Shown here: positions 1 to 52,152 of the stretch, piece by piece
Layout of the letters: each line of letters starts with the position of its first letter
Numbering within the stretch: the first letter of the stretch is position 1
Virus record (IMG/VR): IMGVR_UViG_3300021197_001711
Location: 1 to 52,152 of that record
DNA length: 52,152 nucleotides
Reading direction: 5' to 3' (one strand)
Origin: a virus
Notes under the pieces: model-generated
The model's input: only the letters and a program-made list of their open reading frames with translations
Databases searched by the model: none
Told to the model about the DNA's origin: nothing
Translations under genes and position numbers: made by a program

Positions 1-564
1 AGCGCAGAAACGAATCACATTAGCCTTGCATATGATTCATCAGTTAATAAAGTCGTAATTGTTTACTCGGATGCTGGGAACTCTGATTATATTACATCAG
101 TTGTAGCAACTGTAAGTGGAACGAGTATCAGCTTCGGAACTCCAGCAGTAGTATCCAGCAATGTCGTCACTAACCCTATAGGCGTTGCATACAATTCCAG
201 TAGTAATAAGACTTTCGTTACATATCAAGATGGTAGCAATAGTAACTATGGAGCCTATGCACTAGGTACTGTAAGTGGCACTTCAATATCTTTTACAACT
301 TCCGCATATTGGGCCGAAGTAAACGCCACCAAAGATCAATCTGCGGTTTATGACCCAGACCAACAAAAGGTTGTAATTGCTTTTAGAGACGGTGGTAACA
401 GCAACTACGGCACAGGCATCGTAAGCACGTTATCTAGTGCAAACCCTTCATTGACCGTAGGCTCAACCTACTACGTCCAGGATGACGGAACATTATCAAC
501 AACATCCTCGTCAGTAACTGCTGGTAAGGCATTGTCAGCTACAACAATGCTGTTGAAAGGCTAA
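1..564 (+). CDS. Fibre-like structural protein, C-terminal part (5' end outside window)
   Basis: An open frame runs from base 1 to TAA at 562-564 (187 residues), so the start lies upstream. It holds three exact-period repeats of 53 residues (159 bp), each opening with an [A/V]Y[D/N] motif at bases 28, 187 and 346. Each unit has the pattern NKxxxxYxDxxNSxYG followed by a segment ending in VSGTSISF. Short beta-rich repeats of this kind suggest a beta-propeller or beta-prism fibre. The last 45 residues are a different Ser/Thr-rich tail. Its place just before the neck genes and late promoters suggests a virion adhesin or fibre. That role is inferred; no receptor-binding motif can be named. Confidence 0.7.
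   Translation, partial: SAETNHISLAYDSSVNKVVIVYSDAGNSDYITSVVATVSGTSISFGTPAVVSSNVVTNPIGVAYNSSSNKTFVTYQDGSNSNYGAYALGTVSGTSISFTTSAYWAEVNATKDQSAVYDPDQQKVVIAFRDGGNSNYGTGIVSTLSSANPSLTVGSTYYVQDDGTLSTTSSSVTAGKALSATTMLLKG
28..420 (+). repeat. Three 159-bp in-frame repeats in the fibre gene
   Basis: Equivalent codons (TAT at 31, TAC at 190, TAT at 349) are spaced exactly 159 bp apart. Each unit encodes a 53-residue block with NK, Y/F-x-D and NSxYG positions conserved. The DNA copies have diverged at third positions, so the repeat is kept at the protein level. More copies probably lie upstream of the window. Confidence 0.75.
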
Positions 565-581
565 TATAAATAGACTATAAT
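553..581 (+). promoter_or_regulatory. Sigma70-like promoter (TTGAAA-N17-TATAAT)
   Basis: TTGAAA at 553-558 and TATAAT at 576-581 are separated by 17 bp, matching the bacterial housekeeping consensus at 5/6 and 6/6 positions. It overlaps the end of the upstream fibre gene and interleaves with two late boxes, so the gene at 648 could be expressed both early and late. Start would be near base 588. Inference from motif only. Confidence 0.5.
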
Positions 582-589
582 TATAAATA
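565..589 (+). promoter_or_regulatory. Two tandem T4-type late promoters
   Basis: TATAAATA occurs at 565-572 and again at 582-589. This is the full T4 late-promoter box read by RNA polymerase with the gp55 sigma factor, whose gene lies at 26732 in this window. The boxes precede the small gene at 648. Tandem late boxes are seen nowhere else in this window. Confidence 0.8.
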
Positions 590-647
590 CAAACAATAAT
601 AATTGTTTCAACCACAAACTAAAACCTTATAATAAAGGACCGATTAA

Positions 648-908
648 ATGAAGACAATCGTAGATAACGCAACAAATACTTCACGGTATCTTTTTGCTGA
701 CGACAAAGCCGTAACTATGGGTGCTGACACTATTACTGTTGGCGATCCAGCTGAGTTCATCATTGGTGATCTTAACTCTAGCAATGCTACCCTAATCGAA
801 GGTGTTGTTGAGCCTGCCGATTGGTATGGCTGCAAGTACACTCACGATGGTACTGCATGGGCAGAAGTAGAAGGCTGGGTTGATCCACGTCTCGATGACG
901 AAGAATAA
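648..908 (+). CDS. Small acidic conserved protein, 86 aa
   Basis: ATG at 648 follows an AAAGGAC ribosome site and the promoter cluster at 553-589. The 86-residue protein is acidic and has no signal peptide or membrane segment. It contains a Trp-rich C-terminal half (ADWYGCKYTHDGTAWAEVEGW). Small proteins of this look are common beside fibre genes in marine T4-like phages, but I do not recognise a named family. It stands as a single-gene unit: promoters in front and a strong terminator (936-969) behind. That suggests high, independent expression, as for an abundant small virion protein; this is inference. Confidence 0.6.
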   Translation: MKTIVDNATNTSRYLFADDKAVTMGADTITVGDPAEFIIGDLNSSNATLIEGVVEPADWYGCKYTHDGTAWAEVEGWVDPRLDDEE

Positions 909-935
909 GATCTAACTCGCTAGAAAGTTAACAGA

Positions 936-969
936 ACTCCTGTATCGCTTGACGGTGCAGGAGTTTTTG
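936..969 (+). terminator. Rho-independent terminator after the 648 gene
   Basis: AACTCCTG (936-943) pairs with CAGGAGTT (959-966). The stem continues inward through T944-G948/C954-G958 with a five-base loop at 949-953, giving about 13 bp. It runs directly into a T tract at 965-969. Confidence 0.85.
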
Positions 970-1004
970 TTTATGCGTCATCCCTACCCTGTACATTCCT
1001 CTCT

Positions 1005-1012
1005 TATAAATA
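1005..1012 (+). promoter_or_regulatory. Late promoter before neck gene 13
   Basis: Exact TATAAATA box, 22 bp upstream of the ATG at 1035, with an ACGAGGA ribosome site between them. It would start the neck/terminase transcript. Confidence 0.85.
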
Positions 1013-1034
1013 GTAAGATACACGAGGAATAATC

Positions 1035-1778
1035 ATGGCCAAACCAGCAACAAGAGATCAACTAAAAGAATGGTGTTTACGCAATCTCGGTAAGCCTGTG
1101 GTTGATATTAATGTCGATGATGAGCAGCTCGAAGACCGAATTGACGAGGCTATTGCTTACTATCGCGACTATCATTTCGATGGTACTGAGCATGTTTATT
1201 ACAGACACCAAGTTACTGCTGAAGATCAAACCAACGGCTACATCACAGTACCTGAAGTTATAATAGGTGTAACAGGTTGCTTCACAGTTGGTAGCACGTA
1301 CTCAGTAAACAATCTATTCAACGTACGATATCAAATACATCTTAACGATCTGTACAATATGTTGCAATCTTCTATTGTACCATACTCTATGGCTATGACA
1401 CATGTTAATATGTTAGAAGAGATGTTCGTTGGTAAGCAGCCTATTAGATACAATCGTCATAATGACCGTGTCTATATTGATACTAGTTGGAAAGATAAAA
1501 TATCTATCGATAGCTACGTTATATTAGATGCGTACCAGGTTATCGATCCTGATCTCAATACAGATATGTATAGTGATAGATGGCTTCTCCGCTATACAAC
1601 ACAACTCTTCAAACGTCAGTGGGGTGAAAACCTGAAAAAATTCGAAGGTATGCAAATGCCTGGGGGCCTAACATTCAATGGCCAGAAGATATGGGAAGAA
1701 TCACAGGAAGCTATCCTCAAGCTAGAAGATGAGATGATTTCTAGCTACTCACTTCCAGTTCATGACATGATAGGTTAG
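1035..1778 (+). CDS. 13: Neck protein gp13 (head completion)
   Basis: This 247-residue protein matches T4 gp13, which with gp14 forms the neck joining the filled head to the tail; T4 gp13 is longer (309 aa). The N-terminus has the family's helical start, with a WCLRNLGKP motif near residue 13. The middle contains the acidic-aromatic stretch DEAIAYYRDYHFDG at about residues 37-50, and the C-terminus has a Trp- and Gln-rich helix (TTQLFKRQWGENL). It is followed after 2 bp by gp14, 15 and 16 in T4 order, which strongly supports the assignment. Expression is late, from the box at 1005. No anomaly seen. Confidence 0.9.
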   Translation: MAKPATRDQLKEWCLRNLGKPVVDINVDDEQLEDRIDEAIAYYRDYHFDGTEHVYYRHQVTAEDQTNGYITVPEVIIGVTGCFTVGSTYSVNNLFNVRYQIHLNDLYNMLQSSIVPYSMAMTHVNMLEEMFVGKQPIRYNRHNDRVYIDTSWKDKISIDSYVILDAYQVIDPDLNTDMYSDRWLLRYTTQLFKRQWGENLKKFEGMQMPGGLTFNGQKIWEESQEAILKLEDEMISSYSLPVHDMIG

Positions 1779-1780
1779 CA

Positions 1781-2632
1781 ATGGCTACCAACAAATACTT
1801 CAATAACTTTGCATATGGTAGAGAGCAAGACCTTGTTGAAGATCTTACAATCGAAGCGATAAAGATCTACGGACACAACGTCAAGTACATGCCTCGTACC
1901 ACGGTTAACCTCGATCATCTATTTGGTGAGGATACCTTAAGCAAGTTTGATGAAGCTATTGATGTTGAAATGTATATCAAGAACGTCGAAGGGTTTGAAG
2001 GTGAAGGCGATCTTCTCTCTCGCTTTGGTTTAGAGATAAGAGACCAAATAACCTTTACAGTAGCGAGAAAGCGTTTTGATCAAGCGATCACGTCTCCTAA
2101 AATAATTACAGAAGTAGGTTATAACCTTATATTCGAGGATGGTAGTACTAAAGATCCATCCCGTCAATACCTAACAGGATCTGCAGATACAGATTCGTTT
2201 ATGCTAGAAGGTAACGACTACCTCAATACCATAAACAGACCACAGGAAGGCGATCTCATCTACTTTCCAATGGTCGGTAAGATATTTGAAATCAAGTTTG
2301 TCGAACACGAGCAGATATTCTATCAAACAGGACGTCTACAGACTTACGATGTTAGATGTGAGTTGTTCGAATACAGCTCAGAGCGAATCGATACTGGTAA
2401 CACAGAGATTGATCTTATTGAAGATACTTACAGTCTTGATACACTTGTACATCAGGTTACGTTGGAAGATGGTACAGGAGTTGCTCAGCTTGAAGATGGT
2501 GGTACGTTGTTGCAAGAATATACAATCGAGAGTACAGATGCATCTGCAAACAACGAGTTCTTCCAATCCAACGCAGACAATATATTAGACTTCAGTGAAA
2601 TGAATCCCTTTGGGGATATAGACAGGTATTAA
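1781..2632 (+). CDS. 14: Neck protein gp14
   Basis: 283 residues, against 256 in T4 gp14, the partner of gp13 in the neck that completes DNA-filled heads. The opening MATNKYFNNFAYGREQDLVE is typical of the family. A conserved central region around residues 90-180 includes the TFTVARKRFD segment and a GDLIYFPM motif. The last 60 residues are acidic and rich in Glu/Asp repeats, a variable tail. It begins 2 bp after gp13 stops and ends 1 bp before gp15, so the neck genes are probably translated as a coupled unit. Confidence 0.9.
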   Translation: MATNKYFNNFAYGREQDLVEDLTIEAIKIYGHNVKYMPRTTVNLDHLFGEDTLSKFDEAIDVEMYIKNVEGFEGEGDLLSRFGLEIRDQITFTVARKRFDQAITSPKIITEVGYNLIFEDGSTKDPSRQYLTGSADTDSFMLEGNDYLNTINRPQEGDLIYFPMVGKIFEIKFVEHEQIFYQTGRLQTYDVRCELFEYSSERIDTGNTEIDLIEDTYSLDTLVHQVTLEDGTGVAQLEDGGTLLQEYTIESTDASANNEFFQSNADNILDFSEMNPFGDIDRY

Positions 2633-2633
2633 G

Positions 2634-3434
2634 ATGTTTGGAAAGTCGTTCTATCATGGCACGTTAAGAAAATATGTTATCGTTTTTGGTAATATGTTTA
2701 ACGGCATCTATGTGCAACGATTCAATCAAAACAACGAAAGAATTCAGACTCTAAAAGTACCAATTGCTTATGGTCCCAAAGAAAAGTTTCTTGTAAGGTT
2801 AGCTCAGGATTCTAATCTGGATCAAGACGTAGCTATCTCGTTGCCAAGAATCGGTTTCGAAATGATAGGTGTCAATTATGCAGCTAATAGAAAGCTGCCG
2901 TCGACACAAAAGAACGTAAAGTTAAGTAGTACTGACAACACCAACTACACTACTCAATTCAGACCTGTGCCTTACGATATTCAGTTTCAAATGAGCTTCT
3001 TTGTTAAGAACGCTGACGATGGTACTCAAATACTTGAACAGGTACTACCATACTTTCAACCAGAATGGACCAACAACATTAAGCTGCTTCCCGAGATGGA
3101 TCTCACCTATGATGTACCGTGCGTTCTCAACGATGTGTCTGTAGAGGACACTTATGAGGGTAGCTTTGATACGAGACGAGCGTTGATATGGAATCTCAAC
3201 TTTACCATGAAAGGATACATCTTTGGTCCTGTATCAACAACTGGTCTCATTAAAAGAACAATACTTAACTTTGCTGATGATATGCCAAGGGCTGATGCTC
3301 AGGAAAGAGTAACTATTACACCAGGCCTGACAGCTGACGGTAAACCAACGTCCAACACAGCACTGTCTGTCAACATTAATGATATTGATGCAGAAGATGA
3401 TTACGGTTTTGCAAAAACTATAACCGAGCTATAA
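2634..3434 (+). CDS. 15: Tail completion and sheath-stabiliser protein gp15
   Basis: 266 residues, close to T4 gp15 (272 aa), which forms a ring on top of the tail, holds the sheath and docks the neck. Visible family features are the start MFGKSFYHGTLRKYVIVFGN, the central RPVPYDIQFQMSFFVKNADD segment and the IWNLNFTMKGYIFGP motif near residue 190. It lies between gp14 and gp16 with 1-bp gaps on each side, the standard T4 order. Late expression is expected by read-through from 1005. Confidence 0.9.
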   Translation: MFGKSFYHGTLRKYVIVFGNMFNGIYVQRFNQNNERIQTLKVPIAYGPKEKFLVRLAQDSNLDQDVAISLPRIGFEMIGVNYAANRKLPSTQKNVKLSSTDNTNYTTQFRPVPYDIQFQMSFFVKNADDGTQILEQVLPYFQPEWTNNIKLLPEMDLTYDVPCVLNDVSVEDTYEGSFDTRRALIWNLNFTMKGYIFGPVSTTGLIKRTILNFADDMPRADAQERVTITPGLTADGKPTSNTALSVNINDIDAEDDYGFAKTITEL

Positions 3435-3435
3435 C

Positions 3436-3861
3436 ATGAGTAAATCAATAATGGAAAAGAACTTCGAAGAGATCTTTGATCTTCCAGTAGAAGAAAAAAA
3501 GTCTGAAGTAGAGGTGATTGAAGCCTCTAAGCCAGTCTCTACGGAAGATACTAATGACGTCGACGCTGACTATCAGTACGCTCGAGAAAACCTATATAAC
3601 GTAATAGATAAGGGATCAGATGCCCTATCAACACTCGTCGAGTTAGCAAATCAAAGTGAGTCACCTAGAGCTTTCGAAATAGTAGGACAACTAATTAAAA
3701 CTCTATCAGATTCAAATAAAGACCTGTTGGAGTTGCAGAGTAAAGTAAAGAAGATAAAAGACGAGGAACCGAAAGGTCCCAATAGTGTTACAAATGCGCT
3801 GTTTATCGGGAATACTGCCGAGTTACAGAAAATGATTAAGGATCGTAAGAAAGATGTATGA
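3436..3861 (+). CDS. 16: Small terminase subunit gp16
   Basis: 141 residues (T4 gp16 is 164). The small terminase recognises or holds DNA and regulates the large subunit gp17 during packaging. The protein is very charged: an acidic N-terminal third, then two long helices at about residues 45-110 of the type that form the gp16 ring, including LYNVIDKGSDALSTLVELA. Identification rests on size, helical pattern and its place after gp15. It overlaps the next gene (a nuclease-like gene) by 8 bp rather than leading straight to gp17, which is unusual. Confidence 0.85.
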   Translation: MSKSIMEKNFEEIFDLPVEEKKSEVEVIEASKPVSTEDTNDVDADYQYARENLYNVIDKGSDALSTLVELANQSESPRAFEIVGQLIKTLSDSNKDLLELQSKVKKIKDEEPKGPNSVTNALFIGNTAELQKMIKDRKKDV

Positions 3862-4297
3862 ATATAATGTGAAGGTTTGTAAAGTGATTGATGGTGATAC
3901 AGCTGACGTCGATATAGATCTCGGTTTTGGTATATGGCTTAGAAAAGAACGTGTTCGGATTATGGGTATTGATACACCTGAAAGTCGAACCAGGGATAAG
4001 GTTGAAAAAAAGTTCGGGCTTGCAGCTAAAAAAAGATTAAAAGAACTGCTCGGATCCAAATCAGTACTGAAAACGCAGATTGATAGATCTGGTGAAGATG
4101 CGAGAGGAAAGTTTGGCCGCATATTAGGAGACTTCTTAGTATACGATAGTATGAACGATATGTGGAGACCGGTGACGCAGGTATTGATAAATGAAGGTCA
4201 CGCCGTTCTGTATAACGGGCAGAGCAAAGATGATATTCGAGACGAGCATTTAGCTAATAGAGAAAGATTGATTGCTGAAGGAGTAGTAACGCTTTAG
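3854..4297 (+). CDS. Staphylococcal-nuclease-like (SNase/thermonuclease) protein
   Basis: 147 residues with a clear SNase fold signature: VIDGDTADVDID near residues 11-22, then RIMGIDTPESR, then GKFGRILGDF. The catalytic residues of SNase fit as R35, D40 and E43, with the second arginine at R89; D15 matches the calcium aspartate. There is no signal peptide or membrane segment, so it should act inside the infected cell on DNA or RNA. It starts within the last codons of gp16 (8-bp overlap) and precedes gp17, so it is co-expressed with the terminase. Possible roles are host DNA breakdown, clean-up of DNA ends during packaging, or nucleotide recycling; none is proven. Confidence 0.85.
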   Translation: MYEYNVKVCKVIDGDTADVDIDLGFGIWLRKERVRIMGIDTPESRTRDKVEKKFGLAAKKRLKELLGSKSVLKTQIDRSGEDARGKFGRILGDFLVYDSMNDMWRPVTQVLINEGHAVLYNGQSKDDIRDEHLANRERLIAEGVVTL

Positions 4298-4357
4298 ATA
4301 TACCCTTTATGGGCTACACCATGATTATAATAGTGAAACTGGAAGAGGTCAACAGAT

Positions 4358-5995
4358 ATGCCGAAAATATACCTAGGTAATCAAAACCTAAAAGCAGCCG
4401 GCGTCCAGGTTGAGTTCACCCAAGAGCAAGTACAAGAGTATATAAAGGTAGCGACAAACAGTCAGTACTTCATTAAAAACTATACTAAGATTGTAAGTGT
4501 TGATGAAGGTCTTATACCATTTGCTACTTGGGAATTCCAGGACAAGATGCTGGAGACCTTTGAAGACAATCGTTTCTCAATATGTAAGCTCCCAAGACAG
4601 GTAGGCAAAACAACAACGGTTGGTGCTTATCTACTTTGGAAGATATTGTTTACCGAAGACTACAATATAGCAATCCTTGCTAACAAAAGATCCCAAGCGA
4701 TTGAAATACTAGGTAGAATACAGTTAATGTACGAACACCTGCCTGATTGGATGCAGCAAGGTGTGTTAGAATGGAACAAAGCAAGTCTAAGACTTGAAAA
4801 CGGTTCTGAAATAATAGCATCCTCCACATCGTCTAGCGCGATTCGTGGTACGTCTCAGAACTTGATATACCTTGATGAGTTTGCGTTCGTACCAAATAAT
4901 ATACAAGAAGAGTTTTTCACATCAGTATTTCCTACCATTTCATCTGGTAAAACTTCAAAGGTAATTATTACATCTACACCGAACGGTATGAATCTATTCT
5001 ATAAGATATGGGTAGAAAGTGAGGAAGAACGTAACGATTACGAAAGAGTGGAAATACACTGGTCGGATGTACCAGGGAGAGACGAAGAGTGGCGTGAAGA
5101 GATTATACGCAACACGTCTGAAGAACAGTTTCGTCAAGAATTTGAATGTGAGTTCTTAGGTAGTACGAATACTCTAATTCATCCGACCAAGCTAAAAGCG
5201 CTTACATTTAGATCGCCTTTATATACGAAGAATAATTTTATTTGTTATGAAGAGTCGCAACGAGATCGCACATACGTAATTGTTGCTGACACATCAAGAG
5301 GGCTTGGCCAAGATTATTCTGCATTCGTAGTTTTTGATATTACAGAGTATCCATATAAAGGTGTCGGTCTGTATCGGAGCAAGGAAATATCTCCGATGCT
5401 GTATCCAAATGTTATATATGACGCAGCAAAGCAGTATAACGATGCGTTCGTATTGATAGAAATAAACGATATAGGTGAGCAGGTATCAAACATATTATTT
5501 CATGACTTTGAATACGAGAATATATTTAGAGCATCGCTTAACAGTGGATCCCAATACGTATCGTCAGGGTTTGGCGGTGGTAGATCTCAGTTAGGTGTAA
5601 GAACAACTAAGTCAGTCAAGCGTCTTGGATGTTCAACTCTAAAAGATATGATTGAGCAAGACAAGCTCATATTTGAAGATTATGACTATATTACCGAGCT
5701 TTGTAACTTTGTACAAATAAAAGAAAGTTACCAAGCTGAAGAAGGCTTTCATGATGATATTGTAATGTGTACGGTGTTGTTTTCATGGCTTGTCAGACAA
5801 GACTATTTTAAAGAACTGACTGACAGCGATCTCAGAAAGAGATTATACGAAGATAACCAGAAAATGATTGAAGACGAGATGTTACCATTTGGCTTTTTTG
5901 ATGATGGTCGTGAAGACGACAGTATAATAAGCATCGATACTGATAGATTGGGGTGGTCTCTACCGCCTTCTGAGATGATAGATGATAAATGGTAA
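4358..5995 (+). CDS. 17: Large terminase subunit gp17 (packaging ATPase and nuclease)
   Basis: 545 residues (T4 gp17 is 610). It powers DNA translocation into proheads and cuts concatemers. The N-terminal ATPase has a Walker A motif LPRQVGKTTT at about residues 78-87, Walker B LIYLDEFAF with D173-E174, and a coupling motif IITSTPNG near 205. The C-terminal RNase H-like nuclease has VADTSRGLGQDYS around residue 310, IEIND near 367, and the final acidic pair in HDDIVMC near 465. It starts after a 60-bp gap from the SNase gene with a GAAGAGG ribosome site. A TATAAT at 4326-4331 lacks a good -35, so I do not call a promoter. Confidence 0.95.
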   Translation: MPKIYLGNQNLKAAGVQVEFTQEQVQEYIKVATNSQYFIKNYTKIVSVDEGLIPFATWEFQDKMLETFEDNRFSICKLPRQVGKTTTVGAYLLWKILFTEDYNIAILANKRSQAIEILGRIQLMYEHLPDWMQQGVLEWNKASLRLENGSEIIASSTSSSAIRGTSQNLIYLDEFAFVPNNIQEEFFTSVFPTISSGKTSKVIITSTPNGMNLFYKIWVESEEERNDYERVEIHWSDVPGRDEEWREEIIRNTSEEQFRQEFECEFLGSTNTLIHPTKLKALTFRSPLYTKNNFICYEESQRDRTYVIVADTSRGLGQDYSAFVVFDITEYPYKGVGLYRSKEISPMLYPNVIYDAAKQYNDAFVLIEINDIGEQVSNILFHDFEYENIFRASLNSGSQYVSSGFGGGRSQLGVRTTKSVKRLGCSTLKDMIEQDKLIFEDYDYITELCNFVQIKESYQAEEGFHDDIVMCTVLFSWLVRQDYFKELTDSDLRKRLYEDNQKMIEDEMLPFGFFDDGREDDSIISIDTDRLGWSLPPSEMIDDKW

Positions 5996-6006
5996 ATCAT
6001 TGGAAT

Positions 6007-6014
6007 TATAAATA
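6007..6014 (+). promoter_or_regulatory. Late promoter before the sheath gene
   Basis: Exact TATAAATA, 37 bp upstream of the gp18 ATG, followed by a strong AAGGAGAT ribosome site at 6039-6046. Confidence 0.85.
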
Positions 6015-6051
6015 AAAAAGAATCAAACACCTTACATAAGGAGATAACACA

Positions 6052-7971
6052 ATGCCATTTCAAGTATCGCCCGGCGTAAACGTCAGTGAAGTTGATTTGA
6101 CTACTGTAGTACCTTCCGTCTCAACTACAGAAGGCGGTGTTGCAGGTCATTTTCGTTGGGGTCCTGTTGAGCAGAGAGTATTAGTTACTTCTGAAGATCA
6201 ACTAGTATCACAATTCAACAAGCCAAACACAGACACATATGAAACATTTTTTACTGCAGCTAACTTTCTTAGCTACGGTAATGCGCTTTATGTTGTGAGA
6301 ACAAATTCAACTGGCCTCAAGAACGCAACCGGCAACGCTGGTAATTCAGCTATAACACTAATTAAGAATTCCGACGACTATGTAAACAGCTACAACAGTG
6401 GCATTAGCAACGTAGGCGACTGGGTTGCAAAATATCCTGGTGCATTGGGTAACTCTCTAAAAGTATCAGTATGTCCTAGCTCTGATGCATTCAAGAATAC
6501 ACTAGGTGGCACATATACAATTACAGCCAACTCCACAGCATTAGTAACATCTGCTAACGTAGCTGGTGACTTGGTTGCTGGGGATATTTTGGAACTGGGT
6601 CCAACACTCGGTGCAAAGCAAGATATTAAAGTATCGTCTGTTGCTGCTAACGGCACAAGCGTTATACTTGCTACAGCATATACGGGTGTTGCAGTAACCG
6701 CCAACACAAGTCTTAAGCGCCGTTGGGAATACTCAAGCAACACTAGCCGAGCTCCTGGCACTACTCAGCACGCTACAAACACAGGTAGCACCAACGATGC
6801 AATGCACATTGCTGTTGTTGATGAAGATGGATTGTGGTCAGGTATCAAAGGAACTGTTCTAGAAGTATTTGAAAATGTTTCAAAAGCATCTGATGCCAAA
6901 GATACAACTGGCGCAACAAACTACTATAAAGACGTAGTAAATAACAGATCCAAGTACGTTTGGTGGGCTGCCCATAATGGTAGCAACACTAATGCTGGTT
7001 CTGCTTCCAATAGTGTAGCATACGGTACTCCATCTGTTGTTCAAACAGTATCCATGGTTAATGGAGCAGACGGTTCTGCAGCTACTGCTGGGGAAGTAAA
7101 TACAGCACTTGATAAGTTCAAGAACAGCGAAGATGTTGATCTGTCCTTCATCATGGTAGCAGGTCAAGGCCAAACAGTTGCAACTCATGCAATTAATAGC
7201 ATTGCAGAAGTTCGTAAAGACTGTTTAGTATGCCTATCACCTCCAAGCAGCACTGTAGTAAACAATGCATCATACGAAGGTAAAGAAGTAGCGGATGTTG
7301 TATCGTACCGAGATAGTTTGCCTTCTAGCACATACGCTGTAATGGACAGTGGTTGGAAATACCAATACGACAAGTACAATGACGTTTATAGGTGGATTCC
7401 TTGTAACGGCGACACAGCTGGACTGATGGTTCGAACTGATACAGTCAGAGATCCTTGGTTCTCACCAGCTGGTTTTAACCGTGGAAACATCAAGAATGTT
7501 GTTAAGATGGCTTGGAACCCAAGAAAGGCTGATCGCGATACTCTGTACAAGAGCAGCGTTAACCCAGTGGTTACATTCCCTGGACAAGGTACTGTGTTGT
7601 ACGGTGATAAGACTCTTGTTGATCAACCAGGTGCATTCGATAGAATCAATGTCCGAAGGTTGTTCATCGTATTAGAGAAGGCTATCTCAACTGCAGCTAA
7701 CTCAACGTTGTTTGAATTCAACGATGAGTTCACAAGAGCCCAGTTTAGAAATCTTGTAGAGCCATTCCTGCGTGACGTTAAAGGTCGACGCGGTGTCACA
7801 GACTTCCGAGTTGTATGTGACGAAACGAACAACACCGGTGGCGTAATTGATCGTAACGAATTCGTAGGTGACATTTACATTAAACCGAATCGTTCAATCA
7901 ACTACATTCAGCTCAACTTTGTTGCAGTTAGGACTGGTGTTGAATTCTCCGAAATTGTTGGCCAAGGCTAA
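6052..7971 (+). CDS. 18: Contractile tail sheath protein gp18
   Basis: 639 residues, close to T4 gp18 (659). It polymerises around the tube and contracts during infection. The N-terminus MPFQVSPGVNVSEVDLTTVV is the classic sheath start, followed by GGVAGHFRWGPVEQ. The C-terminal domain has the conserved core: NVRRLFIVLEKAIS, then FEFNDEFTRAQFRNLVEPFL, and ends with the YIQLNFVAVRTGVEFSEIVGQ strand that swaps between subunits. The middle (about residues 120-300) is Thr/Asn/Ala-rich and variable, as in other sheath proteins. It has its own late promoter and strong ribosome site, as expected for a very abundant protein. Confidence 0.95.
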   Translation: MPFQVSPGVNVSEVDLTTVVPSVSTTEGGVAGHFRWGPVEQRVLVTSEDQLVSQFNKPNTDTYETFFTAANFLSYGNALYVVRTNSTGLKNATGNAGNSAITLIKNSDDYVNSYNSGISNVGDWVAKYPGALGNSLKVSVCPSSDAFKNTLGGTYTITANSTALVTSANVAGDLVAGDILELGPTLGAKQDIKVSSVAANGTSVILATAYTGVAVTANTSLKRRWEYSSNTSRAPGTTQHATNTGSTNDAMHIAVVDEDGLWSGIKGTVLEVFENVSKASDAKDTTGATNYYKDVVNNRSKYVWWAAHNGSNTNAGSASNSVAYGTPSVVQTVSMVNGADGSAATAGEVNTALDKFKNSEDVDLSFIMVAGQGQTVATHAINSIAEVRKDCLVCLSPPSSTVVNNASYEGKEVADVVSYRDSLPSSTYAVMDSGWKYQYDKYNDVYRWIPCNGDTAGLMVRTDTVRDPWFSPAGFNRGNIKNVVKMAWNPRKADRDTLYKSSVNPVVTFPGQGTVLYGDKTLVDQPGAFDRINVRRLFIVLEKAISTAANSTLFEFNDEFTRAQFRNLVEPFLRDVKGRRGVTDFRVVCDETNNTGGVIDRNEFVGDIYIKPNRSINYIQLNFVAVRTGVEFSEIVGQG

Positions 7972-7988
7972 ACGGTTAACCATAAACA

Positions 7989-7996
7989 TATAAATA
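7989..7996 (+). promoter_or_regulatory. Late promoter before the tube gene
   Basis: Exact TATAAATA, 24 bp upstream of the gp19 ATG at 8021, with TAAGGAGAA between. Sheath and tube thus each have their own late promoter. Confidence 0.85.
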
Positions 7997-8020
7997 GAAA
8001 TATATCTTAAGGAGAATAAC

Positions 8021-8566
8021 ATGGCTTTTAACGTAAGCGACTTTAGAGGTCAACTGGAATTTGGAGGGGCTCGTCCCTCCTTATTCGAGGTTCAGATCTT
8101 TAATCCAATTAATGCGACTGGAGATTTGAAGACGCCTTTCATGGTCAGAGCAGCTCAGCTTCCAGGAGCTACTGTAGGAACTATTCCTGTATCGTACTTC
8201 GGACGTCAAGTAAAAGTAGCTGGCAACAGAACTTTTGACGCTTGGACAACTACCATCATTAACGATGAAGATTTTATCATCCGAAATGCTATGGAAGAAT
8301 GGAATAACCAACTCAGCACTTTCGAAGGTAATGTACGAGCTACAGGTACTAGCCCATCTTCATACAAGTCTACTGCTATTGTTAAGCAGTTTGCAAAAGA
8401 TGGTTCGGTTCTACGAACTTACGAGTTCGACGGAATCTGGTGTTCTGACCTTGCTCCTATCGATCTTTCATGGGATGCTGAAGGTATACAAGAATATGCT
8501 GTTACATTCCAGTACGACTACTGGCGTGTACAAGGTGGTACCACTGGCGATGCCGGTGGCGTTTAA
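8021..8566 (+). CDS. 19: Tail tube protein gp19
   Basis: 181 residues (T4 gp19 is 163). It stacks as hexamers to form the inner tail tube. The start MAFNVSDFRGQLEFGGARPS, the VRAAQLPGATVGTIPVSYFGR segment (tube-like beta hairpin), WNNQLSTFEGN and the closing VTFQYDYWRV strand are all characteristic. It directly follows the sheath gene as in T4. Late promoter at 7989. Confidence 0.95.
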   Translation: MAFNVSDFRGQLEFGGARPSLFEVQIFNPINATGDLKTPFMVRAAQLPGATVGTIPVSYFGRQVKVAGNRTFDAWTTTIINDEDFIIRNAMEEWNNQLSTFEGNVRATGTSPSSYKSTAIVKQFAKDGSVLRTYEFDGIWCSDLAPIDLSWDAEGIQEYAVTFQYDYWRVQGGTTGDAGGV

Positions 8567-8586
8567 TTAATACTTGGAGACGCTAG

Positions 8587-8994
8587 ATGGCTAATGTATT
8601 ATATCCAAAAGCAAAGGAAGATTTCCTTGCTGGCAATTTGAATCTGTCGAGCAACACAGTTACTATTGCACTGGTGGATACGGGTGTCTATACCTTTAGC
8701 AGTGCGCATGAGGATAGAGCAGATATACCCAACAGTGCGGTAGTAGCGACAGCCAATCTCGCAAGCAAAACAATAACTAGTGGTGTATTTGATGCTGACG
8801 ATGCAAGTTTTACGTCAGTGTCTGGTGCTAACTGTGAAGCGTTGATCATCTACCACACAGATGTACAAGGTGGTAATACGACCTCAAGACTGATTGCATA
8901 TGTTGATTCTGCATCCGGTCTACCTATCCTTCCTAACGGCGGTGACATTACAGTTCGTTTCTCTGCTGGCGCTAATAAAATATTCGCACTATAA
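8587..8994 (+). CDS. Small conserved virion-type protein, 135 aa
   Basis: A 135-residue beta-rich protein beginning MANVLYPKAKEDFLAGNLNL, with a central VTIALVDTG motif, a SGANCEALIIYHTD segment and an ending with LPNGGDITVRFSAGANKIFAL. This type is common in marine phages and I recognise the pattern, but I know of no demonstrated function. It sits 20 bp after the tube gene with a TTGGAGA ribosome site and before a terminator-like hairpin, so it is co-expressed with gp19. A structural or decoration role is likely but inferred. It has no T4 counterpart between genes 19 and 20. Confidence 0.75.
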   Translation: MANVLYPKAKEDFLAGNLNLSSNTVTIALVDTGVYTFSSAHEDRADIPNSAVVATANLASKTITSGVFDADDASFTSVSGANCEALIIYHTDVQGGNTTSRLIAYVDSASGLPILPNGGDITVRFSAGANKIFAL

Positions 8995-9016
8995 TTTAAA
9001 CGACTGTATGTGATAG

Positions 9017-9050
9017 GGGGGCGCTTCATACTGCAGTGCCCCCTTCGCTT
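9017..9050 (+). terminator. Probable terminator after the tube operon
   Basis: GGGGGCGC (9017-9024) pairs with GTGCCCCC (9036-9043) around an 11-base loop, with one G-T pair. It is followed by a T-rich but interrupted tract (TTCGCTTTG). Weaker tail than the other terminators here. Confidence 0.6.
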
Positions 9051-9066
9051 TGTATCGAGGTAAAAA

Positions 9067-10704
9067 ATGCAACTATTCGGATTTGAAATAAAGAGAACTG
9101 CAGCTGAAGAAGCTGAGCAGCAAACTCTTCAAGCAATTGTGCCCAATAATCAGGAAGATGCGGTAGTTGATGTTGCGCCTGGAAGTGGTGGTTTTTATGG
9201 TTCTCATATGGATATGGAAGCCTCCGCAAAGACAGAGGCAGACCTAGTAACAAAGTATCGAGAAATGGCTTTGCAGCCAGAATGCGATCAAGCAGTTGAA
9301 GATATCATTAACGATGCAGTCATCATGGATGATAATGCTTATCCGGTTGAGCTTGTATTAGATGAATCCAACCTGCCAGCAAGAGTCAAGAAAATGGTTA
9401 GAGAAGAATTCAACAGTCTTCTTTACATGCTTGACTTCGGAAACAAAGGCTATGAGATATTCCGCAGATGGTATGTTGATGGAAGACTGTATTATCAAAT
9501 AGTTATCGATAAGAACAAGCCTCGTGAAGGTGTTAGGCAGCTTCGATATATTGATCCACGCAAGATTAGAAAAATGCGGTCTCAGAAAAAGAAGACCGAC
9601 AAAGCATCTGGCGCAGATCTTTATCCATCAAAGACTGAGTTCTATCTGTATAATCCAACAGGCTCAAATAACAATACTCAAGGTATTAAGATAGCGCCAG
9701 ATAGTATTTGCTACGTACCTTCAGGCCTGGTAGACTCAAGAAACAAAATGAATCTTGGCTACTTACACAAAGCAATCAAGCCTCTTAACCAACTTAGAAT
9801 GCTTGAAGACGCTGTTGTAATATATCGTCTATCACGTGCACCAGAACGAAGAATATTCTACATCGACGTAGGCAATCTGCCTAAGATGAAGGCTGAACAA
9901 TACCTACGTGACATGATGGTAAAGCATAAGAACAAATTAGTATACGATGCGTCCACTGGTGAAGTAAGAGACGACCGCAGGCATATGACTATGCTGGAAG
10001 ACTTCTGGTTGCCTCGTCGCGAAGGTGGACGTGGTACAGAGATTACAACATTGCCAGGTGGCCAAAACCTTGGCGAAATGGATGATGTTCTGTACTTCCA
10101 AAAGAAATTATACAAAGCGCTTAGCGTGCCTGTTAGTAGAATGGAAGCAGAAGTTAATTTCAACATCGGCCGCTCGACTGAAATCTCACGAGACGAAGTT
10201 AAGTTTCAAAAATTTGTGAACAGACTTAGAAATAAGTTTGCAGAACTATTCGACAATCTTCTCGAAATACATCTTGCACTAAAAGGCGTCATGACGCGGA
10301 GCGAGTGGAGAGAGGTCAGTAACAGTATTACATACGCTTTTGCTAACGACAATATGTTTCAAGAACTCAAACAGTCAGAGATCATGTCTGAGCGTTTGAG
10401 AGTTCTTGGCGAAGTTGATCCGCTTGTAGGTAAATACTTCTCGTTGAACTGGATTCGTAAGAATGTACTTCATATGACAGAAGACGAAATACTACAAATT
10501 CAAAAAGAGATGGAGCTTGAGCGTGACAATGAAGATGAAATGATTCCTTACGCGTCTGATCAAAACGAAGAAATAGAGCCTACCAATCCAATAGCGATTA
10601 CCGATAACACTCAAAGCAAATCCTTGTCTTCCGAAGAAAAAGGTTTAGTTGAAAGCATGACAAGATTCTACAACTCCCTCTCTAGCGAGTACGAAGAAGA
10701 TTGA
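9067..10704 (+). CDS. 20: Portal vertex protein gp20
   Basis: 545 residues (T4 gp20 is 524). The portal is the 12-mer ring at one capsid vertex through which DNA is packaged and on which the prohead is built. Recognisable blocks are QPECDQAVEDIINDAVIMDD near residues 75-95, the LRYIDPRKIRKMR segment, and the long conserved central block with EDAVVIYRLSRAPERRIFYIDVG at about 245-267. NFNIGRSTEISRDEVKFQKF follows near 365-385. The C-terminal tail is acidic. It is separated from gp19 by the small virion gene and a terminator, and ends 4 bp before the collagen-like fibre gene. Confidence 0.95.
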   Translation: MQLFGFEIKRTAAEEAEQQTLQAIVPNNQEDAVVDVAPGSGGFYGSHMDMEASAKTEADLVTKYREMALQPECDQAVEDIINDAVIMDDNAYPVELVLDESNLPARVKKMVREEFNSLLYMLDFGNKGYEIFRRWYVDGRLYYQIVIDKNKPREGVRQLRYIDPRKIRKMRSQKKKTDKASGADLYPSKTEFYLYNPTGSNNNTQGIKIAPDSICYVPSGLVDSRNKMNLGYLHKAIKPLNQLRMLEDAVVIYRLSRAPERRIFYIDVGNLPKMKAEQYLRDMMVKHKNKLVYDASTGEVRDDRRHMTMLEDFWLPRREGGRGTEITTLPGGQNLGEMDDVLYFQKKLYKALSVPVSRMEAEVNFNIGRSTEISRDEVKFQKFVNRLRNKFAELFDNLLEIHLALKGVMTRSEWREVSNSITYAFANDNMFQELKQSEIMSERLRVLGEVDPLVGKYFSLNWIRKNVLHMTEDEILQIQKEMELERDNEDEMIPYASDQNEEIEPTNPIAITDNTQSKSLSSEEKGLVESMTRFYNSLSSEYEED

Positions 10705-10708
10705 GAAA

Positions 10709-12298
10709 ATGGATCAACTGGATGAAGCCAAACTATTAGCAGCTCTTCTCGGTGTACTTAAAAAAGAAAACAGCAGAGTAAAAGACGAGCTACTAAAAGA
10801 AATATATGGAAGCCTCCAGAAGGACATCCAGGATCAAACTGGTGTCAAATATCTTGAGCTAGACGAAGTTGAAAACCCTGTACCCATCCAAGTTTTTAAA
10901 GGTGAGAAGGGTGCTGAAGGTCCGCAAGGTAAGCGGGGTCTAAAAGGTGCAAGAGGTGATGTAGGTCCTAAAGGAGAGCGAGGAGCTCTGGGCCCTCGAG
11001 GAGATGTCGGTCCTTTGGGTCCAATGGGACCCCAGGGTATTCGTGGTGTTGCAGGTGAACAGGGCCCAGCTGGTAAAGACGGTGCTGATGGTATAGATGG
11101 TAACACACCTGACATTAAGCCGCTCGAGGATAAGTTTACCAGACTCTTCAACGAATTCAAAGGTTCTGTATCCGCCCAAGTCACTCGAATGGCCTATGCA
11201 AAGAGTCCTACTTCTGGAGGCAGTTTTGCAGGTTCAGGTGAAGTAAATTTATTACGACTGGATGACGTTGACACAACCAGTCTTGCTGATGGTAAATTTT
11301 TAAGATATAATGCTACCTCTGGTAAACTTGAATTCGTAGAGGGTTCGGGTTCTGCTGATCTATCGAGTTACGATGGTCACATAATACCAGGGGCAAACAA
11401 TACATACGATCTTGGTTCAGCTCAGCGTCAATGGCGTGATCTGTATTTGAGTGGCACGTCCCTTTTTATTAATGGTGTGCCTGCGATACAGCAAGATCCT
11501 GAAACAGGTAATATCGTATTATCTGCAAATACTGTTATACAAACAGCAAACGGTGTAAACAATCCTGTAGCATCGCAACCAAACTTAGACGTCTATCTTG
11601 AAGTTGCTAACGTATCTTCAATAATGACCTCGCGACTTGAGCCTTATCTTAAAGTAGCAAACAGTACCAACTTTGCAACAACTTCAGACCTCAATAACTA
11701 TCTTCAAGTAGCAAACAACTTCAGTGGTGCATATGGTGATCTGACTGGTAGACCTAGCTTAGATGTATATGCATCCAACACCGCCTTGCAATTAAAGGCT
11801 GATGCAGCTGACCTGGGTCAATACTTACAGGTAGCAAATAACAAAACAATTGTTGCTGGTAATAATGTTTCACTTACAACTAATGCAACGTCTATTGTAA
11901 TAAACAGTACAGGAGGCGGTGGCGGAGGTGGTGGAGATCTTGATCAGTATCTACAAGTTGCCAATGCAACATCGTTATTATCTAACAAAGCTGATACAGC
12001 ATTATTAAATGACTATCTACAAGTTGCCAATACGGCTAATCTGATAACTAGCGTACAAAACCAAGGTGCTGGTCAACCACTAGTCAAGAGTAACATAAAT
12101 AATATACTGACCTTAAATACATTGAAGGCCGGTCCCAATATCACCATAGAAGAAAACAGTGATGGTGAGATAGTAATTTCAGCGACAGGAGAACTCTCCG
12201 TCTCTGATTCAATTGATTTTGGTTTTGTTAATAACGATTTCGGATCCATTGCTGATGCAGCAGAATCCGATCCTCAATTCGATTTCGGAACACTATAA
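10709..12298 (+). CDS. Collagen-like fibre or appendage protein, 529 aa
   Basis: The N-terminal 60 residues are helical and probably anchor or trimerise. Residues 65-130 are 22 uninterrupted Gly-X-Y triplets (for example GPKGERGALGPRGDVGPLG), a collagen-like triple helix. After that come a DLGSAQRQWRDLYLSGT motif typical of marine-phage fibres (near residue 235), six copies of a YL[QKE]VAN motif spaced through residues 295-445, and an eight-Gly hinge near 405. This is the architecture of a trimeric fibre. It starts 4 bp after the portal gene and ends 3 bp before the PKD-like fibre, so it belongs to the late structural operon. Its location on the virion is unknown. Confidence 0.75.
   Translation: MDQLDEAKLLAALLGVLKKENSRVKDELLKEIYGSLQKDIQDQTGVKYLELDEVENPVPIQVFKGEKGAEGPQGKRGLKGARGDVGPKGERGALGPRGDVGPLGPMGPQGIRGVAGEQGPAGKDGADGIDGNTPDIKPLEDKFTRLFNEFKGSVSAQVTRMAYAKSPTSGGSFAGSGEVNLLRLDDVDTTSLADGKFLRYNATSGKLEFVEGSGSADLSSYDGHIIPGANNTYDLGSAQRQWRDLYLSGTSLFINGVPAIQQDPETGNIVLSANTVIQTANGVNNPVASQPNLDVYLEVANVSSIMTSRLEPYLKVANSTNFATTSDLNNYLQVANNFSGAYGDLTGRPSLDVYASNTALQLKADAADLGQYLQVANNKTIVAGNNVSLTTNATSIVINSTGGGGGGGGDLDQYLQVANATSLLSNKADTALLNDYLQVANTANLITSVQNQGAGQPLVKSNINNILTLNTLKAGPNITIEENSDGEIVISATGELSVSDSIDFGFVNNDFGSIADAAESDPQFDFGTL
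10901..11098 (+). repeat. Collagen-like Gly-X-Y coding repeat (22 triplets)
   Basis: Every third codon from 10901 to about 11098 is glycine (GGN), without interruption, encoding residues 65-130 of the fibre. Proline in X and charged residues in Y are frequent, as in bacterial and phage collagen-like helices. The regular GGN periodicity also opens a spurious Pro-rich frame on the other strand. Confidence 0.9.
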
Positions 12299-12301
12299 TA
12301 A

Positions 12302-15300
12302 ATGGCTGTTGAAGTAAAACTCAGACGCGGTACCGCCAATCAGCACTCGACTTTTACGGGTGCAATTGGCGAAGTGACTGTCGACATTACTAACGATACC
12401 CTGCGCGTACATGACGGGGCATTGGTTGGTGGCCATCGTTTAGCCAAGCATAGCGATATTGGCTCTGCTGGTGCAAACACTGGTATGGAGCTTACGCTCG
12501 ATACCCCAACTGATGGAAGTTTAACAAATTCAGCAGCATATCAAAATTTTACTACAGGCACAAAAGTTACCGATGCGATCGATGTTCTCAATCAAGTTAT
12601 TGATAATGTTCGCAACAATACTTTCATCAAGTCTGTATCGTTTACAGCAAATACAACATCTCTCGGTGCTGGAGGAATGGTATTCTTTCAATTCACACCA
12701 GATGGGACTGCCAATCAATATGAGATTGATTTCGGTGATGGATCAGCTAATTCAACTCTATCCACTTCAACGATAGCTCACACGTACTCCACTAACAGTG
12801 GTTCACCGTTTACCGTATCGCTGACTGCAAGAAACACCGGTGGGTCTGGTGAAGGTAGTGAGGTTACTTTTTCGAGAAGTAACTATATAACCATTTTTAC
12901 TGCTGACCCCAATATGGCGTTTGGTATATACGGTGCATCATCAGGTGGATCTACTATATCCTTTGTTGATGATGGAACCCCAGTATACCTTAAGAACGAT
13001 TCGACTGATATCGGTAGTGCAACAGTACAGTACACGGTGGATTGGGGTGACAGCAGTGCCAACAATACAATCACTGACGACACAGCAAATGGTGGATCAG
13101 CTGGTGGTAGACTTGCTCATACGTTTACAACCAGCACAGAGCGAGAACAAACGTACACGGTAACGACAACATTAGATTCGCACTCGACAGCCAATCCAAG
13201 CGTAATACCCGATTCAGCAACTGCACAGATCAAAGTATATGATACTCATACGCCTGAGGTTGTATTAGATGCAAATACAGGTATCAATACCAGCAGTGGT
13301 GTAACGGTAACTGCAACAAACAATACTGAAAACACAATAGGTAGTTATGCTGCTTATGGAATCCAGTATCTGTGGACTTGGGGTGATGGCGACACAAATA
13401 CGGTGAACACAGGTTCAGGTAGTGCAGGTGATACTGGTGGTAATATAACACATAACTACTCATTGTCAAATTCACAACAGAATGCTGGTACCGCAGTCGA
13501 CTATGTTGGTAATCTCAGAGTAACGAGCAACCACACTTCTAGTCCGTTTATTAGTACCAACTTTGTCGTGCATGTGGAGCCCGAGCTTAGAGCTGCCATA
13601 GGCGTTGATTCAACAACAAGTGCTTTGAAAGCGTCTAATGATTCTTCCAATGTACTTTATAAAGAATTGGACCTGAGTGGTGCAAACAGAGCAATAGCAA
13701 GTGTCACTAACACTACACAACATGGCAACACATATGTTTATGCCTGGGGTGACAGTACTACAAATTCTGTTACAGAAGCGGGATCGCCAGCTGGTAGTGT
13801 TTCAGGCTCAGCCATAACGCATGACTATCAGTCTGCTTCTGTTGGTACCTATAGCATAACACTAACTGCAAATGGACAACCAGATAGATCTGGTCAAACA
13901 GCCTCCGCATCATCCTCAGTGGTATTGAAGAACATTCCTTCAGCCCCTGCTGGACTAAGTTCCAAATCTATAACGCTATCGCAATCTGCTCAGGGCACCA
14001 GTAAACTTGCTTCGGGATTTGTTGACAATACTGGTGGTCTTATTACTGCTGGCTCTAGTTTAAATACAAACACAGCAAGAAGGTATACATCTACAACTAC
14101 CATAACATCTAGTACTGTTTCTAATGTTTACGATTCAAGCACAGGAACATTATCAGCAATTTGGAATGGTTCAGCAGCAGGAGCTCAGGCTTTCAGTACA
14201 GCTACTGGTCAAACTGGTACCAATAATAACTTGCAGATCACATCAGAAGGTGATGCATACAACGAAATAGCTACTACGTATCCGCAGAACTACTATCAGG
14301 TTTTTACTGCTAATTTTACCAGAGATATTGATGGTGAGTCCGCTGGTGCAAACTATGCAAGACTTAGTCACTCAACTACTGGTGATACAAACAATGTTTT
14401 TATAGTTAAGGATACGGTAACCGCTTCTCCAACTCTTAATATAGGAAGTGCAACTCTCGCTGAGCAAACGGCCGGCTCTTATCGGTACGTGTCTGGTATA
14501 CCTTATTATAATACTGGCTCACCAAAACTCAGACTTACAGGTGCGACTGTAGATAACTTGGTTGGACAAGCATATCTCGATAGTTCAAATATTGTAAGAA
14601 TAATGAATGGAAGCAATGATGAGGGAACATCAGATTCTGTAGTATCAACACATTACAGAGGATACAGCGACATAGATGGCGACTCCACAATGCTGTCGAG
14701 TGGTGTACCAATAGCTAACACAGGTGTGGGCAACGCTTATCCATTAGGTAACATTATTGCCGATATAACATCATCATCTGTTGCAGCTGTAGAGACTATC
14801 AGATTCGATATAACGAATGTTAACGGTACGAGTAGTAATGTCGAGCCATCTACTAAGATACAGGTTCATACGGCGTCTCCTACGTTTAACGAGGCGGCCA
14901 TACCAGTGGCAGATAGTCTTGGTTCAACGTTTGATACCGATGGCGTACGTATTACCGGTTTGACCGGAGCTACTCCTTCTTTTAGTAGCTCGACTGATTA
15001 TTACGTAGATAATGCGTGGTCTGGTGCAGAAACTGTTGCCGGTACCGATGAAGCTATAGTAAGATTTAATACATTAAAACATTATAGTACTAACCTGTCT
15101 TCTGGTTACTTACCAGTAGGCCCTGATCTCAATACAGGCAGATCTGGTGCTCAGTACTTTAGATTTGCTTTTAAACGAACACTGGTAGCCAACTTTAAGA
15201 TAAGGCTTACAGGAACAGTCTCTGGACTCTTTATAGCAGCTCCTGGAACTGCAATTGATTCTGCATCAACTCTTAACGGTTGGTTAGATACATCTATACA

Positions 15301-15535
15301 GTTCGCGGGGTCAGGTGTTCCAGGTGGCAATACAGGTAATGGAGGTAATGGATCAAACGGATGCGCTTCAACAGGTTCTGATATTATAGCAGACGGACAG
15401 AGTTATTCTAATCAGGCGTTCACCATGACGCTTGGATCTGAAAACTTATCCAATGCACATAATAATCAATTGTTAATTGCTGTCAAGTTAGAAAGCGGTG
15501 ACTCTTTAACATCACTGTCGATAGAGGCTGCATAA
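12302..15535 (+). CDS. Large fibre protein with PKD-like repeats, 1077 aa
   Basis: The N-terminus (EVKLRRGTANQHSTFTGAIG, then ITNDTLRVHDGALVGGHRLA) is the short adaptor module found at the start of many marine-phage fibres. Residues from about 110 to 540 hold four PKD/Ig-like beta domains, each with a W/F-G-D-[GS] turn (IDFGDGSANS, VDWGDSSANN, WTWGDGDTNT, YAWGDSTTNS) and a [TA]H[TDN]Y/F strand. The rest is Thr/Ser/Asn-rich beta structure ending in a Gly/Asn-rich stretch near residue 1015. No enzyme motif is visible. It is the longest gene in the window and probably forms an elongated appendage that binds host surface glycans; the binding role is inference from domain type. Confidence 0.75.
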   Translation: MAVEVKLRRGTANQHSTFTGAIGEVTVDITNDTLRVHDGALVGGHRLAKHSDIGSAGANTGMELTLDTPTDGSLTNSAAYQNFTTGTKVTDAIDVLNQVIDNVRNNTFIKSVSFTANTTSLGAGGMVFFQFTPDGTANQYEIDFGDGSANSTLSTSTIAHTYSTNSGSPFTVSLTARNTGGSGEGSEVTFSRSNYITIFTADPNMAFGIYGASSGGSTISFVDDGTPVYLKNDSTDIGSATVQYTVDWGDSSANNTITDDTANGGSAGGRLAHTFTTSTEREQTYTVTTTLDSHSTANPSVIPDSATAQIKVYDTHTPEVVLDANTGINTSSGVTVTATNNTENTIGSYAAYGIQYLWTWGDGDTNTVNTGSGSAGDTGGNITHNYSLSNSQQNAGTAVDYVGNLRVTSNHTSSPFISTNFVVHVEPELRAAIGVDSTTSALKASNDSSNVLYKELDLSGANRAIASVTNTTQHGNTYVYAWGDSTTNSVTEAGSPAGSVSGSAITHDYQSASVGTYSITLTANGQPDRSGQTASASSSVVLKNIPSAPAGLSSKSITLSQSAQGTSKLASGFVDNTGGLITAGSSLNTNTARRYTSTTTITSSTVSNVYDSSTGTLSAIWNGSAAGAQAFSTATGQTGTNNNLQITSEGDAYNEIATTYPQNYYQVFTANFTRDIDGESAGANYARLSHSTTGDTNNVFIVKDTVTASPTLNIGSATLAEQTAGSYRYVSGIPYYNTGSPKLRLTGATVDNLVGQAYLDSSNIVRIMNGSNDEGTSDSVVSTHYRGYSDIDGDSTMLSSGVPIANTGVGNAYPLGNIIADITSSSVAAVETIRFDITNVNGTSSNVEPSTKIQVHTASPTFNEAAIPVADSLGSTFDTDGVRITGLTGATPSFSSSTDYYVDNAWSGAETVAGTDEAIVRFNTLKHYSTNLSSGYLPVGPDLNTGRSGAQYFRFAFKRTLVANFKIRLTGTVSGLFIAAPGTAIDSASTLNGWLDTSIQFAGSGVPGGNTGNGGNGSNGCASTGSDIIADGQSYSNQAFTMTLGSENLSNAHNNQLLIAVKLESGDSLTSLSIEAA

Positions 15536-16327
15536 ATGGCAATTTCAGACGATCAAAAACTTGACTATCTTTGGAAGAAACTTGGGTACGGTGTATCCAA
15601 GACTGACGTCAATAGTAACAAAGGTGCCATCAACGAATCTTTGCCTAGTCCTCTTTTACTGCGGGGCGACAAAGTTTGGAGAGAAGCTGCTTCGATACCT
15701 GCAGCTATGCCTGGTTCAAGTGCTGGTGTAGTTACAGTATATCCTACTTCGGCACCTGACGAAACAACAGCTGATAATACAGCTACAGCAAATAGAACAT
15801 GGAAGACGGGTCTAACAGATTGGATACCGCCTGAGATAGGAAGCTCATATCAAGTTAAAGTATACGTACACACTTCTGGTGATGCAAGCAATGCAGCGTC
15901 AAGTGGTACTCAATTGTTCGCAGCTGGTTCTGGTAACAATGATGAGTGGTTTTTTGACTACCAATCAGGTATACTTAACTTTATAGGTACAAACTTACCC
16001 AACGGTATTAATTTTAGTGGTAAAAGTATCTATATATCGGGGGCAAGATATACAGGTACATTCGGTGTAGCAGCCTCTTCAAATGTAAGTGCTATACTAA
16101 GCAATGCTACATTAACAGGCAACACAACTATATCGACGTTAATATTGAGCAACGTCCTAGGCACTCAATATGGTGGCACTGGTCTTTCATCGTTCACAGA
16201 GAACGGTGTAATGATTGCTTCCAATACGTCAACGTTGGGATTTGCAACAGGAACCTCTGGCGAAGTTCTTCAAGTAAGATCTGATGGTGTACCGACATTT
16301 GATGACCTGGATGGTGGCAATTTCTAG
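15536..16327 (+). CDS. Fibre/appendage structural protein, 263 aa, ending DGGNF
   Basis: The N-terminus (SDDQKLDYLWKKLGYGVSKT) looks like a docking helix. Residues 40-180 form a beta-rich domain with WFFDYQSGILNFIG and ISGARYTG motifs. The C-terminal part contains LGTQYGGTGLSSFTENGVM, a common tail-fibre repeat motif, and ends in LDGGNF. The same DGG[TN][FY] ending appears in the proteins at 16601 and 18201. It starts 1 bp after the PKD-like fibre stops. Function unknown; a linker or distal fibre piece is likely from context. Confidence 0.7.
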   Translation: MAISDDQKLDYLWKKLGYGVSKTDVNSNKGAINESLPSPLLLRGDKVWREAASIPAAMPGSSAGVVTVYPTSAPDETTADNTATANRTWKTGLTDWIPPEIGSSYQVKVYVHTSGDASNAASSGTQLFAAGSGNNDEWFFDYQSGILNFIGTNLPNGINFSGKSIYISGARYTGTFGVAASSNVSAILSNATLTGNTTISTLILSNVLGTQYGGTGLSSFTENGVMIASNTSTLGFATGTSGEVLQVRSDGVPTFDDLDGGNF

Positions 16328-16560
16328 TGAATGAGAACGAAAAGATTTTAGAAATTTATATACAGCAACAACAAGAAAAAATTAATGAGCTGACACAGCA
16401 GTTATTAATGGCATCAACTCGTAATAAATATCTCGAAGAACAGCTAAATAGTGTTAGCGCTAAACTCGAAACATACGATACTATAAATAGAAAAAAAGCG
16501 AATGAAGTGAAAGGCTTCAATCTCAATCTTAGCAAGAAAAAACAACACCCTGAACGATAA
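16327..16560 (+). CDS. Small coiled-coil protein, 77 aa (GTG start)
   Basis: The frame opens with GTG at 16327, whose G is the last base of the upstream TAG, so the two genes are tightly coupled. The product is a predicted coiled coil through residues 5-60, very rich in Gln, Glu, Lys and Asn (for example IYIQQQQEKINELTQQLLMA), with a basic tail. No named family is recognised. A trimerising or chaperone-like helper for the neighbouring fibres is plausible. The late promoter box of the next gene lies within its coding sequence (16482-16489). Confidence 0.65.
   Translation: MNENEKILEIYIQQQQEKINELTQQLLMASTRNKYLEEQLNSVSAKLETYDTINRKKANEVKGFNLNLSKKKQHPER
16482..16489 (+). promoter_or_regulatory. 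Late promoter inside the coiled-coil gene, serving the 16601 fibre
   Basis: Exact TATAAATA, 112 bp before the ATG at 16601 and inside the upstream gene. The distance is longer than at other late genes here, leaving a leader of about 100 bases. Confidence 0.65.
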
Positions 16561-16600
16561 ACCCAACCTTTAATTCTATCCATTAACGAGGAAAATAATA

Positions 16601-18130
16601 ATGGCTTCAGTAATTAAACTCAAAAGGAGCGCAGTCTCCGGATCCGTCCCTAGCTCGCTAGCGGCCGGTGAGCTTGCAATTAATACAGCGGATAAGAAGC
16701 TGTTTTCATCAGACGGTTCTTCCGTCTTTAACGTAGCTGGTGATCTGTATAATGCAGTGACTCAAGCTAACTCTGGCACAGGCGGTGCTGACATCGTATT
16801 GACTGTAGATAATGAATCTCTGTCAAACGATGCCATTGAACTTGTTGGTGGTACAGGTATTACTGTTTCACGAAATGCAAACGGTGCAATTATTGTAACA
16901 ACAGATGGTGGCGGTAACGCTGCTGGTCTGACTGGTGCTGTTACTGTTGCATTGGCTGGTGACGTTACGGGTTCTGCTACATTCCAGAATGCTGGCGACA
17001 CTGCTACAATTACTACAACTATCGCAGATAACAGCCTTGTGTTGGGTACTGCTACTACTGGTGACTATGTTGCAAGTCTTGTAGCTGGTACAGACATGGT
17101 TATCACCAACAACTCTGGTGAAACTGCTACTCCTACTATTGCATTGAACAACGGTATTAGTGCTAATACATCTGGTAACGCTGGTACTGCTACTGCATTG
17201 CAAAATGCTCGTACAATTGGTGGTGTATCATTTGATGGTACTTCAAACATCAACCTTCCTGGTGTTAACACTGCTGGTAACCAAGATACTTCAGGTAATG
17301 CAGCAACAGCTACTAAATTGGCATCTTCTGTTAACATTGGTGGTACAGCGTTTGATGGTACTATTAATATTAACTTGGCTGGTGTTAACATTGCTGGTAC
17401 CCAGGATACGTCTGGTAATGCAGCAACAGCTACTGCACTAGCAACTGCTCGTAGTATTGGTGGCGTATCTTTTGATGGTACTGCTGATATTAACCTCCCA
17501 GGTGTTAACGCAACTGGTAACCAGAACACGACTGGTACTGCTGCTGCTTTGACAACAGCTCGTACAATCGCGCTTGCTGGTGACCAGGTTGGTTCTGCAT
17601 CGTTTGATGGTACTGGTAACATTTCCATTACAACACAAACACAAAACAATAGTGTTGATTTGGGTGCTCACACAACTGGTAACTACGTTGCTACTGTAAC
17701 TGGTACAGCTAATGAAATCGAAGTATCTGGTTCTGGTTCAGAGACTGCTGGCGTACAGATTGGCTTGCCAAGTGATGTTACGATTGGTAACGACTTGGTT
17801 GTTTCTGGCGACACTTCATTGACTGGTGGCTTGACAGTTGGCGGTAACTTAGAAGTTAACGGTACTCTGACATACATCGATTCAACTACAGTAACGATTG
17901 GCGATAACATGCTTAAGCTCGCCAATACCAACATTGCTGATACACTTGATACTGGTTTTTACGTACAGTACAACGATGGTGCCAAGAAGTTTGCCGGCCT
18001 GGTTCGTGACGCTACCGATGGTTCTTTCACGTTGTTTGAAGAGCTTTCAGCTGAACCCAATCAGCAGATCAACTTCAGTAATACAACCACAGCAACCCTC
18101 AACGCTAACATTGATGGCGGAACCTACTAA
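16601..18130 (+). CDS. Repeat-containing fibre protein, 509 aa, ending DGGTY
   Basis: The N-terminal 50 residues (SVIKLKRSAVSGSVPSSLAA, then GELAINTADKKLFSSDGSS) are a module shared with the genes at 18201 and 18946. Residues 190-310 are three 40-residue repeats with the core IGG[VT][SA]FDGT and [IL]NL[PA]GVN, a known tail-fibre repeat type, plus a degenerate fourth. A C-terminal domain contains GDLVVSGDTSLTGGLTVGGN (beta-helix-like) and LTYIDSTTVTIGDNMLKLAN before the end NIDGGTY. The base composition is Ala/Thr/Gly-codon rich. It ends before a UUCG terminator. Probably a host-recognition or whisker-type fibre. Confidence 0.75.
   Translation: MASVIKLKRSAVSGSVPSSLAAGELAINTADKKLFSSDGSSVFNVAGDLYNAVTQANSGTGGADIVLTVDNESLSNDAIELVGGTGITVSRNANGAIIVTTDGGGNAAGLTGAVTVALAGDVTGSATFQNAGDTATITTTIADNSLVLGTATTGDYVASLVAGTDMVITNNSGETATPTIALNNGISANTSGNAGTATALQNARTIGGVSFDGTSNINLPGVNTAGNQDTSGNAATATKLASSVNIGGTAFDGTININLAGVNIAGTQDTSGNAATATALATARSIGGVSFDGTADINLPGVNATGNQNTTGTAAALTTARTIALAGDQVGSASFDGTGNISITTQTQNNSVDLGAHTTGNYVATVTGTANEIEVSGSGSETAGVQIGLPSDVTIGNDLVVSGDTSLTGGLTVGGNLEVNGTLTYIDSTTVTIGDNMLKLANTNIADTLDTGFYVQYNDGAKKFAGLVRDATDGSFTLFEELSAEPNQQINFSNTTTATLNANIDGGTY
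17168..17527 (+). repeat. Three tandem 120-bp repeats in the fibre gene
   Basis: The TTTGATGGTA core recurs at 17231, 17351 and 17471, exactly 120 bp apart, with flanking DNA also similar (GGTAATGCAGCAACAGCTACT in units 2 and 3). Similarity at DNA level implies recent duplication or gene conversion. A fourth, degenerate unit follows to about 17620. Confidence 0.85.
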
Positions 18131-18148
18131 TAGGTATCTAATGATGGT

Positions 18149-18170
18149 ACGGGGCTTCGGCCCCGTTCTT
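18149..18170 (+). terminator. UUCG-loop terminator after the 16601 fibre
   Basis: ACGGGGC (18149-18155), loop TTCG, GCCCCGT (18160-18166), then TCTT. A 7-bp GC-rich stem with a stable tetraloop; the T tail is short. Confidence 0.75.
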
Positions 18171-18200
18171 ACATAAACATCAAAATAGGAAGAGATAACT

Positions 18201-18839
18201 GTGGCATCAATAATTAGGTTAAAGAGAAATAACTCGGCCGGTAATGCGCCATCTTCACTAGTAGCTGGTGAAGTAGCGCTTAATACCAACGACAAACGTC
18301 TTTACTCTTCTGATGGTTCCGCTATATTTGAAGTGGGTATTAACCCTCATCAGTTATCTGTTGGTACTGGTGGGTTATCTGTTGGTAATGGTGCGTTCTC
18401 GCTACCATCTGCTGACGGTTCATCTAATCAAATATTACAAACAGACGGATCTGGTAATGTTACTTGGCAGACATTCTTTCCTGCTAGTAACACAGTAACT
18501 ATTCAGACGAGTACAGTTGTAGCAGATGTGACGACTCAAATGAGCTCGTTGACATCTGAATCTAAAGTTGTTGCAAATCCACAAGGTTTCATTTCATTAA
18601 CTTCGCAGAACAATGATACGATAAAATTACCGTATTTTGGTCCAGAACTTGATGGTGTTCCTGTATACATTGATTTACGTAACGTAGGTAACGTAACGAA
18701 TGCATATTTGCAAACAACTTTTCAAACCAAAGCACAAGCATTAACAGCTAATAATGCAGTTAATAATCTTGTTCTTGACAGAGTACAAGTAGCTAACTTG
18801 AATTCAAGTCTTGCTACATTAGACGGTGGTACTTTCTAA
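18201..18839 (+). CDS. Fibre-family protein, 212 aa, ending LDGGTF (GTG start)
   Basis: The gene starts with GTG at 18201 after AGGAAGAG; no in-frame ATG fits the conserved N-terminus. Residues 2-50 (SIIRLKRNNSAGNAPSSLVA, then GEVALNTNDKRLYSSDGSA) are paralogous to the genes at 16601 and 18946. The following stretch HQLSVGTGGLSVGNG plus SNQILQTDGSGNVTW is shared closely with 18946. The C-terminus is a short beta domain ending LDGGTF. Tandem duplication of an appendage gene is the simplest reading. It lies between two terminators without a recognisable promoter, so it may depend on read-through. Confidence 0.7.
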   Translation: MASIIRLKRNNSAGNAPSSLVAGEVALNTNDKRLYSSDGSAIFEVGINPHQLSVGTGGLSVGNGAFSLPSADGSSNQILQTDGSGNVTWQTFFPASNTVTIQTSTVVADVTTQMSSLTSESKVVANPQGFISLTSQNNDTIKLPYFGPELDGVPVYIDLRNVGNVTNAYLQTTFQTKAQALTANNAVNNLVLDRVQVANLNSSLATLDGGTF

Positions 18840-18866
18840 AAGAAAGTAGTACAATAACTATGTGAC

Positions 18867-18891
18867 GGGGGACGTTCGCGTCCCCCTTTTT
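18867..18891 (+). terminator. Strong UUCG-loop terminator
   Basis: GGGGGACG (18867-18874), loop TTCG, CGTCCCCC (18879-18886), then TTTTT (18887-18891). Perfect 8-bp stem; the clearest intrinsic terminator in the window. Confidence 0.92.
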
Positions 18892-18945
18892 GATTAACTT
18901 GTGTATATACATGAGTGATTTCTCTATATAGAGGTTAAGTATAGC

Positions 18946-19611
18946 ATGTCAATTATAACGCTTAAGCGGAGTTCCGTAGCCGGTAAAATACCGACAACAT
19001 CAAACTTATCCCAAGGGGAGCTCGCGCTTAATACTAACGATGGACGATTATATTCGTCTAATGGCACCAGTGTGTTTGAAATCGGTGCTAGTGTTCATTC
19101 CCTTTCCGTAGGTGCTGGTAATTTTTCTGTTGCCAATGGCACACTCACATTTCCTACAACAGATGGATCGGCCAATCAGTTTCTCAAGACTGACGGCAGT
19201 GGTAACCTATCGTTTGGTACCCCAAGTCCCAGTAGGCAAGCAATACATATTATAACGTCCGATACGTTACTCGATTCTTCAGACCATGACAGCGCTGTAG
19301 TAGTCAACACTACCAATAACGTCAAGATAGAACTGGACGAATCTACAAATCTCACGGTAGGAGATAAATTCACAATTCTCCCCGTTAAAACTACAACAAT
19401 CACAATAGAGCTCGAAGGATCCGACTACTTTATGGGTAGTCCATCATATTCAACGTTGCAAATAAATGTCCTGAAGGACACGCAGATCAGCAGTTATCAA
19501 AACACTACAATTGATACAGCATCAGGTGTTGAAACAATTTCAGCAGCTCTATACTCTAAAATAGAAGTGTTGTATGTTGGTGCTAGGAAGTTTGTTCTGG
19601 TCAAGCAATGA
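18946..19611 (+). CDS. Fibre-family protein, 221 aa
   Basis: Paralogue of the 18201 gene: IITLKRSSVAGKIPTTSNLS, GELALNTNDGRLYSSNGTS, HSLSVGAGNFSVANG and NQFLKTDGSGNLSFG line up over the first 95 residues. The C-terminal 120 residues are unrelated to its neighbour and contain a Thr-rich beta domain (LTVGDKFTILPVKTTTITIE), so the pair shares a stem and differs in the tip. It lacks the DGG[TN][FY] ending. The 54-bp gap before it contains a 12-bp palindrome (CTCTATATAGAG, 18922-18933) but no clear promoter. Confidence 0.7.
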   Translation: MSIITLKRSSVAGKIPTTSNLSQGELALNTNDGRLYSSNGTSVFEIGASVHSLSVGAGNFSVANGTLTFPTTDGSANQFLKTDGSGNLSFGTPSPSRQAIHIITSDTLLDSSDHDSAVVVNTTNNVKIELDESTNLTVGDKFTILPVKTTTITIELEGSDYFMGSPSYSTLQINVLKDTQISSYQNTTIDTASGVETISAALYSKIEVLYVGARKFVLVKQ

Positions 19612-19618
19612 TAATTAT

Positions 19619-19626
19619 TATAAATA
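19619..19626 (+). promoter_or_regulatory. Late promoter before the prohead core genes
   Basis: Exact TATAAATA, 29 bp before the ATG at 19656, with a TTGAGG ribosome site between. It opens the prohead core-protease unit. Confidence 0.85.
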
Positions 19627-19655
19627 ATACGTAATTAAATAAAGTTGAGGTTATT

Positions 19656-19862
19656 ATGTCAAACTCTTACGACAATGCTTTCGATGCTGTGATGAATAAG
19701 AACCCTGCAGAATTTCAAGATGCGGTGGGTGGTATTCTAGCTGATAAGCTGAGAGAAAGAATAGGTGTAGAGAAGGTGGCCGTTGCACAGAGCTTCCTAA
19801 ATGAGCCTGAGGCAGAGCTCGAACACGAAGAACAAGAAGAGGTTGCAGATGAAGAAGTTTAG
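19656..19862 (+). CDS. Prohead core protein, gp67/68-like, 68 aa
   Basis: 68 residues: a helical N-terminal half (NAFDAVMNKNPAEFQDAVGG) and a strongly acidic C-terminus (ELEHEEQEEVADEEV). In T4 the small core proteins gp67 and gp68 lie just before the protease gene 21 and are cut by it; size, acidity and position fit that role. I assign by context and composition, not by a clear sequence match, and cannot say which of the two it corresponds to. It overlaps the next gene by 14 bp. Confidence 0.6.
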   Translation: MSNSYDNAFDAVMNKNPAEFQDAVGGILADKLRERIGVEKVAVAQSFLNEPEAELEHEEQEEVADEEV

Positions 19863-20175
19863 AGAACTAATCGAAGCTCCTGGGGCTCCTGCGCAGGACA
19901 ATAAAACAGAAAAAGACGACGATCAGGAAGTTAAAGGTTACAAGCCTCGTTCCAAAGGAGAAGAGGACTTTGCCGATGCTCACACTGTAGATAAAAAAGA
20001 TCATCCTGTAGCGGATGATGCTCAGTTCTCAGGCGGTGGTAAGAAAGGTAGCCCTGAAGAACATAAAGGTGGCAAGAAGCATGCTGGTGGCGAAGATGTC
20101 GTAATGCAAGGGTCGTCCAAGATTAAAGAAAGTTTTTCTTCTTTTATAAAGGAGATACAAGATGGCGACGATTAA
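19849..20175 (+). CDS. Small prohead-core-type protein, 108 aa
   Basis: I choose ATG 19849, preceded by AGAGG at good spacing, over the longer in-frame ATG at 19801 that lies within the acidic coding region of the previous gene. The product (MKKFRELIEAPGAPAQDN...) is very hydrophilic and rich in Lys, Asp, Gly and His, with no fold signature. Near the C-terminus, SSKIKESFSSF contains I-K-E, which fits the [LI]-x-E consensus cut by T4 prohead protease gp21. Such a low-complexity core protein would be degraded to internal peptides during maturation; this is inferred. It overlaps both neighbours (14 bp each side), showing coupling. Confidence 0.6.
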   Translation: MKKFRELIEAPGAPAQDNKTEKDDDQEVKGYKPRSKGEEDFADAHTVDKKDHPVADDAQFSGGGKKGSPEEHKGGKKHAGGEDVVMQGSSKIKESFSSFIKEIQDGDD

Positions 20176-20425
20176 ACTATTGGGTACTTCAGCTGATCTT
20201 TCTACAGCCAATAACTGTGGACTTGCAACAATGGTGCGAGTTATCAATACAGGTGCAGGAGAGGTTACTGTAACAGTTGCGAATACAGTGGGCCCAGAGA
20301 ACGATGGTGGCCAAGGTGGATCCGTAGTCATTGAAGCTGGCGCTTCTGAAATAGTAATGAAGCAACCCACAGACACTGTGACAGCAACTGCAGATGTTAA
20401 AGCAACTCCGGTAGCAAGGTACTAA
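20162..20425 (+). CDS. Small beta-rich structural-type protein, 87 aa
   Basis: ATG 20162 follows AAAGGAGAT with good spacing and overlaps the upstream gene by 14 bp. The 87-residue product is Val/Thr/Ala/Gly-rich with alternating strands (MVRVINTGAGEVTVTVANTV) and few charges. It resembles the small beta-sandwich proteins found in marine-phage head operons, but I cannot name a family. It lies directly before the protease and may be a head decoration or core component. T4 has no gene here. Confidence 0.6.
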   Translation: MATIKLLGTSADLSTANNCGLATMVRVINTGAGEVTVTVANTVGPENDGGQGGSVVIEAGASEIVMKQPTDTVTATADVKATPVARY

Positions 20426-20427
20426 CA

Positions 20428-21084
20428 ATGAAACTCATATGCGAAATAAACGAAAATCTAGAGTACGTAGCTGAAGAGACTGAAAGTGGTGGTAAGAGCC
20501 ATCATATCAAAGGTGTGTTCATGCAAGGTAATCTCAAGAACAGAAATGGTCGTGTTTATCCCATGGAAGTTTTAGAAAACGAGGTTAACCGTTATACTAA
20601 AGAGTATATAGACCGTAAGAGAGCTTTTGGTGAACTTGGCCATCCATCTGGTCCAACCATTAATCTAGATCGTGTGTCGCATATGATAACAGAGCTTAAG
20701 AGAGAAGGTGATAACTTTATTGGTAAGGCCAAGATCATGGATACCCCGATGGGGAATATCGTAAAGAATTTGATGGACGAAGGCGCTACCATTGGTGTAT
20801 CGTCACGTGGTATGGGATCACTAAAGCAAAACAGAAGCGGTATTGCTGAAGTGCAAAAAGACTTTATGCTGGCTACTGCAGCAGATATTGTAGCAGATCC
20901 ATCTGCTCCTGACGCTTTCGTTGAAGGTATAATGGAAGGTGTCGAGTGGCTTTATGATGATCGCGCTGGTTGGAAACAAGTACAAATGAGTGAAATGCTT
21001 AGAGACGATCTGAAAACTAAATCTGCCAAACAAATTGAAGAGAATAAAATCAAAATATTTGAGAACTTCCTCTCAAAACTATAA
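20428..21084 (+). CDS. 21: Prohead maturation protease gp21
   Basis: 218 residues, as in T4 gp21 (212). The serine protease degrades the scaffold and trims gp23, gp67 and others after prohead assembly. The conserved histidine is in RAFGELGHPSGPTINLD (H72) and the nucleophile in GATIGVSSRGMGS (S125 or S126), the herpes-type prohead protease arrangement (peptidase family S80). The start MKLICEIN is near the typical family N-terminus. It is followed by scaffold and capsid genes exactly as in T4. Confidence 0.92.
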   Translation: MKLICEINENLEYVAEETESGGKSHHIKGVFMQGNLKNRNGRVYPMEVLENEVNRYTKEYIDRKRAFGELGHPSGPTINLDRVSHMITELKREGDNFIGKAKIMDTPMGNIVKNLMDEGATIGVSSRGMGSLKQNRSGIAEVQKDFMLATAADIVADPSAPDAFVEGIMEGVEWLYDDRAGWKQVQMSEMLRDDLKTKSAKQIEENKIKIFENFLSKL

Positions 21085-21087
21085 TTT

Positions 21088-21095
21088 TATAAATA
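21088..21095 (+). promoter_or_regulatory. Late promoter before the scaffold gene
   Basis: Exact TATAAATA, 34 bp before the gp22 ATG at 21130, with AAAGGAGAA between. Scaffold and capsid each have their own late promoter. Confidence 0.85.
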
Positions 21096-21129
21096 ATAAA
21101 GAACAAGAATCCCATAAAGGAGAAATGTA

Positions 21130-22251
21130 ATGTCTGATAAAGAACTAGAGATGAAAGAAGTCGCCGACGAGCAGTTGGACGAGTTCAAAGCATCTTATGG
21201 TGATCCATCAGAAGTACCTGCGCCTGCTGCAAAGAAGGCTAAGGCACCTGGTAAGTCTAAAAACGTCGAAGACGATCCTAAGGATGCACCCACTGCAGTT
21301 AAACCAAAAGCTGCTGCAGTTAAAGAATCCAAACTTGGTATGATCCAAGCCATGATCGAACGAATGAATACTATGAGAAAAGAAGATCTCATCAGTTCTT
21401 TCGACAGTGTTCTGGAAGCTCTTCAGTCCAATCAACATGATGGCGAAGATGTACAAGAAGAGTCTGTCGAAGTAGTTCGAGCTGGACATAAGGTAACTTC
21501 TGACGATGTGGACATTAACGAAGATATCGCTGCTCTTTTCTCAGGTGACGAGTCTCTGTCTGAAGAGTTTAAAGAAAAAGCTACAACCGTATTTGAAGCT
21601 GCTGTAATTGGTAAGATCAATGAGCAACTAGAAAAGTATGTTGTAGAAATCGATTCTGAAATTCAAGCTGAGAAGGACAGACTGAAAGAAGAGACTGTTA
21701 GTCAGCTTGATCAATATCTTGACTATGTTGTTGAGAATTGGATGGCAGAGAATCAGTTGGCTGTCGAAGCTGGTATCAAGTCCGATATTACCGAGAGCTT
21801 CATAACTGGTCTTAAAGACCTGTTTACCGAACACTACATTGAAATCCCTGATGACAAGGTAGATGTTGTTGAAGAGCTAGCAGCACGTGCTGATGAGCTT
21901 GAGACTCGCCTCAATGGTGAGATCGAAAGAACTTCAGACATGAAGACTGAAATTAATGAGTTCAGGAAAGCTAAGCTGTTCGCTGAGGCTTCAGAATCCT
22001 TAACTGAGACACAAAAAGAAAAATTTAAGGTTTTAGCTGAGAGTGTTGATTTTGTGGACGAAAGCATCTTTACAAGCAAACTTGAGACGCTGAAAGAAAG
22101 TTACTTTTCTTCTGCAGAGGAAACCACAGCTATCGTAAGCGATTTCGATGACGCTGAGCCTCTCGAAGAAGAAGTTACAACGACAGCACGTTCAGGTGAT
22201 CCAGAGATGTCAGCTTATGTTGGCGCAATTTCAAGAACACTGAAAAAATAA
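21130..22251 (+). CDS. 22: Prohead core scaffold protein gp22
   Basis: 373 residues, longer than T4 gp22 (269). The scaffold forms the core on which gp23 assembles and is then digested by gp21. The protein is acidic and largely alpha-helical; long coiled-coil stretches cover about residues 140-320 (for example EELAARADELETRLNGEIER). The extra length is an N-terminal extension rich in Lys/Ala/Pro/Glu (about residues 15-75). The C-terminus ends AYVGAISRTLKK, a conserved scaffold ending. Position between gp21 and gp23 fixes the identity. Confidence 0.9.
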   Translation: MSDKELEMKEVADEQLDEFKASYGDPSEVPAPAAKKAKAPGKSKNVEDDPKDAPTAVKPKAAAVKESKLGMIQAMIERMNTMRKEDLISSFDSVLEALQSNQHDGEDVQEESVEVVRAGHKVTSDDVDINEDIAALFSGDESLSEEFKEKATTVFEAAVIGKINEQLEKYVVEIDSEIQAEKDRLKEETVSQLDQYLDYVVENWMAENQLAVEAGIKSDITESFITGLKDLFTEHYIEIPDDKVDVVEELAARADELETRLNGEIERTSDMKTEINEFRKAKLFAEASESLTETQKEKFKVLAESVDFVDESIFTSKLETLKESYFSSAEETTAIVSDFDDAEPLEEEVTTTARSGDPEMSAYVGAISRTLKK

Positions 22252-22255
22252 TACT

Positions 22256-22263
22256 TATAAATA
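22256..22263 (+). promoter_or_regulatory. Late promoter before the major capsid gene
   Basis: Exact TATAAATA, 31 bp before the gp23 ATG at 22295, with TTAAGGAGACA between. Expected to be one of the strongest late promoters. Confidence 0.88.
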
Positions 22264-22294
22264 AAACTAGATCGACACCGTTAAGGAGACAACA

Positions 22295-23689
22295 ATGCAA
22301 TACGTAACAGAAGAACTAGTCGAAAAGTGGACCCCAGTTCTTGAGCACTCCGATCTTCCTGAGATCGCAGATACTCATCGTAGATCTGTAACCGCTACTC
22401 TACTAGAAAATCAACAACGCGCATCACGCGAAGCTGCACAAGGCTCGGGTGGTTACAACATGCCATCTCTCTTGGGAGAAGCTGCACCTGCTAACGCAAT
22501 GGGTGCCTCATCATCTGTAGCTGGTGATGGTAGCGTAGATATCTTCGACCCAGTTCTTATTTCGCTGGTTCGCCGTTCCATGCCTAACCTAATTGCTTAT
22601 GACATTGCTGGCGTTCAGCCAATGACTGGTCCTACTGGACTGATCTTTGCAATGCGAGCTCGTTACACTAGTCAAGCTGGTACTGAGGCTCTGTACAATG
22701 AAGCTGATACAGATTTCTCTAAGTCAGCTGCTGGTAACACTCTGTCTGGTTTTGCTCGTGATGAGTCAACTGGTGATGGCGTTACTACTGGTCAGACTGG
22801 TGCTGATCCCACAACTCGTGTTTCTGCTAATGCCTACACTGTAGCAACTGGTATGAGCACAGCACAAGCTGAAGCACTTGGAGATGCCTCCAACAATGCT
22901 TTCCAGCAAATGGCTTTCTCAATTGAAAAAGTATCTGTAACAGCTGTTTCACGTGCTCTGAAAGCTGAGTACACAATGGAACTTGCTCAAGACCTTAAAG
23001 CAGTACACGGCCTTGACGCTGAAACAGAACTTTCTAACATCCTCTCTGCTGAGATCCTTGCTGAAATCAACCGAGAAGTTGTTCGTACAATCAACTACAC
23101 TGCTACTGCTGGTGCACAAGACAATACTGCAGTCGCTGGTACTTTTAACCTGGACGTCGACTCAAACGGTCGTTGGTCAGTTGAACGCTTCAAGGGAATG
23201 ATTTTCCAAATCGAGCGTGAAGCTAACCAGATCGCTAAGGACACAAGGCGTGGTAAGGGTAATATCCTAATCTGTTCTTCTGACGTAGCTTCTGCTCTTC
23301 AGATGGCTGGTGTTCTGGATTACACTCCTGCTCTGTCTTCTAACCTGAATGTTGATGACACTGGTAACACTTTCGCAGGTGTATTGAACGGTCGTATCCG
23401 AGTATACATCGATCCTTACTTCGCAAGTGCTGCTGGTAACCAGTACATGACAATCGGCTACAAAGGCTCAAGCGCTTTTGATGCTGGTCTGTTCTACTGC
23501 CCATACGTACCTTTACAAATGGTTCGTGCGGTTGGTGAAGAGAGCTTCCAGCCTAAGATTGGTTTTAAGACTCGCTACGGCATGGTCGCAAATCCATTCG
23601 CTAAGGGCGCTACTGCTGGTAATGGTTCTATCTCTTTCGCAGATAAGAACGTATACTACAGAATGGTTGCTGTTTCAAACCTGATGTAA
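22295..23689 (+). CDS. 23: Major capsid protein gp23
   Basis: 464 residues (T4 gp23 precursor is 521). HK97-fold shell protein. Typical segments are the N-terminal scaffold-binding arm with VTATLLENQQRASREAA, then FDPVLISLVRRSMPNLIAYD, GVQPMTGPTGLIFAMRARY, and the C-terminal FQPKIGFKTRYGMVANPF block. The arm up to about residue 65 would be removed by gp21. A separate vertex gene (gp24) is absent from this stretch. Codons are visibly more C/G-rich at third positions than in neighbours, as expected for an abundant protein. Confidence 0.97.
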   Translation: MQYVTEELVEKWTPVLEHSDLPEIADTHRRSVTATLLENQQRASREAAQGSGGYNMPSLLGEAAPANAMGASSSVAGDGSVDIFDPVLISLVRRSMPNLIAYDIAGVQPMTGPTGLIFAMRARYTSQAGTEALYNEADTDFSKSAAGNTLSGFARDESTGDGVTTGQTGADPTTRVSANAYTVATGMSTAQAEALGDASNNAFQQMAFSIEKVSVTAVSRALKAEYTMELAQDLKAVHGLDAETELSNILSAEILAEINREVVRTINYTATAGAQDNTAVAGTFNLDVDSNGRWSVERFKGMIFQIEREANQIAKDTRRGKGNILICSSDVASALQMAGVLDYTPALSSNLNVDDTGNTFAGVLNGRIRVYIDPYFASAAGNQYMTIGYKGSSAFDAGLFYCPYVPLQMVRAVGEESFQPKIGFKTRYGMVANPFAKGATAGNGSISFADKNVYYRMVAVSNLM

Positions 23690-23718
23690 TAATAAGAACT
23701 GGGTAACCAGTCTTTTGA

Positions 23719-23745
23719 AAGGGTCTCTTCGGAGGCCCTTTTTTT
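23719..23745 (+). terminator. UUCG-loop terminator after the capsid gene
   Basis: AAGGGTCTC (23719-23727), loop TTCG, GAGGCCCTT (23732-23740) with one T-G pair, followed by a long T run to 23745. Strong intrinsic terminator closing the head operon. Confidence 0.92.
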
Positions 23746-23763
23746 ATGCGTGATTTTTATACG

Positions 23764-23771
23764 TATAAATA
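23764..23771 (+). promoter_or_regulatory. Late promoter before the gp3-like gene
   Basis: Exact TATAAATA, 16 bp before ATG 23788. It lies just after the capsid terminator, so the next gene has its own late control. Confidence 0.8.
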
Positions 23772-23787
23772 GTAGAGAGGTATACTT

Positions 23788-24312
23788 ATGAGCACATTAA
23801 ACAGTCAACCAACCAATAAGAATATGCTATCCCCAACAGGATTCAGATTCGTATTGGATAGAACACCTGGTATAAATTACTTTACCTACAGTGTACCAAT
23901 CCCAACTCTCACGCTTGGTGACTACGATGTGGCTACGCCTTTTGTTACATTGCCATACCCGGGTGACAAGCTGAGATATGAACCTCTCTCACTGAGATTC
24001 AGAGTAGATGAGGATCTCAAGAACTATATGGAAATACACAACTGGCTTGTTTCCCTTGGCTATCCTGAATCGTTTGATGGAAATGCTTATCAAGGAACAA
24101 GAGGATCAGCATTCAAGAACAGCAATGTTTTCTCGGATGGGACGTTGTTAGTATTGTCTAGCAATCAGAATCCCAATTTAAGTATTAGTTTTGAGGATAT
24201 GTTTCCTATTGCTTTGACAGAATTGACATTCGATGCCTCACTTACAGATATCGAATATCTCGAAGCTACAGCAACATTTAGATACAAAGCATATAAAATT
24301 ACCGAAGTTTAG
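23788..24312 (+). CDS. 3: Tail completion protein, gp3-like
   Basis: 174 residues, the size of T4 gp3 (176), which caps the tail tube. The fold looks tube-like: NMLSPTGFRFVLDRTPGINY, YSVPIPTLTLGDYDVATPF, a middle LSLRFRVDEDLKNYMEIHNW and a terminal strand ATFRYKAYKI. In marine T4-like phages a gene of this kind lies between gp23 and uvsY and is usually named gp3; I rely on that synteny. It could also be a baseplate tube-initiator-like protein of the same fold. Controlled by the late box at 23764. Confidence 0.7.
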   Translation: MSTLNSQPTNKNMLSPTGFRFVLDRTPGINYFTYSVPIPTLTLGDYDVATPFVTLPYPGDKLRYEPLSLRFRVDEDLKNYMEIHNWLVSLGYPESFDGNAYQGTRGSAFKNSNVFSDGTLLVLSSNQNPNLSISFEDMFPIALTELTFDASLTDIEYLEATATFRYKAYKITEV

Positions 24313-24342
24313 TTGCTGCTAACCCGCATTATATCATATAAT
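24313..24342 (+). promoter_or_regulatory. Sigma70-like promoter before uvsY
   Basis: TTGCTG (24313-24318), 18-bp spacer, TATAAT (24337-24342). The -10 is perfect and the -35 is 3/6. Transcription would start near 24349, after the first in-frame ATG (24341), which supports the later start at 24371 for uvsY. Confidence 0.45.
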
Positions 24343-24370
24343 GGTAGCACGTGATAATTTAGGTGATGAT

Positions 24371-24811
24371 ATGCTAATTGATAATATAACTGAACAATGG
24401 ATACAGGATGCTAAGATTGATGATGTGGAACTTGATACTGAGAGTCTCAAAATCCCTTCGCTTCATGCCAAGTACCTTAAACTTCTCTATCAAGAGAAAC
24501 TTAAGCTCAAAAGCTATCTTATCAAAAGAAAAACCCTTTCCCGTATCTTGGCTGAATATTACAGAGGAGACTTGAACCATCCCGAAGATCTAAAAGAGAT
24601 ACAAAGAGAGCCGTGGTCACGTACGGTTCTTAAACAAGATTTACAAGGCTATGTAGATAGCGATGATGATATGATTAAACTCCTCACTAAAATATCTTAT
24701 CAAGAGGAGGTGGTTTCGTTATTGGAAGACATTATAAAAAATATTAACAACAGAGGCTTCCAGATCAAAAACAGTATAGAATGGAGAAAGTTGACAAATT
24801 TTGGTCTGTAA
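24371..24811 (+). CDS. uvsY: Recombination mediator UvsY
   Basis: 146 residues from ATG 24371 (T4 UvsY is 137). I prefer this start to the upstream in-frame ATG at 24341: it has AGGTG at good spacing and the protein then begins MLIDNITEQWIQDAKIDD, like other UvsY proteins. UvsY loads UvsX recombinase onto ssDNA covered by gp32. The sequence is mostly helical and charged, with a central LKSYLIKRKTLSRILAEYYRG basic segment that fits ssDNA binding. It is followed directly by uvsW. Confidence 0.88.
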   Translation: MLIDNITEQWIQDAKIDDVELDTESLKIPSLHAKYLKLLYQEKLKLKSYLIKRKTLSRILAEYYRGDLNHPEDLKEIQREPWSRTVLKQDLQGYVDSDDDMIKLLTKISYQEEVVSLLEDIIKNINNRGFQIKNSIEWRKLTNFGL

Positions 24812-24820
24812 TGAGACTAA

Positions 24821-26293
24821 TTGACAGTAGCAACACAACTTTATAGAGAATTGGTTACATTATCCAAAGTGAATGAGACGTTTATTAAAGTAGAATGCTC
24901 CGGTGGCTTAAGACAGGAGTTGAACGAATTCTTTTCGTTTTATGCCCCGGGATATAAATTCATGCCGCTCTATAAAAATAGAATGTGGGATGGAAAGATA
25001 CGTCTCTTCAATAAAAACTCTACTATGTACAGGGGGTTACTCCCCTATATTATTTCTTTCTGCAATGATAGAGATTACGATGTTAATGTATCCGATGAGC
25101 TCGACTACACCAACGAATGTTCGCTATCGGAAGTAGAAGAGTTTGCGAGCACATTGAATCTACCATTCAAACCAAGAGATTATCAAATCGAAGCAGTAGC
25201 TCATTGCGTTAGATTCAATCGTGCAATGGTTTTGTCTCCGACTGCTTCAGGTAAGTCGTTAATAATATATCTACTTACGCAGCTATATCGGGAGCACAAA
25301 ACTCTCATAGTAGTACCTACAGTATCTCTAGTACACCAAATGGCTGGTGACTTTAAAACGTATGGCTATACAGATGAGTGTAAACTTATTACTGCTGGTG
25401 TTGATAAAGAAAACATAACAGAAAACATTGTTGTTACTACATGGCAATCGGTATACAAGATGCCAAAGAAATGGTTTGATCAATTTGGTGTTACAATTGG
25501 TGATGAAGCACATCTGTTCAAAGCAAAGTCCCTGACTGACATAATGACAAAACTTACTGATTGTAAGTATAGATTCGGTTTCACTGGTACACTTGATGGA
25601 ACAGAAACACACAAGCTCGTACTAGAAGGATTGTTCGGTCAAGTTAAGTCGTTTGTAAAAACAAAAGATTTGATAGATGCTGGCACGGTAGCGGATCTAA
25701 AAATTAAAATACTGGTACTAAAGTACTCAGAAGAAACTTGCAAAGCGAATAAGAATCTCAACTTTCAAGATGAGATGGATTTCCTTGTTAGAAACGAGAG
25801 AAGAAATAAATTTATAAACAACCTCGTACAGTCACTTAATGGTAACACACTTGTATTGTTTCAGTATGTTCAGAAGCATGGAAAGGATCTGTACGCGCAG
25901 ATACAAGATAAAGTGAGCAAAGGCAGAAGAGTGTTCTTCGTTTTCGGTGGTACTGATGCGGAGACAAGAGAAAGTATAAGATCAATTACAGAGAAAGAAG
26001 CTAATGCTATTATTATAGCATCGTACGGTACCTTTAGTACGGGTATTAACATTAGAAATCTTCACAATGTTATATTTGCATCGCCATCCAAATCAAGGAT
26101 CCGCAATCTACAATCTATAGGACGTGGATTAAGAAAATCAGATTCTAAAACGGAATGCACGTTGTATGATATTGCTGATAATTTACAACACAAAAAGAAA
26201 GTAAACTATACGCTGAGGCATCTTTACGAAAGAGTGAAGATATACAACGAAGAGCAATTCGATTATAAAATCTACAAGATAAACCTGGAGTAG
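24821..26293 (+). CDS. uvsW: UvsW helicase (recombination, fork regression)
   Basis: 490 residues (T4 UvsW is about 500). This SF2 helicase unwinds branched DNA and R-loops. Motifs: KPRDYQIEAV (Q-like, near 117), SPTASGKS (I, 139-146), GDEAHLF (II, 227-233), FTGTLDG (III) and QSIGRGLRKSD (VI, near 437). The N-terminal domain includes FYAPGYKFMPLYKNRMWDGK. The start is odd: the frame opens with TTG at 24821 right after an in-frame stop, with no good ribosome site; GTG at 24869 is an alternative. An out-of-frame ATG at 24811 overlapping the uvsY stop opens only an 11-residue frame. Confidence 0.92.
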   Translation: MTVATQLYRELVTLSKVNETFIKVECSGGLRQELNEFFSFYAPGYKFMPLYKNRMWDGKIRLFNKNSTMYRGLLPYIISFCNDRDYDVNVSDELDYTNECSLSEVEEFASTLNLPFKPRDYQIEAVAHCVRFNRAMVLSPTASGKSLIIYLLTQLYREHKTLIVVPTVSLVHQMAGDFKTYGYTDECKLITAGVDKENITENIVVTTWQSVYKMPKKWFDQFGVTIGDEAHLFKAKSLTDIMTKLTDCKYRFGFTGTLDGTETHKLVLEGLFGQVKSFVKTKDLIDAGTVADLKIKILVLKYSEETCKANKNLNFQDEMDFLVRNERRNKFINNLVQSLNGNTLVLFQYVQKHGKDLYAQIQDKVSKGRRVFFVFGGTDAETRESIRSITEKEANAIIIASYGTFSTGINIRNLHNVIFASPSKSRIRNLQSIGRGLRKSDSKTECTLYDIADNLQHKKKVNYTLRHLYERVKIYNEEQFDYKIYKINLE

Positions 26294-26296
26294 TAT

Positions 26297-26680
26297 ATGG
26301 AATCTGGTATAAGATTGTTAAAACTGATAACTGGCGAAACAGTTATGGCCGACATAGTTTTCGATGATAGCAAGAAAATTGCAGTATTGAAAGAGCCATT
26401 GATATTTTCTGTTCTGAACAAAACAGATGGTTCTGTATCGATGGTTGCGACGAAATGGCTAGAAAGTTTATTCAATACACATAAAATAAAAACATATCAC
26501 ATTGTTGCCAATGTCGCTCCTACAGAATCGATGGAAGAGCTCTACGCTGAAAGTATAGCAGAACTAACATTGGAACGTGAATATGATTTGCATGGTGATG
26601 AAGAACGTAGCAGTACCGATGAATGGGATGACTTGATAGATGGTTTGATTGATGAGGATGGTACAACCATCGTTCACTAG
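26297..26680 (+). CDS. Conserved small protein with Sm-like N-terminal half, 127 aa
   Basis: The N-terminal part (IRLLKLITGETVMADIVFDD, then KKIAVLKEPLIF) looks like the five-strand LSM/Sm-type barrel seen in a family of small marine-phage proteins. The gene at 39195 encodes a shorter relative (VKLIRLSSGEDVVATILERE). The C-terminal 40 residues are very acidic. It lies 3 bp after uvsW and before the gp55 promoter. RNA binding is possible by fold analogy only; no function is known to me. Confidence 0.65.
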   Translation: MESGIRLLKLITGETVMADIVFDDSKKIAVLKEPLIFSVLNKTDGSVSMVATKWLESLFNTHKIKTYHIVANVAPTESMEELYAESIAELTLEREYDLHGDEERSSTDEWDDLIDGLIDEDGTTIVH

Positions 26681-26709
26681 TTGACTTGACCCACTACTTA
26701 ATGTAAAAT
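26681..26709 (+). promoter_or_regulatory. Sigma70-like promoter before gp55
   Basis: TTGACT (26681-26686), 17-bp spacer, TAAAAT (26704-26709), matching 5/6 and 5/6. It starts immediately after the previous stop codon. The late sigma factor gene must be transcribed by the host enzyme before late genes turn on, so a host-type promoter fits. Confidence 0.7.
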
Positions 26710-26731
26710 GTTTATTATTTGAAGGATTATT

Positions 26732-27283
26732 ATGTCTGAAGTAAAGAAGAAAGGTAAAACACAATATGTAAATAACAAGGACTTTCTAGCAGCCCTTGTT
26801 GTATATCGTGACCAGGTTGCTGAGGCAGCTAAGAATGATGCACCCCGGCCTCAAGTACCAAACTACGTAGGAGAGTGTGTAATGAAGATTGCAACCCACC
26901 TCGCACGTAAGCCTAACTTCATCAACTATACTTTTAAAGATGAGATGATCTCGGATGGTATTGAGAACTGCTTGCAGTATATTGATAACTTTAATCCTGA
27001 TACATCAAAGAATCCTTTCGCATACTTTACGCAAATCATTTGGTTTGCCTTCCTGCGAAGAATACAAAAAGAAAAGAAACTATTATATACCAAGTACAAG
27101 CTCACCGAACAGATAAATGTGATGAACATAACTTCTGATCGTCAGGACCACGATGCCAATGCTGACTTCAATGACAGTGTAAAAATGACTGAGTGGTCTG
27201 AAGAATACATGCATAACTTCATCAAAGACTTTGAAGAAAACAAGCGTCGACAAGTTAAGAAGCGTGAGAAAAAATCGAAATGA
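26732..27283 (+). CDS. 55: Late-transcription sigma factor gp55
   Basis: 183 residues (T4 gp55 is 185). It replaces sigma70 on host RNA polymerase and reads the TATAAATA boxes found through this window; the sliding clamp gp45 activates it. The region KDEMISDGIENCLQYIDNFN followed by NPFAYFTQIIWFAFLRRIQK is the sigma region 2-like core (about residues 67-112). The C-terminal tail is basic and, in T4, carries the clamp-binding end. It has a good host-type promoter (26681) and GAAGGA ribosome site, and overlaps gp47 by 4 bp. Confidence 0.93.
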   Translation: MSEVKKKGKTQYVNNKDFLAALVVYRDQVAEAAKNDAPRPQVPNYVGECVMKIATHLARKPNFINYTFKDEMISDGIENCLQYIDNFNPDTSKNPFAYFTQIIWFAFLRRIQKEKKLLYTKYKLTEQINVMNITSDRQDHDANADFNDSVKMTEWSEEYMHNFIKDFEENKRRQVKKREKKSK

Positions 27284-28341
27284 AACTAGCATTGATTACC
27301 GATCTTCACTTTGGTGTGAGGAACGATCACTCTGCATTTGCAGATTTTCAAGAAAAGTTCTACAATAATATATTCTTTCCATATCTCAAAGACAACGATA
27401 TTGACACCATAGTCGATCTCGGGGATACGTTCGATCGAAGAAAGTATATCAACTTCGTTTCTCTTGATCGAGCAAAGCGAATGTTTTTTGATCCCATTGA
27501 GCAGAACAAGTATAACTTACACACTCTTGTAGGTAATCACGATTCGTTTTACAAAAACACTCTCGAGATAAATTCTATGAATTTACTTGCTGAGCATTAT
27601 AAGAATATTCGAATATATGAAAAGCCAGAGGTGATAAAGTTTGATGATCTTAGTATCGTTATGCTTCCATGGATATGCGCAGACAATCAAGAGGAAGTGT
27701 TTGCTCTGTGTGAGAATACCGATGCTCAGATATTGTTTGGCCACCTAGAACTTTCTGGCTACCAAATGTATAAAGGTCAGGCTATCCATCATGGTATGGA
27801 TGATGATTGGTTGAGAAAGTTTGATGTTGTATGTACTGGTCATTATCATACCAAGTCAGTTACAGGTAACATCAACTACCTCGGCTGTCCGTATGAAATG
27901 ACGTGGTCCGACTTCAATGATACAAAAGGTTTTCATATTTTTGATACCGATACAAGAGAGTTGGAATTCATACAGAATCCGTATAGAATCTTTCATAAGA
28001 TACATTACAATGATCAAGACAAGATCATGGAACAAGTTGTCAATCAAGACTTTGATGCATATGCCAACTCTTTTATCAAAGTTATTGTAACAGAAAAAAC
28101 AAATCCGTATTGGTTTGACATGTTCATTGAAAAACTTGAGAAAGTTAATCCTATACATGTACAGGTCGTTGAGGATCATCTTAATCTCGATCTTGAGTCG
28201 GATGATGATATAATAAATGAAGCTGAAGATACACTTACAATACTTACCAAGTACATAGATGCACTGGAAGCGAGTGTAGATAAGAATAAACTTGAATCAA
28301 CAATAAAGGATCTGTATTCCGAAGCATTGTCCCTGAGTTAA
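27280..28341 (+). CDS. 47: Recombination endonuclease subunit gp47 (Mre11/SbcD type)
   Basis: 353 residues (T4 gp47 is 339). The metallophosphoesterase motifs are in order: ITDLHFG (residues 6-12), DLGDTFDRR (about 47-55), VGNHDS (about 86-91), GHLELSG (about 154) and CTGHYHTK (near 187). With gp46 it processes double-strand ends for recombination-dependent replication and helps degrade host DNA. It starts in the last codons of gp55 (ATGA overlap) and leads into gp46 after 2 bp. Confidence 0.95.
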   Translation: MKLALITDLHFGVRNDHSAFADFQEKFYNNIFFPYLKDNDIDTIVDLGDTFDRRKYINFVSLDRAKRMFFDPIEQNKYNLHTLVGNHDSFYKNTLEINSMNLLAEHYKNIRIYEKPEVIKFDDLSIVMLPWICADNQEEVFALCENTDAQILFGHLELSGYQMYKGQAIHHGMDDDWLRKFDVVCTGHYHTKSVTGNINYLGCPYEMTWSDFNDTKGFHIFDTDTRELEFIQNPYRIFHKIHYNDQDKIMEQVVNQDFDAYANSFIKVIVTEKTNPYWFDMFIEKLEKVNPIHVQVVEDHLNLDLESDDDIINEAEDTLTILTKYIDALEASVDKNKLESTIKDLYSEALSLS

Positions 28342-28343
28342 TT

Positions 28344-30068
28344 ATGATAAATTTTAAGTATTTGAGATGGAAAAACTTTCTGAGTACGGGTAATGCGTTC
28401 ACAGAAATAAAACTCGATAACGATAAAACAACACTCATAGTTGGTGAGAACGGTTCTGGTAAATCAACAATACTGGACGCCTTGTCGTTTGGTTTGTATG
28501 GTAAGCCGTTTCGAAAGATTAGTAAGAAGCAGTTAATCAATACGATTAACAGCAAAGAGTCAGAAGTACAAGTTGAATTTACTATTGGCAAGGCTTCGTA
28601 TAAGATAATACGTCATATCAAAAAGTATGGCTCGTCGAAGTTTGAAGTGTATAAAGATGATACGCTTCTCAATCAAGATGCAGCCGCTAAAGACTATCAA
28701 GAGATGCTTGAGAAGAATATTCTTAAGCTGAATCACAAATCTTTCAGTCAAATTGTAGTGCTCGGTAGTAGTACTTTTGTTCCTTTTATGCAATTGCCTT
28801 CTCAGCATAGAAGAGAGGTGATAGAGGACCTTCTTGACATACAAATATTCTCTACTATGAATACGTTGCTAAAGGACAGGAGTGCTGCTAATAAAAATGC
28901 TTTGTTGGAGATAGACTATAAAATTAATCTTGCTGAAGAAAAGATTGCAATGCAAGAGAAGTATATTGCTGAACTAAAAAATAACACCGACAAACGATTG
29001 AATGAAAGTAAGATAAAGATAACCAAAGCAGAAAAAGAAAAGAGGGTACATGTAGCCAAAGTCGATGAATGTCAGGAACAGGTAGAAAAACTACAAGAAA
29101 AACAACCAGATATAAATGCGATAAAGAGTAAAAAGAAAAAGCTAGAGCAGCTAGAATATAAACTACAAGACAAAATCAATAAGATAGAGCAAGAGATAGA
29201 GTTCTATCGCGATCATGACGATTGTCCAACATGCAAGCAGAATATAGATACAACATTCAAATGTAATATTGTAGATGACAGGCAAGCCACTCTTACAAAA
29301 ACTACGGATGGGTTTGTCATGCTTCAAGAGGAACGTGACAGCATAAACGAGCAACTTGAGAATGTGCAAAGTATACAAGAGCAAGTCGCAACATTGCAGG
29401 CAGAGATAACAAATAACAACTCTCAGATCAACGCACTCAATACTCTTATCGATTCCATAAACGATGATATCTCTAAGATAGATACTGAACTAACTACTGA
29501 CAACACCAACACAGATAAACTCAAAAATCTACAAAAAAGTTTAAACGATCAACATGGTGAGAAAGAGTCGTTGTATGAAAGCAAGAGTGTCCTCGACGTA
29601 GCTTCGTTGATACTAAAGGACAGTGGTATCAAGACAAGAATCATAAAGCAGTACGTTCCTATAATGAATAAACTAGTCAGCAAGTATCTTGCTGCAATGG
29701 ACTTCTTTGTTCAGTTTGAGCTTGATGAAAACTTTAATGAAACAATCAAGTCAAGATTCAGAGATGCATTTAGTTATGAGTCTTTCTCGGAAGGCGAGAA
29801 GATGCGAATCGACCTTGCGCTCCTCTTTACTTGGAGGGCTGTTGCTAAACTTAGAAACAGCGTAAGCACAAATCTTCTTATCATGGATGAAGTGTTTGAT
29901 TCCTCATTGGACAATACAGGTACCGATGAGTTTATGAGAATACTAAATGACTTGACTTCTGATGCAAATGTCTTTATAATATCTCATAAAGGTGATCAAC
30001 TGATGGACAAATTCCAGTCTACTATACGTTTTGAAAAAGTGAAGAATTTCAGTAGGATAGCGTCATAA
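28344..30068 (+). CDS. 46: Recombination endonuclease ATPase gp46 (Rad50/SbcC type)
   Basis: 574 residues (T4 gp46 is 560). The N-terminal ATPase half has Walker A VGENGSGKST (near residue 34) and QIVVLGSSTFVPFMQLP; two long coiled coils run through about residues 170-430. Between them is the zinc hook CPTC at C294/C297. The C-terminal half carries the signature FSEGEKMRIDLALLF and Walker B NLLIMDEVFDSSLD, with the ISHK switch near the end. Partner of gp47 in end processing. The next gene overlaps its stop by 1 bp. Confidence 0.96.
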   Translation: MINFKYLRWKNFLSTGNAFTEIKLDNDKTTLIVGENGSGKSTILDALSFGLYGKPFRKISKKQLINTINSKESEVQVEFTIGKASYKIIRHIKKYGSSKFEVYKDDTLLNQDAAAKDYQEMLEKNILKLNHKSFSQIVVLGSSTFVPFMQLPSQHRREVIEDLLDIQIFSTMNTLLKDRSAANKNALLEIDYKINLAEEKIAMQEKYIAELKNNTDKRLNESKIKITKAEKEKRVHVAKVDECQEQVEKLQEKQPDINAIKSKKKKLEQLEYKLQDKINKIEQEIEFYRDHDDCPTCKQNIDTTFKCNIVDDRQATLTKTTDGFVMLQEERDSINEQLENVQSIQEQVATLQAEITNNNSQINALNTLIDSINDDISKIDTELTTDNTNTDKLKNLQKSLNDQHGEKESLYESKSVLDVASLILKDSGIKTRIIKQYVPIMNKLVSKYLAAMDFFVQFELDENFNETIKSRFRDAFSYESFSEGEKMRIDLALLFTWRAVAKLRNSVSTNLLIMDEVFDSSLDNTGTDEFMRILNDLTSDANVFIISHKGDQLMDKFQSTIRFEKVKNFSRIAS

Positions 30069-30598
30069 TGCCAGCATGTGTTTTAGAGAAAAGTACTAGC
30101 GAAATGTTGAGGGCTGAGAGTCCTTATTTTGATTTTGATAACCCGGTTATGGATCCATTGAAGCTCGAGCAGGATTTGAAAGACTCTATGGTCTTCCATA
30201 AAGGCATTGGTATATCAGCTTGTCAAGTAGGATTGCTGACACGTGTCTTTGCTGTTGGCGACCCTTCTAGTCCTGATGATATCATTGTAATGTTTAATCC
30301 TAACATTGTTGATACGTCTGAAGATTATGTCTTGATTGAAGAAGGCTGCCTCTCCTTTCCTGGTTTGTTTGTAAAAGTGAAACGGCCAGAATCAATACGG
30401 ATAAGATATTCAAACGCAAAAGGTAAAGTTATAACTGAATCGTATGATGGTATTCCAGCCCGAGCCATTCTTCATGAGTATGACCATTTGGATGGCGTTA
30501 CATTTCATACACGTGCCAATGCAATACACCTTGATCAAGCAAAACGACAAAAGAAAAAGCTAGATAAGAAAAGAAAGCGCAACCTTAGATTTAATTAA
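30068..30598 (+). CDS. def: Peptide deformylase
   Basis: 176 residues with all three deformylase motifs: GIGISACQ (46-53; consensus GxGxAAxQ), EEGCLSFPG with metal ligand C94, and HEYDH (136-140) with the two histidine ligands and catalytic Glu137. It removes N-formyl groups from new proteins. A basic C-terminal extension (residues 155-176, KRQKKKLDKKRKR) is beyond the shorter phage forms. Marine phages often carry deformylase, thought to keep host or phage proteins (for example photosystem proteins in cyanophages) maturing; here the benefit is unknown. It is coupled to gp46 by a TAATG overlap. Confidence 0.93.
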   Translation: MPACVLEKSTSEMLRAESPYFDFDNPVMDPLKLEQDLKDSMVFHKGIGISACQVGLLTRVFAVGDPSSPDDIIVMFNPNIVDTSEDYVLIEEGCLSFPGLFVKVKRPESIRIRYSNAKGKVITESYDGIPARAILHEYDHLDGVTFHTRANAIHLDQAKRQKKKLDKKRKRNLRFN

Positions 30599-30612
30599 AC
30601 TGAGATACATTT

Positions 30613-31557
30613 ATGTCAAAACAATATGCATTTTCCGAAACTTTCTATTCTGTGCAGGGCGAAGGTCACTACACAGGGGTGCCATCTGTATGGCTTCGGT
30701 TCTTTCTTTGTAATCTACAATGTGATGGATTTGGTCAAGATGATCCGACCAATCCTGATACATATGAGCTACCGTATAAGGACTTCGATAAGCTAGACGT
30801 GAACGATATTACTGAGCTACCTGTTTGGGAGAAGGGTTGTGATAGTTCGTATTCGTGGTCTAAGAAGTTCAAACATCTTCAACAAAAGCAAACAGCAGAG
30901 GAAATTGTTGAGACGTTAAGGCAAGAAATGATTAACGAGTTCAATCCAAACGGAAACTATCAACATCCTATGTCAGGTAGATCGGCACATTTAGTACTCA
31001 CAGGTGGTGAGTCATTGATGAAGCATGCCCAACAGGCAGCCGTGGATCTGATCAACGTATATCATGCAAAGCAGACGCATGAAAGACCATGGAACATAAC
31101 ATGGGAAACGAATGGCACTCAAGCGCTTACAGAAGATTTTACAAGGGTATTTGGGAACAGAGGTCTATATTCTGGTGAACTATTCTTCTCATGTAGTCCT
31201 AAACTATTTACAGTATCTGGTGAGAAACCCAAGAAAGCTATACGACCTGATGTAGTTGCTGAGTATGAAAATCTTGGTAAATCAGTACGGCAAAGAACAC
31301 AAAGAGATCAAGCTCCTATAGGTCAGCTTAAATTTGTAATGGGTCCTAAGAAAGAGCAGTGGGAAGAACTCGATGAAGTCATACATCAGTTTAGACAAGC
31401 TGGAGTTAACTGGCCAGTATGGATAATGCCTGTCGGGGCTACTGTAGAAGGACAAAAAATGATCGACGGTGATGTTGCCAACATAGCCCAGGATAGGGGA
31501 TACTGTGTATCAGCTCGAGTTCATACTTATATGTGGGGCAACGTGATAGGAGTTTAA
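30613..31557 (+). CDS. queE: QueE-like 7-carboxy-7-deazaguanine synthase
   Basis: 314 residues. QueE is a radical-SAM enzyme that turns 6-carboxytetrahydropterin into 7-carboxy-7-deazaguanine (CDG). The start FSETFYSVQGEGHYTGVPSV and the LRFFLCNLQC motif are characteristic. LTGGESLM (near 129) is the SAM-binding GGE motif and ETNGTQ follows near 160. The cluster cysteines are spaced unusually: C33-x3-C37, with the next cysteine only at C76 (GCDSSYSW), so a loop of about 38 residues is inserted where ordinary QueE has two residues. Neighbours QueD, FolE and DpdA support a role in DNA modification. Confidence 0.88.
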   Translation: MSKQYAFSETFYSVQGEGHYTGVPSVWLRFFLCNLQCDGFGQDDPTNPDTYELPYKDFDKLDVNDITELPVWEKGCDSSYSWSKKFKHLQQKQTAEEIVETLRQEMINEFNPNGNYQHPMSGRSAHLVLTGGESLMKHAQQAAVDLINVYHAKQTHERPWNITWETNGTQALTEDFTRVFGNRGLYSGELFFSCSPKLFTVSGEKPKKAIRPDVVAEYENLGKSVRQRTQRDQAPIGQLKFVMGPKKEQWEELDEVIHQFRQAGVNWPVWIMPVGATVEGQKMIDGDVANIAQDRGYCVSARVHTYMWGNVIGV

Positions 31558-31558
31558 C

Positions 31559-32125
31559 ATGAAACTAAGATGTACAAAATCATATTTTAATTTACCCGTT
31601 GCTCATATGCAATGGTTTGATACAGACGAATCTGGCGAAGCGTGCACAGGTCCTTGTTCAAAGTGGCATGGATACGATCGATCGGTTCATTTTGAGTTTG
31701 CTGGTGAAGCAGACGAACATGGTTGGATTGTAGGTTTCGGTGACCTCAAACCAATTAAACAATTCTTGGAATTCTATTTCGACCATACAGCTCTTATATC
31801 AGCTGATGATCCTCGGATAGAAAAAGCAGTGGAAGCTCGTGAAAACGGTCTTGTTGATCTGAGGATATTGCCTTATGGTGTGTCTATGGAGATGAGCTCC
31901 ATATTCATATGGGAACAGGTAAATCCTTTTATCTATTCTGTCACTGATGGTAGAGCTTATATTTCAAGAATAGAATGCAGAGAGCATGAAAAGAATTCTG
32001 CGTTTATAGAAATAGAAGAAAAGATAGCACGTAAGCAAGGTAAGCAATCAGAAAAATATCTTGTCCAGATATCCGACTGGCGTAATTTTATCAAGCCTGG
32101 GGACATACTCAAAAGGTATAGCTAG
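31559..32125 (+). CDS. queD: QueD-like 6-carboxytetrahydropterin synthase (long phage form)
   Basis: 188 residues, longer than bacterial QueD (about 120). It makes 6-carboxytetrahydropterin from dihydroneopterin triphosphate. T-fold features: zinc histidine in VAHMQW (H16), catalytic-type cysteine and zinc site in CSKWHGYDRSVHFEF (HGY where the bacterial enzyme has HGH), GWIVGFGDLKPIKQFLE, and FDHTALISADDP with the catalytic Asp-His. The PYGVSMEMSS segment matches the family's substrate-binding Glu region and ISRIECREHE the last strand. The HGY variant is what I associate with phage QueD proteins. It begins 1 bp after queE. Confidence 0.82.
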   Translation: MKLRCTKSYFNLPVAHMQWFDTDESGEACTGPCSKWHGYDRSVHFEFAGEADEHGWIVGFGDLKPIKQFLEFYFDHTALISADDPRIEKAVEARENGLVDLRILPYGVSMEMSSIFIWEQVNPFIYSVTDGRAYISRIECREHEKNSAFIEIEEKIARKQGKQSEKYLVQISDWRNFIKPGDILKRYS

Positions 32126-32157
32126 CAGTCCCTAAATTATTGTTTTTATATATACTC

Positions 32158-32184
32158 GTGTTCGTAGGAGATCCCTACGTTCAC
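32158..32184 (+). repeat. 27-bp perfect-arm inverted repeat upstream of micro-ORF
   Basis: GTG-TT-CGTAGG, loop AGATC, CCTACG-TT-CAC. The arms pair over 3 + 6 bp around a symmetric TT/TT mismatch. No T run follows, so it is not a standard terminator; it sits 31 bp before the micro-ORF at 32216 and could be an operator or leader hairpin. Confidence 0.55.
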
Positions 32185-32215
32185 TTTCGTAACTATATCC
32201 CAAAAGGAGAAAAAA

Positions 32216-32320
32216 ATGTCCACTAAAAGTGAGACTATGTACGCGCTCGCCCAAACTTTAGTAATTACTTGTGTTATTACACTTATGCCCGCAGCTGTTA
32301 TATATTTGTCGTTGGTATAA
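32216..32320 (+). CDS. 34-aa predicted membrane micro-protein
   Basis: ATG 32216 is preceded by a strong AAAAGGAGA ribosome site (32203-32210). The 34-residue product has a short polar N-terminus (MSTKSET) and then one hydrophobic segment over residues 8-34 (LAQTLVITCVITLMPAAVIY), a likely transmembrane helix. It fills part of the apparent gap between queD and folE. I do not recognise a family. Single-helix phage micro-proteins can be holin or antiholin parts, host inhibitors or exclusion factors, but nothing here decides between them. Its stop overlaps the next small frame (TAATG). Confidence 0.55.
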   Translation: MSTKSETMYALAQTLVITCVITLMPAAVIYLSLV

Positions 32321-32448
32321 TGATCAAGCACGCTCTATTTTACATGTTGTTTTGTATGCACCTCTACGTTGAAAATGGGGAGTTTCCTAGAACCTTTCTC
32401 AAAACCAATGTGGAGGTGATTCAACCTAAAACAAGGTTGACTAATTGA
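32320..32448 (+). CDS. Possible 42-aa micro-protein coupled to the membrane micro-protein
   Basis: ATG 32320 overlaps the previous stop as TAATG, the arrangement used for translational coupling across this genome. The frame runs 42 codons: a hydrophobic start (MIKHALFYMLFCMHLYVENG) then a polar basic tail. It has no ribosome site of its own. The -35 box of the folE promoter lies in its last codons. It may be real or a chance frame. Confidence 0.35.
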   Translation: MIKHALFYMLFCMHLYVENGEFPRTFLKTNVEVIQPKTRLTN

Positions 32449-32465
32449 AGTATATCTTATATAAT
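32437..32465 (+). promoter_or_regulatory. Near-consensus sigma70 promoter before folE
   Basis: TTGACT (32437-32442), 17-bp spacer, TATAAT (32460-32465): 5/6 and 6/6 with ideal spacing, one of the two best host-type promoters in the window. Transcription would start near 32472, giving a leader of about 143 bases before folE. Confidence 0.8.
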
Positions 32466-32492
32466 AGTTGTAATGTTTAACAATGTAGTGAA

Positions 32493-32500
32493 TATAAATA
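32493..32500 (+). promoter_or_regulatory. Late-type box in the folE leader
   Basis: Exact TATAAATA inside the folE leader, 115 bp before the chosen start. Its context (AT-rich, far from the gene) makes function less certain than for the structural genes, but it could keep the modification genes expressed late. Confidence 0.45.
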
Positions 32501-32509
32501 TTAGAGCAA

Positions 32510-32590
32510 CAAGGTGTTCCGGAGGTTGCGCTTGCAATGAGCTTTTCTCCGGCCCAGGCCTGACCGTCCTCGCCTCTCTACGGTCGTTAA
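32510..32590 (+). promoter_or_regulatory. GC-rich structured RNA leader upstream of folE
   Basis: In an AT-rich genome this non-coding stretch is GC-rich and holds nested pairings. CCGGAG (32519-32524) pairs with CTCCGG (32547-32552), enclosing GTTGC/GCAAT (32525-32529 with 32534-32538, loop GCTT). GGCC/GGCC (32551-32554 with 32557-32560) is an alternative pairing. GACCGT (32562-32567) pairs with ACGGTC (32580-32585). It lies between the sigma70 start and the folE ribosome site, the usual place for a riboswitch or attenuator. It does not match the tRNA layout, nor the THF-II pattern as I remember it. Function unknown. Confidence 0.5.
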
Positions 32591-32614
32591 ACTCAACCCG
32601 AGATGGAGAATACA

Positions 32615-33286
32615 ATGTCGAAAATTAATCCGGAACTAGGCCGTGAGGTAAACAAGTACCTCGATACTTTAGGTATCAATACTCCCATAACTCCTTTAGT
32701 AAAAGAAGATCGTGAAGAAAAGCTGCGTAAAGTGGCTGAGCTCACACAGGAGATGTTAGAAGTACTTGGTCTTGATTTAACTGACGATTCATTAGAAGAA
32801 ACACCAATGCGTGTTGCCAAGATGTATGTTGACGAAATCTTTTCTGGTCTTCGTTATGATACCTTTCCAAAGTGTACTACTGTTGAGAACAAGTTTTGCC
32901 ATGGTGAAGAATTTGTTCTCGAGAAGAACATTACGATGTATTCTGATTGTGAACACCACCTTAGACCTATCATTGGTAAGGCACACGTTGCATACATTCC
33001 AGGAGAAAAGGTCCTTGGTCTATCTAAGCTCAATCGTATCACACAATACTTTGCACAACGTCCTCAAGTGCAGGAACGTCTTACTCAGCAAATTGCTCAT
33101 GCAATAGCGTATATTACTGAATCTGATAATGTCATGGTTGTTATAGACGCTGGTCACACTTGTGTCTCACAGCGTGGTATTAAAGACACAAACAGTACTA
33201 CAGTTACAGCTTGTTGCCTTGGTAAATTTGGAGCGAAAGATAGTGAGCTCCGTAAAGAAGTGATGAATAATATCAACCGCGGTTGA
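32615..33286 (+). CDS. folE: GTP cyclohydrolase I FolE
   Basis: 223 residues from ATG 32615, which has GGAG at 6-bp spacing; the upstream in-frame ATG at 32603 has no ribosome site because that GGAG lies inside it. FolE converts GTP to dihydroneopterin triphosphate, the first step toward folate and 7-deazaguanine. Active-site blocks are intact: SDCEHHLRPIIGKAHVAYIP with zinc Cys and His, GLSKLNRI, QVQERLTQQIA, and AGHTCVSQRG with the second zinc cysteine. With QueD and QueE next door its likely job is DNA modification rather than folate supply. Host-type promoter and structured leader lie upstream. Confidence 0.95.
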   Translation: MSKINPELGREVNKYLDTLGINTPITPLVKEDREEKLRKVAELTQEMLEVLGLDLTDDSLEETPMRVAKMYVDEIFSGLRYDTFPKCTTVENKFCHGEEFVLEKNITMYSDCEHHLRPIIGKAHVAYIPGEKVLGLSKLNRITQYFAQRPQVQERLTQQIAHAIAYITESDNVMVVIDAGHTCVSQRGIKDTNSTTVTACCLGKFGAKDSELRKEVMNNINRG

Positions 33287-33304
33287 TAATTAAGGACCAT
33301 TGTT

Positions 33305-33640
33305 ATGAAGAAAAGTATATGGGTAACCTTCCAGAAGGAAGGGATACACTGCTATCCTAATGCTCCAGCTGGAGTTGAATTTCTTAAACATCCTCATCGC
33401 CATATATTTCACTTTCGAGTAGAGATCGAAGTATTTCACGATGACAGGGATATTGAATTCATCTTGTTTAAACGAGAGCTGGAAGCATTGTATAGTGAAG
33501 GCGTTCTCGAGCTTGACTATAAGTCATGTGAAATGATTGCCGATGAGCTTGCAGAATTCATTCTCGAGACCTACACGGGTAGAGAACTGATAATAACAGT
33601 TAGTGAAGATAACGAAAATGGTGCCACCTGTAGGTACTAA
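33305..33640 (+). CDS. Small T-fold protein, QueD/PTPS-like, lacking the usual cysteine
   Basis: 111 residues. The layout follows the 6-pyruvoyl-tetrahydropterin-synthase fold in miniature: GIHCYPNAP (first strand histidine), KHPHRHIFHFRVEIEV where QueD has HGH-x-Y-x-V, DRDIEFILFKRELE where QueD has DFxxLK, LDYKSCEMIADELAEFIL where QueD has the PTxENLA helix, and a closing TVSEDNENGATCRY strand. The catalytic cysteine that normally precedes HGH is missing, so it is not an ordinary QueD. It sits between folE and the DpdA-like gene. It could bind pterin or deazaguanine or partner the long QueD. Fold assignment is inference from pattern. Confidence 0.55.
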   Translation: MKKSIWVTFQKEGIHCYPNAPAGVEFLKHPHRHIFHFRVEIEVFHDDRDIEFILFKRELEALYSEGVLELDYKSCEMIADELAEFILETYTGRELIITVSEDNENGATCRY

Positions 33641-33657
33641 ACAGTGAGATTTTTATT

Positions 33658-34491
33658 ATGTCTATCGACTTTTGTCATATATGTCCGACCCCGCACCTTG
33701 AAGAATTTGTTAAAGGTAGAAACTTTCACCTTGCTTTAGCACATCTAATAGAAATAGATGACACTTATACATCGTTCTACCAAAACGAAATTGATTCTAC
33801 TATCATACTTGACAACTCTGCTTTTGAAATGTATAAGCAGGGTCGGCCTATGTACCCTCCAGAAAAACTTATTGAAATGGGTAAGCGTATTCACGCTGAC
33901 TATATTGTCATGCCCGACTATCCTAATCAGAAAGGTCAAGTTACTATCGATGCTGCGATAGAGATAGCACCTGCTCTACGTGCCGAAGGATTTAAAACAT
34001 TCTTTGTACCGCAATCTGAAATAGGTGACAAGGAAGACTTTATTGATGCATTTAAATGGGCTGCATCCAGCGAGCATGTTGATTATATTGGCGTATCAAT
34101 ACTGGGTGTACCAAATGCATATGGCGTTGAAAAGGATAACAACCTTCAACGTTTTCTGAGTCGCTGGAAGATGATGGAAGAACTCTGGGATCGAGGATTG
34201 CTTCATGCAGCTCTTGATAACGGTAAGAAAATACATTTCCTAGGTATGGTTGATGGTCCAAATGAGATTGAGTTGGTATCAGAATACGCAAAGTATATTG
34301 ACACGTGGGATAGCTCTGCTGCTGTGTGGGCTGGCCTTAATGATATACCGTTTGATGACTCTCCGTCAGGTCTCATAGATGGAAAGTTCGAAGAGGAAGT
34401 TGATTTTGACCTCGAAACGGATGATAATGATCTATTGAATACAGCTATGTTCAATATTGATTATATTGATAAACTTTGTGAGGAAGTCTAA
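33658..34491 (+). CDS. dpdA: DpdA-like DNA 7-deazaguanine transglycosylase
   Basis: 277 residues of the tRNA-guanine-transglycosylase superfamily as found in phage DpdA, which swaps guanine in DNA for a 7-deazaguanine. Visible features are ILDNSAFEMYKQG (the D-[SN]-x-[GA]-F site near residue 46), ADYIVMPDYPNQKG, FVPQSEIGDKEDF, VDYIGVSILGVPN and IHFLGMVDGPNEI, matching the barrel strands that bind the base and carry the nucleophilic Asp. It lacks the C-terminal zinc domain of tRNA enzymes. Together with FolE, QueD and QueE it indicates modified phage DNA that could resist restriction. The exact base depends on whether QueC lies elsewhere in the genome. Confidence 0.82.
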   Translation: MSIDFCHICPTPHLEEFVKGRNFHLALAHLIEIDDTYTSFYQNEIDSTIILDNSAFEMYKQGRPMYPPEKLIEMGKRIHADYIVMPDYPNQKGQVTIDAAIEIAPALRAEGFKTFFVPQSEIGDKEDFIDAFKWAASSEHVDYIGVSILGVPNAYGVEKDNNLQRFLSRWKMMEELWDRGLLHAALDNGKKIHFLGMVDGPNEIELVSEYAKYIDTWDSSAAVWAGLNDIPFDDSPSGLIDGKFEEEVDFDLETDDNDLLNTAMFNIDYIDKLCEEV

Positions 34492-34826
34492 TGGGAACCA
34501 AGTACAGGTTTGGTGAAGACCAGATTGTCAAGGAGGCTTTGGATTATATCGAGTCTACTTATGCAGGACACTATGTTGGTCACGCAGCTGGTGAGAAGGA
34601 TGAGGATATTCAAACTATCGATGTGTGGCGTACACTTGGTATTGAAGCTGAGTCGTGTCAAAGTAATATTCTAAAGTATATTATGCGTTATGGTAAGAAG
34701 GACGGTTTCAATAAGAAGGATCTATTGAAAGTGATACACTATACTGTCTTGCTATGGCACTTTACGCAAAACAACAAATCAAAAACAGACGAAGAAAAAA
34801 ATGATGAAGCATATATTGGGTATTAA
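34491..34826 (+). CDS. Small helical protein, DUF3310-like, 111 aa
   Basis: The core IDVWRTLGIEAESCQSNILK followed by YIMRYGKKDGFNKKDLLKVI resembles DUF3310 (phage SaV-like) proteins, which have an N-[IA]-xKYxxRxxxK pattern followed by a helix. These are small helical phage proteins sometimes linked with nucleotide metabolism; no reaction is established to my knowledge. It overlaps the dpdA stop by 1 bp and the dUTPase-like gene by 26 bp, so it belongs to this operon. Confidence 0.6.
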   Translation: MGTKYRFGEDQIVKEALDYIESTYAGHYVGHAAGEKDEDIQTIDVWRTLGIEAESCQSNILKYIMRYGKKDGFNKKDLLKVIHYTVLLWHFTQNNKSKTDEEKNDEAYIGY

Positions 34827-35304
34827 TTCTAAGTCTTCGCTTAGTAATGTGAGAGAAGGCGACAGCCAACCTAACGCTGTTGATCTTCGCGTTGATAAAA
34901 TATTCAACATGGGTACAGGTGTATTTGAGATATCGGATGATCATAAGACTCATCGTCAAGGCTCAACACCAGTAGATCTTGACTCAGAAGGTTACTATAA
35001 CCTTGAAGCAGGGGACTACGAAGTCATAATGGAGAATATTATTTCCGTTGGCGAGAATGAAGCTGGATGGGTAATAACTCGATCTACGCTTAACCGTAAT
35101 GGCCTCTTTCTTACCTCAGGACTTTATGACTCTGGATACAACGGTGTGATGGCTGGCGTGCTACATTGCAACGGTCCAGCTAGAATTCAAAAAGGTACAC
35201 GTATAGGTCAATACTTGAGTTTCGAAGCTGAATCATTGAGCTCGTATGATGGTGATTACGGTATTGGTAAACAACATGATGAAAAATATAAAGGTGAAAA
35301 GTAA
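34801..35304 (+). CDS. dCTP deaminase / dUTPase superfamily protein
   Basis: 167 residues with the trimeric dUTPase fold signature: AVDLRVDKIF near residue 26, VITRSTLNRNGLFLTSGLYD (motif with Arg-Ser and the substrate-binding turn, residues 91-110), SGYNGVMAGVLH, and KGTRIGQYLSFE (motif IV-like). The RSTLNRNG form resembles dCTP deaminase (RSSLxRxG) more than dUTPase, and the missing C-terminal Gly-rich arm also fits deaminase. It would supply dUMP/dTTP or limit dUTP during phage replication. It starts within the previous gene and its stop overlaps the glycosyltransferase ATG. Confidence 0.72.
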   Translation: MMKHILGINSKSSLSNVREGDSQPNAVDLRVDKIFNMGTGVFEISDDHKTHRQGSTPVDLDSEGYYNLEAGDYEVIMENIISVGENEAGWVITRSTLNRNGLFLTSGLYDSGYNGVMAGVLHCNGPARIQKGTRIGQYLSFEAESLSSYDGDYGIGKQHDEKYKGEK

Positions 35305-36179
35305 TGAGCAATCCAGTTGAGATTAAGATCGATTCTGAAGAATTAAGAAAGCGAAAGATAATGGTAGCTACTCCTATGTACGGAGGACAGTGTGCTGGCA
35401 TCTATACTAAGTCGTCGACTGATCTAGCGCAACTCTGTGCTGGTTATGGTGTCGATTGTAAGTTTTACTACCTGTTTAACGAGTCTCTGATTACACGAGC
35501 TCGTAACTATCTTGTCGATGAGTTCATGCGTTCTGACTGTACGCACCTCATGTTTATTGATAGTGATATTGGTTTTGATCCTACTGACGTTCTTGCTCTT
35601 GCTGCAATTGCTGAGCCTGGTACAGATAAGGATATCGTATGTGGTGCCTATCCTAAGAAAGCTATTGCATGGGAGAAGATTAAGCGGGCTGTGGATAAAG
35701 GCTTTGCTGATCAAGATCCTGCTGTGCTCGAAAGATACGTTGGCGACTATGTATTTAATCCTGCTGATGGCTCAGGTCAAATGAAGCTCAACGAGCCTGC
35801 TGAAGTATTAGAAGGTGGTACAGGATTTATGATGATCCAACGTAGCGCTTTTGAGAAGTACGCTGAAGCCTATCCTGAGTTCATGTATCTTCCTGATCAT
35901 GTACGTACCGAATCGTTTGATGGTACACGTGAGATCATGGCATACTTCGATTGTGTCATCGATCCTGAAAGCAAGCGCTATCTTTCTGAAGACTATATGT
36001 TCTGTCAGTGGGCTCGTAAGGCTGGTATCAAAGTATGGCTGTGTCCTTGGATGAAATTAACACATATGGGTTCTTATATGTTTGGCGGTAGTCTTATGGA
36101 TCTTGCACAAGTTGGTGCTAGTGCAACGGTTGGCCAAGACTTCTCGAGAAAACCTAAGAAAGGTAAGCATCGTAAGTAA
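35304..36179 (+). CDS. GT-A type glycosyltransferase
   Basis: 291 residues. The N-terminal Rossmann-like half (KIMVATPMYGGQCAGIY, then NESLITRARNYLVDEFM) leads to the metal-binding DxD motif in HLMFIDSDIGF (D86-S-D88). A later acceptor/catalytic region has EGGTGFMMIQRSAF and YLSEDYMFCQWARKAG, where SEDYxFC is a typical GT2 E-D motif. The tail is basic (KKGKHRK). Phages use such enzymes to glucosylate modified DNA bases or host surface sugars. Its place at the end of the deazaguanine block makes DNA hypermodification an attractive but unproven idea. Marine T4-like phages often have it next to gp45. Confidence 0.8.
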   Translation: MSNPVEIKIDSEELRKRKIMVATPMYGGQCAGIYTKSSTDLAQLCAGYGVDCKFYYLFNESLITRARNYLVDEFMRSDCTHLMFIDSDIGFDPTDVLALAAIAEPGTDKDIVCGAYPKKAIAWEKIKRAVDKGFADQDPAVLERYVGDYVFNPADGSGQMKLNEPAEVLEGGTGFMMIQRSAFEKYAEAYPEFMYLPDHVRTESFDGTREIMAYFDCVIDPESKRYLSEDYMFCQWARKAGIKVWLCPWMKLTHMGSYMFGGSLMDLAQVGASATVGQDFSRKPKKGKHRK

Positions 36180-36184
36180 GGATA

Positions 36185-36196
36185 TATTATATTATG
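36185..36196 (+). promoter_or_regulatory. Possible RegA operator at the gp45 start
   Basis: The gp45 leader reads GGATATATTATATTATG and the gp44 leader TACTATATTATG: both share TATATTATG with the start codon inside. In T4, RegA represses clamp and clamp-loader genes by binding AU-rich RNA over the start. RegA is encoded at 38201 here. Assignment is by analogy. Confidence 0.4.
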
Positions 36197-36865
36197 AAAC
36201 TGACACAGAAAACACATACAATGCTCAAGAACTATGCGACTATCAATCAGTCTCTGTTCGTAAGTAAGGGCAATGTAATAAAGACCATCTCTGAGATGAA
36301 GTCTGTAATGGCTGAGGTCGAAGTCCAGGAAATGTTTCCTCGTGACTTCGGCATCTATGATCTCAATCAATTTCTGGGTGTTGTAAGTTTGTTTGAAGAA
36401 CCGGATCTTGACTTTGACACAACTTTCGTTCGTATCAAAGGAGCAGAGAATGCAAGTAGTGATTACTTCTACGCAGACAAAGCTACCATACGAACCTTAC
36501 CTCCTGAAAATTCCTTTGAGTTGCCTGACGTTGTCGAGACCTTCACTATTACCGATAAGGTAATCAAAGGGGTGATGCAAGCTGCTAACGTACTTCAACT
36601 ACCTCAGATAGGTATTATTGGTGACGGTAGTGATATTGTTATCAAAGCATTGAATAGTGCGAACAACACAAGCAATTCGTTTCAATTCAATCTTGGTAAG
36701 ACAAGCAAAAACTTTAAGATGTATTTCAAGACTGATAATCTTAAGATGATGATGGGTACATACGATGTCTCTATCAGCAGTAAAAAGATCACGCAGTTCA
36801 AAATGAGTGAAGGTAATCTCACATATACTATTGTTAATGAAGCGTCTTCAGTTTATGAAGGCTAG
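36194..36865 (+). CDS. 45: Sliding clamp gp45
   Basis: 223 residues (T4 gp45 is 228). The trimeric ring tethers DNA polymerase gp43 and also activates late transcription through gp55. Recognisable: MKLTQKTHTMLKNYATINQS, then FGIYDLNQFLGVVSLFEEPD near residue 55, the central LPDVVETFTITDKVIKGVMQ linker region, and the last strand MSEGNLTYTIVNEAS. It heads the conserved gp45-44-62-regA-43 order. The weak ribosome site overlaps a TATATTATG sequence that may be a RegA target. Confidence 0.95.
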   Translation: MKLTQKTHTMLKNYATINQSLFVSKGNVIKTISEMKSVMAEVEVQEMFPRDFGIYDLNQFLGVVSLFEEPDLDFDTTFVRIKGAENASSDYFYADKATIRTLPPENSFELPDVVETFTITDKVIKGVMQAANVLQLPQIGIIGDGSDIVIKALNSANNTSNSFQFNLGKTSKNFKMYFKTDNLKMMMGTYDVSISSKKITQFKMSEGNLTYTIVNEASSVYEG

Positions 36866-36871
36866 AGTGAG

Positions 36872-36883
36872 TACTATATTATG
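36872..36883 (+). promoter_or_regulatory. Possible RegA operator at the gp44 start
   Basis: TACTATATTATG with the gp44 start codon as its last three bases; the TATATTATG part is identical to the gp45 start region. See the gp45 entry for the reasoning. Confidence 0.4.
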
Positions 36884-37816
36884 GAAGAGTTTCTATGGGT
36901 GGAGAAGTACCGCCCTGGTAAAATTAGTGACTGTGTCCTACCCGACGAGCTGAAAAGCACTTTTCAAGAGTTTGTAGATCAAGGTTCAATACCCAATCTA
37001 CTATTGTCGGGAGGACCAGGTGTAGGTAAAACTACTGTTGCAAGAGCAATGTTGGAGCAGCTCAACGCAGATTATGTTGTTATAAACGGTAGTATGAATG
37101 GAAACATTGATACACTAAGAAATGAGATAATGCAGTTTGCTTCTACGGTATCGTTTACCGGTGGCAGGAAGTATGTAATACTCGATGAGGCAGACTATCT
37201 CAATCCCAATAGTACGCAACCAGCCTTGCGTAACTTCATGGAAGAGTTCTCCAAGAACTGTGGATTCATCCTCACCTGCAACTTCAAGAATCGTATTATT
37301 GAGCCGCTACATTCTCGATGCAGTGTTATTGAGTTCAACATTCAGAAGAATGAAAAGCCTGCAATTGCCAAGTCTTTCTACAAAAGAATATGCACGGTAC
37401 TTGAGCAGGAACGTGTAACATTCGACAACAAGGTCGTGTGTGAGCTGATAGCTCGATACTTTCCTGACTGGCGTCGAGTGATAAACGAACTGCAGAGATA
37501 CAGCGTCACTGGTAGTATAGACAGCGGTATATTGGCAGATACTGGTGACAATAGTGTAAAGGAGCTGGTTGGTCATCTGAAAGGAAAGAGTTTTACAGAT
37601 ATGAGAAAGTGGGTAGCACAGAATAATGATGCCGACACTTCATCACTCTTTCGGAAGCTATACGACAGTGCAAGTACATACCTGAAACCTCAATCGATCC
37701 CTCAACTTATATTGTTGTTATCTGATTATCAACATAAAGCTGCATTCGTTGCGGACCATGAAATAAATCTCGTAGCATGTCTTACAGAGATAATGGCAGA
37801 TTGTGAGTTCGAATAA
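36881..37816 (+). CDS. 44: Clamp-loader ATPase subunit gp44
   Basis: 311 residues (T4 gp44 is 319). AAA+ motifs: Walker A GGPGVGKTT (44-52), Walker B VILDEADYL with the DEAD box at 102-105, and the SRC arginine-finger motif at 145-147 (LHSRCSVIEF). The opening LWVEKYRPGKISDCVLP is the standard clamp-loader RFC start. Four copies with one gp62 load gp45 at primer ends. Its stop overlaps the gp62 ATG by 1 bp. Confidence 0.96.
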   Translation: MEEFLWVEKYRPGKISDCVLPDELKSTFQEFVDQGSIPNLLLSGGPGVGKTTVARAMLEQLNADYVVINGSMNGNIDTLRNEIMQFASTVSFTGGRKYVILDEADYLNPNSTQPALRNFMEEFSKNCGFILTCNFKNRIIEPLHSRCSVIEFNIQKNEKPAIAKSFYKRICTVLEQERVTFDNKVVCELIARYFPDWRRVINELQRYSVTGSIDSGILADTGDNSVKELVGHLKGKSFTDMRKWVAQNNDADTSSLFRKLYDSASTYLKPQSIPQLILLLSDYQHKAAFVADHEINLVACLTEIMADCEFE

Positions 37817-38211
37817 TGAAACCATTTGACTATCTCAATTCAATAAACTACAGTAAAGAGGACTTAATAACCGAATCAGATAACGCCGAACTAGCAGAAA
37901 AATTGTATCCCCCTTTCATGGTAAACAGAGGCCTGTCGTATTTTACAGACACAATCCTATTTGCGAATGAAATGAATATACGCCACCAGTGTGACAATAA
38001 GCTCCAATTTGATTTTTTCCTAAATACTATACGCAAGCGCAAGCGCTTTAGCAAGTGGTTTAAGAAAGATCAGGATCAAAACATAGATTTGATAATGAGC
38101 CATTATAATTATAGCTACGAAAAAGCATGTCAAGTAGTTTCGTTATTCAATGAGCATCAATTACAAATATTAAGAGACAAGAGCTTTGAAGGTGGAATAA
38201 ATGGCCGTTAA
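37816..38211 (+). CDS. 62: Clamp-loader small subunit gp62
   Basis: 131 residues, shorter than T4 gp62 (187), as in other marine T4-like phages. The opening MKPFDYLNSINYSKEDL and the block YPPFMVNRGLSYFTDTILFA are family hallmarks, followed by a basic segment TIRKRKRFSKWFKKD. It has no ATPase motif, as expected for the non-catalytic subunit. Located exactly between gp44 and regA with overlaps on both sides. Confidence 0.9.
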   Translation: MKPFDYLNSINYSKEDLITESDNAELAEKLYPPFMVNRGLSYFTDTILFANEMNIRHQCDNKLQFDFFLNTIRKRKRFSKWFKKDQDQNIDLIMSHYNYSYEKACQVVSLFNEHQLQILRDKSFEGGINGR

Positions 38212-38599
38212 TCTAGATTCGATAATTGAAGTTGTAATTAAAGAAGATGATGATTTTCTGAAAGTACGTGAAACCCTTACACGTATTGGTATTGCTTCGC
38301 GAAAGGATATGACACTCTATCAATCATGTCATATCCTGCACAAGCAAGGCAGATACTACATCGTTCACTTCAAAGAACTTTTTGCCCTTGATGGTAAACC
38401 AACCAACTTCGATGAAGGCGACATCTCAAGAAGGAATACGATTGCTAATCTTCTTGCAGAATGGGGCCTTGTCGATCTTGTAAAACCAGAACAGTCTCAA
38501 GAACCTGTTGCCCCTTTGAGCCAAATTAAGGTACTATCTTATGGTGACAAGAATAAGTGGCAACTTGTTGCTAAATATAATATCGGCCGAAAGATCTAG
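38201..38599 (+). CDS. regA: RegA translational repressor
   Basis: 132 residues (T4 RegA is 122). RegA binds start regions of early mRNAs, including gp45, gp44 and gp62, and its own. Features: IEVVIKEDDDFLKVRETLTR near the N-terminus, YQSCHILHKQGRYYIVHFKE, and the DEGDISRRNTIANLLAEWGL helix that includes RNA-contacting residues in T4. It overlaps gp62 by 11 bp, which in T4 also links their translation. Confidence 0.93.
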   Translation: MAVNLDSIIEVVIKEDDDFLKVRETLTRIGIASRKDMTLYQSCHILHKQGRYYIVHFKELFALDGKPTNFDEGDISRRNTIANLLAEWGLVDLVKPEQSQEPVAPLSQIKVLSYGDKNKWQLVAKYNIGRKI

Positions 38600-38603
38600 T
38601 TGA

Positions 38604-38611
38604 TATAAATA
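38604..38611 (+). promoter_or_regulatory. Late promoter before the Hsp20 gene
   Basis: Exact TATAAATA, 65 bp before ATG 38677, starting 4 bp after the regA stop. It places the small heat-shock protein under late control, unlike the replication genes on both sides. Confidence 0.8.
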
Positions 38612-38615
38612 GTGT

Positions 38616-38644
38616 AAGAGATGCGGAATGGTCCGGTCTCTTTT
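38616..38644 (+). terminator. Weak hairpin in the Hsp20 leader
   Basis: AAGAGA (38616-38621) pairs with TCTCTT (38637-38642), with an inner CGG/CCG pair, and TT continues after. It could stop transcripts coming from regA or be a leader structure of the late Hsp20 mRNA. Stem is short and the tail is TTTTAAAT. Confidence 0.35.
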
Positions 38645-38676
38645 AAATAAACCTTGCTTAATAGTAGGAGGTCTTT

Positions 38677-39126
38677 ATGACTACTAATATACTCTTCCCG
38701 CGCGCCTCGTTTGTAGGTTTCGAAAATCTTTTCAAACAACTTGAACGAGCAACGGAACATCAAGTCCCTCAGTACCCACCTTGCAATATCGTAAAATACG
38801 ATGATAACAGTATCAGCATTGAACTTGCTGTGGCAGGTTTCAATATGCAAGATCTGGATATTGAATGCGATAAAAGTGTCCTTACTATCAAAGGACTGAA
38901 ATTGAACGCAGCTTCTGAAACCCACCGTCAGTATGTTCATCAAGGTATTTCCCAGAAAAAATTTGTTCGCAAGTTCACGCTAGCGGAACATATTGAAGTC
39001 ACTGGTGCTACGCTGGTTAGCGGGATACTATCAGTTCAGTTGGAGCACATTGTGCCTGATGAACTCAAACCACGAAAGATAAAGATTCATCAAACACATG
39101 ATCTTTTAACTGAAGAAGCTAGTTGA
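38677..39126 (+). CDS. Small heat-shock protein Hsp20 (alpha-crystallin type)
   Basis: 149 residues, a common gene of marine T4-like phages. The alpha-crystallin domain spans about residues 35-135: PPCNIVKYDDNSISIELAVA opens it, then GFNMQDLDIECDKSVLTIKG, the FVRKFTLAEHIEVTGATLVS region, and GILSVQLEHIVPDELKPRKI, which holds the conserved G-x-L. ATP-independent holdase; in phages it may protect virion proteins during assembly, which fits its late promoter. It ends before a strong terminator. Confidence 0.92.
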   Translation: MTTNILFPRASFVGFENLFKQLERATEHQVPQYPPCNIVKYDDNSISIELAVAGFNMQDLDIECDKSVLTIKGLKLNAASETHRQYVHQGISQKKFVRKFTLAEHIEVTGATLVSGILSVQLEHIVPDELKPRKIKIHQTHDLLTEEAS

Positions 39127-39151
39127 TTTTATCAATCGTTTGTCTGATAAT

Positions 39152-39179
39152 AAGAGAGTCCTTCGGGGCTCTCTTTTTA
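39152..39179 (+). terminator. UUCG-loop terminator after Hsp20
   Basis: AGAGAGTCC (39153-39161), loop TTCG, GGGCTCTCT (39166-39174) with one T-G pair, then a T-rich run (TTTTTAT). Strong. Confidence 0.9.
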
Positions 39180-39194
39180 TATTTGGAGTAAATT

Positions 39195-39488
39195 ATGACC
39201 GATGTGAAACTTATTCGACTATCTTCTGGTGAAGATGTCGTAGCAACAATCTTGGAACGTGAAGATGGCAGCATAACAATTAAAGATGCAATCGTTGCAA
39301 TTCCAACAGGCCAAGGCCAACTTGGCTTCGCTCCTTGGTCACCTATCATTAGCAAAAGCGAACCTTCGATAAAAGTATCGGAAAACTTTGTTGTATATGT
39401 TGCGGAAGCAGATGATAGTGTGATTGAACAATACAATACCATGTTCGGTAATGTTATTACTCCCAAGAAGCAGTCAATTATAATCTAA
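39195..39488 (+). CDS. Conserved small Sm-like protein, 97 aa
   Basis: VKLIRLSSGEDVVATILERE followed by GSITIKDAIVAI and ISKSEPSIKVSENFVVYVAE gives a short beta-barrel pattern like LSM proteins. It is related to the longer protein at 26297. Small proteins of this type lie just before the DNA polymerase in marine T4-like phages. Function unknown; RNA binding is only a fold-based guess. Good GGAG ribosome site; its stop overlaps the gp43 start (TAATG). Confidence 0.7.
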   Translation: MTDVKLIRLSSGEDVVATILEREDGSITIKDAIVAIPTGQGQLGFAPWSPIISKSEPSIKVSENFVVYVAEADDSVIEQYNTMFGNVITPKKQSIII

Positions 39489-42031
39489 TGTCAACATTCT
39501 ATACAAGTGTAGATGCTATCGGTAACGATATACTGTTTTGTGGTTATAAGGACGGTGAGCGTATACGTAAAAGAATAAAGTATACGCCTACGATGTATCT
39601 TCCGTCTGATAAAAAGACAGAGTTCAAAACGCTAGATGGCAAGTATGTCGAGCCATTCAATCCTGGCTCTATTAGAGATACTAAAGAGTTTCTTAACAAC
39701 TACAAAGACGTTGAGAACTTTAAGGTATATGGTACACGAAACTTTGTACATCAATTTATATCTGATGGATTTTACAAACACGGTGTCGACTTTGATCGCG
39801 ATCTAGTCAATGTCACTTCACTTGATATAGAAGTTCAATCCGACGAAGGCTTTCCCAAGCCTGAAGAAGCCAACCATCCTGTCACTGCCATCACTGTTAA
39901 GAATAATATTGACAATCAATATTATGTGTTTGGTAATGGTGGATGGAATGCTTCTGAATCTATCCTTCCTGAGGACATTGTTAGTAATGTCGTTTACAAG
40001 GATTGTAAAAGCGAAGCGAACTTGTTAAAGGAGTTCCTCGACCACTGGCAAGCTAACTATCCTGATGTTGTTACGGGATGGAACTCGAGAATGTTTGATA
40101 CCGTCTATCTTGTTAACAGGATACGAAAGGTGTTGGGTAATGTATCGACCAAGCGGTTGTCGCCTTGGGGTCTTGTTGTAGAACGTCAGATTCCTCTATC
40201 GGGTGGTCTCGAAGTTCAAGTCTTTGAGCTGAGAGGTATTCAGCAACTAGACTTTCTCGATTGCTTCAAGAAGTTTGGTTACACGTACGGTACGCAAGAA
40301 AACTATAGATTGAATACTATAGCTCATGTCGTTCTTGGAGAGAATAAACTCGACTACTCAGAGTATGGAACTCTCCACGATCTCTATAGACAAAACTATC
40401 AACTGTATATTGACTACAATATCAAGGACGTTGACATTGTCGATCGATTAGAGGATAAGACTGGACTGATTACACTTGCGATGACTATTGCTTATAAAGC
40501 ATTTGTCAACATGACCGATTCGTTTGGTTCTGTTGGTGTCTGGGATGCACTTCTCTTCAACGAATTGCGTAGGAGAGGTATTGTTGTACCACCTAAGAGT
40601 GACAATAAGAAAGAGAGGCAGATACAGGGCGCATTCGTAAAAGATCCCTATAATGGTATGCATGACTGGGTAATGTCGTTTGACCTCAACTCTCTCTATC
40701 CGCATATTATTATGCAATACAATATGTCACCTGAAACTGTTATCAACGATAGGCACGATGACATTAGAGTCGACACTCTCCTCGATGAAGTTGATATCGA
40801 TATACCTGCTGACTACTCTATGTCTGCAACTGGTCAATACTTTGATAAAACTAAGAAAGGTATTGTACCTGAGATCATTGACGGTCTATACAAGGAACGC
40901 TCTGAGATAAAGAAACAGATGCTCGATGCAGAGCAGAAGTCACAGAAAGACAAAAGCTATGAGATAGAGAAACAAATCGTTACATTCAACAATCAGCAGA
41001 TGGCGATTAAGATTCTAATGAACTCTCTTTATGGTGCTCTATCTAATGAATACTTTCGCTACTACGATATGAGGGTTGCCGAATCAATTACTGTCACTGG
41101 CCAGCTGACTATTCTCTGGGCCCAGAAAACCATCAATCAATATCTCAATAAACTACTCAAGACAGATAATGACGACTATGTTATTGCTATCGATACTGAC
41201 TCACTATACATTCGTGTAGGTGATCTTGTGAAAGGAGCTCTGAAGGGTGACACATCTATAGAGAAAGGTGTGAAGTTCTTAGACAAGGCTGCTACTGAAA
41301 AGTTCGAACCTTTACTTGCTAAAGCATATGACAGGCTATGTAAGTATGTAAATGGTTACGAACAGAAGATGGTAATGAAGCGAGAGGTTATCGCTGACAA
41401 AGGTATATGGACTGGCAAGAAGCACTATGCTTTGAATGTCCACAACTCTGAGGGTGTTCAGTATGCTGAACCAAAACTCAAAGTGATGGGTATTGAGGTC
41501 GTTCGATCTTCGACACCTATGCCTTGCCGAGATATGTTAAAGCAATCTATTGGTGTGATTATGAACACCGATGAATCCACAACACAAGACTTTATTCGTG
41601 AATGTCGAGAAAAGTTCTTTAATCTTCCTCCAGAGGACATAGCATTTCCTCGTAGTGTTTCGAACATAGAGAAATGGGTGAACAGGGACGGTCCACAGTC
41701 TGCCATATACAGCAAGGGTTGTCCTATACACGTGCGAGGAGCATTGCTGTACAATTACCACATAAATAATGATGAAGTTCTAAAGAAAAAGTATCAACCA
41801 ATATTTACTGGAGAGAAGATAAAGTTCGTATATCTGTCCGTACCTAATACAATACACGAAAATGTTTTTGCCTTTCAGACTGTGATACCTGATGAACTCA
41901 ATATTAAGAAATATGTAGACTACGATCTACAATTCCAGAAAGCTTATCTCGAACCATTGAAATCTATTCTTGATGCAATAGGTTGGCAAGCAGAGAAGCA
42001 AGTAACACTCGAGGACTTTTTTAATGTCTAA
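39488..42031 (+). CDS. 43: DNA polymerase gp43 (family B)
   Basis: 847 residues (T4 gp43 is 898). The N-terminal 3'-5' exonuclease carries Exo I SLDIEVQSD (D113-I-E115) and a later VTGWNSRMFD (Exo II-like) and NIKDVDIVDRL (Exo III). The polymerase has motif A MSFDLNSLYPHIIMQYN (near residue 400), motif B KILMNSLYGALSN (near 510) and motif C AIDTDSLYI (near 567). The C-terminal end (EDFFNV) is the short tail used for clamp binding. It is intact, with no intein or intron. Confidence 0.97.
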   Translation: MSTFYTSVDAIGNDILFCGYKDGERIRKRIKYTPTMYLPSDKKTEFKTLDGKYVEPFNPGSIRDTKEFLNNYKDVENFKVYGTRNFVHQFISDGFYKHGVDFDRDLVNVTSLDIEVQSDEGFPKPEEANHPVTAITVKNNIDNQYYVFGNGGWNASESILPEDIVSNVVYKDCKSEANLLKEFLDHWQANYPDVVTGWNSRMFDTVYLVNRIRKVLGNVSTKRLSPWGLVVERQIPLSGGLEVQVFELRGIQQLDFLDCFKKFGYTYGTQENYRLNTIAHVVLGENKLDYSEYGTLHDLYRQNYQLYIDYNIKDVDIVDRLEDKTGLITLAMTIAYKAFVNMTDSFGSVGVWDALLFNELRRRGIVVPPKSDNKKERQIQGAFVKDPYNGMHDWVMSFDLNSLYPHIIMQYNMSPETVINDRHDDIRVDTLLDEVDIDIPADYSMSATGQYFDKTKKGIVPEIIDGLYKERSEIKKQMLDAEQKSQKDKSYEIEKQIVTFNNQQMAIKILMNSLYGALSNEYFRYYDMRVAESITVTGQLTILWAQKTINQYLNKLLKTDNDDYVIAIDTDSLYIRVGDLVKGALKGDTSIEKGVKFLDKAATEKFEPLLAKAYDRLCKYVNGYEQKMVMKREVIADKGIWTGKKHYALNVHNSEGVQYAEPKLKVMGIEVVRSSTPMPCRDMLKQSIGVIMNTDESTTQDFIRECREKFFNLPPEDIAFPRSVSNIEKWVNRDGPQSAIYSKGCPIHVRGALLYNYHINNDEVLKKKYQPIFTGEKIKFVYLSVPNTIHENVFAFQTVIPDELNIKKYVDYDLQFQKAYLEPLKSILDAIGWQAEKQVTLEDFFNV

Positions 42032-42434
42032 CATACCACAGGAATATCTTTCCGGTTTTGACTTTGGTTTCAATGCAGTTGAGGAAATGCCTCAGAGTGA
42101 GGTCGAAGCAGATACAACTCCTTCAACTGAAGATGTTGAAGGTATAAATGATAACATCAATAGGATTGAGAACAAGCTCGACGATGTTGCAAAAGCAATC
42201 AATATATTGACCACACGAATGACTGATCTTGATGATGAGTTTGACGTGGTTAAAGCAAACACAGAGCAGGAAGTGAAAGATAAGTTGACACAAGTAGAGA
42301 AACTTGTCATGCCACTACTTGTCAATTTATTGAAGACATCCGACAAGGAATATATTTACTGGCCAGATCGTTCAGAGAAAATAAATGATATGATTAATAA
42401 ACTACTTTCATACACAAGAGGAGATGCACAATGA
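42024..42434 (+). CDS. Acidic coiled-coil protein downstream of polymerase, 136 aa
   Basis: The start overlaps the end of gp43 by 8 bp. The product begins MSNIPQEYLSGFDFGFNAVE, then is acidic, with a coiled coil over about residues 40-105 (INRIENKLDDVAKAINILTT) and an ending with YIYWPDRSEKINDMINKLL. A protein of this form follows the polymerase in many marine T4-like phages; no function is known to me. Tight coupling suggests a role in replication. Its stop overlaps a 52-residue membrane gene (ATGA). Confidence 0.7.
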   Translation: MSNIPQEYLSGFDFGFNAVEEMPQSEVEADTTPSTEDVEGINDNINRIENKLDDVAKAINILTTRMTDLDDEFDVVKANTEQEVKDKLTQVEKLVMPLLVNLLKTSDKEYIYWPDRSEKINDMINKLLSYTRGDAQ

Positions 42435-42589
42435 GTTGGTTAAAAGATAGATCAAAAGAAAGAACTACATGGGACGGTGTTTGCTTAATGGGCGTTGGTC
42501 TAGTGATACTGTTCGTTACACCACTTGTTAAGTTTGCAGCTGGATTCGCTATCGCATATGGTGCATGCACTGCTTTAAAGTCTGATTAA
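42431..42589 (+). CDS. 52-aa membrane protein with one or two helices
   Basis: ATG 42431 overlaps the previous stop as ATGA, with an AGAGGAG ribosome site. The product begins with a basic amphipathic stretch (MSWLKDRSKERTTWDG), then a hydrophobic segment VCLMGVGLVILFVTPLVKFA and a second short one (GFAIAYGACTAL). Its stop overlaps the next gene (TAATG), so it is the middle member of a coupled trio. I do not recognise a family. A helper of the larger membrane protein that follows is a reasonable guess. Confidence 0.65.
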   Translation: MSWLKDRSKERTTWDGVCLMGVGLVILFVTPLVKFAAGFAIAYGACTALKSD

Positions 42590-43575
42590 TGGCTTATCTA
42601 GTTTTGTTAGTGGCCCTTGCTATATCGGGTGTAGCTGCCTGGTATAGTATAGCGGGTCTCGCTGCGATCTTTGCAGCTGCTAAGATACCCGTAATCATTA
42701 TGGGTAGCAGTCTCGAGATAGGTAAGTTAGTTACAGCATCGTGGCTATATCAAAATTGGAACAGAGCTCCACTTTTATTAAAGTCTTATCTGACAGTAGC
42801 TGTTGTTGTTTTGATGTTTATTACATCGATGGGTATCTTCGGCTTTCTGTCGAAAGCTCACGTCGATCAGACGATAGTTTCGGGGGATAATAGTCTTCTT
42901 ATAGAGCAACTCGATCAACGCGTAGAGCGCGAGAGAACAAGGCTGACAGACGCTGAGTTAGTTATCAGTCAACTTGATCAAGCTGTGCAAACATTGATTG
43001 ACTATGACCGCATTAGAGGGGATGATGGGGCCATAGCTGTGAGGGAAGGACAAAAAGATGAACGAGATAATCTCAATACAATTATTGATAACGCTTACAA
43101 TAATATTGGAGAGCTGCAATCGGATAGATTGGTTCTATCTCAGGAACAGCTATCCTTGGAAGCCGAAGTTGGTCCTATCAAGTATATTGCAGAGCTTATA
43201 TACGGTGGCTCGCCTGATGCTGACGTTCTTGGAAGCGCTGTTCGTATGGTTATTCTCACTATTATTTTTGTTTTTGACCCTCTTGCTGTCCTTCTTCTTA
43301 TTGCTGCCAACATGTCTATCAATGATAGAAGAGCAAAGGTTACGACGAGGAAAGTAGCCTCGGTAAGTGATACCAACGAGTGGACTGAACAAGATGTTCT
43401 TGTCGACGAAGATATTGATGAGGATATAGATTTAGAAAATGCTGGGATCGCTGAGATAAGAAGGCTCTTGGCAAAGTACAGAGAAAACAATAAAGGTGAC
43501 AGACCAGGAACATTTATACATGCAAAAATAAAGAAGTTGGAAAGGATAGAGAAAGAGCTTGAATCTAAATTGTAA
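42589..43575 (+). CDS. Multi-helix membrane protein with coiled coil, 328 aa
   Basis: Hydrophobic segments at about residues 3-30, 34-52, 68-88 and 218-241; between the third and fourth is a long soluble coiled-coil-like region (residues 100-195, for example LLIEQLDQRVERERTRLTDA). The C-terminal 85 residues are soluble and charged. No signal peptidase site is evident. Similar membrane proteins occur near the polymerase in marine phages, with no assigned function. It could alter the host envelope, act in superinfection exclusion, or anchor replication to membrane; nothing here distinguishes these. Confidence 0.65.
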   Translation: MAYLVLLVALAISGVAAWYSIAGLAAIFAAAKIPVIIMGSSLEIGKLVTASWLYQNWNRAPLLLKSYLTVAVVVLMFITSMGIFGFLSKAHVDQTIVSGDNSLLIEQLDQRVERERTRLTDAELVISQLDQAVQTLIDYDRIRGDDGAIAVREGQKDERDNLNTIIDNAYNNIGELQSDRLVLSQEQLSLEAEVGPIKYIAELIYGGSPDADVLGSAVRMVILTIIFVFDPLAVLLLIAANMSINDRRAKVTTRKVASVSDTNEWTEQDVLVDEDIDEDIDLENAGIAEIRRLLAKYRENNKGDRPGTFIHAKIKKLERIEKELESKL

Positions 43576-43596
43576 TTGATATATAGTGGTATTATA

Positions 43597-44028
43597 ATGA
43601 AAGCATATGATATGTGGTACAGTGAGTTTGATGAGCATTGCGAGACTCTTTACAAACAACTAGTAGAGAATGACGTTGTCCCTGATTTGATAGTAGGTAT
43701 AGCACGGGGTGGACTTGTTCCTGCCGTGCGCCTCTCTCATGCCTTCAATATTCCCCTCGAATGTGTGAAGTGGCAAACTCGTGATGGATCAACTAAAGAA
43801 GATAACAAAGTAGTAACCGAAGCTATCGCGGACAACAAGACTGTGGTCTTTGTTGACGATATCAATGATACTGGTACTACATTTGAGCAGATTAAAGAAC
43901 ACTACAAGGGTGGCATATATATCTGCATTCTTGAAAAGAAGCAAAGCAAGTTTGCTTGTGATTATAATGGCGGTCTGACAGATACAGAGCGCTGGATCAA
44001 TTTCCCTTGGGAGGGTACTGATGAGTGA
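43597..44028 (+). CDS. Phosphoribosyltransferase (purine-salvage type)
   Basis: I place the start at ATG 43597 (143 residues); the frame can be extended to a TTG at 43576, directly after the upstream stop, but that adds only a non-conserved stretch. The PRPP-binding loop is VVFVDDINDTGTTFEQI (near residue 90), and PDLIVGIARGGLVPAVRLSH is the PPi loop region. These features fit xanthine-guanine or hypoxanthine-type PRTases. It could recycle purine bases from degraded host DNA, or handle a deazaguanine base, which would be notable given the DpdA cassette. It overlaps uvsX by 8 bp. Confidence 0.8.
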   Translation: MKAYDMWYSEFDEHCETLYKQLVENDVVPDLIVGIARGGLVPAVRLSHAFNIPLECVKWQTRDGSTKEDNKVVTEAIADNKTVVFVDDINDTGTTFEQIKEHYKGGIYICILEKKQSKFACDYNGGLTDTERWINFPWEGTDE

Positions 44029-45070
44029 TTTCTTTCGTAATATAGTAAGTGATCTAAATGATGAAAATACTACAATGGCCGTTGACGGTCTCAACAGTTC
44101 TGAGTTTTCTGGAACGATCGACTCAGGCTCTTATATTCTCAATGCGGCTCTTTCGGGAAGCATTTATGGGGGCATTCCAAACAATAAGATCACTGCCTTT
44201 GCTGGTGAGTCAGCTACTGGTAAGACCTTCTTCGCCATGGGAGTGGTTAAGCGCTTTCTTGACGACCATCCTAATGCTGCAGTTTTCTATTTTGATACTG
44301 AGGCTGCTGTTACTAAAAGCATGATGGAAACAAGAGGCATTGACGTCAAGCGTGTCATTATCTCAGAGCCCGAGACTATTCAGAAGTTTCGGCATACTGC
44401 ATTGCAAATCATTGATAACTACTCCAAGACACCAGAAGACAAACGTCCTCCTATGATGATGGTTCTTGACTCCCTTGGTCAATTGTCAACTACTAAGGAA
44501 GTCGAGGATACAGCTTCAGGTGCCGAGACAAGAGACATGACTAAGGCTGCTACTCTTAAAGCTACCTTTCGTGTACTCAATCTTAAACTTGCCAAGATTA
44601 ATGTTCCACTCCTGATTACTAACCACGTCTATGAAGTTGTTGGTTCGTATATCCCTATGAAAGAAATGTCCGGTGGGTCTGGTCTGAAGTATACCGCTTC
44701 CCAGATTGTATTCCTTGGAAAGAAGAAAGAGAAAGATGGGACAGAGATTGTTGGTAACATTATCAAGTGCACCATGACCAAGTCTCGTTTCACTAAAGAG
44801 AATAAGAAGGTTGAGGTATTACTTACTTACGACAAGGGTCTCGATCGCTATTATGGTCTGCTAGGTCTAGCTGAGAAGCACGGTATATTCAAAAAAGTAT
44901 CCACTCGTTTCGAACTACCAGATGGAACGAAAGTGTTTGGTAAGTCGATCAATAATGATCCAGAGAAATATTTTACGCCTGAGATTCTTGATCAACTCGA
45001 AGTAGCAGCACAGAAAGAATTTATGTATGGCGCCAATGAAGAGCCAGTGGTGGAAGAGGAAGAAGTATGA
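44021..45070 (+). CDS. uvsX: RecA-like recombinase UvsX
   Basis: 349 residues (T4 UvsX is 391). Walker A GESATGKT (62-69), Walker B PMMMVLDSLGQL (near 150), and the L1/L2 DNA-binding loops around EDTASGAETRDM and NHVYEVVGSYIPMKEMSGGS. The C-terminus is acidic (EEPVVEEEEV), as in T4. It performs strand exchange with UvsY and gp32 in recombination-dependent replication. Start ATG 44021 overlaps the PRTase end; the stop overlaps the next gene's start (ATGA). Confidence 0.95.
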   Translation: MSDFFRNIVSDLNDENTTMAVDGLNSSEFSGTIDSGSYILNAALSGSIYGGIPNNKITAFAGESATGKTFFAMGVVKRFLDDHPNAAVFYFDTEAAVTKSMMETRGIDVKRVIISEPETIQKFRHTALQIIDNYSKTPEDKRPPMMMVLDSLGQLSTTKEVEDTASGAETRDMTKAATLKATFRVLNLKLAKINVPLLITNHVYEVVGSYIPMKEMSGGSGLKYTASQIVFLGKKKEKDGTEIVGNIIKCTMTKSRFTKENKKVEVLLTYDKGLDRYYGLLGLAEKHGIFKKVSTRFELPDGTKVFGKSINNDPEKYFTPEILDQLEVAAQKEFMYGANEEPVVEEEEV

Positions 45071-45492
45071 CGAAGATATTGATAATGGGTCTGCCTGGTT
45101 CAGGCAAGACATGGCTTGCAGAACGATTGACGAAGCATCTTGACAACTGTGCTTGGTATAACGCAGATGTGATACGAGGTGCAGCTAATGATTGGGACTT
45201 TAGTCCAGAAGGTAGATTACGCCAAGCTAATCGAATGAAGACTTTTGCTGACTTTGAAGTATCCAATGGTAGATCTGTAATGTGTGACTTTGTTGCCCCA
45301 GTGCCTGCTGCAAGAGACCAGTTCGATGCAGACAAAGTGATCTGGGTCGACACTATAAAAGAAGGACGGTTCGAAGATACTAATAAAATGTTTGAAGCAC
45401 CGGCCGAAGTTGACATGCATATAGAGACGCATATGTCTGATGAAGAAATTGAAACGCTAGCACATCATATGATGGAGGATTGGAATGTTTGA
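45067..45492 (+). CDS. Small P-loop kinase, adenylylsulfate-kinase-like
   Basis: 141 residues. P-loop ILIMGLPGSGKTWLAERL (GLPGSGKT at 8-15), then NADVIRG with a conserved Asp, RMKTFADFEVSNGRSVMCDF and VIWVDTIKEGRFEDTN, which resemble APS kinase (CysC) elements: the Arg/Asn lid and the DT-I-x-EG-R-x-x-D-T-N stretch. The usual CysC phosphoserine motif is not obvious, so a different small-molecule or nucleotide kinase is possible. It is coupled to uvsX and to the nucleotidyltransferase gene that follows (8-bp overlap), suggesting a two-step pathway. Confidence 0.65.
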   Translation: MTKILIMGLPGSGKTWLAERLTKHLDNCAWYNADVIRGAANDWDFSPEGRLRQANRMKTFADFEVSNGRSVMCDFVAPVPAARDQFDADKVIWVDTIKEGRFEDTNKMFEAPAEVDMHIETHMSDEEIETLAHHMMEDWNV

Positions 45493-45895
45493 TTGGAATA
45501 AGCCCACAACACAAATGCTTGGACGATGGCAGCCTTGGCATGATGGACATACAGCACTGTTTAAGAAAGCGTTATTAGAAACAGGTCAAGTATGCATTCA
45601 GATACGAGACGTTGGTGGAATTGTTGGTACTGATGCTGGTGGGGGTCGTACAGACAACCAGAATGACAATCCTTTTGACTACGACACCGTTGTAGAAAAT
45701 ATCAAAGCTGGACTTGCTGAAGCTGGGTTTACTTATGACGAAGAGTATGTTATAATGCTTGTACCTAATATAGTTGACATCAGCTATGGTCGAGGAGTTG
45801 GATATACATTTACTCAACATGACTTAGGTGCCGACATACATGAGATTAGTGCCACGAAGATTAGAGAACAATTGAGATCTGATGGAAAAATATAA
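45485..45895 (+). CDS. Nucleotidyltransferase of the HxGH family
   Basis: 136 residues with the signature MLGRWQPWHDGHTALF (HDGH at 19-22) and the C-terminal ISATKIREQL motif, as in NMN adenylyltransferase and related cytidylyltransferases; ATP sulfurylase belongs to the same superfamily. A middle VCIQIRDVGG stretch is not typical of NadM. Paired with the APS-kinase-like gene it could form part of a sulfate-activation or nucleotide-linked pathway; the substrate cannot be decided from sequence. It overlaps both neighbours. Confidence 0.72.
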   Translation: MFDWNKPTTQMLGRWQPWHDGHTALFKKALLETGQVCIQIRDVGGIVGTDAGGGRTDNQNDNPFDYDTVVENIKAGLAEAGFTYDEEYVIMLVPNIVDISYGRGVGYTFTQHDLGADIHEISATKIREQLRSDGKI

Positions 45896-46236
45896 TGGAA
45901 GAGATGACAGACAAGTACGAAGTTATATTCAGAGAGGGCCAGGAAGAGAATGCTCTCATTCGAGTCCTTGAAGGTAAATTTGCTAACTTCGTTTATGAGT
46001 ATGGTCAAGTCAGTGTGAATGAAAGGACTGACGGTGATCTGAAAGTATCATTCACTTACGAGCTTAAGGAAGCACCCCAGAGTTTTGAGCCTAAAGATGA
46101 ACCAGCAGAGAAGAAAGAGTTTGAAGAAATGGCTGGAAATATATTATATGATATCGTCGTTAATACCGACCAAGTGAAAGAAAGGGTAAAGAAAACTAAT
46201 GGAATCGACAATACTAGCCAACCTGACGAAGGATGA
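45895..46236 (+). CDS. Conserved acidic protein before gp41, 113 aa
   Basis: Starts at ATG 45895 (TAATG overlap with the previous stop). The product has an N-terminal beta-rich part (KYEVIFREGQEENALIRVLE, then FANFVYEYGQVSV) and an acidic helical C-terminus. The gene runs 38 bp into the gp41 coding sequence, a longer overlap than usual here. No family recognised; synteny with gp41 suggests a replication accessory role, but it shows no resemblance to gp59 or gp61. Confidence 0.6.
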   Translation: MEEMTDKYEVIFREGQEENALIRVLEGKFANFVYEYGQVSVNERTDGDLKVSFTYELKEAPQSFEPKDEPAEKKEFEEMAGNILYDIVVNTDQVKERVKKTNGIDNTSQPDEG

Positions 46237-47587
46237 GGAATACGCTCGTAAAGTAATCCCCTATATCAAGCCAGAGTATTTCAAGAATGCATCCGAACGT
46301 ATAATCTTAAATAAGATCCATGACTATGTAAACGAGTACAAGAGTGTACCGAATCGCAATACCCTCCTCATCGAAGTTGGTAACGATCAGAGCATTGTAG
46401 AGTCGGACTACAATGCGACTGTTCAAATGATTGAGTCGTTCCAGAGCGAGGACGTGTCCCACGACCGGGAATGGCTAATAGATAAGACCGAAGAGTTCTG
46501 CCAGCAGAAAGCTGTGTACAATGCCATCATGGAGAGTATACAGATTATCGATGGCAACAGCAAGACGAAGACGAAAGATAGTCTCCCTTCTATTCTCTCC
46601 GATGCACTCGCTGTGAGTTTCGACAACACTGTAGGCCATGACTTCTTAGATGATTACGAAGAGCGTTATGACTTCATGCACAGAGTCGAAGAGCGTATCC
46701 CTTTTGATCTTCAATATCTAAACAACATCACTAAAGGTGGTGTTCCTCGTAAGACACTCAACATTATCTTAGCTGGTACTGGCGTAGGTAAGTCACTCGC
46801 GATGTGTCACTTCGCTGCTAACAATCTTATGGATGGCAAGAACGTACTCTACATCACCATGGAGATGGCAGAAGAGAAGATTGCTGAACGCATTGATGCA
46901 AACTTAATGAATGTACCTCTCGATCAATTGATACAGCTTCCTAAGGATACGTATGATAAAAAGATCGATAAGCTGCGACAGCAAACACCTGGCAAGCTAA
47001 TTGTGAAGGAGTATCCTACTGCTGGTGCTCACGCTGGTCACTTTAGACATCTGATCAATGAGCTCAAGATCAAGAAAGGATTTACTCCTGATATAATCTA
47101 CGTCGACTATTTGAACATATGTGCCTCATCACGCATGAAAGGATTGGGCAGCTCGATTAACACATACAGTTTGATCAAATCTATAGCTGAAGAGCTTCGA
47201 GGTCTTGCTGTTGAGAAAGATGTACCTATCTTTAGTGCTACCCAGACAACGCGTTCCGGTTTCTCTAATTCAGATGTTGAGCTGACAGATACGTCCGAAT
47301 CGTTTGGCCTACCTGCAACAGCTGACTTCATGTTTGCGATCATCAGTACAGAAGAACTTCAGAAGCTCGATCAGATTATGGTGAAGCAGCTGAAGAATCG
47401 ATACAATGATCCTACAACAAACAAGAGATTTGTCATTGGGGTTGATCGGTCACGTATGAGATTGTATGATGTAGAACAATCAGCTCAAGATAACATCATG
47501 CAGGAACCTGAACATGACGATACAATTCCGGTATTTGATCGTGGAAAGAATGACAGATCACCAAGAGATTTCAGTAATTTATTTTAA
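46199..47587 (+). CDS. 41: Replicative helicase gp41
   Basis: 462 residues (T4 gp41 is 475). DnaB-like hexameric 5'-3' helicase. Walker A LAGTGVGKSLAMCHFAA (GTGVGKS at 193-199), the DnaB-type VLYITMEMAEEKIAERI after it, Walker B PDIIYVDYLNICASSRM near residue 300, the FSATQTTRSGF arginine/DNA-loop region, and FVIGVDRSRMRLYD near the end. The N-terminal domain is shortened and helical. It closes the uvsX-gp41 operon. The primase gp61 is not in the window. Confidence 0.95.
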   Translation: MESTILANLTKDEEYARKVIPYIKPEYFKNASERIILNKIHDYVNEYKSVPNRNTLLIEVGNDQSIVESDYNATVQMIESFQSEDVSHDREWLIDKTEEFCQQKAVYNAIMESIQIIDGNSKTKTKDSLPSILSDALAVSFDNTVGHDFLDDYEERYDFMHRVEERIPFDLQYLNNITKGGVPRKTLNIILAGTGVGKSLAMCHFAANNLMDGKNVLYITMEMAEEKIAERIDANLMNVPLDQLIQLPKDTYDKKIDKLRQQTPGKLIVKEYPTAGAHAGHFRHLINELKIKKGFTPDIIYVDYLNICASSRMKGLGSSINTYSLIKSIAEELRGLAVEKDVPIFSATQTTRSGFSNSDVELTDTSESFGLPATADFMFAIISTEELQKLDQIMVKQLKNRYNDPTTNKRFVIGVDRSRMRLYDVEQSAQDNIMQEPEHDDTIPVFDRGKNDRSPRDFSNLF

Positions 47588-47675
47588 CTGATTGATATCC
47601 TTACATATTTTTCTTCTTAGATATCAGCGGGTTACAATTTTTTTGTAACTCGTTGTTTTGCGTGGGGTTAAAAAG
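47588..47675 (+). other. Intergenic region with two inverted repeats after gp41
   Basis: TGATATC (47593-47599) pairs with GATATCA (47620-47626), and GTTACAA (47631-47637) pairs with TTGTAAC (47643-47649) around a TTTTT loop. Neither is followed by a T run, so they are not clear terminators. They lie just before the sigma70 promoter and could be operator or mRNA-end structures. Confidence 0.45.
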
Positions 47676-47703
47676 TTGACCTTATGACTCAATCAGCTAT
47701 AAT
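47676..47703 (+). promoter_or_regulatory. Sigma70-like promoter for the small-gene cluster
   Basis: TTGACC (47676-47681), 16-bp spacer, TATAAT (47698-47703): 5/6 and 6/6. Transcription would start near 47710, with GAGGAG and the ATG at 47731 following closely. Typical of early host-takeover genes. Confidence 0.75.
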
Positions 47704-47730
47704 GGGGTTATATCAATTGAGGAGATAGTT

Positions 47731-47883
47731 ATGTTTGGATATAAGATTCATTTGTATGATACTGATATGTTTATTGAAAAGGCATTTATGTCACTCGAGA
47801 AAGCTAAAGAGGTTGGACAAAAGTTAGGCATTGGTTATTCAATATACAAGGGCAGGGCTCGAGTGTATTCAAGATATTTGTAA
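47731..47883 (+). CDS. 50-aa basic protein, first of the early small-gene cluster
   Basis: ATG 47731 has a strong GAGGAG ribosome site and lies about 20 bases after the predicted start of transcription. The 50-residue product begins MFGYKIHLYDTDMFIEKAFM and is basic, with no membrane segment. No family recognised. Position right behind a strong early-type promoter suggests a host-takeover or regulatory micro-protein; this is inference. Confidence 0.6.
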   Translation: MFGYKIHLYDTDMFIEKAFMSLEKAKEVGQKLGIGYSIYKGRARVYSRYL

Positions 47884-47893
47884 GGAGATGAGA

Positions 47894-48100
47894 ATGGAAG
47901 ATAATATAGCGTATTGTGATTACATTGCTTATGTAATTCGTCAGGGTCTTTTGAAGCCTGATCCAGAAGAAATGATTGGATTGATCGGTCAGATTCAATG
48001 GGATCTCAATGAACTTGGTGCGTTCATGTCAACTAAAAAGACCTTGGAGGTTACAGACATGAATGGTAAAGAGTATGTTGTTACAGTAGAGGAAAAGTAA
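47894..48100 (+). CDS. Small conserved-type protein, 68 aa
   Basis: I choose ATG 47894, which has AAGGAG at about 6-bp spacing; ATG 47888 is in frame but lies right on the ribosome site, and longer versions would run through the previous gene. The product (MEDNIAYCDYIAYVIRQGLL...) has an acidic helical N-terminal half and a short beta tail (VTDMNGKEYVVTVEE). Unknown function. Its stop overlaps the next start (TAATG). Confidence 0.6.
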   Translation: MEDNIAYCDYIAYVIRQGLLKPDPEEMIGLIGQIQWDLNELGAFMSTKKTLEVTDMNGKEYVVTVEEK

Positions 48101-48348
48101 TGATTAAAGTAATAGTTGCAAAAGGTAAGACCCCCATCAAGATACTCGAGTTTAACGAGCGTAAGGATGAGGATGCATTTAAGAAAGCATTTATTGAACT
48201 TGATCGAGCTGCCTGGAAGTTTGAATCTGGCCAGACTATCGGTTTGTTTCAACATAACAAACTACTTCGTTACTTCAATGACGAAGAGAAGGGCTGGGTT
48301 CATATGAACAACAATGGTATCTACGAAGGCTTGGGAGGTAAGCGGTGA
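48100..48348 (+). CDS. Small protein, 82 aa
   Basis: The start overlaps the previous stop (TAATG). The product (MIKVIVAKGKTPIKILEFNE...) has mixed beta and alpha character with a FKKAFIELDRAAWKFESGQT helix and an ending of GIYEGLGGKR. No signal peptide or membrane segment. Not recognised. Its end overlaps the next gene (GTGA), continuing the tight early cluster. Confidence 0.6.
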   Translation: MIKVIVAKGKTPIKILEFNERKDEDAFKKAFIELDRAAWKFESGQTIGLFQHNKLLRYFNDEEKGWVHMNNNGIYEGLGGKR

Positions 48349-48488
48349 AAAATTCTCCAGTAGTTGAAGGATTGATTGACGAGTTTTATGATGATGTTGA
48401 CTTATGTCGTGACTGGCTTTATGGACGAGGTGTTGTTACATCTGGTTTAGATTACGATGAGTTATGCGACCTGTTTGTCAAGTATAGT
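48345..48488 (+). CDS. 47-aa acidic protein (GTG start)
   Basis: GTG 48345 overlaps the previous stop as GTGA, with TGGGAGG as ribosome site at 48331-48338. The frame runs 47 codons: an acidic, Asp/Tyr-rich protein (LIDEFYDDVDLCRDWLYGRG, then DYDELCDLFVKV). Acidic early micro-proteins often mimic DNA or bind host enzymes, but no target can be read from sequence. Confidence 0.5.
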
Positions 48489-48502
48489 TTACAGGAGATG
48501 CT

Positions 48503-48832
48503 ATGATAGCAGTGCAAGAGACAACTAAATGGGATTTGGACTTTCAACCAAATTTCATTTATCTCTTGGACGGTGATAAGGCTCATGCCTATATAAATGG
48601 TAGTGGAGAACAAATCTACTTCAAGAAGCCATTAAAATTCAGCAAAGCCTATCGCAAGTTCAAGAAACTCAAAGTCAATCCATTTGACGTAGAGATTGAT
48701 TCGACACTCATCGAAGTGAAAGGATCGAAAGGACAAATATATTATGTGGATCCTGAAAAGCGTACATGTACTTGTACAGGATTTTCATTCAGAGGTAAGT
48801 GTAAACATATTGCGGAGGCATTAGGTGAGTAA
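48503..48832 (+). CDS. SWIM zinc-finger-like protein, 109 aa
   Basis: The C-terminal part has RTCTCTGFSFRGKCKHIAEA, a C-x-C-x(n)-C-x-H pattern of SWIM zinc fingers (residues about 89-104), which bind nucleic acids or proteins. The N-terminal part includes FIYLLDGDKAHAYINGSGEQ and a basic LKFSKAYRKFKKLKV segment. Good AGGAG ribosome site. Part of the early cluster; a DNA- or RNA-binding role is likely but not specified. Confidence 0.7.
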   Translation: MIAVQETTKWDLDFQPNFIYLLDGDKAHAYINGSGEQIYFKKPLKFSKAYRKFKKLKVNPFDVEIDSTLIEVKGSKGQIYYVDPEKRTCTCTGFSFRGKCKHIAEALGE

Positions 48833-49040
48833 TCAAAGACCAGGAAAGTTTAAGCCAGCTTCAATGCAAGGTGGCGATAATATGACAACTGTCAACTTTT
48901 TCAAGTATGCAAAAGAGATGCTTGAAGAGATTGGCCAGAATGATGCATCGTTCTATTTTGAGCAAGTAGAAGAACATCTCCGATCAGGCAAGAGCTTGGC
49001 ATCAGACAAGAATACAATAGCAAGGATCTTAGGCTTATGA
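48825..49040 (+). CDS. Small protein, 71 aa (GTG start)
   Basis: GTG 48825 lies within the end of the SWIM gene and has GGAGG at good spacing. In-frame ATGs at 48864 and 48882 are alternatives; the second has GGTGG upstream. The product (FFKYAKEMLEEIGQNDASFY followed by EEHLRSGKSLASDKNTIARI) is helical and unremarkable. It overlaps the protease gene by 4 bp. Unknown function. Confidence 0.55.
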   Translation: MSNQRPGKFKPASMQGGDNMTTVNFFKYAKEMLEEIGQNDASFYFEQVEEHLRSGKSLASDKNTIARILGL

Positions 49041-50215
49041 GCGAATACGTACTAGCAAAAACTCTACCATCCCCACCTGACCTCAGAGACATACCTTATG
49101 TGTCTCCGTTTACAGAGAGCGAACTACCTACCTCAGTAGACATGAGAGGCGATGTATTTGAAATAGAAGATCAAGGTCCTATTGGAAGCTGTGTGGCAAA
49201 TGGAGTTGCTAGTTCGTGCGAGTTAATCGCAAATAGAAATAACAAGCCGATTGATCTCAGTCGTATGTTTCTCTACAATGCCACTAAGGCTTACGAAGGC
49301 AGGCTTGGAGAGGAAGGTCTATATACCAGAAATGCTTATCACATAGCATACAAGTATGGGATGCCCACCGAAGAGTATTATCCTTACGACCTTAGTAAGG
49401 ACAACATCGATCCTCCAACAGAGGCCTATCAGCTCGCCTCAGAGAATAGGATTAATCGATACGAAACCGTTACTCCAGGTCGCGTTAGACTCTATAGAAG
49501 TCAAGATGAGATTGACTTTATTAAATTCAATATAAAAGCAGCTCTACATGAAGGCTTGCCAGTTGGTATAGCTGTCAACATTATGACAGAGATTCTCGGT
49601 TTAACAGGACCTTGGCAACTACACAGCTATCCTTCGTATGGGGATTTTACCAATGGAAGAGATCTGGGTGGCCATTACATGCTTATAGTTGGATATGATG
49701 ACGACTGTGGTAAGTTTCTTGTTCAGAACAGCTGGGGTACAGATTATGGTGACAATGGTTACTGCGGTCTACCTTACGCAATTGTAGGTCATCCTTTCTT
49801 CGAAGGTTGGGTAGCAAGAAGTTTCAAAGATATGATCATACCAGAAGAGAAGGGTATAAAGCTCGAGCAACAAAGTAGGTATAGTCTGACAGCAAGGATT
49901 GTACCAGAAGAGGAAGAGATAGGTACTACGGTTAAGATATGGGTTGGTGCTGTTGATGGTGAAGGTAAAACCTATATCAAACAACCAGTAGAAAGTATTG
50001 ATAACGGTATACCTGGCTACTCGATGCCAGACGAATGGCTTCCGATCGAGCAGAGTGGACTTGTGCCGGCCTGTGACAACTACGTGCTCGACGAAGACAA
50101 CTACATCAACGTGATAAGATTCTTTGATCTGTCTGTAGTGAATGATGTGAGAGTGTACGTTGGGTATGGCGTCGACGAGCAGTCGATGAAGCTGAATAAA
50201 ATAGTTACATTATAA
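49037..50215 (+). CDS. Papain-family cysteine protease (C1A-like), 392 aa
   Basis: Complete papain-type active site: oxyanion glutamine in IEDQGPIGSCVANG (Q46), nucleophile C52, histidine in LGGHYMLIVGYDDD (H213), and asparagine in FLVQNSWGTDYGDNGYCG (N231). The fold opens with VDMRGDV, as mature papains do, and there is only a 30-residue N-terminal segment, so no classical propeptide and no signal peptide. Residues about 265-392 form an extra beta-rich acidic domain of unknown type. A papain protease is unusual in a T4-like phage; it might process virion or host proteins. Transcribed with the small genes; overlaps the 71-aa gene. Confidence 0.88.
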   Translation: MSEYVLAKTLPSPPDLRDIPYVSPFTESELPTSVDMRGDVFEIEDQGPIGSCVANGVASSCELIANRNNKPIDLSRMFLYNATKAYEGRLGEEGLYTRNAYHIAYKYGMPTEEYYPYDLSKDNIDPPTEAYQLASENRINRYETVTPGRVRLYRSQDEIDFIKFNIKAALHEGLPVGIAVNIMTEILGLTGPWQLHSYPSYGDFTNGRDLGGHYMLIVGYDDDCGKFLVQNSWGTDYGDNGYCGLPYAIVGHPFFEGWVARSFKDMIIPEEKGIKLEQQSRYSLTARIVPEEEEIGTTVKIWVGAVDGEGKTYIKQPVESIDNGIPGYSMPDEWLPIEQSGLVPACDNYVLDEDNYINVIRFFDLSVVNDVRVYVGYGVDEQSMKLNKIVTL

Positions 50216-50218
50216 ATA
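50211..50218 (+). promoter_or_regulatory. Late promoter before the 50250 gene
   Basis: Exact TATAAATA overlapping the protease stop codon, 31 bp before ATG 50250. It marks a switch back to late genes. Confidence 0.82.
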
Positions 50219-50249
50219 TAGGACACTCTATCGATCACGGAAACATCAA

Positions 50250-51194
50250 ATGGCCAAAGTCTATACAGGTTTATCAGCATCCAATCTGAGAGACAGGCCA
50301 GCACGTGCCCAAACGATGCTTGATAAAATAGAAAAAAATGAAGATTTCTATTTGACAGATGGATCTACAGTTAAGATAGATGCAGACAGCAGTGTTGAGT
50401 TTGTTCTAAGTTTGCATGAGCTGCTGAGAACTGGTAATCAGAGAAGATTGTCTGCTGCATCATTCAGAACCACAAGAGGTGTTCCTTTAAAAGTCACTGC
50501 TCTTGGTAAGTCTGGTGAATTTGGTGGCAAAGGGGCAGGTGGTGGAACTGTTGCTGAAGACCGAGCGCTAAGTGATGTGAGAAGTAAATTGATGGCCATC
50601 TTAGAAAAAGAGAAGAAGCCATTTATAAAAGTTAAAGTAGGGAAAGAAATTATTGAAGCAGCCGATATTATTTCCACACCTGGTACACCGAAATCCGACT
50701 TTCATTTTGTTGACGCATCGGGTCAGGAGGTGGCTTGGATATCTCACAAGGACGGTACTACTGCCAAAGCCTATCAACAGTACGGTGGGCTGACAGAATT
50801 GGACAAACTGTTTCCTGGACATCCTGAAATTAGAAAGTTCATTGAAGATACAAAGGCACTTACAAAAGGTCAATTTCAAACAGGTCAATCTTTTATGAGG
50901 CCGTTGAAAGATGATAAGATAAAAAAAGGTGCTGTCTATGGAATTGACTACATGAAGGCAACCGGCCGACAACATGTCAATATGCTTTGTCAAGGAATAA
51001 TGAATCTACAAAAGTCGGGTCAATATTATATCTTAAAATCTTCACACGATATGTCTTCTGGTACACTTCCCACTGCAGACTACAGATGCATGTTGTTTGT
51101 CAGAAAAGGCGACAGAAGTAACTTCGGTGTTGGTAGTGCCAGATATATGGTAGCTCCATATGCATTGAGAAGAGGAACAACTAAAGACATATGA
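50250..51194 (+). CDS. Late-expressed protein of unknown function with a nuclease-like motif, 314 aa
   Basis: 314 residues, no family recognised with confidence. The start MAKVYTGLSASNLRDRPARA is followed by a soluble alpha/beta protein with a Gly-rich loop (GEFGGKGAGGG, about residues 89-99). Residues 145-180 read PGTPKSDFHFVDASGQE and VAWISHKDGTTAKAYQQYGG; the spacing D150...[S/x]-x-K167 resembles the PD-(D/E)xK core of restriction-like nucleases. This is a pattern-level suggestion. The late promoter and tight coupling (ATGA) to a ligase-like gene make the pair worth testing. Confidence 0.6.
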   Translation: MAKVYTGLSASNLRDRPARAQTMLDKIEKNEDFYLTDGSTVKIDADSSVEFVLSLHELLRTGNQRRLSAASFRTTRGVPLKVTALGKSGEFGGKGAGGGTVAEDRALSDVRSKLMAILEKEKKPFIKVKVGKEIIEAADIISTPGTPKSDFHFVDASGQEVAWISHKDGTTAKAYQQYGGLTELDKLFPGHPEIRKFIEDTKALTKGQFQTGQSFMRPLKDDKIKKGAVYGIDYMKATGRQHVNMLCQGIMNLQKSGQYYILKSSHDMSSGTLPTADYRCMLFVRKGDRSNFGVGSARYMVAPYALRRGTTKDI

Positions 51195-52152
51195 AATTTT
51201 CATCCTTCTTAACAGAACAAAAGAATGCTCACATGGAGCACCTAGAAGACATGATCTTCAACGATGGTGTCGATGGTGCGCGTCTTGCTATAAATTCATT
51301 GCGCTCGCTAAGAGATATGCTAGCCGGTGCAAGTGAAAAAGCTGTAAACGTGACGGTAAAATGGGATGGTGCTCCAGCAATCTTTGCTGGCGTTGATCCT
51401 TCTGATGGTAAATTCTTTGTAGCTAAAAAAGGTGTGTTCAATGTCAACCCGCAACTATTTAAAACAGAAGATGATATCAATAGAAGTCTTTCTGGTGACC
51501 TCGCTAACAAATTTAAGATTGCATTACGGGAGTTCTCAAAACTCGGTATTACTAAAGGAATGTATCAGGGAGATCTTATGTTTAGCCGGGGTGATGTTAA
51601 GGTCATCACTATCCGTGGTAGCAAATATTATACTTTTCAACCTAATACTATTGTATATGCTGTACCAGTCGATAGTGCGCTTGGTAGAGAAATCAAGAAC
51701 AGCAAGATCGGAGTTGTCTGGCATACAACATATACTGGATCCAGTCTCCAAAGAATGAAGGCATCGTTTGGCAAAGGTATTGCTAAGAAGATGAAGCCTT
51801 CACGATCTGTTTGGATGGACGATGCAACATACCGAGATGTATCTGGTAATGCAACATTCACAAAAGAAGAGACAGCAGAAGTCACCGAGCTACTATCCAA
51901 AGCTGGTAAGGTCTTTAGAACTATATCTGGTGAAGCTCTAAACGCTATTCGCGATGACGAGGAGTTGAAGCAAAAGATAAAAACATACAATAATACTTTT
52001 GTCAGAGCAGGTGAGCCATTCCCTAAACCTAAAGAGCATGTGAAAGGTTTGTATACGTATATAACGGATTGGTATCAGAAAGAAATAGACAAGAAGAAGA
52101 CGGAAAAAACAAAACAGGTTTGGACAGCAAAGCGTGATGTTGTACTCAAAAA
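51191..52152 (+). CDS. DUF6267-like protein with ligase-type KxDG motif (3' end outside window)
   Basis: The frame opens at ATG 51191, overlapping the previous stop (ATGA), and stays open to the window end (320 codons), so it is truncated. I recognise the cyanophage family annotated as DUF6267: AHMEHLEDMIFNDGVDGARL, VNVTVKWDGAPAIFAGV, KGMYQGDLMF and FQPNTIVYAVPVDSALG. K57-W-D-G60 fits motif I of ATP-dependent ligases and capping enzymes; YQGDLMF (125-131) fits motif III/IIIa; GVVWHTTYTG (174-183) may be near motif IV or V. Nucleotidyltransferase activity is a hypothesis. Function in phages is unknown to me. Confidence 0.75.
   Translation, partial: MKFSSFLTEQKNAHMEHLEDMIFNDGVDGARLAINSLRSLRDMLAGASEKAVNVTVKWDGAPAIFAGVDPSDGKFFVAKKGVFNVNPQLFKTEDDINRSLSGDLANKFKIALREFSKLGITKGMYQGDLMFSRGDVKVITIRGSKYYTFQPNTIVYAVPVDSALGREIKNSKIGVVWHTTYTGSSLQRMKASFGKGIAKKMKPSRSVWMDDATYRDVSGNATFTKEETAEVTELLSKAGKVFRTISGEALNAIRDDEELKQKIKTYNNTFVRAGEPFPKPKEHVKGLYTYITDWYQKEIDKKKTEKTKQVWTAKRDVVLK

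Follow-up and report, generated by a model that had tools for sequence, protein, structure and literature searches.

A probable CviJI-like endonuclease gene coupled to a tagged, ligase-like DUF6267 gene in T4-like phages: a candidate late head-cargo module

The locus and its late control

The window, that is, the whole stretch of DNA analysed here, is a 52-kb record of an uncultured virus (52,152 nt, IMGVR_UViG_3300021197_001711) that belongs to a T4-like phage. Its T4-like gene set comprises terminase, portal, gp21-type protease, scaffold and major head protein, together with gp41-, gp43- and UvsX-type proteins, a late sigma factor and a clamp. Two overlapping genes, here called P1 and P2, close the window. 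The features relevant to them are the following:

20428-21084, + strand: head maturation protease, gp21-type (phrog_207, 2.7e-80), which would cut the P2 tag
26732-27283, + strand: late sigma factor, gp55-type (phrog_234, 1.4e-58)
36194-36865: sliding clamp gene, used, like the late sigma factor, by late promoters of this type
50211-50218, + strand: TATAAATA, a late promoter box of the T4 type, lying 32 nt 5' of the P1 start codon
50250-51194, + strand: P1, predicted CviJI-like endonuclease, 314 aa (phrog_13937; AlphaFold2 model and BFVD fold match)
50697-50699, + strand: codon for D150 of P1, the putative catalytic Asp, at the start of strand 151-154 (DSSP)
50742-50750, + strand: codons of P1 S165-H166-K167, the [S]xK element, at the end of strand 160-167 (DSSP)
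51191-52152, + strand: P2, putative ligase-like protein of the DUF6267 family (PF19782, E = 6.5e-85), first 320 of about 407 aa, open at the window end
51191-51217, + strand: capsid-targeting-sequence-like tag MKFSSFLTE, with a predicted prohead-protease cut after E9
51359-51370, + strand: P2 codons K57-W-D-G, nucleotidyltransferase motif I (K57, D59 and G60 invariant in 69 homologues)
51566-51574, + strand: P2 codons Q126-G-D128, motif III-like (invariant in the same 69)

The box TATAAATA occurs 13 times in the window, always on the + strand, against 3.58 expected copies, and none of 100 shuffled versions of the window reached 13. This excess, its single orientation and the copy lying 32 nt before P1 make late control of P1 and DUF6267 credible. 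The first-pass annotation had placed the pair behind a late promoter, a prediction which agrees with the box and with the presence of the sigma factor and clamp genes. Late expression and a prohead protease, both expected for a head protein bearing a capsid-targeting sequence (CTS), are found at the sequence level only. The same annotation had described P2 as a DUF6267-like protein coupled to P1 by ATGA; the Pfam match and the ATGA overlap shared by both reading frames bear this out.

The predicted endonuclease P1 and the ligase-like protein P2

P1 has no family match in Pfam or NCBIfam. In all, 112 loci with relatives of P1 were collected, and D150, S165, H166, K167, Q176 and Q177 are invariant in the 54 relatives that were aligned for conservation; the D...[S]xK core proposed earlier thus stands, with its numbering of D150 and K167. 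In the AlphaFold2 model (pLDDT 94.5), D150 heads one strand and S165-H166-K167 closes the next, the placement of a conserved D and [DES]xK at the ends of adjacent strands that is typical of PD-(D/E)XK nucleases. A fold search of BFVD, a collection of viral structures, matched this model to the restriction enzyme CviJI (E = 1.3e-15, probability 1.00) and to the nicking endonuclease Nt.CviQII (E = 2.2e-11). What had been a possible nuclease can thereby be refined, on the strength of a model, to a putative CviJI/Nt.CviQII-type endonuclease. The fold comparison succeeded among viral structures; the search against the PDB produced no match below E = 1.4, YaeQ and DrdV appearing only among the noise, and profile searches against the PDB and Pfam gave nothing significant. 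The record of S-CAM7 already annotates a P1 relative as 'type-2 restriction enzyme CviJI'. No methyltransferase adjoins P1, which lies between a papain-like protease and DUF6267, and none was found among the window proteins scanned, so that the adjacent cognate methyltransferase of a type II restriction-modification system is missing. The fold of P1 is well supported; judging from the model, the protein is very probably a DNA endonuclease or nickase, and sequence-specific cutting is probable.

Site avoidance was considered as a possible trace of P1 activity. The window shows no avoidance of RGCY, the site of CviJI (570 against 611), and AAGCTT is strongly avoided there (1 against 15.3 expected). 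The latter is also scarce in close P1 contigs (observed/expected 3/15.3 in G002 and 0/4.5 in G005) and near expectation in relatives with other nucleases (37/39.9 with a 352-aa family, 52/54.9 with a 246-aa family). Nevertheless, AAGCTT is also avoided in G017 (1/13.1), which has an unrelated nuclease and in which a search of 40 of the 42 kb revealed no P1, and other P1-type contigs do not avoid it. As avoidance does not track nuclease type across all contigs, AAGCTT is not taken as evidence of self-avoidance by P1; its avoidance could reflect host restriction.

P2 was studied with the help of full-length DUF6267 homologues (such as L004:6866-8089). In all 69 of these, K57, D59, G60, K80, Q126-G127-D128, E372-G373 and K385 are invariant, a set that follows the order I-Ia-III-IV-V of the covalent nucleotidyltransferases. 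The pattern describing this chain of motifs is found in 121 of 125 non-redundant DUF6267 sequences, in one of 545 control ORFs and in 8 of 12500 shuffled DUF6267 sequences; since it was composed once the family had been seen, the control rates carry more weight than the 121. The step from the motif IV Glu to the motif V Lys (EGxV-13-K) spans 13 residues, as in T4 Rnl1, and the letters of motifs IV and V agree as well (NQEGYVSIDRIGNAVKI against NIEGYVAVMKDGSHFKI). When the P2 model (pLDDT 88.7) is compared with the PDB, the adenylation domains of DNA ligases take the top three places at non-significant values (E = 0.12-0.27), and the ligase matches as a whole (E between 0.1 and 1) rank first while remaining below significance. 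Profile searches of DUF6267 against the PDB and Pfam, and hhalign comparisons with T4 ligases, returned nothing significant, the match of one member to RNA_lig_T4_1 included (E = 0.015).

The earlier assignment of ligase blocks is therefore retained in part. K57, D59 and G60 of KWDG (motif I) and the QGD of YQGDLMF (a motif III-like element) are invariant, K57 being a residue whose conservation had been singled out for checking. GVVWHT, previously read as motif IV, is a separate conserved block with an invariant H178-T179, and that reading is rejected: EG[FY]V and K385, near the C-terminus and beyond the window end, fit motifs IV and V. The proposal of a KxDG nucleotidyltransferase likewise gains from the ordered invariant motifs, the ligase-first fold matches that accompany them being non-significant (E >= 0.12). 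From these motifs, it seems reasonably probable that DUF6267 is ligase-like.

The N-terminal tag and the variable nuclease slot

Many DUF6267 homologues carry an N-terminal piece of about ten residues (MKFSSFLTE/Q, MKKFSTYLAE/A, MIKFKTFIVE/E, where the slash marks the predicted cut) ahead of the conserved KNTHMEHLED. This piece, which the first-pass annotation had overlooked, is disordered in the P2 model. It is detachable, since the versions from the cyanophage isolates S-CAM9, P-TIM40 and Syn1 lack it and begin directly at MAKNTHLEHLED. In T4, ipII and ipIII start with MKTYQEFIAEA, and genetics has assigned targeting to residues 4 and 7 and processing to residues 8 and 10, gp21 cutting after [LI]xE (PMC9026906). 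The DUF6267 tag fits both pairs of residues, and in the window it has the N-terminal motif ending in [LI]xE that is characteristic of a CTS. A search with the pattern [FYL]xx[FY][LI]xE in the first 20 residues retrieved ipII and ipIII alone among 128 T4 ORFs (99 kb), none of the 62 complete ORFs of the window and 0.2% of internal 20-residue stretches used as background, against 81 of 125 DUF6267 sequences and 14 of 64 P1-type nucleases. The P1 of the window has no tag, like about 78% of its relatives. In the cultured phage Melnitz-3, DUF6267 and the nuclease-like ORF upstream of it each bear the tag.

In many phages the gene downstream of DUF6267 encodes an HxGH cytidylyltransferase, a protein detected by mass spectrometry in virions of S-SM1 (PMC3037559) and of S-CREM2, where it is gp154 (PMC10665884). 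The S-CREM2 protein begins with MKNFSSFLTEA (MKNFSSFLTEADEKQ), almost the tag of the DUF6267 in the window, and the contig L098 encodes a natural fusion of tag, DUF6267 and HxGH domain in a single protein. The S-CREM2 proteome has no DUF6267 adjoining its cytidylyltransferase and so offers no direct virion evidence for DUF6267. Nor was DUF6267 (T4-GC 71) found in the virion proteome listings covered here, though another virion proteome may already include it. The tag itself is well supported, and DUF6267 is, to judge by its sequence, quite likely to be head cargo. For P1 in this phage, packaging is put forward tentatively, as slightly the less probable outcome, because the window copy is untagged; given that most of its relatives are untagged as well, P1 may remain in the producing cell.

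At least 465 of 50,697 phage records, the majority of them marine T4-like cyanophages, contain DUF6267, as do hundreds of contigs from uncultured viruses. Within the literature searched, no paper mentions it by name, and 'capsid targeting' and 'cyanophage' occur together only in a T4 review. Relatives of P1 lie close to it: 67 of 113 are within -60 to +150 nt and nearly all others within about 2 kb, with spacings typical of translational coupling (25 cases of -4 and 23 of -1). The question whether the homologues are always adjacent, raised earlier, receives a one-sided answer: P1 relatives are nearly always beside DUF6267, but DUF6267 more often follows unrelated nuclease-like proteins. For this survey, 81 non-redundant loci were gathered by their DUF6267 gene only, and the upstream gene was scored if it encoded 230 aa or more; many loci are contig fragments. 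The pattern D..[SE]xK is present in 51 of the 61 genes directly upstream, compared with 135 of 464 control ORFs. These upstream proteins make up at least eight families without detectable sequence similarity (19 representatives, ten or more of them from cultured phages):

P1/CviJI type: window, S-CAM9, S-CAM3, S-8S56
Second family: S-CAM1, L014
Third family: Syn1, ACG-2014e, S-RIM8, S-RIM12, L016
Fourth family: Syn19, L034, L036
Fifth family: P-TIM40, L029
Families with one member each: Melnitz-3; L026; L031

Since the D..[SE]xK expression is loose, nuclease identity has to be graded by family: the case is strong with P1, moderate where a family has several members and only suggestive with the singletons. 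One of the fold matches in BFVD, M4QF91 of S-CAM1, is 407 aa long, exactly like SXBG_00153, the protein upstream of DUF6267 in that phage. The two are in all likelihood identical, which suggests that the P1/CviJI and S-CAM1/L014 families share a fold.

Possible roles and relation to known systems

The fold and core of P1, the motifs and tag of P2, the late promoter, the linkage of the genes and the variable nuclease slot can be brought together in a late head-cargo module, made up of a polymorphic endonuclease and a constant DUF6267 ligase-like partner; we regard the arguments for and against it as evenly balanced. P1, made late, would cut or nick DNA at specific sites in the manner of CviJI, and P2 would be a diverged representative of the ligase-like superfamily of covalent nucleotidyltransferases. 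The N-terminal capsid-targeting peptide would direct P2 into the prohead core and be removed by the gp21-type protease, and packaged P2 would enter the next host together with the phage DNA. There, the variable endonuclease may attack host or rival DNA, and the constant P2 may act on DNA ends or nicks, so that the phage genome is spared or repaired. Such a cut-and-seal role supposes that both enzymes are active, that P1 is packaged in this phage and that the substrate of P2 is DNA and not RNA. Given a cutter that varies beside a ligase-motif protein that does not, the constant partner is best read as handling something generic, for example DNA ends. That swappable endonucleases are packaged with, or by, the constant tagged protein as a head-delivered polymorphic DNA weapon, the ligase-like partner sparing or repairing the phage's own genome, is a more doubtful proposal.

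Several other scenarios may explain the locus. One possibility is that free-standing mobile endonucleases of the homing type settle in the slot, P1 being one of several such selfish nucleases, and that DUF6267 is an unrelated resident virion gene, their target or their neighbour. Very different nucleases do share the slot, HNH-like (L039, L115) and GIY-YIG (L195) proteins are among its rare occupants, and a minority of loci have genes of other kinds there. Yet the occupancy by D..[SE]xK proteins is far above background, translational coupling is typical, the head tag is found on 14 of the 64 P1-type nucleases, S-CAM3, S-CAM9 and S-8S56 all retain such a nuclease in the slot, and CviJI is not a homing enzyme, all of which makes this scenario unlikely. 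Alternatively, DUF6267 could be a packaged Rnl1-like ligase that heals RNA early in infection, for instance tRNAs cleaved by anticodon nucleases of the host, P1 acting separately on DNA. The spacing and letters of motifs IV and V agree with T4 Rnl1, and the RNA_lig_T4_1 match points the same way. Nevertheless, the best fold matches are DNA ligases, non-significant as the matches on both sides are, and the conserved neighbour is of DNA endonuclease type; this scenario, too, appears improbable.

The coupled translation of both genes could also mean that DUF6267 modifies or restrains the nuclease during late synthesis, as an antitoxin-like or NMPylating regulator, the tag bringing the complex into the head. 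Many P1 proteins are untagged and their DUF6267 tagged, so that piggy-back packaging would need binding. However, a single partner for at least eight unrelated nuclease families is hard to conceive as a protein-protein inhibitor, and DUF6267 has no adjacent nuclease in S-PM2 and P-SSM2. A regulator is thus highly improbable.

If the head-cargo module is real, a packaged ligase-like enzyme beside a fast-changing endonuclease slot would represent a new way of arming virions, be it to take over the host or in conflicts between phages. With the tag, the head cargo of these phages could be predicted by a simple sequence criterion, and the slot would be a source of many new candidate site-specific nucleases.

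DUF6267 has motifs I, Ia, III, IV and V in common, and in the same order, with T4 RNA ligase 1 and the ATP- and NAD+-dependent DNA ligases. It differs from them in lacking a significant sequence or fold score, in its QGD motif III and in a mostly helical insert of about 180 residues before motif IV. With the T4 proteins IPI-III and Alt the system shares the N-terminal tag, the late promoter and the gp21-type protease gene, but its cargo would be a ligase-like enzyme (and a nuclease in some relatives) instead of an anti-restriction protein or ADP-ribosyltransferase, and DUF6267 is homologous to none of the T4 internal proteins. The cyanophage cytidylyltransferase T4-GC190, a virion protein, is its usual downstream neighbour, has the same tag and is fused to it in L098, though its nucleotidyltransferase fold is a different one (HxGH). 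Finally, P1 has the fold of R.CviJI and Nt.CviQII of chlorella viruses, with about 20% identity over the match; unlike them, it belongs to a T4-like phage and is coupled to DUF6267, with no methyltransferase adjacent. The restriction endonucleases of chloroviruses are packaged in virions and are thought to begin the degradation of host DNA within minutes of infection (PMC7019647), and the module described here would, if confirmed, be their bacteriophage counterpart.

Fused, split and stacked genes around DUF6267

The ligase-like DUF6267 protein and its usual downstream neighbour, an HxGH cytidylyltransferase, occur as a natural fusion in contig L098 (1303-3558), in which a single 752-aa protein is made up of the N-terminal capsid-targeting-like tag, DUF6267 and an HxGH cytidylyltransferase-like domain. 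In S-PM2 (L051, 5992-7771), DUF6267 is found in two pieces: p138 corresponds to the N-terminal one, and p139 is a cytidylyltransferase to which the C-terminal one is fused. This split results from either a frameshift or a sequencing error. In contig L115 (2960-5896), three genes lie in series 5' of DUF6267, respectively encoding a nuclease of the P1 type (the CviJI-like predicted endonuclease), a D..SLK nuclease-like protein and an HNH-like protein. The N-terminal region of the second is common to P1, and this arrangement suggests that nucleases swap domains and become stacked.

Other genes and AAGCTT avoidance in the window

A papain-family (C1) cysteine protease, uncommon in phage, is encoded at 49037-50215 (PF00112, 3e-16), just 5' of the P1 late promoter, and is conserved in the close relative L004 (4719-5891). 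The gene at 48503-48832, whose small product contains a SWIM zinc finger (PF04434), also has a counterpart in L004 (4185-4514).

Genes for QueE-like and QueD-like proteins and GTP cyclohydrolase I (30613-33286), i.e. 7-deazaguanine precursor synthesis, may serve DNA or tRNA modification, and this could protect phage DNA against cutting. Neither DpdA nor QueC was recognised among the scanned window proteins. AAGCTT is strongly depleted across the whole window (1 vs 15.3 expected) and in contigs G002, G005 and G017; this depletion is absent from many relatives.

Other possible head cargo and a virion protein

Tagged HAD-phosphatase-like proteins (MYFTEFLSEQ..VFDMDETLF) are encoded between P1 and DUF6267, or directly 5' of DUF6267, in three loci (L102 4915-5622, L137 3375-3995 and L175 3393-3998), and are possible further head cargo. 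In S-CREM2, gp156 (L214, 10013-10726; N-terminus MKKLISELK), found in virions by mass spectrometry, looks from its sequence like a pol-beta-type nucleotidyltransferase (GGNANYNYTPYSDIDLHLVVD).
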